The notes under the pieces were generated by a model, which did no database searches, had not been told where the DNA came from, and worked only from the letters and a program-made list of their open reading frames with translations. Of a stretch of 37,371 bases of DNA, positions 1-37,371 are shown piece by piece; position 1 is the stretch's first letter; each line of letters begins with the position of its first letter. Made by a program: the position numbers and the translations under genes. Source of the stretch: a virus; IMG/VR virus record IMGVR_UViG_3300029624_000036, positions 1 to 37,371 of that record, one strand, 5' to 3'.

Positions 1-2
1 AA

Positions 3-110
3 ATACTCAATGAAGTATGGAATTGTGGTCACAACATGGAACTAATTGATAACGACGAAACCATTGAAGCGATACAAAAAGTATTGAGTTTGCACGGGTC
101 CAACACGTAG
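3..110 (+). CDS. 3' end of an unidentified rightward gene (partial)
   Basis: An open frame enters from the left edge and stops at TAG 108-110, giving 35 residues ending EAIQKVLSLHGSNT. It is the only rightward coding sequence outside the repressor/integrase block and it converges on the leftward terminator at 119-154. The composition (charged helix, MELIDNDETIEAIQKVL) looks protein-like. The family cannot be told from this fragment. It may be a bacterial gene next to the phage or a phage accessory gene. Confidence 0.45.
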   Translation: MLNEVWNCGHNMELIDNDETIEAIQKVLSLHGSNT

Positions 111-118
111 GTCTGGGC

Positions 119-154
119 TAAAAGGAAAGAGCCGCCGTGAGGCAGCTCTTTCCT
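119..154 (-). terminator. Rho-independent terminator, leftward
   Basis: Ten-base arms AGGAAAGAGC (123-132) and GCTCTTTCCT (145-154), with extra pairing inside the loop. Read leftward the stem is followed by TTTT. It lies just past the stop of the 67-residue gene at 168-371. Confidence 0.75.
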
Positions 155-167
155 GCTGAGGCACGAT

Positions 168-371
168 TCAGTTAAGGATTCTGTGCCTGGGGAATGTTTC
201 GGATATGTGAAGCCAGAGCTGCTTCTTACTTCCGTTGAAGTATCTGTCGATGCCTTTCTGTCCGTATTCTTTGATGAATTGATCGCGGACGTTGAGCAAC
301 CGCTCGTGTCGATTGTGGCTTTGCATCCTTGATGCTTGGTATGCTTCTGCTAAGAATTGATCTACTGACAT
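168..371 (-). CDS. Small phage protein, unknown function
   Basis: 67 residues starting MSVDQFLAEAYQ. The ATG at 369-371 was chosen because a terminator lies at 391-412, just upstream, and a longer reading of this frame would overlap the neighbouring gene entirely. The protein is basic and helical (RMQSHNRHERLLNVRDQF) and ends FPRHRILN. No family was recognised. It is the last leftward gene before a strong terminator, downstream of the packaging genes. Confidence 0.6.
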   Translation of the reverse strand: MSVDQFLAEAYQASRMQSHNRHERLLNVRDQFIKEYGQKGIDRYFNGSKKQLWLHISETFPRHRILN

Positions 372-390
372 ATTTGAAGGGTTTGAGATT

Positions 391-412
391 AAAAAAAGCC
401 CCCGAAGGGGCT
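391..412 (-). terminator. Rho-independent terminator, leftward
   Basis: AGCCCC and GGGGCT arms around CGAA, with a run of A on the left that reads as a T-run leftward. It ends the transcript of the gene at 421-699. Confidence 0.85.
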
Positions 413-420
413 GAGGATTA

Positions 421-699
421 TTATTTTTTAGTTGACTTTCTGGTGGTCTTTTTCTTTGGAGCTTGCTGCTCATCTTCGGTTTCGACCAAGGTTGTAACCC
501 ATACATTGTGAGTCTTGCCGTAATTGTCAGGATTTTGGCGTTGCCCGATTGCGAATTTGATCCACTCTTTTCCATCTTTTTTGAAGGTGTACTTCTGGAT
601 TTCTTCAAGTGAAAGAGCTACCTCGACCACCTCAGAGTTGAGTTTTGGGTTATCTACTTTCTTTCCTTTTCCGATGTACTTCTTTACAAACGTTTTCAT
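421..699 (-). CDS. Small basic phage protein, unknown function
   Basis: 92 residues. The start MKTFVKKYIGKG at 697-699 is preferred over a longer in-frame ATG at 759 because the upstream segment is low-complexity and the gene then has an AT-rich leader like its neighbours. The body has a compact mixed alpha/beta look (EVVEVALSLEEIQKYTFKK, then EWIKFAIGQRQ). The tail is lysine-rich (APKKKTTRKSTKK), which may bind nucleic acid. The family was not recognised. A terminator follows directly. Confidence 0.7.
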   Translation of the reverse strand: MKTFVKKYIGKGKKVDNPKLNSEVVEVALSLEEIQKYTFKKDGKEWIKFAIGQRQNPDNYGKTHNVWVTTLVETEDEQQAPKKKTTRKSTKK

Positions 700-953
700 G
701 ATTTTGATTTTTAGTGTTTTAATTACAGTGCAAGTCAACAGAGGAAGGTGACGGGTCAAGGCAAAAGGAAATTGGAATAACGGACCGCAGGGAGTATATG
801 CCGAGAAATCTTTTGACGCACGGAACGACGAAGTACTTTAGCAATGGAATTGAACACGGCTAAAGGCAGAATCACGTTTGCTTAGATGTACCGCAAAAGG
901 GGATACAGATAACCCGCTCAGCTCAGGGTCGAGGCTTCACTTAGAAGTGAAGT
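700..953. other. 254-bp intergenic region after the large terminase
   Basis: No convincing gene on either strand. It holds the perfect hairpin at 935-952 touching the terminase stop and further short GC-rich inverted matches at about 905-930 (ACCC/GGGT). No TAnnTTTG promoter was found. A cleavage (cos/pac) site or small RNA is possible here but not shown. Confidence 0.5.
935..952 (-). other. Perfect hairpin abutting the terminase stop codon
   Basis: CTTCACTT and AAGTGAAG separated by two bases, one base from the stop of the large terminase (954-956). There is no T-run, so it is not a standard terminator. It might be an mRNA 3' stabiliser or a protein-binding site. Confidence 0.5.
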
Positions 954-2633
954 TCACCCGAATGATGGATCAGAGTGTTCCAGTGATCGGCTGCCCCTGT
1001 CCATGTGAAGGCCGAGCATTAGGGTGTCCATGGCTTCGGAGGCATGAGTAGCTTCTTCGGGGGCCACCTTGAAAGTCTGTTTTTCATAATCCTTCTTTTC
1101 GGAGCTTTTATCCTTTTGAATCGTACCCTTCGATGAGTACTTGATATCAGCGTTATCCATCGAGATCCGCAAGTAGTTGCAATTGGAAGCATTGAAACTC
1201 ACGGGGAAATGATTCGGCATTTCGGTGAATACAGCGTGCCATTGCTTGTATAGATCATCATGGCTTGGTGCTCTACCGATGTATCTGCCAATGACCGTGA
1301 AGCCATTTTGTTCGAGGATCTGAATGATCAGCTTGTAGTGTGGAATGGTGCCTTGTGCATTCTCTCCGATCAGCGTATGATCATAGTAGAAAATCACTTC
1401 TTTGGTATGATGCGGCTCGTAATAGCGAACGAATTCCTCACACAACTTGTCCAGGTATAGAGGTGACTTGACAAAGAGGTGATTCGTGACGTACATACGG
1501 TCGTTTTTCATCTGGCCGACAACGACATTGTTGATAGCAGCATTCACGTCAAATCCGATACATAGAGGCGTGTCCAGGTTGCAGTCCGTGTCGGCAAGGC
1601 AGTTCTTTCTGACGTTCGTAAATCCATAGCCCTGTTGTTCCAGAAGAGCGTAGTTCGTAGCCGTATGAAAATGAGTGTTGCTGAGACTTGCGTAGAAGCC
1701 GTCCACTACCTTATTCTCGTCCTTATTTAGGACCGAAAGGTTGTAGTCATGTTTGCTAAGCAGCTTGATAAAGGACTCAATAGTCGAAACCCCCAAAGCA
1801 TGAATATTGTCGAGCGTTGAGGCTTCTGAGAACATGACGCATTTTTTACGCAGCTCCATCAATTCCGACTTAAAACGTCGAATGTAGTACATGGTCTTTT
1901 CGGCAGAAGCCGTTTTGTCCTCATCGATTTGTTTTTGGTACTTAGCTTCGAGCATTCCAAGACGCTTCCAACATTCGAGAATAGCTGTGATCAGCTCAGG
2001 CGTTGCCTCACTCTGGTACTCTAAGAGCCAACGTTCGGACTGAGATTTGGGTCGATCTGAAACCATAAGCACCGAGCCGTAATACGGGTTTTTCCCAAAG
2101 CGTTCGATATTACCCCGTTTGGCGAGTAAGAGCTCATTGATTCTGCTTTGCTCTGAGATCCTGGCTTCCTCAATGAGAATCGCATCGTATTCCGAACCAT
2201 TGTTTATGGTACGGTCGAGCGAAGAAAGCAAAGCAACCGATCCATTGTACCAGAAAATCATGTGCTTCGCATCCCCTAACGGTTTACGATAGGGGTCCTT
2301 TATGCCAAGCGACTGAGGCGGTCGCTTACCGATCCAATAGTGAACGCCTTCGATGTAACCGTAGCGTTCCTTCCATCCTTTGATAATACCAGGAAGGACG
2401 TTTTTGAGTAGTCCTTCATAGGTATATGCCGAGATGCGGATGACGCAACGAGGCATATTGTCCATGCACTCAGCCGTGAACATGGCTGAAGGACCATCGG
2501 TCTTTCCCGTGGCACGTCCCCAAATAAGCACGGCTAATTTGGGTTTGACGAGCCACCAGAGAAGTTGGGGTATGTTAAGGTGTACTTTTCGTGTCTCCTT
2601 CGGGGTGGATCTCTTCGTAGTCAGTGAATTCAT
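954..2633 (-). CDS. terL: Phage terminase large subunit
   Basis: 559 residues, a normal length. This is the DNA-packaging motor: ATP-driven translocation of phage DNA into the prohead through the portal, plus genome cutting. Walker A reads WGRATGKT (residues 38-45), followed by a Walker-B-like strand ILIEEA (152-157). The C-terminal nuclease half shows an acidic strand CIGFDVNAAI near residue 370 and FYYDHT near 430, as expected of an RNase-H-fold terminase nuclease. It overlaps the 203-residue gene upstream (2575-3186) by 59 bases, so the two are likely translationally coupled. The portal gene is not adjacent but near 33 kb, which is odd unless the genome is circular or permuted. Confidence 0.93.
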   Translation of the reverse strand: MNSLTTKRSTPKETRKVHLNIPQLLWWLVKPKLAVLIWGRATGKTDGPSAMFTAECMDNMPRCVIRISAYTYEGLLKNVLPGIIKGWKERYGYIEGVHYWIGKRPPQSLGIKDPYRKPLGDAKHMIFWYNGSVALLSSLDRTINNGSEYDAILIEEARISEQSRINELLLAKRGNIERFGKNPYYGSVLMVSDRPKSQSERWLLEYQSEATPELITAILECWKRLGMLEAKYQKQIDEDKTASAEKTMYYIRRFKSELMELRKKCVMFSEASTLDNIHALGVSTIESFIKLLSKHDYNLSVLNKDENKVVDGFYASLSNTHFHTATNYALLEQQGYGFTNVRKNCLADTDCNLDTPLCIGFDVNAAINNVVVGQMKNDRMYVTNHLFVKSPLYLDKLCEEFVRYYEPHHTKEVIFYYDHTLIGENAQGTIPHYKLIIQILEQNGFTVIGRYIGRAPSHDDLYKQWHAVFTEMPNHFPVSFNASNCNYLRISMDNADIKYSSKGTIQKDKSSEKKDYEKQTFKVAPEEATHASEAMDTLMLGLHMDRGSRSLEHSDPSFG

Positions 2634-3186
2634 CGGATGCCTGGAATTTTTTCGGTGATCGTAATTCCTCCAACTTCTCCAACAACTCTTCTTCCGATTC
2701 AGGAAGGTCGTTGTGGGTGAATACTTCAGGGAAGAAACCGAAGATTACAGGCGTAGGTTTGAGTGCATCGTAATCGATTGGAATCGGATCTTCTTTGTCT
2801 AGTTGGAGTAAGGTAATGAGGTTTTTCATGCCCATGTTGAAGCCACGTTGGTCCTTGGCTTCAGCGGCTTTTTTCATTTGCTCACGTTGCCATTCGGCAA
2901 GTGAAGCTCGTTCGTATTGGCGATTGACTTCCGTCATATTGCCATGGATGTACTTGGCAATGGATAGATCTCGGTAAGCTGCTGCCATTGATATCTTGCT
3001 GCCCCTGTCTGCCTGTAGCGATACATGAAGCTCCACAACGTCACGATCCGTCTTATGCTCTAGCATGAGACTGATCACCGATTTAACTCGCTGGAATATT
3101 TCGAGCCGTTTGGGGGGGAGAGGGCTTCTGTCCTCTTCTGGTGTTTTGAGATAGGTGAGAAATATATCAGCGAGTTCGGCTTTCAT
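2575..3186 (-). CDS. Probable terminase small-subunit-like protein
   Basis: 203 residues, directly upstream of and overlapping the large terminase; its ATG overlaps the stop of the 93-residue gene (ATGA). The N-terminal half is helical (RLEIFQRVKSVISLMLEHK, then ISMAAAYRDLSIAKYIHG) and could hold a helix-turn-helix. The C-terminal third is acidic with a helical run (PESEEELLEKLEELRSP). Position and architecture suggest the DNA-recognition partner of the terminase, but no diagnostic motif was seen. It could also be a packaging accessory protein. Confidence 0.6.
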   Translation of the reverse strand: MKAELADIFLTYLKTPEEDRSPLPPKRLEIFQRVKSVISLMLEHKTDRDVVELHVSLQADRGSKISMAAAYRDLSIAKYIHGNMTEVNRQYERASLAEWQREQMKKAAEAKDQRGFNMGMKNLITLLQLDKEDPIPIDYDALKPTPVIFGFFPEVFTHNDLPESEEELLEKLEELRSPKKFQASDEFTDYEEIHPEGDTKSTP

Positions 3187-3464
3187 GCGTTGTCAATTTT
3201 CATTTGCTCAACGTATTTGAGGGCAATGGTTTGAGCTGGTGTGCTTCCGCGTTGAGCCATAGCGAGTACACCTTCACGAACGGATGCTTCGCTTTTGATT
3301 CGTGAAGCGGTGACGGTCTTGTAAATAGCGGAGCCTTTCTTCATCATTTCGATTCGGAATTCCTTTGGGTGCATCTCCAGGAGTGCAGCCAATTGCTCGT
3401 CGCTGAAGAGCAATTCCGCGAAATGTGAAAGGTTTGTTTGTTCGTCTTCTGTTAAGAGTCTCAT
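3183..3464 (-). CDS. Small helical, HTH-like packaging protein
   Basis: 93 residues. SDEQLAALLEMHPKEFR near residues 21-37 is compatible with a helix-turn-helix, and GSTPAQTIALKYVEQMK near the C-terminus resembles the ends of small terminases. It has four-base overlaps with both neighbours and so belongs to the packaging operon. Either this protein or the 203-residue one downstream could be the true small terminase subunit; both may act together. Confidence 0.55.
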   Translation of the reverse strand: MRLLTEDEQTNLSHFAELLFSDEQLAALLEMHPKEFRIEMMKKGSAIYKTVTASRIKSEASVREGVLAMAQRGSTPAQTIALKYVEQMKIDNA

Positions 3465-4063
3465 AGTTCGAAAGGGTTTGCCTGGTCAATCTCTTTTCGA
3501 ATCCAATCGCGATCAAAGAGAGCAACCGATTTGTGTGTAGAGATTACGAACCTTTCTATGCGTGGGTTTCTGGTCAGGTTTGCCGATGTGGTAATGGAGA
3601 CGTGCCAATCCGCGTTTATCAGGATGACTTGCTTGGCGTGTATTTTAGTCAAGCGAATGTCAGCAATGTTATGTTCAGCAAGCTGATAGGCTTGAGGGCA
3701 TTGAACGCGGATCCGCTCGTCAAACAAGCAGTGAAGCGAAGTGATCTTCCCCGAATCCATGAGCATCATAAGGATGCGTACAGCTTGTTCCTTTACTGAC
3801 CAGGAAGTGAGGTAGCATTCTGCGGGACCTATCTGATTCAATAGATGTTCCATTAAATGCGGAGAACTCCATGCGCCACGGGTGGCGATATGGTAAGTCT
3901 GTTCTCGCTCAATCAATCCGAAAGCATCACCGAGCTTCTGAGTCTTTGGACTCAGATAGGTGTGGCTTTCACCTTCCACTTGGATCGGACGCAAGTCCGA
4001 GAAATCATCGGCATCGGTGGTTTCGAGGACTTGCTTAGGAATATCATTCTTGGATAGGAGCAT
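3461..4063 (-). CDS. PLD-like (single HKD) nuclease-family protein
   Basis: 200 residues. The C-terminal half has a phospholipase-D-superfamily signature: KIHAKQVILIN (His142, Lys144) followed by SITTSANLTRNPRIE (Asn162, Glu170), in the order HxK...(S)xN...E seen in one HKD half-site. Proteins with one such motif normally dimerise to form an active site and often cleave nucleic acids. The N-terminal half is not recognised. It sits between an unknown coiled-coil-like gene and the small-terminase-like genes, with short overlaps, so a packaging or DNA-processing nuclease role is inferred. The usual Asp of the motif is not in its exact place, so activity is uncertain. Confidence 0.72.
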   Translation of the reverse strand: MLLSKNDIPKQVLETTDADDFSDLRPIQVEGESHTYLSPKTQKLGDAFGLIEREQTYHIATRGAWSSPHLMEHLLNQIGPAECYLTSWSVKEQAVRILMMLMDSGKITSLHCLFDERIRVQCPQAYQLAEHNIADIRLTKIHAKQVILINADWHVSITTSANLTRNPRIERFVISTHKSVALFDRDWIRKEIDQANPFEL

Positions 4064-4685
4064 TGGAAAGGTATTCGTTAATCTTGGTGAGTACTGATTG
4101 TTTGTACGCGACTTCTTTCTGACGGTTCGGTTTGTTCTTATTCCGAGAGATATACGAAGGGAAACTTCTTTGTGCGTGTAGCCAAAAAGTCAATGTCTCG
4201 ATGGTGATTTCATCGGTCATTGGTTTCCCGTATCCTGGCGGGTAGTTTCCTGTCCTGGTGAAGTAATCGAGCACGGAATATGCCTTTCGGATCTCGTGAT
4301 CGATCAATAAAATATGACGAGCTGCAGAGTGCAGCTTGTCACCAGAGGGAATTTGCCTGGACTGATAGCGCAGCTGGTCTCGCTTTTTGTAGAGCAACTT
4401 TACTTTTCGGGCGAGCTCTTGGAGATCATCGGGGAGATCCTGCTCCTGTTGGTGGGAAAAGTCTTTATGGCTTTCAGTTGGTTTTTCTCGTCGAGCCGCT
4501 TTGACAAGCTCGAGAATTCGTGAAAGGGATTTGAAGAGAAGTTCTCGTGAAAATTCATTGTCGTAGGTTTTGATCTGGTAGGCAGCTCCGCGATCATTAA
4601 GGTATCGTGGAGCATAGAGAGCGTAGAGTTCTCGCCCACGAAGGAAATCCTGATCAGTATCGAGCCAGTCCTGAATGTCTTGCAT
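4044..4685 (-). CDS. Helical phage protein, unknown function
   Basis: 213 residues from MQDIQDWLDTDQDF. That ATG was preferred over one 15 codons upstream because the extra N-terminus (rich in Cys/Asn) runs toward the terminator at 4731-4757. It is rich in charged helices (ELARKVKLLYKKRDQLRYQ near the middle) with a C-terminal basic part (SRNKNKPNRQKEVAYKQ). It overlaps the PLD-like gene by 20 bases. No domain was recognised. It is the first gene after a terminator, though no clear promoter was seen in the gap. Confidence 0.7.
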   Translation of the reverse strand: MQDIQDWLDTDQDFLRGRELYALYAPRYLNDRGAAYQIKTYDNEFSRELLFKSLSRILELVKAARREKPTESHKDFSHQQEQDLPDDLQELARKVKLLYKKRDQLRYQSRQIPSGDKLHSAARHILLIDHEIRKAYSVLDYFTRTGNYPPGYGKPMTDEITIETLTFWLHAQRSFPSYISRNKNKPNRQKEVAYKQSVLTKINEYLSNAPIQE

Positions 4686-4730
4686 GGTTTGAAGATGAAA
4701 ATCATTGCAATTGCAGAAAAGGACGAGCAT

Positions 4731-4757
4731 AAAAAAAGCCCCGAAGAACGGGGCTTT
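4731..4757 (-). terminator. Rho-independent terminator, leftward
   Basis: AAAGCCCCG and CGGGGCTTT arms around AAGAA, with a T-run on the leftward strand. It ends the cluster of small genes 4769-5880. Confidence 0.9.
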
Positions 4758-4768
4758 GCGAGGACTTT

Positions 4769-5161
4769 TTAGCCTCTGCGATCCATGTTGATTCCCAGGA
4801 CAAATTCTTGAATTGTCGGGAAAAGCATATCGACATAGATCTCGGTGCGGTATGCGGTGACTTTCTTGGAATGATAATCAACGAAGTGGATTTCAAAGAG
4901 ATCCATGAAGGTCACTGTCAGGTAGACGTTTCCTGTCCAGACAGCATTGGTAACGGTGAATTGCATGCACTCGTCATCGTGGCAAAGGTGCCGTTGAATG
5001 TCCCAATCGTGGGAGAGTAATACCCGTTTGAGGACGTGGTACAATTCAGCTTGTTGGACCAATGGGAAAGGTCTTTCTGCGAATGGTTTGTAGTCGAATT
5101 CACGCTTAGCGAATCGGATCTGTTGTTTGAGTTTTGCTTTGTTGCGTTGTGCAATAGTCAT
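4769..5161 (-). CDS. Phage protein, unknown function
   Basis: 130 residues. The N-terminus is basic (RNKAKLKQQIRFAKREFDYKP) and is followed by a mixed alpha/beta body with aromatic-rich strands (VYLTVTFMDLFEIHFVDY). Its ATG overlaps the stop of the upstream gene, and it is the last of four tightly packed small genes before a strong terminator. No family was recognised. Confidence 0.7.
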   Translation of the reverse strand: MTIAQRNKAKLKQQIRFAKREFDYKPFAERPFPLVQQAELYHVLKRVLLSHDWDIQRHLCHDDECMQFTVTNAVWTGNVYLTVTFMDLFEIHFVDYHSKKVTAYRTEIYVDMLFPTIQEFVLGINMDRRG

Positions 5162-5415
5162 GATATTGAGGATTTAAGTGTTTCGGAATTTGAGTTGAAT
5201 GTGGGATCGATCTTCACGAGAAATTCGCGGGACATTCGGATCATGGTAGCGAGTTCGCTTTGGGCGAGTTCGTTTTCGAGGGATTCCTCGTAGATGCTGT
5301 CGTCTATCCCTGTTTGAAGGTCAAGGATCTGCTCGTTAGAGTGCTGCATGACCTTGTGCAGTAGCCAGATCATGGCACTGGTTTCAGCGGGGCTGAGTAG
5401 TGTTGCTTTAGACAT
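5158..5415 (-). CDS. Small acidic helical protein, unknown function
   Basis: 85 residues, mostly acidic helices (ENELAQSELATMIRMSREF). It overlaps both neighbours by a few bases, typical of translational coupling. No family was recognised. Confidence 0.65.
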   Translation of the reverse strand: MSKATLLSPAETSAMIWLLHKVMQHSNEQILDLQTGIDDSIYEESLENELAQSELATMIRMSREFLVKIDPTFNSNSETLKSSIS

Positions 5416-5692
5416 GGATATCGAAGGTTAGAGGTTCAACGGATAGGAGATCAGCGCCACCGCCTTCGTTTTCGCAGATGTAATCATTTACGGTTTGCAG
5501 GGCGTGATCTGGTGAAGATGCCATGACGGTGATTAGTCTGGGAAAGTTTGAGACGTATTCGGCAACCAGGTAAGGTTCCCAGCTGTCCTCTGCCACTTCT
5601 TCGGGCGTTAAAGGCACGTCAATGTTCAGGTGAATTTTGTCGAGGGAAATGGAGAGGACAATGTCCTCTCCTTCAAAGTGTGCTGTGATCAT
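5408..5692 (-). CDS. Small acidic phage protein, unknown function
   Basis: 94 residues with a beta-rich start (MITAHFEGEDIVLSISLDKIHL) and an alternating hydrophobic pattern throughout. ATGA-type overlap with the 63-residue gene upstream. No family was recognised; the strongly acidic composition is compatible with a DNA-mimic or chaperone, but there is no direct evidence. Confidence 0.65.
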   Translation of the reverse strand: MITAHFEGEDIVLSISLDKIHLNIDVPLTPEEVAEDSWEPYLVAEYVSNFPRLITVMASSPDHALQTVNDYICENEGGGADLLSVEPLTFDIHV

Positions 5693-5880
5693 GCTTCTTG
5701 TGGTGTTTCGATGTTAGATAGAATGATGTCCCAGGCAGCAGACAAGATGTCGCGGTAGGATGCTCGACTGCCGAGGATAATTTGAATCTGTTCTTCGAGC
5801 CAAAGCTCTGTCATCCATTTCGGGATTAGGTCTGTTGGTACTGTGTCAAGTGCCTTTCGGAGTTTGTGTGTGAATTCCAT
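5689..5880 (-). CDS. Very small phage protein, unknown function
   Basis: 63 residues, MEFTHKLRKALDTVPTD at the start, then an amphipathic Trp-containing helix (WMTELWLEEQIQIIL). First gene of the small cluster running down to 4769. Its ATG carries the recurrent leader AAAATCCTAAATC directly upstream, which supports this start. No family was recognised. Confidence 0.6.
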   Translation of the reverse strand: MEFTHKLRKALDTVPTDLIPKWMTELWLEEQIQIILGSRASYRDILSAAWDIILSNIETPQEA

Positions 5881-6049
5881 GATTTAGGATTTTAAGTTTG
5901 CCAAACAAGACGACCGTATCAACACCAATTAGATCAAGGAGGAACCCGAAGGGGCAAATCCTTGTCGTTTGGTGCAGGTCGATCTTTGCAACACTTATAA
6001 GTCCGTCGGAATCAGGGTTCACATACACCGAGAGGTGCTTCAGTACCAA
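5846..6049 (-). CDS. Possible small gene (67 residues), doubtful
   Basis: An open frame fills most of the gap between the terminator at 6052-6080 and the gene at 5689-5880, overlapping the latter by 35 bases. The start MVLKHLSVYVNPDSDGL looks protein-like, but its C-terminal part is read in the overlap and there is no supporting leader motif. It may instead be untranslated leader for the downstream cluster. Confidence 0.3.
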   Translation of the reverse strand: MVLKHLSVYVNPDSDGLISVAKIDLHQTTRICPFGFLLDLIGVDTVVLFGKLKILNHGIHTQTPKGT

Positions 6050-6051
6050 CG

Positions 6052-6080
6052 AAAAAAGGCTATCCCGAAATGAGATAGCC
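6052..6080 (-). terminator. Rho-independent terminator, leftward
   Basis: GGCTATC and GATAGCC arms with a six-base A run on the left (T-run leftward). It ends the capsid/tail-tube transcript after the 71-residue gene. Confidence 0.85.
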
Positions 6081-6106
6081 TCTTGCTTTAACCGAATTAT
6101 GAATAA

Positions 6107-6322
6107 TTATTTTTTGCTGTCGCCTTCCGCTTTTTTGGCTTGGTTTGTCTGCTCCAGGACTTTGCAATTCTGGTCCTTGGCAAGAGCAATGGCACGAGCC
6201 TCACTGATGGTTCGGAGGTCGATTGTCCTTCCCCTGTAACGAAATTTCGTCACATTGGATTGAGCGTGTCTAACGCCCGTAGGAAGGTTGATTTTTGCTG
6301 GGGTATTTTTCTCTGTTGCCAT
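6107..6322 (-). CDS. Small basic protein next to the tail tube, unknown function
   Basis: 71 residues. The sequence reads as a short beta-containing module (GVRHAQSNVTKFRYRGRTIDL) and a Lys/Ala-rich helix to the end. It sits six bases after the tail-tube candidate and before a terminator, so it is the last gene of the head/tube transcript. By position it could be a minor tail or tail-assembly protein; no domain was recognised. Confidence 0.6.
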   Translation of the reverse strand: MATEKNTPAKINLPTGVRHAQSNVTKFRYRGRTIDLRTISEARAIALAKDQNCKVLEQTNQAKKAEGDSKK

Positions 6323-6328
6323 ACTGAA

Positions 6329-6862
6329 TTAAGGTTTCATGGTTACGGTTCCAGTGTAGTAGTAGAACTTCGGCACGTAGCCTTGGATCATACCTGTCCA
6401 ACCGTGACGACCTGACTCGTCATTCGCAAGAGCTGAATCGAAGTCACCTGAGATCTCCAATGCACGGCAATCTGTACCAAGACAGATGTATTCGTTGCCG
6501 AGACAGTCAGGTTTCTTCACAAGAACAACGATGTCAGGATCATTGTCAAGTAGTTCAGCCAAAGCAGCATTTAGCCCTGGCGCAAAGAATGGAAGCTCAA
6601 TGTTCCATCCGCGTGAATCCTTCTGACCAACCTTTTTCAGCATCAACTGGACGGTGTCTTTGGTAGCGTACAGCTGCACGAATCCATCAGCAGCATCAAA
6701 TGTGATATCCCCGTCAAGTCTGAGCGTATCGCCAGGATTAGCGTAAGCCATTACGGGTGGAAATGCAGTAATCGCGTTTTTGTCAGCGATCAGGATTTCG
6801 TCAGCCATTCCTGGGCTATTGGACCCAGCTGGCTTCGGAACATCGGATAGAACGAAAGTCAT
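6329..6862 (-). CDS. Putative major tail tube protein
   Basis: 177 residues, soluble and rich in beta strands, with no transmembrane segment. It follows the capsid gene and its 108-residue neighbour, as tail tube genes often do. It includes a segment like GMADEILIADKNAITAFPP and later DSRGWNIELPFFAPGLN, and ends YYYTGTVTMKP; such short strand-rich sequences fit a tube subunit. The gene at 9861-10325 shares the pattern ISSFPPIMLGQAES with ITAFPPVMAYANPG here, so the two may be distant relatives. No decisive motif; a head decoration protein is an alternative. Confidence 0.5.
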   Translation of the reverse strand: MTFVLSDVPKPAGSNSPGMADEILIADKNAITAFPPVMAYANPGDTLRLDGDITFDAADGFVQLYATKDTVQLMLKKVGQKDSRGWNIELPFFAPGLNAALAELLDNDPDIVVLVKKPDCLGNEYICLGTDCRALEISGDFDSALANDESGRHGWTGMIQGYVPKFYYYTGTVTMKP

Positions 6863-6865
6863 GTG

Positions 6866-7192
6866 TTATTGAATTTTGAGGATTCCAGATTTGATTTTGA
6901 TCAGCTCAGCAAGTAGCTTCTTGTCAGCTTTCAAAGTGGCAAGAGTTACGAGCTTTCCTTTGAAGGTAGAGCGTGGAGCGGTCAAGATGTAGGTTTTACC
7001 ATCGTGCTTGATCGTCGGAGCTTTCTCAGCTGGTTTTTCAGAAACCTGAGAGTTTAGCTTTTCGTTCAGCTCTTTGAGTGAAGCGTTCTCTTCAACGAGA
7101 CCGATCACCTGGTCGATTTGAGGAACGTTTAGAGAGTCGAAACCCTCTAAACCGTTCTCTTTCAATAATTCTAATTTCTCTTCTTTATTCAT
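6866..7192 (-). CDS. Small coiled-coil protein downstream of capsid, unknown function
   Basis: 108 residues: an N-terminal helix (KEEKLELLKENGLEGFDSL), a short coiled coil (VGLVEENASLKELNEKLNS), and a C-terminal basic beta/helical domain (GKTYILTAPRSTFKGK). It lies 12 bases after the capsid gene. Such proteins may bridge capsid and connector, but no family was recognised. Confidence 0.6.
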   Translation of the reverse strand: MNKEEKLELLKENGLEGFDSLNVPQIDQVIGLVEENASLKELNEKLNSQVSEKPAEKAPTIKHDGKTYILTAPRSTFKGKLVTLATLKADKKLLAELIKIKSGILKIQ

Positions 7193-7203
7193 GGATTCTA
7201 GGA

Positions 7204-8406
7204 TTATGCTTGGTCATTAACTCGCATTGCCTCGAAGTCACGAACCGTGAATCCTAGCGTGCCTGTGATGGAAGAAGTCGTCACGTAGTTAGACTTGTCG
7301 CGAGTTTTGATTTCCTGAGCGTCACTTGTGCGGTCAGTTCCAGCGATCAGGTTCAACTTCGGAGTTGAAACGATTCTGTCAGTGCTTGCCATCCATGAGC
7401 ATGGTAAGATCAAACACTTGTTGTTTGTCTTTGGCAGATACAATCCGCGACCATTCACCCAGGCACCGTCTTTCTCGGTGTACTTTCCTACTTTCTCTTC
7501 GATATCATCGAGAAGCATGTAGAATTGGTCGTATGAGCAGTAGTGAATTACTCCGTTTTTACGGTAAGCGTCTGTGTGTGCTCTGAAAATTTCAGTGTGA
7601 CCTGCATAAGCAGTAGTGCTTGAAAGTGCTCCTGTGTTTACAGGTGTCAGTTTCGAGGCTGAGATACCGTCAGCGATGTGTGCACCGAATCCTTTGCAGA
7701 TAGCAAGGGCATTCGCGTCGTCCCAATCGTTCGGATTGGATGCGGGAGCTGAGTTTGTGCTTGATCCGCTTGCGACGTAGTAATCCCGTCCGTTGGCACC
7801 GTCAACGTAAACAGCGTCACCCGCGGTGTAAGCTGTTCCTGCATTCCACTGAGTGAAAGCAGCTGCACCAAGTCCACCGTAAGCGGTGTTGTCGTTCAGC
7901 TCAGATCCGAGTTCTTCAATGACTGCATTCATGATGAATTCAGCGAAAGGGATGGTTCGTTGGTTGGCTCCTGATCCTTCAGCTGCACGGAGATTCTGTT
8001 CTTGCCACGTTGCGTGGAATTTCTTGATCTCTACATCGAAGTCTCTTTGGAAAAGTTCAACGTCCAATACCTGGCCTGTCAGTGTAATGGCTTCGTTGTC
8101 GCCTCTTTCTAATCCTGAGTAAGGGCGCACCCCTTTTCCAATGGTCAGCTTGGTCATGTTCATTTTACTCTTGACCATGGTGTTGGTGTCAACGTCAGCC
8201 CAAACCTCCATTCCGTTTCTAAGAGATCGGAATAGTTGGTTTTCGTGCTTACCCGCGTAGTTGTTCATCGCAATGACGGGAGAATTGACAGCGACGATCC
8301 ACTCGGGATTATCGGCAAGGAAATTGAAGGCGGCCTGAGCTTCGGTAGCTAATACCGTAAAGAATACCGCTGCAATGCTGAGAAATAAAAGTTTGAAGAG
8401 TTTCAT
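7204..8406 (-). CDS. Probable major capsid protein with N-terminal signal-like peptide
   Basis: 400 residues, placed directly after the S49 protease and scaffold-like genes, the usual order for an HK97-fold capsid protein. The N-terminus MKLFKLLFLSIAAVFFTV followed by ATEAQA-AF is a textbook Sec signal peptide with an AxA-type cut near residue 25. The ATG lies only six bases after the upstream stop, so this N-terminus is not an artefact of a long start. Residues about 183-231 (QWNAGTAYTAGDAVYV to NDWDDA) look like a CBM5/12-type carbohydrate-binding module inserted in the fold. The remainder (EVWADVDTNTMVKSKM, FRAHTDAYRKNG) fits a capsid shell. Capsid identity is inferred mainly from order and size. 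Confidence 0.75.
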   Translation of the reverse strand: MKLFKLLFLSIAAVFFTVLATEAQAAFNFLADNPEWIVAVNSPVIAMNNYAGKHENQLFRSLRNGMEVWADVDTNTMVKSKMNMTKLTIGKGVRPYSGLERGDNEAITLTGQVLDVELFQRDFDVEIKKFHATWQEQNLRAAEGSGANQRTIPFAEFIMNAVIEELGSELNDNTAYGGLGAAAFTQWNAGTAYTAGDAVYVDGANGRDYYVASGSSTNSAPASNPNDWDDANALAICKGFGAHIADGISASKLTPVNTGALSSTTAYAGHTEIFRAHTDAYRKNGVIHYCSYDQFYMLLDDIEEKVGKYTEKDGAWVNGRGLYLPKTNNKCLILPCSWMASTDRIVSTPKLNLIAGTDRTSDAQEIKTRDKSNYVTTSSITGTLGFTVRDFEAMRVNDQA

Positions 8407-8412
8407 GTGGGT

Positions 8413-8892
8413 TTAGTTGTTTGAAATTTTGAGTTCTTCTTTAAGCTCGGCCAACTCAAGGTCAGCGTCAGTGAGGATGTCCTCGTCGATGTTGTTTTCA
8501 ACAGCGAATTTTCTTTCGGTTTCAGTAATCGTTCTGCCTTCAGGCGTAAGATTACCTACTTCTTCAGCAAGATCAAGGTCTCCCGCTTTCTCGTGACCGA
8601 GTTTTTGAGCAACTGCATCGAGACGAGAAGTAGCCGCGGTTGATTCTGCTTTGGCGTCAGTCAAGTCATTTTCAAGACTTGTGATCTTTTTTCCGTTTGC
8701 TTCCGCATTGGAAATAAGGTCTTGCACGGAGGTGAGAATAGCTTCATCATTCTCGGCTCCTTCGAACAATCCTCTGAGTTGAGTCAGGATTGGATTGTCG
8801 TTCTGCGAGAGCTTTGCTGTAAGATCAGCGATCTTCTGGTCTTTCTCAGCGACAATCGCATCGTGTGTGGATTTAAAAACTAGTCCTTTCAT
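8413..8892 (-). CDS. Scaffold-like coiled-coil protein
   Basis: 159 residues from MKGLVFKSTHDAIVAEKDQ; the ATG at 8890-8892 abuts the stop of the protease. Nearly all helix, acidic, with coiled-coil stretches (EKDQKIADLTAKLSQ, KKITSLENDLTDAKAE). Size, composition and place between the S49 protease and the capsid gene fit an assembly scaffold, which would be degraded by the protease during maturation. Confidence 0.72.
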   Translation of the reverse strand: MKGLVFKSTHDAIVAEKDQKIADLTAKLSQNDNPILTQLRGLFEGAENDEAILTSVQDLISNAEANGKKITSLENDLTDAKAESTAATSRLDAVAQKLGHEKAGDLDLAEEVGNLTPEGRTITETERKFAVENNIDEDILTDADLELAELKEELKISNN

Positions 8893-8894
8893 AT

Positions 8895-9824
8895 TTAGGG
8901 ATTGTTGGAATTTGCGTGGTGTAGTTCGAGACAACGAGCAACACATTCCTCCAGGGAAGCAATACCGTGAACCAATCCGAAGGCGAGAGCTTCGGTGCCG
9001 TTGAAGGTTTTCCCTGTGAACGCTTCGTCGTTTGTCATCGACGGACGACACATTTTTACGTGTGCATGGAAATGCGCGGCTTCAGCCGCAAGCATTTCCT
9101 GAATCGCCTCGGGCTTTCCTTGGCGAAGATCTTCTATGGGTTTGTTTTTGTCGGGGTTCTGCGGAGCATTGACATAGTGGTATTTGAATCCCACGGATTC
9201 AAAAAACGGGATAATGTCCAGGAAGGAGATTGCAGCTCCGATGCTTCCTGTGATGGTTCTGGCATGGTTCACGTAGCTTTCGGTTCCGCAAGAGCCGAGG
9301 GCTACCGCAGCTGAGCATCCCATTTTATTATAGTGGGTGATCAGCGGCTTTTGATCTTTGAAAGCAAGGAGCTTGTCGGTGATTTCATAGAGACCATAAG
9401 CAGATCCACCAGGTGATTCCATTGAGAGAACGACTCCTGCGATCATGGGATCATCAGCCGCAAGATCGAGAAGTGCCGCAATTTGAGTGGTGGTGATTGT
9501 GCCGTAGTATGGATCGTCAGTGATCAGACCATGAAGGCCAATGACCAAAACAGATGTTTCCCTGGTTTCAGGGAAAGGAGAATCGAAGGAGGTCATTTCA
9601 ATGAGACCATCTTCGAGCAAGTGTGCTAATTCAAGAATTTGTTTTGCTTCCTCATCCTCCTGGTACTTCGCGTGATCTTCTTCCGTTTGAATTCCTGTCA
9701 TGCCCAAAATGAAAGGTTGAGCGTGAAGTAGGTTCAGCAGGCAAGGTCCTTTTAGAAGTGGTGAAAGATGAAGCTGCGGTGTTTTCAAATTGAATCCTGT
9801 TGTTCGTTTGAACGCTGGATTCAA
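8895..9824 (-). CDS. S49-family (SppA/ClpP-like) capsid maturation protease
   Basis: 309 residues as drawn. Matches the phage S49 prohead protease pattern: VVLSMESPGGSAYG (about residues 131-144), the nucleophile in NKMGCSAAVALGS (Ser171), and the conserved ARTITGSIGA (188-197). It would cleave the scaffold and possibly the capsid N-terminus inside the prohead. The start is uncertain: the frame opens with TTG at 9824 and the first ATG is at 9701. The segment LLKGPCLLNLLHAQPFI resembles the family's conserved N-terminus, which favours the longer form. Confidence 0.88.
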   Translation of the reverse strand: MNPAFKRTTGFNLKTPQLHLSPLLKGPCLLNLLHAQPFILGMTGIQTEEDHAKYQEDEEAKQILELAHLLEDGLIEMTSFDSPFPETRETSVLVIGLHGLITDDPYYGTITTTQIAALLDLAADDPMIAGVVLSMESPGGSAYGLYEITDKLLAFKDQKPLITHYNKMGCSAAVALGSCGTESYVNHARTITGSIGAAISFLDIIPFFESVGFKYHYVNAPQNPDKNKPIEDLRQGKPEAIQEMLAAEAAHFHAHVKMCRPSMTNDEAFTGKTFNGTEALAFGLVHGIASLEECVARCLELHHANSNNP

Positions 9825-9860
9825 ATATGTGTGACATCACACCGTATGTAAAGGACAGGT

Positions 9861-10325
9861 TTAATTGATCACGGGAGCAGGGAATTGGGCATTCATTACA
9901 GCTTCCACTATATAATGATTGCTGTCCCTGGCATTTTCTCCCGCATCAATAAGAGAGGCGGAAATTCCGATAGGATTATCCTTGGTTCCTAAGAGCAGAC
10001 GTTCTCCGTTGGTGAGCGTCACCATAAAAACATAACGTCCGCGTGAGAACTCTTCCAATGTTTTATGGGAGTTCGGAGAAATCTTCGGAGCACGGAATCG
10101 GAGCTTGCTGACGTAGGTTCGACTTCCTTTGTTTATGGAAGGAGCAATGGTCAGGTGAGCGGAATCCCTGGTGAAGTAAATATCCTCCCAAGCTGCCCCT
10201 GTCATAACGGGTGCAGATTCAGCCTGACCGAGCATTATGGGAGGGAAAGAGCTGATGTTTTGAGTGTCGGCAATTTGGATTTTGCAAACCGAACCGACAT
10301 TTGTATCTGTTTTACTGAGGTACAT
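9861..10325 (-). CDS. Putative head or tail structural protein
   Basis: 154 residues, beta-rich, no membrane segment. It shares a short pattern (SSFPPIMLGQAES) with the tail-tube candidate at 6329-6862 (TAFPPVMAYANPG), hinting at a related fold. It sits just upstream of the protease, in the structural operon. It could be a head decoration, connector or tube-like protein. No family was named with confidence. Confidence 0.5.
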   Translation of the reverse strand: MYLSKTDTNVGSVCKIQIADTQNISSFPPIMLGQAESAPVMTGAAWEDIYFTRDSAHLTIAPSINKGSRTYVSKLRFRAPKISPNSHKTLEEFSRGRYVFMVTLTNGERLLLGTKDNPIGISASLIDAGENARDSNHYIVEAVMNAQFPAPVIN

Positions 10326-10351
10326 ACGGGGATAATTAGCGAAAAAAAAGT

Positions 10352-10825
10352 TTAATAGTTAGCAACGGCAAGGGATCGCGCAGTTTTTTTGATGCGTTGG
10401 TACCTTTTATACATGCTTTCTTCTTTGTAAAGGTCCTCCGTTATGCCATAAGTATCGCGTACCGAGCGAATGATTTGAAGCTCTTTTTTACCCATTCTGA
10501 TTTTACCGTAGTGAACTGTTGTGCTCAGGTCTCTCCAGAAGAGTTCTTCGATCAGTGCTGCGATGTAATCTTTGGCACTGGCTGAAAGGTAGCATCCAAG
10601 TCTGTGCTTGGATATGAAAGATCTCGGAACCAGCAGAACGAGCTTTTCTTCCGAAGGGATTCTTTCTGGTCTCCATCCCGAAGGAGGAAGGTGTAAGTGT
10701 TTAACGACATGAGATCCTATTTCTGATTTAGGATCGATTAAGAGTTGGTGTTGGTTGGTGGAAAGAGTAACGTACTTTCTCAGATATGGTTTAATCCTGA
10801 GTGGGATCTCAATATATCGGCTCAT
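10352..10825 (-). CDS. First gene of the structural operon, unknown, possibly DNA-binding
   Basis: 157 residues, basic, with a C-terminal helical segment (KKELQIIRSVRDTYGI to YKRYQRIKKTARSL) that could be a DNA-binding or helix-turn-helix region. No named family was recognised. It is the first gene downstream of the TGTAACA repeat array and of a TAnnTTTG promoter element 20 bases before its ATG. That position makes a regulator of the structural operon, or a protein acting at the repeats, an attractive but unproven idea. Confidence 0.6.
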   Translation of the reverse strand: MSRYIEIPLRIKPYLRKYVTLSTNQHQLLIDPKSEIGSHVVKHLHLPPSGWRPERIPSEEKLVLLVPRSFISKHRLGCYLSASAKDYIAALIEELFWRDLSTTVHYGKIRMGKKELQIIRSVRDTYGITEDLYKEESMYKRYQRIKKTARSLAVANY

Positions 10826-10845
10826 GATCTAGGAGTATTTCAGTA

Positions 10846-10853
10846 CAAAAGTA
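10846..10853 (-). promoter_or_regulatory. Bacteroidota-type -7 promoter element (TACTTTTG)
   Basis: Read leftward, TACTTTTG matches the TAnnTTTG element of the primary Bacteroidota sigma factor and lies 20 bases before the ATG of the first structural-operon gene. No clean -33 TTG was found at standard spacing, so it may depend on an activator acting through the nearby repeats. Confidence 0.5.
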
Positions 10854-10967
10854 ATCAAAGGGTGGTGATTTGTCCTATAATGTACGAAATAATGAGAATC
10901 CAAGCAAATTGAGTTTTCGGAAAAATCGGCGACTAAAAAATCTCAAAATTCTCCGCTAACTTGAAAC

Positions 10968-11203
10968 TTTGTTACAAATACCTGAGAATTGGGTCTCAAC
11001 GCTAGTGGTGGTCTTGTATAGCGATTTGTAACAAATGTTTTGTAACAGGGTTTTGTTACAGGATTTTGAGTGGGGAGTGAATGTAACAATTTGTAACAAT
11101 TTGTAACAAATTAAGGGGTTTGGAGTTATTGTTACACTTTAAGTTACATAGTCTATTCTTCTTATTGTTAGTATAGTATAGAGAATAACTATAATTTGTA
11201 ACA
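10968..11203. repeat. TGTAACA iteron-like array (locus A)
   Basis: About ten copies of TGTAACA or its complement: TTTGTTACAAATA (10968-10980), the two in 11027-11047, TTTGTTACA (11052-11060), three tandem copies with exact 10-bp spacing at 11082-11108, TTGTTACA (11129-11136), GTTACA (11143-11148) and TGTAACA (11197-11203). A small inverted repeat TGAGA/TCTCA lies at 10983-10998. The region is AT-rich and adjoins the replication operon and the structural-operon promoter. It could be a replication origin, a regulator-binding array or recombinase arm sites. Confidence 0.8.
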
Positions 11204-11231
11204 AAAAAAAAGGGAATTGCGAAAAATTCCC
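11203..11231 (-). terminator. Terminator-like hairpin with nine-base T-run, leftward
   Basis: GGGAATT (11212-11218) and AATTCCC (11225-11231), flanked on the left by nine A (T-run leftward). CCTTTTT follows on the right, so it may work in both directions. It is a second stop signal behind the terminator at 11328-11350, insulating the repeat array from early transcription. Confidence 0.7.
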
Positions 11232-11327
11232 TCCTTTTTAAGTTCCGTCGATTTGGGATTCCAATAATTCGACTGAACTGGTCTCCCCTTAGTGAACATT
11301 TACGGTGATGTTGGATCGAGGTTGCAC

Positions 11328-11350
11328 AAAAAAAGCCCCTTTCGGGGCTT
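11328..11350 (-). terminator. Rho-independent terminator of the early operon
   Basis: AAGCCCC and GGGGCTT arms around TTTC with a T-run leftward, 22 bases past the tandem stop of the 99-residue gene. It ends the leftward early transcript. Confidence 0.92.
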
Positions 11351-11371
11351 CAAGCTGAAACAAGAGAGCTA

Positions 11372-11671
11372 CTACTTCAGCTCCGTTCTACTCGCAAAGG
11401 CAAGTGTCTCTGGCACCAGCACAAGACCTGCTTTAAAGTATTGGGAGAATGCTTTCATAGCTGAAGGCCGATCAGCAAACTCATAAGCGGAAACGCTGTT
11501 GTCCGATTTACGGAGCAGCCAAAACAACCGACCGAATCGGTAGACCTTCTTTCCGTTGATATAATAAACGAAATCATCGGCTGTCGCTGGCCTTAACGGG
11601 ATAGTTGCTTTTGGCAAGTTCGAAGCACTCAGTGATTTCGAGGTATTTGTCAAGTCCTCTTTGGTAGTCAT
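11372..11671 (-). CDS. Last early-operon gene, unknown function
   Basis: 99 residues. The C-terminal two-thirds read as a compact domain (DFVYYINGKKVYRFGRLFWLL, DRPSAMKAFSQYFKAGLV). The ATG lies 98 bases inside the upstream gene; it is kept because the AAAACCCTTCAAT leader precedes it and no other ATG follows before the conserved-looking part. The gene ends in tandem TAG TAG, then a terminator. No family was recognised. Confidence 0.65.
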   Translation of the reverse strand: MTTKEDLTNTSKSLSASNLPKATIPLRPATADDFVYYINGKKVYRFGRLFWLLRKSDNSVSAYEFADRPSAMKAFSQYFKAGLVLVPETLAFASRTELK

Positions 11672-11885
11672 ATTGAAGGGTTTTAAGTTGGTCCATTAGT
11701 TTAATAATCTGCTCCTTGTGAGCTTCGATTACTCTGCCTGTGCGAATAATCTCCTGGTCGAGGAATTTATTCATGTCACCTGTGGCAATCATTTGTTTTC
11801 GCATGTGCCGAAGTTTGTAGCTCTCGCGACCATTCATGATCGCGGAGTACTTAGAAGGGGAGATCGTCTTGTTTTTCGTTGTCAT
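11574..11885 (-). CDS. Small coiled-coil early protein, unknown function
   Basis: 103 residues, basic N-terminus (GRESYKLRHMRKQMI) and a long helical region (IEAHKEQIIKLMDQLKTLQ). It starts 35 bases inside the end of the helicase gene and overlaps the next gene by 98 bases. The close packing suggests a co-expressed replication accessory protein. No family was recognised. Confidence 0.65.
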   Translation of the reverse strand: MTTKNKTISPSKYSAIMNGRESYKLRHMRKQMIATGDMNKFLDQEIIRTGRVIEAHKEQIIKLMDQLKTLQYDYQRGLDKYLEITECFELAKSNYPVKASDSR

Positions 11886-13158
11886 GTGTTATAGGGATTT
11901 GAGTTTGTGAATCGTCATCATCATCATTTGGCTCGATACTCGGGCGATCCAATGATTCATCATAGATCACGTCGAGATCCGCGAAGTCAACTCGTTTGAA
12001 CACAAACGGGCGACCAATAGCGGGTTTTCGAAGCACGTCCACGCAGAATTTCATTTTGGTGTTATTGAAATACTCGTGGATAACGGGGTATTCGTATCGC
12101 TTGCTGATGCTCTTACCATCTTTGGTAAGTCGTTTGACTCCGAGATTATCGCAGGATTCGTTGATGTACTTATGCTCGTATCTGCTGTTGCGGAAAAATT
12201 CCTTGGCGATGTCTTTGGTCGCCATGAGAATAGTATCTGCGGTCTTGTCGTACTCGAACATCTGGGAGATCTTCTCTTTGATCTCTTTCTCGATGGTCGG
12301 TTGGGAGTACTCGATAATTTTGTCGAGTGCTTCAGTACGAATGAGTGCAGTAGCAAACCAGGAACGGGATAAGTTCTGGGTAGCCATTTGGCGCTTGTCC
12401 AGGAAGTCAAGGAAAGCGGGAATCTCGTCATACATTTCATTCAAAAGGTGAGGGTTCTTCTGTTCAGCTGTGAGCTGTGGGATCTTTCGAACCCAGAAGC
12501 GGGTTTCTTCCTTGTCGGTATTGATGAAATTCTTTTCGTTGTTGGACATGAAAATGAATTTCCCGTAGAAGTCCATTTCCTTTTGATCTTTCCCCTTGCT
12601 GTTCATCATGATCTTGTCATTCGTTGCAAGGTTCTTGATCTTCTCCATGACAAGTTTTTTGTCGATCAAAACTTCCTCGCACATCACCAGGAGTTTAGTC
12701 GACCATGATGAATTGAAATCGTTCATCAGGTCAGAGTTTCCGACGAACACGGAATTCTGACCGAAGATTTCATACATGAGCTTCCCGAAGGTCGTTTTCC
12801 CTGTTTCTTTCTCATTGCTAACCAAGCAAAGAATCGGGAGCTTCTGCTTTGGATACTTGTAGAGCAATTGGATATAGTCCAATCCAAGCTCCAGCTCGTT
12901 GACCTTGGCAGGCTCCTTCGTCTTTGGGTGGAGATACTCGATTTCGTTGGTGCCGAATATGTGAATGAGAAAATTTTTGATGGAATTCCATTCGCCTTCT
13001 TCGCGCTCCGTCCATTTAAGTGGGAGATAGGTGTTGTAGCAATTGGAGATAATGGGTTGGTAGTCGACGTGATCGGGTACATTGCAGAAAGCATCGAGTT
13101 TGACGATGTGTTCGATGAACTCCTTGTGGTGATCTTCAATGATCGTGGCTTTGCTCCA
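11851..13158 (-). CDS. Helicase part of a primase-helicase, in frame after a TAG
   Basis: 435 residues in the same frame as the primase gene, directly after its TAG at 13159-13161. This is the SF3/D5-like ATPase of DUF5906-type phage primase-helicases: Walker A NEKETGKTT (about residues 115-123), then LVMCEEV and FIFMSNNEKNF (Walker B and sensor). It would unwind DNA for phage replication. There is no ATG before residue 128 (12777), already past the P-loop; the only common alternative start before it is TTG near residue 93. So the domain is probably made by reading through TAG, or the gene is disrupted. The C-terminus is acidic (DDDDD) and ends DDLPF, like the tip of bacterial SSB. Confidence 0.85.
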   Translation of the reverse strand, partial: WSKATIIEDHHKEFIEHIVKLDAFCNVPDHVDYQPIISNCYNTYLPLKWTEREEGEWNSIKNFLIHIFGTNEIEYLHPKTKEPAKVNELELGLDYIQLLYKYPKQKLPILCLVSNEKETGKTTFGKLMYEIFGQNSVFVGNSDLMNDFNSSWSTKLLVMCEEVLIDKKLVMEKIKNLATNDKIMMNSKGKDQKEMDFYGKFIFMSNNEKNFINTDKEETRFWVRKIPQLTAEQKNPHLLNEMYDEIPAFLDFLDKRQMATQNLSRSWFATALIRTEALDKIIEYSQPTIEKEIKEKISQMFEYDKTADTILMATKDIAKEFFRNSRYEHKYINESCDNLGVKRLTKDGKSISKRYEYPVIHEYFNNTKMKFCVDVLRKPAIGRPFVFKRVDFADLDVIYDESLDRPSIEPNDDDDDSQTQIPITHDNEKQDDLPF

Positions 13159-14283
13159 CTACTCCAGGACGCGATCTGTTACTCCATGTGGATTGGGTCG
13201 GTTAATCCACTTGTAGTAATCAGTCCCTACACGAACGTAGTCTTTGGTTTCTCGGGCAACGAGAATATCGCAGCGTCCGTTTTCCGCATTGTACTTGTAT
13301 TTGGTTCCGTTGTAGATGAACTCTTTGTCGCGGATCTTACCCTGGTGAAAGAGATAGAATTGATCTTGGTTCTGCAAGGCATACCATTGTCGGACGTGAT
13401 CCAATCGGTGGGTCACGTCGAACTTATGGAAGTAAGAACAGGAAAGAGAGCTTTTGTTAAGCTCGTTGCGGATCTCATTGCAGCGTTCTTCAAAGATTTT
13501 TTTGTGCAGTCCTTGAAAGTGAACATAGAGATCGTCGAGTCCTTTCGGATCTCCTTCGATTTCGTCGCTTTTGATTGAGGCATAGAATATGCCGACACCG
13601 CGGTAATCTTCAAAGAGTTTTTTGATGTTCCAGATCGTTCGGTAGAAACCGTTCGGTCGGGTATAGAGATCGACGTCAGGATTCTCTTCGGGGAATTTGC
13701 GAGTGAGGCGACGACAGTCACCGTCATGCAGCCAGAGAACATTTTGAACTTTGCAGACCTTCATTATCTCTTTAACATCATAATGAAGTTCATGGGTGTT
13801 GGAGTCTTTGAAGTGGGTGATCGAAGGAAGCCCGATAATGTCGAGGCCGTGCAGATCCCCTTTTGCAGCTTTGAAGGCTCCCTCAGTAAGCACCAAAGTC
13901 TGAATGGTTTTTTTGGCAGCAAATTTCTCAACGAGTCCAGGAGGAATGAACGGAGCTGTACCACCGCCTCGCGGTATTCGGTAGCGGATTTCGTTTCCTC
14001 TTTTGTCGATGGTGCCTGGTATGTGTCTGATCTGATGGTACCGAGTTGAAGATTTGGAGCCAGGCTTTTTATAGACTGCGTATCTCCCTGTTCTCGTGAA
14101 GTAATTGATGCGAATGCTTCCGTCATCTTCTTCTTCGAACACTTTATGTTCTCGGATCTCGTCAGGTTGTTCTGATTGAGTTGAGGAATGCTCCCAGTAG
14201 CGTTCGCGGATGATGTAAGATTCGGGATCTATCCCGAGCTCTTGCATTCTTTTCTGAAAGTAGGATAGTGCGGGTTGGTTCAT
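13159..14283 (-). CDS. Primase (TOPRIM-like) part of a primase-helicase, ends at TAG
   Basis: 374 residues. TOPRIM-like features: TLVLTEGAFKA (129-139, acidic residue Glu134) and NVLWLHDGD (181-189). This would synthesise RNA primers for phage DNA replication. The protein continues in the same frame past TAG into the helicase half; the sequence on both sides (HGVTDRVLE, then WSKATIIEDHHKEF) is what intact family members show as one chain, so the TAG occupies an amino-acid position. It overlaps the upstream 67-residue gene by four bases. Confidence 0.85.
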   Translation of the reverse strand: MNQPALSYFQKRMQELGIDPESYIIRERYWEHSSTQSEQPDEIREHKVFEEEDDGSIRINYFTRTGRYAVYKKPGSKSSTRYHQIRHIPGTIDKRGNEIRYRIPRGGGTAPFIPPGLVEKFAAKKTIQTLVLTEGAFKAAKGDLHGLDIIGLPSITHFKDSNTHELHYDVKEIMKVCKVQNVLWLHDGDCRRLTRKFPEENPDVDLYTRPNGFYRTIWNIKKLFEDYRGVGIFYASIKSDEIEGDPKGLDDLYVHFQGLHKKIFEERCNEIRNELNKSSLSCSYFHKFDVTHRLDHVRQWYALQNQDQFYLFHQGKIRDKEFIYNGTKYKYNAENGRCDILVARETKDYVRVGTDYYKWINRPNPHGVTDRVLE

Positions 14284-14483
14284 TTGGTTAAGTGAGCAGA
14301 TACAGGTTCAACTTCGATTTTCTGAATGGCAAGGGAAGTTGCCTTCCGCTTGGCTCTCTTTCGATTGTACTCTTCGACATAGAGTTCGTGTTGATGAACG
14401 GGTAGTTCTGCTACTTTGATTTCGACTGTGACCGCGTAGGTCTTAAGCATTGAACCTTTTATTCGACGCAATAGTGTTGACAT
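14280..14483 (-). CDS. Small early protein, unknown function
   Basis: 67 residues: MSTLLRRIKGSMLKTYAV at the start, then a short basic segment (YNRKRAKRKATSLAIQK). It is coupled to the primase by a four-base overlap and has the leader CCCTAAAATC upstream. No family was recognised; it may assist replication. Confidence 0.6.
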   Translation of the reverse strand: MSTLLRRIKGSMLKTYAVTVEIKVAELPVHQHELYVEEYNRKRAKRKATSLAIQKIEVEPVSAHLTK

Positions 14484-14545
14484 GAGAATAAGATTTTAGG
14501 GATAGTAAATATCCGTTGAGTACTAGGTGGATTGAAAGGACGAGG

Positions 14546-14563
14546 AAAGCCCCGAAGGGCTTT
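14546..14563 (-). terminator. Weak or attenuator-type terminator, leftward
   Basis: AAAGCCC and GGGCTTT around CGAA, three bases from the stop of the 118-residue gene. The leftward tail lacks a long T-run, so it may only attenuate transcription into the primase genes. Confidence 0.55.
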
Positions 14564-14565
14564 AG

Positions 14566-14922
14566 TCAGTTTGGGATCGCCATTTGATTGCTATCCTTCG
14601 CAGCGCAGAGCTGTGAATATATGTCAGGAATGATGCCTTTCGGATTAACGATTGGATGGAAGTTAACCACGAATACACCAGAGACGTGAATGGATTGGTA
14701 ATCTGAATTCCATTGATGATCCCACTCTCTGAGTGGGGTACATCGTCTGTAGCTGGCATTGAGTTGACGGATGCCGTCTGAAATCTGCTTGCGGACCAAG
14801 CGGTATTGACGGTCGTCTTTGATCAGGTGGTTATGGAATTGCTTAGCGAAGTGCTTTGCAGCTGTATGGAGTTTGTTCTTGTCGGTGTATTCCATACCTG
14901 TGATTCTGACGAAATATTTCAT
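14566..14922 (-). CDS. Early protein, unknown function
   Basis: 118 residues, starting MKYFVRITGMEYTDKN, with a basic helical middle (YRLVRKQISDGIRQLNASYRR) and Trp-rich central part. The ATG is preceded by the AATCCTAACAC leader shared with other early genes. No family was recognised. Confidence 0.65.
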   Translation of the reverse strand: MKYFVRITGMEYTDKNKLHTAAKHFAKQFHNHLIKDDRQYRLVRKQISDGIRQLNASYRRCTPLREWDHQWNSDYQSIHVSGVFVVNFHPIVNPKGIIPDIYSQLCAAKDSNQMAIPN

Positions 14923-14939
14923 AGTTGTGTGTGTTAGGA

Positions 14940-15131
14940 TTAAGCGATTTCATTAGTGTATTGGAATTCGAATTTTTCTGAGAGTTGTCTCACATATTCA
15001 GGATTCATGATCGGCATGATATCCTTTCCCTGGTGAAGGATTTTGTGAATACGGAGCGCGTAATTGCTGAATGAGATTACGCAAGTCAGATTGACTCCGA
15101 GGATCTCTTCGCGGATTTCTTTAGTCTGCAT
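14940..15131 (-). CDS. Very small early protein, unknown function
   Basis: 63 residues from MQTKEIREEILGVN at 15129-15131; this start overlaps the stop of the upstream gene, a coupling arrangement. A longer in-frame reading exists but its N-terminus is antisense-like to the neighbour. The C-terminal part (IMNPEYVRQLSEKFEFQY) is helical. No family was recognised. Confidence 0.6.
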   Translation of the reverse strand: MQTKEIREEILGVNLTCVISFSNYALRIHKILHQGKDIMPIMNPEYVRQLSEKFEFQYTNEIA

Positions 15132-15390
15132 GGAGTAAGGAATTAAGTTTGGTTTGAATGGATAAATAATTAGTAGCAGTCTTTCCAGGAAGGATATACT
15201 GAAGGTCGGTCTCATTCTTCCGAAGGAAAGCACGGACCTGAGCATCGGTAGCATTCGGATAAAATTCAAGCCAAGTCTTGATTCGTTTGATCGACTTGAA
15301 TGCTTGAACCGTATTTCGGTAGCTACGTCCGTCTGCGATCATTCTTTCGCGCAGACGGATAAGATTAAGGACGTAAGTTCTAAGTGTCAT
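15121..15390 (-). CDS. Small basic early protein
   Basis: 89 residues, basic and helical (RLRERMIADGRSYRNTVQAF, then IKRIKTWLEFYPNAT). It has a four-base overlap with the Cro-like gene upstream and precedes the 63-residue gene. The helical, basic makeup would suit a small DNA-binding or replication accessory protein; no family was recognised. Confidence 0.6.
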   Translation of the reverse strand: MTLRTYVLNLIRLRERMIADGRSYRNTVQAFKSIKRIKTWLEFYPNATDAQVRAFLRKNETDLQYILPGKTATNYLSIQTKLNSLLHAD

Positions 15391-15617
15391 GGTGCAACTC
15401 TTTTTAATAGTTCAGTGCGTTGAGTTTTCACTGTTTCCAGAAACTCAACCGCACTGTTTAATAGTTCGGGTTGCACGATATCACTTCGAAAAAACTTACG
15501 GACGTACTCGTAGCTGAAATCGGTCTCAGCACTGAGTCGTTTGAGCCAGGAGGCACCGAGATACTCTTTGAGCTGGCTCTCGATGTTTTCTTTAATTTCG
15601 CGGTCTACTTGTGTCAT
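15387..15617 (-). CDS. Cro-like HTH regulator (first early gene)
   Basis: 76 residues from MTQVDREIKENIESQ. A helix-turn-helix is visible in WLKRLSAETDFSYEYVRKFF. It is divergent from the XRE repressor and is the first leftward early gene, the classic place for Cro. An ATG seven codons upstream is possible but is crowded into the operator region. The expected role is to switch off repressor synthesis or tune early transcription on lytic entry. Confidence 0.7.
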   Translation of the reverse strand: MTQVDREIKENIESQLKEYLGASWLKRLSAETDFSYEYVRKFFRSDIVQPELLNSAVEFLETVKTQRTELLKRVAP

Positions 15618-15633
15618 AGTTGTACAATAGTGG

Positions 15634-15646
15634 GACAAATATTGTC
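15634..15646. promoter_or_regulatory. Operator candidate in the divergent control region
   Basis: GACAAATATTGTC is a perfect inverted repeat with half-site TTGTC, 17 bases before the Cro-like start. The same half-site recurs at 15664-15679 (TTGTC-N6-GGCAA) and in the two sites past the repressor gene. Confidence 0.6.
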
Positions 15647-15663
15647 TAATATAGGTTAAAAAC

Positions 15664-15679
15664 TTGTCAAATAAGGCAA
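15664..15679. promoter_or_regulatory. Second operator candidate (imperfect)
   Basis: TTGTC AAATAA GGCAA: one full and one near half-site in the divergent promoter region, between the Cro-like and repressor starts. Confidence 0.45.
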
Positions 15680-15697
15680 AGAATTGTTGACATTAGG

Positions 15698-15729
15698 TTG
15701 TTAATTTTCTTTAACTTGCTATACCTTAG
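15698..15729 (+). promoter_or_regulatory. Probable promoter of the XRE repressor
   Basis: TTG at 15698-15700 and TACCTTAG (15722-15729, one mismatch to TAnnTTTG) are spaced about 21 bases apart, as in Bacteroidota promoters. The repressor ATG is only 13 bases further on, so the leader would be extremely short. Confidence 0.45.
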
Positions 15730-15741
15730 TTCATACCGATT

Positions 15742-16053
15742 ATGAAGTTTTCCAACCTCAGAAAATCCAGAAAAAGGGCTGATCTCACCTTGCAAGATGT
15801 GGCAGATGAGCTTGGATATTCTGTGAGTGGTTACAGTAAAATTGAAAGCGGTGTGACCAACCTTTTGGCCGAGGATGCTATGAAACTTTCAAAGCTCTTT
15901 GGCGTGACCGTCGATGAACTATTGACGGAGGAAAAACCCAAACCAACAATTCAGGATGTTCCCAATGTGATCTTGATCGGGGACGTGAAGAAAAACACAC
16001 CTGAAGGTGCTCGTTTTTTGGAGAGACTTAACGATCTGTTAAGAGGAGAATAA
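15742..16053 (+). CDS. XRE-family phage repressor
   Basis: 103 residues. The N-terminal helix-turn-helix is clear: LTLQDVADELGYSVSGYSKIESG (about 15-37), then a short tail (LERLNDLLRGE) that may dimerise. No protease-type C-terminal domain is present, so induction would not be by LexA/CI-style self-cleavage. It is the rightward member of a divergent pair with the Cro-like gene and is followed by a hairpin and a terminator. It is the likely lysogeny repressor, binding the TTGTC-type operators around it. Confidence 0.9.
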   Translation: MKFSNLRKSRKRADLTLQDVADELGYSVSGYSKIESGVTNLLAEDAMKLSKLFGVTVDELLTEEKPKPTIQDVPNVILIGDVKKNTPEGARFLERLNDLLRGE

Positions 16054-16071
16054 TCGGCAAAAACTAAGTGC

Positions 16072-16090
16072 GGAGAAGGTTTCCTTCTCC
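16072..16090 (+). other. Hairpin just past the repressor stop
   Basis: GGAGAAGG TTT CCTTCTCC, a perfect 8-bp stem 19 bases after the repressor stop. No T-run follows, so it may be an mRNA 3' end or a pause site rather than a full terminator. Confidence 0.55.
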
Positions 16091-16096
16091 TGTCTC

Positions 16097-16118
16097 GGGA
16101 CACGAACGGGACAGCACT
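16097..16118. repeat. Phased direct repeat GGGACA, copy 1
   Basis: GGGACA at 16097 and GGGACAGCACT at 16108, 11 bases apart. The same pair recurs at 16288-16309 with identical spacing. Proposed binding sites for a regulator, excisionase or the integrase arm domain. Confidence 0.6.
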
Positions 16119-16124
16119 TGAAAA

Positions 16125-16145
16125 AATTGTCGGATTTCGACAATT
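16125..16145. promoter_or_regulatory. Operator candidate upstream of the integrase
   Basis: AATTGTCG and CGACAATT arms separated by five bases. Same half-site (TTGTC) and same 5-bp spacer as the site at 16200-16218. Confidence 0.6.
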
Positions 16146-16199
16146 CTGAAAAAGTTAAAATATTGGTAATCAGAGGATGACTTTTGAGACTTTGCCGAA

Positions 16200-16218
16200 A
16201 TTGTCCTATTCGGACAAT
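16200..16218. promoter_or_regulatory. Operator candidate upstream of the integrase
   Basis: ATTGTCC TATTC GGACAAT, matching the layout of the site at 16125-16145. Both lie between the repressor and the integrase and may let the repressor control integrase expression. Confidence 0.6.
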
Positions 16219-16239
16219 CCCTCCTTCTCCGCCCGACCT

Positions 16240-16275
16240 CCGAAAGCCCTGTATTGACGGGGCTTTCGGCTTTTT
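16240..16275 (+). terminator. Rho-independent terminator after the repressor
   Basis: CCGAAAGCCC and GGGCTTTCGG with a ten-base loop, then CTTTTT. It separates repressor transcription from the integrase, so the integrase probably has its own promoter. Confidence 0.88.
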
Positions 16276-16287
16276 AAAGAGTTAAAC

Positions 16288-16309
16288 GGGACAGTTGGGG
16301 GACAGCACT
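16288..16309. repeat. Phased direct repeat GGGACA, copy 2
   Basis: GGGACA at 16288 and GGGACAGCACT at 16299, 11 bases apart, matching copy 1 at 16097-16118. It lies 35 bases before the integrase ATG, so bound protein could affect integrase transcription. Confidence 0.6.
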
Positions 16310-16326
16310 AAAGAACTCATTTTCAT

Positions 16327-16343
16327 CCTCTTAAATAAAGAGG
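16327..16343 (+). promoter_or_regulatory. Hairpin ending one base before the integrase ATG
   Basis: CCTCTT and AAGAGG arms around AAATA; the right arm abuts the start codon at 16345. It could mask translation initiation, but the stem is short. Confidence 0.4.
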
Positions 16344-16344
16344 G

Positions 16345-17502
16345 ATGGAATTTGGAAAAAGGATTTCAGTGGAAACAAGAACTCATGTTGAATACATACC
16401 AGCGAAGTTGACCGAAGGGAAAGTTTGGTTCGTTTCGTTTTATGCTTGGGACCCAATCCAGCATAAATTAAGGAGGAAACGAATCAAGCTGATGCGAATT
16501 GATGGCGTAACGGCTCGAAGAAAGTTTGCTCATGAAATGATTCGCAAGATCAACCGAGATTTAGAAAATGGTTGGTCCCCCTGGACAGAGCAGCTCGCAC
16601 CGAAAGGGCTTCACAAATTATCGGATGCGTTGGAGACGTATCTGGAGAAGAAACTAAGGGAAGTTGACGGGCTGAATTCTGCCCGAACTTACAAGAGTGC
16701 CGTGAAGCTCTTGAAGGATTGGATGCTGGCAACGAATCGCATGGGTATGTATGCCGTTGACTTCAAGAAGCGAGATGCCCAGGCATATCTCGATTATTGT
16801 ATAGAGGTGAAAAATCTGAGTGCCACCACCAGGAACAATCGTCTGACGATCTGCAAAGCGATGTTCGGATGGTTACAGGAAAGAGAGTATATCAATACGA
16901 ATCCTTTCCGAAACATTCACAACCTGAAGCAAAAGGAGAAAATCCGTCAAGTGATTCCCGATGAAAAGAGGGAGGCGATCAGGCAGTACTTAATGGAGAA
17001 TGACCGAATGATGCTCTTGTGCTGTTATCTGATGTTTTACACTGAGATCCGACCAAGCGAGCAAGTGAGGCTAAAGGTGTCGAATCTTGACCTGGAGCGT
17101 GGTATTATCATGGTCCCTGGTGAGGCCGCCAAGAACTCGAAAGTTCGGGTGGTCACAATTCCGACTCCTTTTAAGGCATATCTACACCAATTTGATTGGG
17201 GGCAATATCCTCCGAACTATTACTTGATCGGCAAGGGTTGGGAGCCGAACAAGGATCAGCTTCATCCGAAGCTAATCAGTTCCAAGTGGAAAATCATACG
17301 GAGAGAAGTTGGGCTTCCGATGAAGTATCAATTCTATTCGTTGAGAGATTCGGGCATCGTCTGGATGCTTCAACAAGGGATCAGTCCCGAAGAAGTGATG
17401 AAGCAAGCTGGACATGGGAATTTAGCCATGACCACTAAATACATCAACCATTCCGTTCGGGGAGCTGTGGATAGCATTCGTGATTTGTCAGGTGGTTTTT
17501 AG
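16345..17502 (+). CDS. int: Tyrosine recombinase (phage integrase)
   Basis: 385 residues. Catalytic layout: first Arg in TEIRPSEQ (Arg236), a lysine in AKNSKVRVV (262-270), box II FYSLRDSG (Arg334, with Tyr331 where many have His), GHGNLAMTTKYI with His357 and the nucleophile Tyr366. A SAM-like core-binding domain precedes it (LSDALETYLEKKL at about 92-104; TYKSAVKLLKDWM at about 115-127). The His-to-Tyr variant of box II is common in Bacteroidota recombinases. The repeats right after its stop (17517-17595) are the natural place for attP. It would integrate and excise the phage genome. Confidence 0.93.
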   Translation: MEFGKRISVETRTHVEYIPAKLTEGKVWFVSFYAWDPIQHKLRRKRIKLMRIDGVTARRKFAHEMIRKINRDLENGWSPWTEQLAPKGLHKLSDALETYLEKKLREVDGLNSARTYKSAVKLLKDWMLATNRMGMYAVDFKKRDAQAYLDYCIEVKNLSATTRNNRLTICKAMFGWLQEREYINTNPFRNIHNLKQKEKIRQVIPDEKREAIRQYLMENDRMMLLCCYLMFYTEIRPSEQVRLKVSNLDLERGIIMVPGEAAKNSKVRVVTIPTPFKAYLHQFDWGQYPPNYYLIGKGWEPNKDQLHPKLISSKWKIIRREVGLPMKYQFYSLRDSGIVWMLQQGISPEEVMKQAGHGNLAMTTKYINHSVRGAVDSIRDLSGGF

Positions 17503-17516
17503 CGCAAACTTTGTCG

Positions 17517-17595
17517 TTTGTTACAAATAGAAAAAAATCATCACGTCAGCCTTTGCTGACGAGGGATTCGTCGATGTAACAAATGTTTTGTAACA
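17517..17595. repeat. TGTAACA repeat locus B, candidate attP region
   Basis: TTTGTTACAAATA (17517-17529), a hairpin (17544-17561), then a 21-bp element (17575-17595) identical to 11027-11047 of locus A. Spacing between the elements is 45 bases here and 46 in locus A, and the order and orientation are the same. The position between the integrase stop and the tape-measure stop is typical for attP, and the repeats could be integrase arm sites. Confidence 0.72.
17531..17561 (-). terminator. Possible terminator of the tail operon, leftward
   Basis: CGTCAGC and GCTGACG around CTTT; read leftward the stem is followed, after six bases, by a run of seven T. It lies inside repeat locus B, where the tail operon and the integrase converge. 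Confidence 0.5.
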
Positions 17596-17596
17596 A

Positions 17597-20554
17597 TCAA
17601 TTTCGGGAGATCATTGTTCGGGAAATGTTTTCATCCTCCCGATCATTGAATCGATTCAGATCCTCCTTTGAAAGAATCACCTGTTGATTCCTCTGAGAAG
17701 CTATAATGTTAGAACCAAGTAGCCTGATTTCAGATATAAGCGGATTGATGTCTAACGAGCTTGGCGCGTCATTGAGGATCTGTTGGCTTTGCCTGAAAGT
17801 CAAACCGTCATTGATTGCTGAGAAGTTTGGTTGTGGAACGGGTTGAGCGAAGTTTCTTGAAGCATTCAAGAGCTGAGTGATCTCCGCAGGTACAACCTGT
17901 GAACCGAGCGGGAGATTGACTTGCTCCCTTCCCTGGTCTCCGACAACTGCCGAACCACCAAAGAAGCTGGTTCCTTCTGCGAACTCAGGTGGTGGAGGCA
18001 TTTGAATTGGTGGGATCAGTGAATCAAAGAGAGCACTAACCGCAGCTCCTGCGAGTGCTCCAGTCAATATTCCAAGTGGTCCGAACTTGGCAAGTTCTTT
18101 TGCAACCACGGCTGCAATGGCTTGGTTGATCTGTTCTTTGATGATAGAGCGAAGGGTTTGCATGACGGCAATCGCAGCTTCGTGTTCGTTCTGAGCTGCC
18201 TCAACCGCAGCTATTCCCCGCATGAATGCGCTGTTTACAGCAGCTTCAGCGGCTCTGCGTCTCCAATCAATTTCCTGTTGGATTCTTTTCTCGTCTTTCT
18301 TGTGAAGTTTTTCCTTGACCTGATCTTCTTTTTTAGCGGCATTGATTTTCAGCTCCATGAGCTGAATCTCGGTCTGAGCTATTTCGCGATCAATGGCAAC
18401 GGTGTCTTTTCCGAACCGCTCCATGGCTTCTTTCTCCATGAGCAAATAGGTCAGTTTGATTCCGAGCTTTTCTTCTTCAAAGAGTTCAGCTGAAATGAGC
18501 TGTTCCGCTCGATGCTGTTCCAGGTAGAGCATTTCAGCATCCGCAGCTGCTTTGATTTCATCAAGTGCAGCTTGAACGGGATCTGTTGCTTCCGTGGTTG
18601 AAGTGCCTTGCCCTGTGGGTCCTTGGGCTGCTTGGACGGGATCGGGCGTTACTCCACCAGAGGAAACACCGCTCCAAACATTGTCGATCATTTCAGCCAA
18701 CTCAGGATATTCTTCTTTGAGTTGTTGAACCATGTCGAGGTTGTCTTTTTTGACTTGGTTGAGTTCATCGACTGCAACGCGAGCTTCACGTTGTTCGCGG
18801 GAGAGTTCATTGGAGGCTACGGCAAGATCAGAAAGGAAGCGTGCTTCATCATTGGCGGGAGTGGTGATACCCGAAAGTTGGTTCATGTTATAGGCAGCAG
18901 TCTCACCGAGACCGTCGAGAGCTTCCTGAATACTGCGGTACGAAGTACCGAGGTTTTGATTTGCTTCTGCAAGAATCCCATTGGCTCTTATTTGCGCTTC
19001 GAGTTCCTCTGTTTTTTCATCGGCAGCATCTTCGGCAGCTTCCTGGAGACGTTCTTTTTGTTTTTGGAGCATGATCTCGATGAAGAATTGTTGGTTGACC
19101 GCTTTCATAGCGGCTTCGAGTTCATGGTATGAAGCTGTTTCTAGATTGATATTGGTAAGCCTGGCACCGTATTGGGATTGAAGTTCTTTAATGATCTTCA
19201 ATCGGTTTTCTTCGGTGGTATTGGTGTCCATCAATGTTTGCATGAGACCGTTGAAAGAACGTCTCTGTTTCTCGATTCCTTCGGAAACAGGTACTTCGAG
19301 GAAATTCTTGAATGACTTGACGGTATCTTTTACAGCGTCATTGAGAGCGGAGCTTACCCAAATAGCATTCAATCGCTTTCCTATTTTTTCAAGATCACCC
19401 GCAAGGGTGTTGTTTTTCACTGAGAATTCTGTGGTCAATGAAATGCCTTCATCAAACGCTCTGTTTGCCAGTGTTTGTTGTTCGCGTAGGAGCTTGGTAT
19501 TTCCACCAAGGGCTGCGAGTACTTGAATGGCTCGTGATCCATTGATACCGAGCTGATCAAACTTTTGGGTAAGAACTCCAAGACCTTCGTTGTTTCCAGC
19601 GAGTCCTTCCAGGAATAAAAGGAAGGCTTCATTGGCATCGGTTTCGAGCAAAGAAGAGAACTCACTAAGCTCTACGCCAGCTACCTTGGCGTAAGTAGCG
19701 GTATCATCAAACATTCCTACAATGGCTTGACTAATGGCTGTCGAGGACATTTCGGTTCGTTGGCCGAGGCTGTCAAGGGTTGCCCCCATAGCTGCGATCT
19801 GATCAACGGTGATTCCCGATTGAGAACCGATTCCCGCAAGGCGGCTGGTAAAGCCGACGATATTGGCTTCAGCGGCTTCGGAGCTTGCACCGAGCTCGTT
19901 GATGACAGAACCGATTTTGAGCATTCCCTGTTCATAGCCGAAGAGTTCTGAAGTTCCGAAAAGGTTGTTGAGTTTACCGATGGTTTTAATGGCATCGTCT
20001 CCGAGATCCTCCCCAAGAGCTACATCAATCTGATCTGCTGCTTTGACGAAGGCAGAAAGATTTTCCACTCCTGTGATTCCGAGTTTACCCGCATCACGAG
20101 CCAGCTCGAGTAGTCGGGTTCTTGAAGTTCTGGTGTCGATCATTTTGAGGCTTGCGCTCAAAGCTCGAACACCTTCGTCCGTAAGCCCTGTGGTTTTTCT
20201 GACGTCTGCAAAGGAATCGGAGAGTTTGGCATTTCCGTCAATTACGTTTTGTCCGAAGGCGACGAGGCGCTGTAAACCTTCCTGGACGACCATTCCAGCA
20301 CCGACACCAATGGCAGTTGATTTAACTGTCTCCCAGGAACGGTTCACGCCTCGAATCTTCTGTCGGTGCTGATCAAGAACTTTGTTCAGTCTGCCTAGTT
20401 TTTTGGTAGCCTCATTGTATTCCTTTTGGGATAACGTGCTCCGATTGATATAGGAATTCAAGCGACGAACTTCGGAGCGAATTTCCGAGATGGACTTACG
20501 AGCGTTTTTGCTGTCAACGTAAAGATTTACGTACCGATTTTCAGTTGCGGACAT
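17597..20554 (-). CDS. Phage tail tape measure protein (TP901 type)
   Basis: 985 residues. The N-terminal region is coiled-coil (LSQKEYNEATKKLGRLNKV), followed by the conserved tape-measure core (FADVRKTTGLTDEGVRALS, ISQAIVGMFDDTATYAKVAG, GINGSRAIQVLAALGG), a long helical part with hydrophobic stretches (LGILTGALAGAAVSALF) and a C-terminal domain. It sets tail length and forms the inner tail filament. Proteins of this family are usually encoded near baseplate genes; here it is the last gene of the leftward tail operon, ending next to repeat locus B. Confidence 0.92.
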   Translation of the reverse strand: MSATENRYVNLYVDSKNARKSISEIRSEVRRLNSYINRSTLSQKEYNEATKKLGRLNKVLDQHRQKIRGVNRSWETVKSTAIGVGAGMVVQEGLQRLVAFGQNVIDGNAKLSDSFADVRKTTGLTDEGVRALSASLKMIDTRTSRTRLLELARDAGKLGITGVENLSAFVKAADQIDVALGEDLGDDAIKTIGKLNNLFGTSELFGYEQGMLKIGSVINELGASSEAAEANIVGFTSRLAGIGSQSGITVDQIAAMGATLDSLGQRTEMSSTAISQAIVGMFDDTATYAKVAGVELSEFSSLLETDANEAFLLFLEGLAGNNEGLGVLTQKFDQLGINGSRAIQVLAALGGNTKLLREQQTLANRAFDEGISLTTEFSVKNNTLAGDLEKIGKRLNAIWVSSALNDAVKDTVKSFKNFLEVPVSEGIEKQRRSFNGLMQTLMDTNTTEENRLKIIKELQSQYGARLTNINLETASYHELEAAMKAVNQQFFIEIMLQKQKERLQEAAEDAADEKTEELEAQIRANGILAEANQNLGTSYRSIQEALDGLGETAAYNMNQLSGITTPANDEARFLSDLAVASNELSREQREARVAVDELNQVKKDNLDMVQQLKEEYPELAEMIDNVWSGVSSGGVTPDPVQAAQGPTGQGTSTTEATDPVQAALDEIKAAADAEMLYLEQHRAEQLISAELFEEEKLGIKLTYLLMEKEAMERFGKDTVAIDREIAQTEIQLMELKINAAKKEDQVKEKLHKKDEKRIQQEIDWRRRAAEAAVNSAFMRGIAAVEAAQNEHEAAIAVMQTLRSIIKEQINQAIAAVVAKELAKFGPLGILTGALAGAAVSALFDSLIPPIQMPPPPEFAEGTSFFGGSAVVGDQGREQVNLPLGSQVVPAEITQLLNASRNFAQPVPQPNFSAINDGLTFRQSQQILNDAPSSLDINPLISEIRLLGSNIIASQRNQQVILSKEDLNRFNDREDENISRTMISRN

Positions 20555-20608
20555 AGGTGGGAAATTGTGGGAGTAAATTAAACGGGAGGTTCATTGGGCT
20601 AAAGGACA

Positions 20609-21034
20609 TCAGATACGGTAGTTACGACCAAGGTTCTTATTCATGTCAGCGTCGAATTGCGCTACCATGTCGTCACCTTTTAGAGCGGACATGGTATCGG
20701 CAAGGTCTGGTATGATGGATTCAAAGGCATCTGTGATCCATGGAGCTGGTGTACGTGGTGAAGTCGATTCTGAATTTGCGTCTTTACCACCAGGCCAGCC
20801 ACGACCTGCACCGTGTTCACGAATGATCCCGTATCGATAGGTTCGTAATTTGATGCCGACGAAAGAGGTGTCCTGTTTCGCCAGCTTGTACCCGACATGA
20901 GATTTTAATCGGCCTGACGGGTTTTTAAGCATAGCACTCAAATTCGACTTGGCCTTTTTGACTAAGCGACGAGCTGCCTTCTGCATTTCTGCGTTAGCGT
21001 GTTCGTTGACTACCCAAAAAAGTGTTGCGTCCAT
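20609..21034 (-). CDS. Probable tail or neck completion protein (HK97 gp10-like size)
   Basis: 141 residues. The basic N-terminal helical part (ARRLVKKAKSNLSAMLKN) followed by GRLKSHVGYKLA and a Gly-rich segment (REHGAGRGWPGG) resembles HK97 gp10-type tail-completion proteins, but the identification is by pattern and place only. It lies between the tape measure and the PKD/leucine-rich protein. Confidence 0.5.
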   Translation of the reverse strand: MDATLFWVVNEHANAEMQKAARRLVKKAKSNLSAMLKNPSGRLKSHVGYKLAKQDTSFVGIKLRTYRYGIIREHGAGRGWPGGKDANSESTSPRTPAPWITDAFESIIPDLADTMSALKGDDMVAQFDADMNKNLGRNYRI

Positions 21035-21036
21035 AG

Positions 21037-23172
21037 TTAGTTAGTTAGCACGTCGAGTCCTTTTGCAATGAGACTTGCCTTTGCAGAAATACCATCGAAC
21101 CCAGTAACGCTTCCATCAGTAGGAGCAGAGTTGCTTCCTCCATTCATCCATACTCGTCTCGCACCAGAGGTTTGTGTACCGACAACGACAGCGTCAAGTT
21201 TAACCAGGAAGCGATCAACGGAAACAGCATTGAGACGAGCATCCCTGAGATATACAAAATCAAACGCTGAGGCGGTGAGTTTAACAAAGTTGGCAACGTC
21301 GAATTCTTCAAGGTCAGACATAGGATCGAGATCTGAATCGTAATTCAGGTCCAATCCTGGAAGTGTAAGTGATACCAGGTTTGTGATGTAGCAGCGTTGG
21401 TTTCCTAAACCAGCTGATCTAACGTTTGGAAAGATGCTTGCCAAGTCGAGTGTAGTGCTTGGAAAGGTCATTGTGCGAAAATCAAACCGATGGAACTCTT
21501 CCACCTGCGGAGTAGTTGGCAGAATGAAAGTAGTGGGAGTAAAACCAGTGAGTACGAGTATAGTGATGTGGGTGTGTCCACCTGCGTCAAAATGCGTACA
21601 CGTTGAAGTACTGACCTCTATTTGAAAATTCCCGTAGTTTTGAGTTGGCGAGGTAAGCAGTCGACTTCCGAATCCAACAAATTTAGTGAGCGGAACATCT
21701 GAATATATTCGAACAAGACCAGAACCCTGAATATCTGATAGGTCGAGTTCAGTGACTGCGCACTCGGTAAGCATTAGACAGGCTTGGTATCTTTCACCAC
21801 CAGGACGACTCTGCCAGAGATTCCATTTGGGATTGGCCGATGCAGGAGGGAGTGTTACCGCAGTAAGAAGCGGATTGGTGGTGAAATTTAGGTTTCCTCT
21901 GGGTCCACCGCCACTAGCTTGATACATTCCAATTTGATGAACGCACGAGAGATCCATCGTTCCAACAGCTCCGATATCATGTGCAATCCACGATGTCACA
22001 TCAGCGGAGGCGGTAGGGCTTACTGTGTAGCCTCCCATATTAGGATTGTCGCGTATGTCGAAAACTCCATAGAAATATTCGACCATTGTAAGATCGAGTG
22101 GTGATTGGATATTGTTGCCTCTGAGGACAAGAAAGAGTGCAGAAGCACTCTCGAAGTTGGGATTAAGCGTAAAAGAGGTAAGGCCCGAATAGGTAAAATT
22201 CATGGATATGGACGTTTTTGTCCATAGTGGATTAGCTGAAGCGGTATTATATCCTGTAACTCCACCAATAATTTTATTGAGTCCGTTTACCTGGGTAAGA
22301 AGTGGACATCGGTCGGCTGAAAAGAACTGAATTCTGACATCGGTTCCCAGGATATTAAGAGAAGTGAGATTATCACATTCGCCAAGATCAAGATAGCGTG
22401 ATTCTTGAAAAGGCCAGCTGAAGGAGGTAAGGGACTCGTTTTGATAGAATCTTCCTCCGTATAGATGTTCATTTGGATCGGGATTGGAGACAAAGTGAAT
22501 ATCGGTGAGCAACGGACAACCATAGGCGTAGTATCTGGTGTAGTTGGCATTATTTGGTCTGCCGCGAAAAGGGCGAAAATCTGCTACGCGCAAATTGGGG
22601 TTAAGGTGGAAATAGACAAGGTAGGCATAAGCCGTCGGTGTTTCCATGTGGGCATAGTCTCCTGGGTTGAAATGCACTGTTTCAAGATTAGGGCATTGAG
22701 CAACGCTGAACTGACCTTGATTTTTAAGTAAAAGCCAGCGAACATCTATTTCACGCATACCTGTACGGTAGAAGCGAAAATTTGTGACGGAAATTTGATT
22801 TTCAGGCCAGGTGCATCGGTTGGAATCGAGGTTTGGATTATCCCAGAAATCCCAGCTGGTAATGTGTTGCACATTTTTCGCATTGAAGGCAGTCACATCT
22901 TCACTTTCAAGACCGATCGTGAAAAATCTTGCCCAATCGTTCACGGTGACCTTGACAAGTTTTTCTGAGTTGTCTGGGTAGCGATGGGACATGCTACCGC
23001 CCGATGTGTTGGTATCTGGGGGAGATCCATCTCCCCAATCTATGGTAATGCTAAAAGTCCCATTAGCTGAATAGCGGTAAGTGAACGTTCCGAATTTGGT
23101 TGTCCAGAACCAAAATTCATTTGGACCAGGCTGAGGATCTCCTTGTGTTTCCAATAGAAAAAACCTACTCAT
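21037..23172 (-). CDS. Tail-locus PKD plus leucine-rich-like protein
   Basis: 711 residues. An N-terminal PKD-like segment (FSITIDWGDGSPP followed by HRYPD, about 41-67) is followed by many repeated leucine-rich-like units (CPNLETVHF, CPLLTDIHF, CDNLTSLNI, CPLLTQVNG), as in BspA-type surface repeats. No signal peptide, so it is made in the cytoplasm and assembled into the particle. It lies next to the baseplate-like gene, so a receptor-binding or tail-tip role is likely. Leucine-rich repeats and PKD domains are common in Bacteroidota surface proteins, so a host-derived adhesion module is an inference. Confidence 0.65.
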   Translation of the reverse strand: MSRFFLLETQGDPQPGPNEFWFWTTKFGTFTYRYSANGTFSITIDWGDGSPPDTNTSGGSMSHRYPDNSEKLVKVTVNDWARFFTIGLESEDVTAFNAKNVQHITSWDFWDNPNLDSNRCTWPENQISVTNFRFYRTGMREIDVRWLLLKNQGQFSVAQCPNLETVHFNPGDYAHMETPTAYAYLVYFHLNPNLRVADFRPFRGRPNNANYTRYYAYGCPLLTDIHFVSNPDPNEHLYGGRFYQNESLTSFSWPFQESRYLDLGECDNLTSLNILGTDVRIQFFSADRCPLLTQVNGLNKIIGGVTGYNTASANPLWTKTSISMNFTYSGLTSFTLNPNFESASALFLVLRGNNIQSPLDLTMVEYFYGVFDIRDNPNMGGYTVSPTASADVTSWIAHDIGAVGTMDLSCVHQIGMYQASGGGPRGNLNFTTNPLLTAVTLPPASANPKWNLWQSRPGGERYQACLMLTECAVTELDLSDIQGSGLVRIYSDVPLTKFVGFGSRLLTSPTQNYGNFQIEVSTSTCTHFDAGGHTHITILVLTGFTPTTFILPTTPQVEEFHRFDFRTMTFPSTTLDLASIFPNVRSAGLGNQRCYITNLVSLTLPGLDLNYDSDLDPMSDLEEFDVANFVKLTASAFDFVYLRDARLNAVSVDRFLVKLDAVVVGTQTSGARRVWMNGGSNSAPTDGSVTGFDGISAKASLIAKGLDVLTN

Positions 23173-23174
23173 AC

Positions 23175-25943
23175 CTAAATCGTTCGGGTTGAAGTTATGG
23201 TGAAGGCGAGATTGGAGCAGCCTGAATTGTTTCGGATCTCAACGGAGATATCCTGATTTACGGCAAAGGCATTATCGCTGCCGTGAGCTACTTCGGAAAG
23301 CGTTGACGTAACGGAGTTTGGACCATCGCCAAGCGGTGTTCCATTGATAAAGACTTCAAAGTCGCACGTACCTGAATCGCAGATTACAGCTACGTTGACA
23401 ATGGTTCCAGCGTATTTGGTAACGGGTTTAAGAAAGAACGAGCTGTCGGTCGGAGTTTCAATTAAGCCGAACCAATCTTCGGTAATGCTTTTACTACCAG
23501 AACCAGTTTTTGATCCACCAAGTCCAGATCCTGAGTTGGATTTGGTGAGTCCGCCAGATTTGGATTTTCCTGTTTCCAGGGCAATGCTTTTAGTCGGGAC
23601 ATCAGCTGTGACGAGTTTTCTGAATTCGGCATAGTAGAGCTCCGACTTTCCGAGGTTTCGCGAATAGCGAATCGGAAGGAGAGGATTGGCGTGGTATCGA
23701 ACGGCTTGGTTGAAGAAATCTTCCAGGCTAAAAGGCGGTGAAAGGTCAATGGTGAACTTATAGATTTCCTCTCTGATCAGCGAAGGAATGGTATGTCGGT
23801 AAACCTTCTGGTAGTTTTCCGACCAGAGCATCGAGGGAATAGCTGCTGATAGACCTTCGGGATCTAGTGGTACTGAATTGCAAAATCGGTAACCGATTCC
23901 AAGCGTATTGTTATAGAATGTAGCTCCTACATCATAACAGACAAGCAGCGATCCTCGTTCACCGCTGGGATTGAACATCGAGCTTCTTCCTTCTTCGTCG
24001 AGAACAGGAGCCAAATATTCACCTGTATTGGCATAGAATCTTCTTAATGGAAGCGGAGTAATGGCAGGGGAAATCTGTTGGATTTCTCCTTTGTCATTTG
24101 CTTCAAAGGTATTCCAGGCATAGCCACCGAATTCCCAATAGAGTGAGCCACCATCGAGGAAATCGTATTCCTTGGTGAAGTAGTAGGCGTTCTCGTTTCG
24201 AACGAGAATGTATTTGTTGGCAGAATTTGGTGGTGGCAGATCGCGTGCCTTATCTACTGCTGGCATTTCTTCAAATCCTCCCAGGATTTCGAAGTTGTTT
24301 GTGCTTGGATAATTGAATCGAAAGCGTTTTTCAGCGCGAAGCTCTGAATTAAGATCGGAGGTGATTAATTCATCAATCGGTTCATCGGATTGTTCGAGAT
24401 ACGTTGAATCGGCATAATCGAGAGAAAGTTCTTTATTGAGTGGATTGAAAATGATTCTGAGATTCTTCCATTGGCGAAGTGCCATAAGGAATTCACCAAC
24501 AGACATGGCGGGAGCGTGATCTGCGTAGCGAACGTTCCCGTCGAAGATATTGACGAAGTCAGTTTCGACGTTGGTGATCTTGAAGTCGAGTCGGTCAATG
24601 GTAAGAGTTCCGACACCAGCTCCAGTACCGCTTATGGTGCCTGTTAGTTTTATCGTATCGCCAGCGACCAGGTCAAAATACTCTAGTTGATTTTTTTGAC
24701 CGTCTGTATTATCGGAAACAAATACTCCGAAGGTAGGAGTGAAGCCAATCACTGAGCCGTTTCTTCGGATCGTGATGACAATGTTGGGATTGCCACCGCC
24801 AATCGTTGTGTATTGCATGAACAGCTCCAAGAGGTATCTGCCTGTTTCGGGAACGGTATATTCTGTTCCATTCCAATGGTCTCCATCATCCTGATAGACG
24901 CCAGTATCGTTTGGTAGCGATACGTCAGTTACGGCCCATGGTGATGGATTTATATTGGTGTTTCCAACATGAATGTGATTCGGATGACCAGAATCTTTGT
25001 CCAGGGCAAGATTTGATTGAAAGAACGCTTTGTGTTCTTCGGTGTCATCCATGAATTCTCCTACGGCCTTATATCCGATTCCTTCGGCAAGATTTCGAAC
25101 GATGTCGTGGATCTGGATATACGGAAGGAAAGCATGGCGATTGATCGTATTGGTTTCCTCGTTGTAGGAGTCATTGATGTAGAAAGAACCTACGTTTTTC
25201 GGTAGGTTCATGATTCCAGGAAAGATCGGTTTCCATTTGGTGGGTTCAGCTGCGGGGCTTTCTGTTATGGCAACATCATCTTTTGCCTCGAAATACATCA
25301 GAGGTGCAGCATGTGGAGAAGCATACAGCAAACCTTCTTGACTCTCCAGGTAGCGAAAGAGGACCACTTCACCCGTTTCGTAAGTACGATCTGGATCGTA
25401 GTTGGAAAAATCGGGCATCCAATCCTTATTCTCGTCGCCATAGAATTCCGTGGCGAGAGTGGGAAAAAACTTGACGGTTGTGCCTGTGATACCGTCAGGG
25501 CTTGGTGTGTTGCCATTAAGAGTTTGAGCAAGTGTTGCAATGGCCTGGGCATTCCCACCGAGAATAACCACTTTATTGAGTGCATCGGAGAGCTGAAGAT
25601 CATTGATATTCTCTGCGAGCAAGTTGGTGAAGAAGTCGCAGACGTATGAACCGACCTGTTTTTTGATCTGTGTTTCAACGATGGATAGAACACCGATCAC
25701 CAGAAGCTCACCATCCTGGAAGATTTTGAAATCTTCAAAAAGCACTTCTTTTTCTGCGATTTCGACAGATTCGAGGAAACCGAAAACAGTCATGTTGTTC
25801 GGTGTCATCGGCAGACTGACATTCATCTGAAAGTCTCCGATTCGAATATTGTCGTCGTACAAAGGAGAATGAACCTGGAGCTGAAGGTTAAAATTCTTCG
25901 GGAGGTCAACGGGTTTATCTTTTACGGTAGCAGAAAAAGTCAT
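23175..25943 (-). CDS. Large tail/baseplate protein (probable tail-tip hub)
   Basis: 922 residues, no membrane segment. The beta-rich N-terminal part (FNLQLQVHSPLYDDN, DFQMNVSLPMT) resembles tail-tip/hub-like proteins; the middle has many aromatic beta strands (YYFTKEYDFLDGGSLYW) and the C-terminus a Gly/Ser-rich linker (SGGLTKSNSGSGLGG) followed by a small beta domain ending ITSTRTI. It lies between two tail proteins in the tail operon. Its stop is TAG, three bases before the next ATG. A baseplate hub or tail-associated lysin-type protein is the best guess, by location. Confidence 0.6.
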   Translation of the reverse strand: MTFSATVKDKPVDLPKNFNLQLQVHSPLYDDNIRIGDFQMNVSLPMTPNNMTVFGFLESVEIAEKEVLFEDFKIFQDGELLVIGVLSIVETQIKKQVGSYVCDFFTNLLAENINDLQLSDALNKVVILGGNAQAIATLAQTLNGNTPSPDGITGTTVKFFPTLATEFYGDENKDWMPDFSNYDPDRTYETGEVVLFRYLESQEGLLYASPHAAPLMYFEAKDDVAITESPAAEPTKWKPIFPGIMNLPKNVGSFYINDSYNEETNTINRHAFLPYIQIHDIVRNLAEGIGYKAVGEFMDDTEEHKAFFQSNLALDKDSGHPNHIHVGNTNINPSPWAVTDVSLPNDTGVYQDDGDHWNGTEYTVPETGRYLLELFMQYTTIGGGNPNIVITIRRNGSVIGFTPTFGVFVSDNTDGQKNQLEYFDLVAGDTIKLTGTISGTGAGVGTLTIDRLDFKITNVETDFVNIFDGNVRYADHAPAMSVGEFLMALRQWKNLRIIFNPLNKELSLDYADSTYLEQSDEPIDELITSDLNSELRAEKRFRFNYPSTNNFEILGGFEEMPAVDKARDLPPPNSANKYILVRNENAYYFTKEYDFLDGGSLYWEFGGYAWNTFEANDKGEIQQISPAITPLPLRRFYANTGEYLAPVLDEEGRSSMFNPSGERGSLLVCYDVGATFYNNTLGIGYRFCNSVPLDPEGLSAAIPSMLWSENYQKVYRHTIPSLIREEIYKFTIDLSPPFSLEDFFNQAVRYHANPLLPIRYSRNLGKSELYYAEFRKLVTADVPTKSIALETGKSKSGGLTKSNSGSGLGGSKTGSGSKSITEDWFGLIETPTDSSFFLKPVTKYAGTIVNVAVICDSGTCDFEVFINGTPLGDGPNSVTSTLSEVAHGSDNAFAVNQDISVEIRNNSGCSNLAFTITSTRTI

Positions 25944-27499
25944 TAGATCAGTTGTCTGGAATGGTTAGGAGATTGGAGGATGCGAACACTGAATTCCGAA
26001 GGGTAGGCATTAGATCCTGAATAGGTCTGAGCTTCTGCCTGGGTTTTGTTGGTCAGGATATCGACGGGAATCTTGTCATTTCCAACGATCATCCAAACGT
26101 ACCGAGATGAGAGAAACTCAGCGAGGTATTTGATCTCGTAATCGTAGAGAGCACCCGTAGAGACATCAAGGAGAAGTTTGTTCTGTTCCATGGCACTTTT
26201 CCATTGTGGATCTTCAAATGTTGCATTGAAGGGTCGGTTGACCTGAAATACTTCTTTGGTGATCTCGTGATAGAACGAATGTTCACCAGAGAAACGGAAG
26301 GTTTCGAGTGAACCTTGTGAGTTTTGAAATTCAAAAACGAGGTCATTTTCATCTTCTTCAATGAAGAAAGTGACACCGTCACTGATAATGGCGTTATCGG
26401 ATGAATCCGTAAGGAATACCCGATAGCTGTATGGCACACCTGGTGGAAGCTGTCCGACAGGAGCCATAAAGTCAGCCATAGCGGAAAATGAGTAGAACCT
26501 GTTTGGAGAGAGGTCGCCTGAGAATACTTCAATGGTGATGGTAACACCGTTGAAGATTTTGACTTCAGATTTGACTTTCGCCCCTGTATAGGCTTGGCGA
26601 GTATAGAAACTGAGGTAGTCGGGTTGTTTATACGCTATTCGCCTTTTGGTTCGATTGGTGAGAAATGAGCTGTGAAGGTTATCAGCGATGATATCAACTC
26701 CGAGGTGGGCGAAATCAATAGGATTGAGTCCACCGCGCAAGGCACGAAAAGTTCCCAATACTTCTGCGAGTTTGAGATCCAAGGGATCTCCTAACTTTTC
26801 TCCAGCGACAATAGTGACGGGTCGGCAATTGGTATTGTCAAGGAAAAAAGAGTTGGACGACTGGGGTCTGTTTCCTGGACCATCGAGAACGGTGTCAACG
26901 TACTTCTGTATTCTTACGTGGACACGGTTTGAATCGTCTGGGTCAAATTCCAATTCTTTGGTCCGATAGGAATTATTGTAATCGGATTCAGATGTATTTC
27001 CAATGATCAGCCACAATCGCATTCGGTAGTTAGGTTGAGAAACACCTTCTGCACCAGAAGTAACGCTATTAACGGTTATAGCGGCATTACCCGTTGCGGA
27101 AACACCGAGGTTATGCGTTGCTGCTTCCAGTGCATTGATTCTAATCGAGAAGTCTCCTTCGTTGTGATAGAAAGTGAAATGCTCTGAGAGAACAGGATCT
27201 GAGGTGAGCATATCAGCGATAGCATTGAGAGTAGATTGGATATTGCCCGTGTAGGATATTTCGTAATCAGCGTATGTCGGAGAGTTGTTGAAGGTGATAA
27301 CCCGAGTAAAACTAGATCCATTGATGTCCGCAGATATTTCCAGGGTATCTCCGTTAGCGGAAGGAAGGGACGAGAAGCTGAATGAAAGGAATGCTTTGAC
27401 GGGAGACGTAGTGAATTTAGCATCTGAAAGGAAGCGAAGGTCGATATCGTTTCCCGCGTAGTAAACGGATTCGAGATTGGTATTGAGCGTTATTGCCAT
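25943..27499 (-). CDS. Large tail structural protein
   Basis: 518 residues, beta-rich, with no transmembrane part. The N-terminus (AITLNTNLESVYYAGNDIDL) and the middle, with immunoglobulin-like stretches (PYSYRVFLTDSSDNAII), suggest a tail-tip or baseplate component. It overlaps the hub-like gene by one base. No family was identified. Confidence 0.6.
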   Translation of the reverse strand: MAITLNTNLESVYYAGNDIDLRFLSDAKFTTSPVKAFLSFSFSSLPSANGDTLEISADINGSSFTRVITFNNSPTYADYEISYTGNIQSTLNAIADMLTSDPVLSEHFTFYHNEGDFSIRINALEAATHNLGVSATGNAAITVNSVTSGAEGVSQPNYRMRLWLIIGNTSESDYNNSYRTKELEFDPDDSNRVHVRIQKYVDTVLDGPGNRPQSSNSFFLDNTNCRPVTIVAGEKLGDPLDLKLAEVLGTFRALRGGLNPIDFAHLGVDIIADNLHSSFLTNRTKRRIAYKQPDYLSFYTRQAYTGAKVKSEVKIFNGVTITIEVFSGDLSPNRFYSFSAMADFMAPVGQLPPGVPYSYRVFLTDSSDNAIISDGVTFFIEEDENDLVFEFQNSQGSLETFRFSGEHSFYHEITKEVFQVNRPFNATFEDPQWKSAMEQNKLLLDVSTGALYDYEIKYLAEFLSSRYVWMIVGNDKIPVDILTNKTQAEAQTYSGSNAYPSEFSVRILQSPNHSRQLI

Positions 27500-28008
27500 A
27501 GTTCTGGGTTGTAAGTGGTTTGAATTTCACTTCTGAACGGGAGACGGAAAAGGACGCCAGACCATCCGTCCTCGTTGAGCTGAACTTGTTCATAGGTGAC
27601 ATTCTCCAAATAGACGTGCTTTAGGAGCTTGCAGACATTATCTTGGAAATCCATATCTCCAGGGATATCGTCAGGATTTTTGTGATCATGTCGCATTTTG
27701 CTGATCATTTCCTCACCACGTTGTTTGGACCGAAGGAAAGCACCGATGGTGTCGGTGATGTTTTTGGAATCCAACTTTTCGATCAATCGAAATTGAATGA
27801 GTTGAACATCGGTGTGATAGTCTCCGTCATTGTCGTCGTAGGCACCTGTGATCTTATCGACGAACAGTACAGCATCCGCGCGTCTGCGTTCTCCCATCAT
27901 GGAAACATAATCGAATTCGAAGTAGGCGATATTGTTTCTTTCATCGTGCTTGAAGTCTGGGTGAAGGGTGACCAGCTCTTTCAGGTAGTCAAGTAGGATT
28001 TGTGTCAT
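27490..28008 (-). CDS. Tail-operon protein, unknown function
   Basis: 172 residues, soluble, mixed alpha/beta. N-terminus MTQILLDYLKELVTLHP, then a strand-rich acidic part (ADAVLFVDKITGAYDDNDGD), ending SEIQTTYNPELWQ. Overlaps both neighbours by a few bases. It may be a tail terminator or assembly protein, but there is no direct evidence. Confidence 0.6.
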   Translation of the reverse strand: MTQILLDYLKELVTLHPDFKHDERNNIAYFEFDYVSMMGERRRADAVLFVDKITGAYDDNDGDYHTDVQLIQFRLIEKLDSKNITDTIGAFLRSKQRGEEMISKMRHDHKNPDDIPGDMDFQDNVCKLLKHVYLENVTYEQVQLNEDGWSGVLFRLPFRSEIQTTYNPELWQ

Positions 28009-28811
28009 GGATTTTGTTTTAGTTTTTTCTCGGTTTCTCTTCGGTCGCTATCTCCCAGGGCAAACGTGAGCATGGCTTCTGGAAAAGGAACTTTGCGGCA
28101 TTGGTCCGTATTTCCGTGAATGTTGGTTTGAGCGAGTCTTCGAATGGTTCCTGACCATCCGAAGGAGCGTCCCTGTGATTCTTCTTTTTTGTAGAGACCA
28201 GGATAGAGATCCCGATAATATTCTTGAAGGCCCGTGTAGTTCAATAAGGCCAATCGTTTGATCTTATTGGGGATCATCTTTGCCAGGAAGGAAATGAAAT
28301 CAATTCGTTTCGCTGAAAAAGGGATGAAGGGTATTCTGTAAGCAGATCCGATGAAATGATTGAGATCATCATCGGCATTGGTTTCTGTATACCGTGTAGC
28401 AAAGTGGTTGCAATAGCCTACCTGTTCCAAGGTCAGGTTGTTGCAACGAAAGGAAGGTCCTATCAGCAGGAGAATTCGTTTTACCAGGCTTTTTTCGTTT
28501 GCATAAGGCTCCTGCAGATAGCGGAGCTGCGGAATGTAGACCAGCTCGGGTTCCTCATTTCGGTAGCGGACTTCACACCAGAATATTTGTTCAGCATCAA
28601 GGGTCTTGGCGATCTTCTTTGGAATTCGCAGAAATTCCAACATGAAAAGGAAAAAGGATAGATCATCATTCTTTCCCTGGAAAGAGCAAAGCTGTTTGAG
28701 GTGAGAGCGCGTGAAATCTGCGTAGCTGTCAGGCGCATGGTATTCGAATTCTTCCCTTTTGGTATTGGAGCCGTCTGTTGGAACGACCAGCGTTTCAATT
28801 TTTATTGTCAT
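28005..28811 (-). CDS. Tail-operon protein, unknown function
   Basis: 268 residues from MTIKIETLVVPTDG; this ATG overlaps the stop of the spanin-like gene (ATGA), whereas the longer in-frame start would run far into it. A mainly helical middle (SLVKRILLLIGPSFRC, IGSAYRIPFIPFSAKRIDF) and a basic C-terminus (GDSDRRETEKKLKQNP). No family was recognised. Tail assembly or minor structural protein by position. Confidence 0.6.
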   Translation of the reverse strand: MTIKIETLVVPTDGSNTKREEFEYHAPDSYADFTRSHLKQLCSFQGKNDDLSFFLFMLEFLRIPKKIAKTLDAEQIFWCEVRYRNEEPELVYIPQLRYLQEPYANEKSLVKRILLLIGPSFRCNNLTLEQVGYCNHFATRYTETNADDDLNHFIGSAYRIPFIPFSAKRIDFISFLAKMIPNKIKRLALLNYTGLQEYYRDLYPGLYKKEESQGRSFGWSGTIRRLAQTNIHGNTDQCRKVPFPEAMLTFALGDSDRRETEKKLKQNP

Positions 28812-29335
28812 CGCAAAAACTTCCCGATTGCGAAACCAAGAAACAATGCAAGGAGAATCCAAAAAAGGACTTGAACGGAACCGAATAAGCGATGCCAGAG
28901 CGGAGCTTTTTCGATACGGACGGGATTGAGAACGTCCGTAGTGTCCGTGTAAGTGAATTCGATTGTGCTTGCTTTGAGTTCATAATCCAGAAAGAGGGAG
29001 TCTTTGTGGATCCGAATCAAAGCAGAAATAGAGCTGTCCTCGAAATGGAATGAGAGGTCAGTGGTTGGCGAAAGTTCGGTCGGTGGGTTCAAAGAGAACT
29101 CCTGCGACCGAACAAGGACTTCGGGAAGTTCAACGGGTGCTGAGAAGCGTCCTTGAACGGTCTGAACAGGAATGTGGAGAGTTTTCTCTTCTGTTCGAAC
29201 GGAGACCATTTTAGGGTCAATCCGTTTGGCTTTTTCGATCAATCGTGATGCTCGATTCGTTTGCCGGGCTTCTTTGAGAAGTCCGCAAGAAGAAAAAGTC
29301 AGAAGTAAAACGAGAAAGGGTATCAGTTTTCCCAT
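28808..29335 (-). CDS. Unimolecular spanin (u-spanin) candidate
   Basis: 175 residues from MGKLIPFLVLLLTFSSC. An N-terminal lipoprotein signal ends at Cys17; the middle (about 18-148) is periplasmic and mostly beta-like; the C-terminus has one clear transmembrane segment (VQVLFWILLALFLGFAIG) with a basic tail (KFLR). An outer-membrane lipid anchor plus an inner-membrane helix in one chain is the layout of u-spanins such as T1 gp11. It starts inside the end of the endolysin gene. Expected role: fusing outer and inner membranes after peptidoglycan is cut. The lipobox is imperfect (Phe at -3). Confidence 0.7.
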   Translation of the reverse strand: MGKLIPFLVLLLTFSSCGLLKEARQTNRASRLIEKAKRIDPKMVSVRTEEKTLHIPVQTVQGRFSAPVELPEVLVRSQEFSLNPPTELSPTTDLSFHFEDSSISALIRIHKDSLFLDYELKASTIEFTYTDTTDVLNPVRIEKAPLWHRLFGSVQVLFWILLALFLGFAIGKFLR

Positions 29336-29799
29336 AACAAGAGAGCTTTCTCCCATGAAGGCAACCATCGGCCAGGGTGAGGCTTGCCAGGTCTCCAGGT
29401 TCGGATGTAATAGTCCCAGGCGACTTGTTCATTGGTTGGAATGGGGTCAGGATCTGTAAAGATCAGCAGGCGAGCAAAGCAAGCCGCCAGCTCGTCGTTG
29501 TGCTCCAGGGCATCGAATATGGCCTTACGCTCGAAAGGAACTCCGTAGTGTTGGCACACACGGACAGCTTCAACGTTGGTGGTGTGGTGTTTCATTACAC
29601 CAATCACACCACCTCCCATTTCAAACTGATAGAAACCATGAGCGGGTCCTCCGATTTGGTGACGATGCTCAAAGTTTGATTCCTGGTAAGCAATTGCCGC
29701 CATGAATTGGCGCACTGCGGGGGAATCGTATTTTTCTCCTAAGAGTTGCATGGCGCAGATAATGGCAACTCTGCGTTCGTGATCAGTTGGATTGTTCAT
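29323..29799 (-). CDS. Endolysin, transglycosylase/lysozyme-like
   Basis: 158 residues from MNNPTDHERRVAIIC; a longer start is possible but runs deep into the upstream gene. The region AIAYQESNFEHRHQIG (Glu40 as candidate general acid) with GPAHGFYQFE (51-60) matches lytic transglycosylase-type active sites, and WRPGKPHPGRW lies near the C-terminus. It would hydrolyse peptidoglycan. No signal peptide, so export needs a holin. It is next to a spanin candidate and a run of membrane proteins. Confidence 0.8.
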   Translation of the reverse strand: MNNPTDHERRVAIICAMQLLGEKYDSPAVRQFMAAIAYQESNFEHRHQIGGPAHGFYQFEMGGGVIGVMKHHTTNVEAVRVCQHYGVPFERKAIFDALEHNDELAACFARLLIFTDPDPIPTNEQVAWDYYIRTWRPGKPHPGRWLPSWEKALLLWEN

Positions 29800-30295
29800 T
29801 TTTACGGTCTTTGCGTTTTTTGTTAAAAAAGGAGCGAACGTCCTGGGCTTTAGCCGAGCCTGTTGCTTCAAGAAATTCGCATACGGTATCTTCAAAATCG
29901 TCTCTTTCGATCAACAGCTGCCTCACATCTTTCTGAAGTTTAGCGGTCAGATCCTTCTGCTTGCTGAAAAGGAAATCATAGGCTTTGATATCCTTTCTGG
30001 TTTTTTCATAAGCCTCTGACAGATCCTCGATTCTTTCTTCGTGGAGCTGGATGCGTTCGCGAAGCATGTCATTCTGTTTGCGAAGCTCGGTGTTACGTTC
30101 TTTTAAGAGTACGTTTTCGTTTTGGAGGGTTTTTATAGTGCGCCTCAAAGCGGTAATGACTTTCATGGTCTTCATGGCTTCAAGCCATGTAGTAACTCTT
30201 CGAAGAACAAGAACGGCCAGAATGAATCCGATTAACAAAGAGACAAGAACGGCCACGGTAATGCCAATGATTTCAGGAGTGTGTAGCTGGGTCAT
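29783..30295 (-). CDS. Membrane-anchored coiled-coil protein of the lysis region
   Basis: 170 residues. One N-terminal transmembrane helix (IIGITVAVLVSLLIGFILAV, about 9-30), then a long coiled coil (LQNENVLLKERNTELRKQN, LHEERIEDLSEAYEKTRKD). Short overlaps with both neighbours. The layout resembles an i-spanin (Rz) but the partner lipoprotein gene nearby is itself a full u-spanin candidate. A holin-regulating or holin-like function is another option. Confidence 0.55.
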   Translation of the reverse strand: MTQLHTPEIIGITVAVLVSLLIGFILAVLVLRRVTTWLEAMKTMKVITALRRTIKTLQNENVLLKERNTELRKQNDMLRERIQLHEERIEDLSEAYEKTRKDIKAYDFLFSKQKDLTAKLQKDVRQLLIERDDFEDTVCEFLEATGSAKAQDVRSFFNKKRKDRKNEQSN

Positions 30296-30732
30296 TTGAT
30301 CGTTACAGGGTATAGATTTTCTGTTCGAAAGGCACCCGTACCATACTTTAGAATGGTATACATACGGGCGTGAGGTTTGTGTTTGTAGAGCACAATGCTT
30401 TGATCACGTCTGAAGTCGATGTCCACTTGGATGGATTCGACTTCCATATTGATCATTAGAACGTGACAGTATTTTTCAGCTGAACCGTTGCGAAAGAGAA
30501 TCGTGTAGTGAGCCTCGTTTTCAAGGACAATCGAATAGAAAGGGTCAACGGTTTTAGAGAATGCGACCATTTCACCGTCATGGAATACAAGGATATCCGT
30601 GTCCTGAGCTTCTGGATAGTGAAGGATTCCATGGATCTGTGCTTGCTGACCGAAGGCAAGGACGCCAAGGCACAACAATATGGTGATGAGAATGGTAATG
30701 ATCAGCGCACGATTGTAATTTTTGATTTTCAT
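30292..30732 (-). CDS. Exported or membrane protein of the lysis region
   Basis: 146 residues. MKIKNYNRALIITILITIL followed by LCLGVLAFG-QQ looks like a signal peptide or an N-terminal anchor. The mature part is beta-rich (ILVFHDGEMVAFS, YTILFRNGSAEKY). No family was recognised. Four-base overlap with the gene upstream. Confidence 0.6.
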   Translation of the reverse strand: MKIKNYNRALIITILITILLCLGVLAFGQQAQIHGILHYPEAQDTDILVFHDGEMVAFSKTVDPFYSIVLENEAHYTILFRNGSAEKYCHVLMINMEVESIQVDIDFRRDQSIVLYKHKPHARMYTILKYGTGAFRTENLYPVTIK

Positions 30733-31301
30733 TTGATACGATCTCCGTTTTTGATTTGGTCGATTTTCTCCTGGTTAGCTCTGCGGATCTCTTGCATAAG
30801 CGAATTGATCTGCTGAGAAGTGCTATCGGTCTTTTCTTTCTTTTTCAGATACTCCCAGATTTGGGAGAGCTTATCTGAATCAGTTGAGGATTGATTAACA
30901 TCGAGTTTGGCTTCCAGGCGATCCAACCGATTGATGAGAGCCGAGAACTTGGCAGAATCACCTGAAAGCACAAGAAGAATACTGTCCTGACGATTCATAA
31001 AATCGAGTGCCAGAAGCTCAGCATGTACTCGTTCAATGCTGTCTCTTCTTCTGCATTCCAGGAAAGTCTTGCGGTCAAGCGGATTGATTTCATCTTTAAT
31101 CGCTTGAATGGTCAGATCGGAAAGGAGTTTTTTCTCTCTTTCCATTGCCCGTTGCTCGATCTTTTCAATTTGATCGACTACGGTAAACCAGATCGTCACA
31201 ATAGCAAGAATGGCTCCTGAAATGGCAGCGGCGGTTGTTTTTATGTTGCTAAACCAGCTACCTACCTTTTTGACCTTATCATTGAATTTCTCAGAGGGCA
31301 T
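30729..31301 (-). CDS. Membrane coiled-coil protein, holin candidate
   Basis: 190 residues. A single transmembrane segment (AAAISGAILAIVTIWFTVV, about 24-42) is followed by a coiled coil (IEKIEQRAMEREKKLLSD; INRLDRLEAKLDVNQ). It is the first membrane gene of the lysis group. The single helix and small soluble part could suit a holin, but no other holin candidate was clearly recognised, so the assignment is tentative. Confidence 0.5.
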   Translation of the reverse strand: MPSEKFNDKVKKVGSWFSNIKTTAAAISGAILAIVTIWFTVVDQIEKIEQRAMEREKKLLSDLTIQAIKDEINPLDRKTFLECRRRDSIERVHAELLALDFMNRQDSILLVLSGDSAKFSALINRLDRLEAKLDVNQSSTDSDKLSQIWEYLKKKEKTDSTSQQINSLMQEIRRANQEKIDQIKNGDRIK

Positions 31302-32310
31302 AGTGGTCGGTATCTTCTTCTGAATCGTTCTCGTCGATCATGTTAGGATCTGTGAGGTCGATGTCGGGGTCAGTGAAATTTTCGGAGTTGAAATAGGTGG
31401 CAAGCCTGCTAGGAGAAGCTATTTCATCTAAATAGCCTTTGATTAGGCGCAGATGCCGAACACCTGTTTCCATGGCTTCATCGGTAAGGAATCGAAGTCT
31501 TTCCACGTCATTGTCGTTTCGACGTTGAGTACGTTCTCTGAAAGGATCATCAAGAATGGCAATACCTTCTGGACCGAACTGAGCTTGGAGACGTGGAACG
31601 GCTTGAGCGAATGTGAGATTGGCAACGGCAATTTTCAGGTCGTTGAGCATTGGCTCTATGTCTGAATCATTATCACCGTGAACTACGGGGAGAACTTCTG
31701 CGAGGAAATCCTTTCCAAGTGTACCCGTCACGTAGGAGGAAATCACTTTTTTCTGTGGGGAAATAAGTTTTCTGAAGATGTAGTGATTTTCAGAAAGCGA
31801 ATAATACTGGTCGAATTCGGAGGCTGTTGTTATGATCAGCTCTTCGAGTTTGGTCGCCTGGGTACTAGCTGCCCAATCGGTGAACACGGCAGTATTATCT
31901 TCCAGCGTTTTGATCATTTGATCAAGGTGGTGCTGAACGTCACGATGCAACTGCCATTTCAATTGCATGGTTCTGAATTCAGAAGCTGGGACGGTATTGG
32001 TTGTCTTGGCAACCAAAAGTCCTGCACTTGAAAAAATCACGTTGGCTTTAGCTATGTGGTGTAAGGCAGTAAGATTGGCAGCAGCTCGACGGGCTTTATC
32101 AGTAAGGTCTAACCAAGTCTGATCGGGTTCGTCTGCGTCAATTGCAGAGAGCATCGTTTGCCAGGTGATCGGGTCGATTTCATCTCGAATAAACTTTTCC
32201 TCAACCATCTCCAGAGTTGGTTTGAGATCTTGATACATAGACTTATTATCCTGGAAGGGATAATAGTCTTGCATTTCACTGAGGTCGCTGAATAGGTGCT
32301 TTCTAGCCAT
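31291..32310 (-). CDS. Probable head-tail adaptor-type protein next to the portal
   Basis: 339 residues, soluble and mostly helical, with an acidic C-terminus (SEEDTDHYAL). It lies directly after the portal and overlaps it by one base, the place where head-tail connectors sit. It may belong to the DUF6712 family seen in Bacteroidota phages; this is a recollection-based guess. Its length is larger than simple adaptors. Confidence 0.5.
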   Translation of the reverse strand: MARKHLFSDLSEMQDYYPFQDNKSMYQDLKPTLEMVEEKFIRDEIDPITWQTMLSAIDADEPDQTWLDLTDKARRAAANLTALHHIAKANVIFSSAGLLVAKTTNTVPASEFRTMQLKWQLHRDVQHHLDQMIKTLEDNTAVFTDWAASTQATKLEELIITTASEFDQYYSLSENHYIFRKLISPQKKVISSYVTGTLGKDFLAEVLPVVHGDNDSDIEPMLNDLKIAVANLTFAQAVPRLQAQFGPEGIAILDDPFRERTQRRNDNDVERLRFLTDEAMETGVRHLRLIKGYLDEIASPSRLATYFNSENFTDPDIDLTDPNMIDENDSEEDTDHYAL

Positions 32311-33677
32311 TACGATTTTTGGGTATTGTTATCGTTCGCGGGTTTGGTGTCTTTCCCGTGATCGAGGGTTGCGATAAAAGTGTTCTTGAACCAGAAGCGA
32401 ATTCTCCTTCCTTCTTTTCCGTACTGCTCATTCCACTTGTTGATTTTGGCAATGTGGTCCAGGGGTCTGAGGATCTTGCGTTGATCAGGCTGAGTCATTA
32501 GGACGTGCTGATTGAAAGCTACACGCTTGTCGGATCCTGAGCCAGAAGCAAAGCCTTTGCCTGGCGTTAATCCGATAAGGGTGTGATCGACTCCCTGTGA
32601 TCGAATGATATGAAGGTCACTGTGAGCAGACTGCTCGATGTAAGCATTGTCTCCGAATGATTTGGTGTCAAGAACGTTCACTTTGAAGTCAGACCATTCT
32701 TGTTTCATCTGAGCATCGAAAGTGTAGTCGGTGAAAAGGGTGTTGTTCGCACCTTTTGAGCCTTTAAAGAATTCCGTGAATTTCTTGTAGACCTTGCTTT
32801 TGATCTCTCGCTTCTTTTTATCCGAGTAGGATTTCCAATCGGCATATCGATCAGTCCAATAGGATTTATTGACTTCGATGTGGTATTTAATGGTGAGCTG
32901 GCGGCTCATCATTTCATTTTTCCAAATCGGGATCTGCTTGGCGACTTTGAGCCAGCCTGAGTTGATCAGCCAGTCAACGGGTCCTGTTTGGTAGTCGAGT
33001 TTTCCTCGCACCTGGTTGCGGACAGGAATAACGAATTTGTATCCTTTTCCTTCAGAGATCTGTTGAGCCACGTTGTAGTAAGGATCAACCGCCTGGATCA
33101 TCCTCGCATTTTGAGAATGGGAGGTGTAATCCCAATCAGCTGAAACGTAGATGTTGCGGAAGTGTCCTTTGTACCTTCCTTCTTTAGTCTGTCGGGCAAG
33201 GCGACAAAAGGCGGCATCTATGCAATAAAGGCCGACCACCTGTCGGTTGACGTTGAGAACAACTTCAGGGAAAACGTTGGCATGGGTGTAGAAATCGAGT
33301 GTAGCTTCTTCCAGGTAATTGTCGATCTCGGTGGCTTCCAGGAAGTCCTCAATCTCGGGGATGGACATAGGTTCGAAGATCTCTTGTCCGTTTTCGTGTC
33401 TGATATCGCCATACATCAGACCGCCTGAGGTGAGGGCTTTTTTCTTGAAATCAATTACCGTGGGAATGAGATCGTTTCCTTCGATTTCTTTGATCGTATT
33501 GAAGGGATGGAGGTTGTCATCACCCCAGGGGATGTACTTACCATTGTAGGAACTGTCGATGGTACGGACAAGGCGAGTATGTTTTTTCTGAAAGTTGAGG
33601 CTGTCTGAAAAAACGAAACCTTGATTTGCGGCTCCCTTGATGAAGAAAACATCTGCCTCTGGACTGCTGAGTGTCAT
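32310..33677 (-). CDS. Phage portal protein
   Basis: 455 residues. The pattern GVDHTLIGLTPGKGFASGSG, followed by KRVAFNQHVLMTQPDQRKIL and LDHIAKINKWNEQY, fits the wing/stem of portal proteins. The N-terminal part includes PTVIDFKKKALTSGGLMYGD and a typical strand-rich middle. It would form the twelve-subunit portal ring through which DNA enters and leaves. Unusually, the terminase is not next to it but about 30 kb away, near the other window end; see the layout note. It overlaps the gene upstream by four bases. Confidence 0.82.
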   Translation of the reverse strand: MTLSSPEADVFFIKGAANQGFVFSDSLNFQKKHTRLVRTIDSSYNGKYIPWGDDNLHPFNTIKEIEGNDLIPTVIDFKKKALTSGGLMYGDIRHENGQEIFEPMSIPEIEDFLEATEIDNYLEEATLDFYTHANVFPEVVLNVNRQVVGLYCIDAAFCRLARQTKEGRYKGHFRNIYVSADWDYTSHSQNARMIQAVDPYYNVAQQISEGKGYKFVIPVRNQVRGKLDYQTGPVDWLINSGWLKVAKQIPIWKNEMMSRQLTIKYHIEVNKSYWTDRYADWKSYSDKKKREIKSKVYKKFTEFFKGSKGANNTLFTDYTFDAQMKQEWSDFKVNVLDTKSFGDNAYIEQSAHSDLHIIRSQGVDHTLIGLTPGKGFASGSGSDKRVAFNQHVLMTQPDQRKILRPLDHIAKINKWNEQYGKEGRRIRFWFKNTFIATLDHGKDTKPANDNNTQKS

Positions 33678-33940
33678 AGAACTGATTTACCGTTGAACTT
33701 TTCGATTAATGAGAGGTGAATTGTGACCGGGTGGCTTTTTCGCCCTAATTCTTCCAGGGTGATTGTGCCGTTTTCTTTGGTGGAGTGGCTTGATCCTTTT
33801 CGAATGCAATGAGAGAGGGAAATTCTTTTTCCTCCCGTATTTCGATTGATGTCAAGCGAGACGTAGGTGATATCAAAGGATGCGCCTTTGTTCATCATGT
33901 CAAGTACATCGGGGATCGTTATACTTCCATTCTCGGCCAT
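33674..33940 (-). CDS. Small protein between fibre and portal, unknown function
   Basis: 88 residues. A short acidic start (ENGSITIPDVLDMMNKGASF), then a basic middle (NTGGKRISLSHCIRKG). It overlaps the portal by four bases and sits 51 bases after the collagen-like fibre. No family was recognised. Confidence 0.6.
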   Translation of the reverse strand: MAENGSITIPDVLDMMNKGASFDITYVSLDINRNTGGKRISLSHCIRKGSSHSTKENGTITLEELGRKSHPVTIHLSLIEKFNGKSVL

Positions 33941-33991
33941 GTTTCGAAAATGACCAAGCGGAAGGATTTGAAAAAGGACACGTTTAAGATG

Positions 33992-35338
33992 TTAGACTGT
34001 GGGGTTCTTGCACCATCTGATCATGACTGTGCATAGCATTGTATTGGCGGGATCTCCTGCGTCAAATGCGCCCTTGACTATTATATTCCCGTATGCTGCG
34101 ACACGCTGGTTGAAGCCGTAATTAGATCGAGTGGTGTCTTCATCGAATTCCAACGATCCGAGAGTGTTACTAAATCGTCGAACATCAAGATCACCTACTG
34201 CTTGAGATGCGGTTTCGGCCATGACGGATTGAATGTATACATCTCGGGTGAATCGGTAATAGTTTTGGGAACTGTGAGCTTGGAGTTGTTGATTAGTTAG
34301 AGGGTTGAGAGGGCTGAAAAATTCTAATCTGAATTCAGATAAACTGAGCCATAAGTTAGCAATGGGGTCCCAATAGTAAGCGGTTCGATCAAGGATGAGA
34401 TAAGCGAGCTGGTAAGGGTCGGGGTTGCTGGGTAGAATACTGTAAGGGGGAATTGCTGAGGGTCCAGCGGGTCCTTGTGGGCCAGTGGGGCCTTCTGCTC
34501 CAGCGGGTCCTTGTGGGCCTTCATCACCGACAAGATTTATTTGCCTTACCCAGTCACTTCCATCCCATACCCAGAGATCTCCATCGCGCGTGTCGATGTA
34601 TTGTGAATTGGGTACGGCTGGTGGGGCTGTCGGCATGCCGTCACCGTTGAGGAATTGCGCTCCAGGGTCACCTTGCGGTCCTTGAGGCCCAACGGGTCCT
34701 TCAGGTCCTTGCGGTCCAGGCACGGTACTATCAGCTCCAGCGGGTCCAGCGGGTCCTTGTGGTCCAACGGGTCCTTCAGGGCCAGGTACAGTACTATCAG
34801 CTCCAGGATCACCTTGTGGTCCTTGTGGGCCAGCTGGTCCTTCAGGTCCTTGCGGTCCAGGCACGGTACTATCGGCACCAGCTGGTCCAGGATCTCCTTG
34901 AGGTCCTTGTTCTCCAGCGGGTCCTTGTTCTCCTTGTTCTCCTTGCGGTCCTTGTGGCCCAACGGGGCCTTGTGGTCCAGCTGGTCCTTGTGGTCCTTCA
35001 GGGCCAGGTACAGTACTATCAGCTCCAGGATCACCTTGCGGTCCTTGTGGGCCAGCGGGTCCTTCAGGGCCTTGTGGTCCAGGTACCGTACTGTCAGCTC
35101 CAGCGGGTCCAGGATCACCTTGCGGTCCTTGTTCGCCTTGCGGACCTGTATCGCCAGGATCTCCTTTGTCACCTTTTGGTCCAGGTAGTCCTTGTTCACC
35201 ACGAAGAATGTCTTCAACGTTGATGTTGACGACTTCTGAGGATTCTTCAATATTCAGAGAAACTTCCTCGGTGGTTTCGTTGACAGAGATTTGAACCGTT
35301 TCAACGGTTTCATCGACTTGAATATTGATCAGGCTCAT
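33992..35338 (-). CDS. Collagen-like tail fibre
   Basis: 448 residues. A short beta-rich N-terminus (about 1-46) leads into Gly-X-Y repeats (about 47-227 and 271-293), interrupted by five copies of [10 protein letters not shown] small aromatic module ([15 protein letters not shown], about 252-266) splits the two parts. The C-terminal 150 residues form a non-repeat head, which probably trimerises and binds the receptor. Such proteins form long trimeric fibre shafts. It overlaps the next gene (35335-35679) by four bases. Confidence 0.85.
34460..35200 (-). repeat. Collagen-like tandem repeats in the fibre gene
   Basis: Gly-Pro-rich coding repeats, with five near-identical units around GADSTVPGP (residues about 80, 105, 154, 179 and 201). 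Strong repetition allows unit gain or loss by recombination, so fibre length may vary. Confidence 0.85.
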
Positions 35339-35679
35339 CGCGTGTAGTCCTCTTTGATATTGATGGTTCCTTTGACGTAGGTTTTTACCGTACCGTCAGA
35401 GAATTTGAATTGCAGATCGTATCTGTATTCACCGACTCCCTGGAGGCGAAAGACATCTATTTCAAAAACGCCTAACGCTGGATCTCCGATGAAGGTGATT
35501 CCAGAGCCGACTTCTTTGATAATTTCCTGACCTTCTTTCACAAAACGAGCTTTGATTGCAACGTTAGTCAGATCAATGGGAGTGGTCACCTGGTCTACGG
35601 TCTTGGTGATGGTGAATTGTTTGGCTGGAATGGTGTCGCCACGAACGGCATCTTTGTAGTTGTGAGTAACGGGAGTCAT
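35335..35679 (-). CDS. Small baseplate/fibre protein, Ig-like (BppU-N-like)
   Basis: 114 residues of alternating strands: [20 protein letters not shown], then [20 protein letters not shown] and [18 protein letters not shown]. This pattern resembles BppU N-terminal-type beta-sandwich modules that seat receptor-binding proteins on the tail tip. It precedes the collagen-like fibre with a four-base overlap, so it may be its mounting adaptor. The match is by pattern only. Confidence 0.55.
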
Positions 35680-35735
35680 GCGCTGTATTTAATTCGAATC
35701 CAAAATACAGGCAGAGCCAAACGAAGAAAAGGACA

Positions 35736-35759
35736 CAAAAAAACCCGCCAGTGGCGGGT
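35736..35759 (-). terminator. Rho-independent terminator, leftward
   Basis: ACCCGCC and GGCGGGT arms around AGT, with a seven-base A run on the left (T-run leftward). It separates the small accessory genes from the fibre operon. The right side also has CCTTTTT, so it may work both ways. Confidence 0.88.
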
Positions 35760-35799
35760 CCTTTTTGTGGCGAAGCAATTTATTCTGAAAAGTTTGCTC

Positions 35800-36054
35800 T
35801 TACAGAGCATTCAAAATTGCCTTAAAATGATTTTTGAGCGGTCTATGGTATAGAAACAAGTTTGTTTTTTTCATGTGAGTTGTTCCATAATCGGTTTCAA
35901 CTTCAACAAGGTTGTCAATTTCATCTTTTCGATACCTTGATCTTTTCTCATCATCAAAGGAGCAAGGACCTATGACTCGGTATCGAAGGCTAAGCATTTC
36001 TGTATCATTTAGCCGTCTCATTTGCTCTACGATGTCGTTTTGATAATATTCCAT
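35800..36054 (-). CDS. Small accessory protein, unknown function
   Basis: 84 residues, MEYYQNDIVEQMRRLND at the start, basic and rich in aromatic residues (HMKKTNLFLYHRPLKNHF). A TAnnTTTG-type element (TAACTTTG, read leftward) lies a few bases before the ATG at 36060-36067, so it may be expressed on its own. No family was recognised. A strong terminator lies between this gene and the fibre operon. Confidence 0.55.
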   Translation of the reverse strand: MEYYQNDIVEQMRRLNDTEMLSLRYRVIGPCSFDDEKRSRYRKDEIDNLVEVETDYGTTHMKKTNLFLYHRPLKNHFKAILNAL

Positions 36055-36083
36055 CTATTCAAAGTTAGATTGTTACCCTGAGC

Positions 36084-36342
36084 GTTAGCCACAATTACCC
36101 AACGCACGTTTGCGCTCAATTTCCTTCACAATTGGTTCGAGTACTTCAATGTCGTAATCATCCACACCTATTGCTCTCATAGTTTCAATATCCATAAAGT
36201 TTTCTTTCAAGCAATCTTCTACCTCAGTAGAGTTGCCGTGTTGCCTAATCATCACAGCACATGCGCAAGCATATCCAATTGAAAAGGTCTTTTGCCACAT
36301 GTTAATTTTTTTCTTTGCCATCGTTCTTTAAAAGTGGCTAAC
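36084..36342. repeat. 9-bp inverted repeats flanking a small gene
   Basis: GTTAGCCAC at 36084-36092 and GTGGCTAAC at 36334-36342 lie at either side of the 78-residue gene (36085-36321). The left copy contains the stop codon of that gene. Such flanking repeats around one small gene resemble a mobile or cassette-like unit. Confidence 0.55.
36085..36321 (-). CDS. Small accessory protein in a repeat-flanked cassette
   Basis: 78 residues with a Cys/Ala-rich N-terminal part (SIGYACACAVMIRQHG) and an acidic helix (DIEVLEPIVKEIERKRAL). Its TAA stop lies within a GGCTAAC motif, and a complementary GTGGCTAAC lies just before its start, so it sits between 9-bp inverted repeats. No family was recognised. 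Confidence 0.5.
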   Translation of the reverse strand: MAKKKINMWQKTFSIGYACACAVMIRQHGNSTEVEDCLKENFMDIETMRAIGVDDYDIEVLEPIVKEIERKRALGNCG

Positions 36343-36428
36343 ACGGCATATAGTGTATAGCCGATCAAACATTAATTCTTTAGCCGAAAGTTAATGGTTT
36401 CGGCTACACACCATTTACAAACCGTTAG
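36334..36428. repeat. Large attC-like imperfect palindrome
   Basis: Left arm GTGGCTAAC...GTGTATAGCCG (36334-36363) pairs with CGGCTACACACC...GTTAG (36401-36428). Inside, AGCCGAAA (36382-36389) pairs with TTTCGGCT (36398-36405), so alternative folds compete. The stop codon of the gene at 36425-36730 falls in the outer CTAAC motif, as in integron cassettes. It lacks exact integron consensus boxes, so the term is only descriptive. Confidence 0.5.
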
Positions 36429-36730
36429 TGAGCCCTATCGTGGCATTCCATCGAGCAAAAGGGGTCCCAGGTATGAACCGCCTGTTCACCGCAATCGCAG
36501 AATTCATGCAATGGATCTGCGTCATAGGTGGCAACGTACATCATGTCAAAGAATTGAGGCGAAATCGGCATTCTGCCTCTTCTTCGCATGAGCTCGTTGG
36601 CGGGGTTGATACAGGCGAGGTAGTTTTCATTTTTAGTTTGGACTCGAACGATGTTCTCCAGGAATTGAGTTGAACAGTTGGCGTAGTTTTCTTCGAGCCA
36701 ATCGGTGTAAGAGAGTGCTATTACTGTCAT
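36425..36730 (-). CDS. Small Cys/His-rich protein, possibly zinc-binding
   Basis: 101 residues from MTVIALSYTDWLEENY; a longer start 15 codons upstream runs across a promoter-like element and is less likely. The C-terminus FCDCGEQAVHTWDPFCSMECHD has Cys and His spacing suited to zinc binding. Its stop lies in the outer arm of the palindrome at 36334-36428. No family was recognised. Confidence 0.6.
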   Translation of the reverse strand: MTVIALSYTDWLEENYANCSTQFLENIVRVQTKNENYLACINPANELMRRRGRMPISPQFFDMMYVATYDADPLHEFCDCGEQAVHTWDPFCSMECHDRAH

Positions 36731-36748
36731 TTCGGATCTAAGTTTTCT

Positions 36749-36756
36749 CAAATGTA
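36749..36756 (-). promoter_or_regulatory. Bacteroidota-type -7 element (TACATTTG)
   Basis: Read leftward, TACATTTG matches TAnnTTTG and lies 18 bases before the ATG of the 101-residue gene. A TTG with shorter than usual spacing is found upstream. It follows the terminator of the RadC-like gene, so independent expression of this gene is plausible. Confidence 0.5.
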
Positions 36757-36804
36757 GTAACAGAATCCAGGACAAAAAAGGGCTTTTTTTTAACGGGTGT
36801 GAAC

Positions 36805-36828
36805 AAAAAAGGGGCGTAGAGCCCCTTT
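36805..36828 (-). terminator. Rho-independent terminator after the RadC-like gene
   Basis: AAGGGGC and GCCCCTT arms around GTAGA, with an A run on the left (T-run leftward), four bases past the stop. Confidence 0.9.
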
Positions 36829-36831
36829 GTG

Positions 36832-37293
36832 TTACAAGAGGCCTTCATCAGCAAAAGAGAAGTATCCGTCGACCGTGATTATGAGATGGTCAAGAATTGG
36901 TAAGTCGTGAGTTTTGCAGGTTTCTTGGAACTTTTTGGTGAGCCTTTTATCCTGTTCTGAAGGGCGTAATGTTCCAGACGGGTGGTTGTGAGTTAGGACT
37001 ATGGCAGAGGCATTAGCCAGTATCGCGGCTTGTAATATGATTTTTTGGTCCACTACGGTTCCAGAGGCGCCGCCTTGAGAGACTTTGTGGATTCCAATCA
37101 CGTTGTGTGCTCGGTCAAGCAATAGAACTCGAAAGCATTCGTAATGGTCGATATGATCGTTGTAGTACGGCAGAGAAACGTTGTAGACGTCTCTAGAGCT
37201 TGAGATCTTTTGAGTGGTTTTGCTTCGTGATCTTTTGTAGGTCACGAAGATTTCAGAAACTGAGAATTCTGTGTGAAGTGTGTGATTTTTCAT
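36832..37293 (-). CDS. RadC-family (JAB/MPN+) protein
   Basis: 153 residues, about the length of the short RadC proteins common on phages and mobile elements, which lack the N-terminal helix-hairpin-helix of chromosomal RadC. The metal motif is intact: Glu52 (YECF), THNHPSG (His102, His104) and Asp115 in PSEQD. GTVVDQKIILQAAILANAS precedes it, as usual. Function in DNA repair is unproven for this family; a role in phage DNA metabolism or anti-restriction is possible. Its ATG overlaps the stop of a partial gene upstream. Confidence 0.88.
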   Translation of the reverse strand: MKNHTLHTEFSVSEIFVTYKRSRSKTTQKISSSRDVYNVSLPYYNDHIDHYECFRVLLLDRAHNVIGIHKVSQGGASGTVVDQKIILQAAILANASAIVLTHNHPSGTLRPSEQDKRLTKKFQETCKTHDLPILDHLIITVDGYFSFADEGLL

Positions 37294-37370
37294 TGCTGAA
37301 AGGATTTAAGTTGAAAAATTATTGAACGGCAATCGGTACACGGATCAGGACCGACTTCAGTCAAGAGAGC
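37290..37370 (-). CDS. 3' end of a gene upstream of the RadC-like gene (partial, weak)
   Basis: An open frame of 26 residues enters from the right edge and stops at TGA overlapping the RadC-like ATG. It reads ...LTEVGPDPCTDCRSIIFQL.... The CxxC pair suggests a metal site, but the segment is short and may be non-coding. Confidence 0.35.
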   Translation of the reverse strand, partial: ALLTEVGPDPCTDCRSIIFQLKSFQQ

Positions 37371-37371
37371 G

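Follow-up and report, generated by a model that had tools for sequence, protein, structure and literature searches.

A single in-frame TAG in a phage primase-helicase gene, most likely a recent mutation or a sequence error

The phage described here appears to encode its primase and helicase in one gene, which is interrupted by an in-frame TAG. This stop most likely stems from a recent mutation that cripples the gene, or else from an error in the sequence, and not from a built-in switch. The best single explanation is a recent nonsense mutation, to which we give a probability of roughly 60%. The window (the whole stretch of DNA analysed) is 37,371 bases long and comes from a linear virus record that it covers in full. 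On its minus strand, an ATG at 14283 opens a frame of 374 codons (13162–14283) that stops at the TAG (13159–13161, codon 375 of the read-through frame), past which the same frame stays open for another 435 codons (11854–13158) to its true end, a TAA at 11851–11853. Stops make up 3–4% of the codons in the frames of this strand, at which rate the odds of 435 consecutive open codons are negligible, and the run encodes DUF5906 (PF19263, 1.8e-21). The initial annotation, made from the sequence alone, had given these same coordinates and had described a helicase continuing in frame for 435 codons beyond the stop; both statements held.

When the TAG is read as a residue, the frame gives one protein of 810 residues, in which a DnaG-type (TOPRIM, DUF3854-like) primase core is followed by an NrS-1/D5-like SF3 helicase. 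The DUF5906 match of this product is strong and its DUF3854 primase match is weak, below the Pfam cut-off. In the predicted structure (mean pLDDT 77), model residues 3–314 match DnaG catalytic cores (Z about 12) and residues 343–662 match the C-terminal region of NrS-1 (residues 308–619; Z 18.4), with the SaPI5 primase-helicase and poxvirus D5/E5 as the next matches. The helicase has the parts of an NrS-1/D5-type SF3 enzyme, namely a DUF5906 AAA+ core with an intact Walker A region (SNEKETGKT, residues 489–497, 12793–12819, minus strand) and a D5_N-like N-terminal part, and the NrS-1 match places the start of the module at about residue 343. The fused protein has no CHC2 zinc ribbon, and none turned up in the neighboring small genes scanned. 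On the model, the TAG does not fall between domains: it cuts the helicase module about 32 residues past its start, within a predicted beta strand of the N-terminal hairpin (residues 369–376, 13156–13179, minus strand). The upstream part would accordingly hold the whole primase core (residues ~1–342) together with the opening 32 residues of the helicase, and the downstream part the rest of the SF3/AAA+ helicase. The helicase ends (11854–11890, minus strand) in an acidic ...DDLPF tail, which presumably resembles the C-terminal tip of SSB; fused relatives mostly end similarly, in ...LPF or ...F.

Is the interruption a feature of the family? The closest architectural counterparts are fused DUF3854-like primase/DUF5906 helicase genes in genomes and phages of Bacteroidota (L095, L112, L113 and L136–L144), which share with the window gene the order of the domains, the length (~770–846 codons), the motifs and a ...PF-type tail, but are uninterrupted, with a sense codon at the position of the TAG. 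The same holds for all 18 fused homologues that genome and virus searches recovered from Bacteroidota genomes and from virus contigs (two of which, L112 and L137, look identical at the TAG region): like the window gene they have a primase core and a helicase with conserved motifs in a single frame, but in these loci nothing interrupts the frame over its 769–846 codons, and the residue aligned with the TAG is R, K, A, P, G or V. Over the roughly 78 loci that cover this column, which include helicase-only genes and a few duplicates, the residues are R (25), P (14), K (13), A (10) and a few others, with no stops. Nine of the 18, all from viruses, align with the read-through product over the full length at 31–43% identity, and near relatives pass through the site without a gap (RVLE, the stop and WSKATI in the window versus RQFHAWDKGTI). 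The view that this is one fused gene with a single TAG, continuous in family members, is thus upheld, and the alignment at this codon that the initial annotation had called for returns sense residues throughout. Helicase-only relatives do exist (frames of ~400–437 codons), and they include a YIRVGT segment that itself lies upstream of the TAG, so there is no natural gene boundary at this point. With the fused relatives uninterrupted, the TAG inside the helicase module and the helicase-only relatives starting upstream of it, the split is not characteristic of the family and does not coincide with a natural boundary between genes. These alignments show that the family architecture is fused and that the stop is unique to the window copy among the homologues compared. 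Viral contigs scanned with one protein at a time, namely either half or the putative terminase (954–2633), yielded no relative above 50% identity, and no further copy came up with a degenerate DNA pattern spanning the TAG. Used alone, the primase half also leads to loci of Bacteroidales in which the helicase half differs too much for BLAST.

Interior stops are found elsewhere in the family, in three of the ~78 loci, all of them helicase-only relatives: L101 has a TGA at a conserved W (about 1585–1587), L178 a TGA at W642 and L157 a TAA near 647. Close relatives of both L101 and L178 keep the W. The L101 stop lies one codon after the TAG column and was considered as a recurrence of the same site; this was rejected, since relatives up to 89% identical retain the W, making it a private nonsense mutation. 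(Apparent stops in L145, L148, L161, L165 and L173 turned out to be at positions upstream of helicase-only gene starts.) Other homologues are frameshifted or truncated (L158, L161, L163 and L165). Together, the sporadic stops and the damaged copies indicate that isolated losses of this gene are nothing unusual in the family, and the window TAG fits that background.

The sequence beyond the TAG has kept its constraint. Of columns that are otherwise invariant, the window breaks 2 of 45 in the helicase half versus 3 of 35 in the primase half (leave-one-out), its helicase-to-primase identity ratio of 1.07–1.29 is not below that of the relatives (mean 1.13), and the family tail is still matched by its final residues, DDLPF. 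By these measures the helicase half shows no decay, which means that the lesion is recent, erroneous or suppressed. The absence of decay does not single out a recent mutation, however, since it would also be expected under maintained readthrough or suppression. It also fits an error of base calling or of the consensus in a metagenome assembly, in which case the true gene would be an intact fused primase-helicase. Such an error is possible, if somewhat unlikely: the record is a linear virus contig of the IMG/VR type and the lesion stands alone in an otherwise intact genome, but there is no homopolymer at the TAG, and isolated substitution errors are rare in assembled contigs. That no other gene in the window is visibly broken also counts against a mutation. 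(A second disrupted gene was suspected at 8413–9824 and dropped, since this region holds an intact gene for an S49 protease and, after it, an ordinary gene with an ATG start.) Because no second sequence of this phage was found, mutation and consensus error are not separable.

Could the TAG instead be put to use? In functional readthrough or suppression, either leaky termination or a host amber suppressor tRNA would yield primase alone plus the fused enzyme. The upstream product would hold a complete primase core, the helicase half is constrained to its last residues, and TAG is rare as a stop, ending 3 of 48 listed frames including the primase-helicase frame itself. But programmed readthrough, the option that the initial annotation had named first, is not supported: no fused relative, all of those compared being at most 50% identical, has a stop at or near codon 375, the column is variable, and the stop cuts a strand of the helicase fold, not a linker. 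Pseudoknot-free folding of the sequence 3' of the TAG was no better than that of shuffles (z −0.6 and −0.03), and the window has no Rfam hit. The proposed search for a suppressor tRNA, as far as the phage is concerned, returned no tRNA in the window, a linear record that may be incomplete. Literature searches brought up nothing on readthrough in such primase-helicase genes. On balance, functional readthrough or suppression is unlikely, and it is more doubtful still that a phage-specific switch setting the ratio of primase alone to primase-helicase has newly arisen in this lineage. General recoding had been judged unlikely at the outset, and that judgment stands, given a single in-frame TAG in ~11,160 codons, the lack of a tRNA in the window and the use of TAG as a real stop at 11372, where it occurs as a tandem TAG TAG, and at 23175. 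(The tandem stop ends a small gene, 11375–11671, with no family match.) In TAG-recoded (code 15) crAss-like phages, recoding affects many genes and coding density (PMC9523058); the window resembles them in having an in-frame TAG in a phage gene, but a single codon is involved and TAG also serves as a stop.

A truly split gene, in which the primase ends at the TAG and the helicase has its own start, is very improbable. No ATG occurs before codon 128 of the downstream run (12777), as had been noted, but it was too strong to conclude that an intact ATPase could not come from any ordinary start: a TTG at 12880–12882 (minus strand), codon 93 after the TAG, is a permitted bacterial start and the first in-frame codon of the ATG/GTG/TTG type past the stop, and it precedes Walker A. 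Further TTG codons (12867 and 12825) and CTG codons also lie before the Walker A lysine, and a non-canonical codon such as ATC 13143 could be invoked. Helicase-only genes in relatives offer a precedent, but they contain the YIRVGT segment. A start at 12882 lies past ~93 codons of conserved helicase sequence and would cost the module ~125 residues. Among those lost would be the FCN.P and H.FG residues, which do not vary in the ten aligned proteins.

A nonsense mutation or sequence error, which were also among the options first listed, is left as the best fit. The gene would then be a single primase-helicase, with a DnaG-like core and an NrS-1/D5-like SF3 helicase but without a zinc ribbon, broken by one isolated and recent nonsense codon. 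Read literally, this allele would make only a primase core with a 32-residue helicase stub and no ATPase. We infer that a mutation, and not an error, lies behind the lesion and that the gene is inactivated by it; the copy in the window has probably lost the ability to replicate itself, as a prophage or a minority genome may. An integrase (16345–17502) and a CI-like HTH protein (15742–16053) mark the phage as temperate, and a resident prophage could tolerate such a lesion. If it is a mutation, this is one more sporadically inactivated phage replication gene, and a caution against annotating the gene as two genes or as a case of recoding. Were readthrough true, it would be an unusual phage means of setting the ratio of primase to helicase.

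The helicase shares a common fold with that of the NrS-1 primase-polymerase (PDB 6k9c, 6lrb; Z 18 over residues 343–662) at 16% identity, but the N-terminal half of NrS-1 is a PrimPol (PMC9611036), whereas that of the window protein is a DnaG-like core. The C-terminal part of the poxvirus D5/E5 helicase-primases is a related SF3 module, with a D5_N-like hairpin and a DUF5906 AAA+ core (Z about 13), but identity is ~15% and the primase half is a different one. A related DUF3854 primase domain is found in the 1020-residue primase of a gut Bacteroidales phage (MT835542, L002; 5341–8403) and its kin (L010–L089). In L002 it is fused with DUF5906 in one gene, as in the window, but L002 has a CHC2 zinc ribbon that the window protein lacks, and the helicase half of this group has no BLAST match to the window helicase. 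The DUF3854 primase domain is thus paired with at least two helicase types, a distant DUF5906 together with CHC2 in the gut phage and an NrS-1-like helicase without a zinc ribbon in the window, which suggests module exchange.

The phage is siphovirus-like and probably one of Bacteroidota. It also encodes an S49-type head protease, a tape measure protein (17597–20554) and a putative terminase (954–2633), named by similarity to the annotated terminase of Microcystis phage Mea-Yong924-1; Flavobacterium phage laban6-1 is likewise similar. The putative terminase and tape measure protein are 38–41% identical to those of Mea-Yong924-1 (L008). Neither the primase half nor the helicase half has a BLAST match in the Mea-Yong924-1 genome, and judged by these comparisons the two phages have related structural genes and different replication modules. 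A collagen-like repeat protein (PF01391), possibly a fiber protein, is encoded at 33992–35338.
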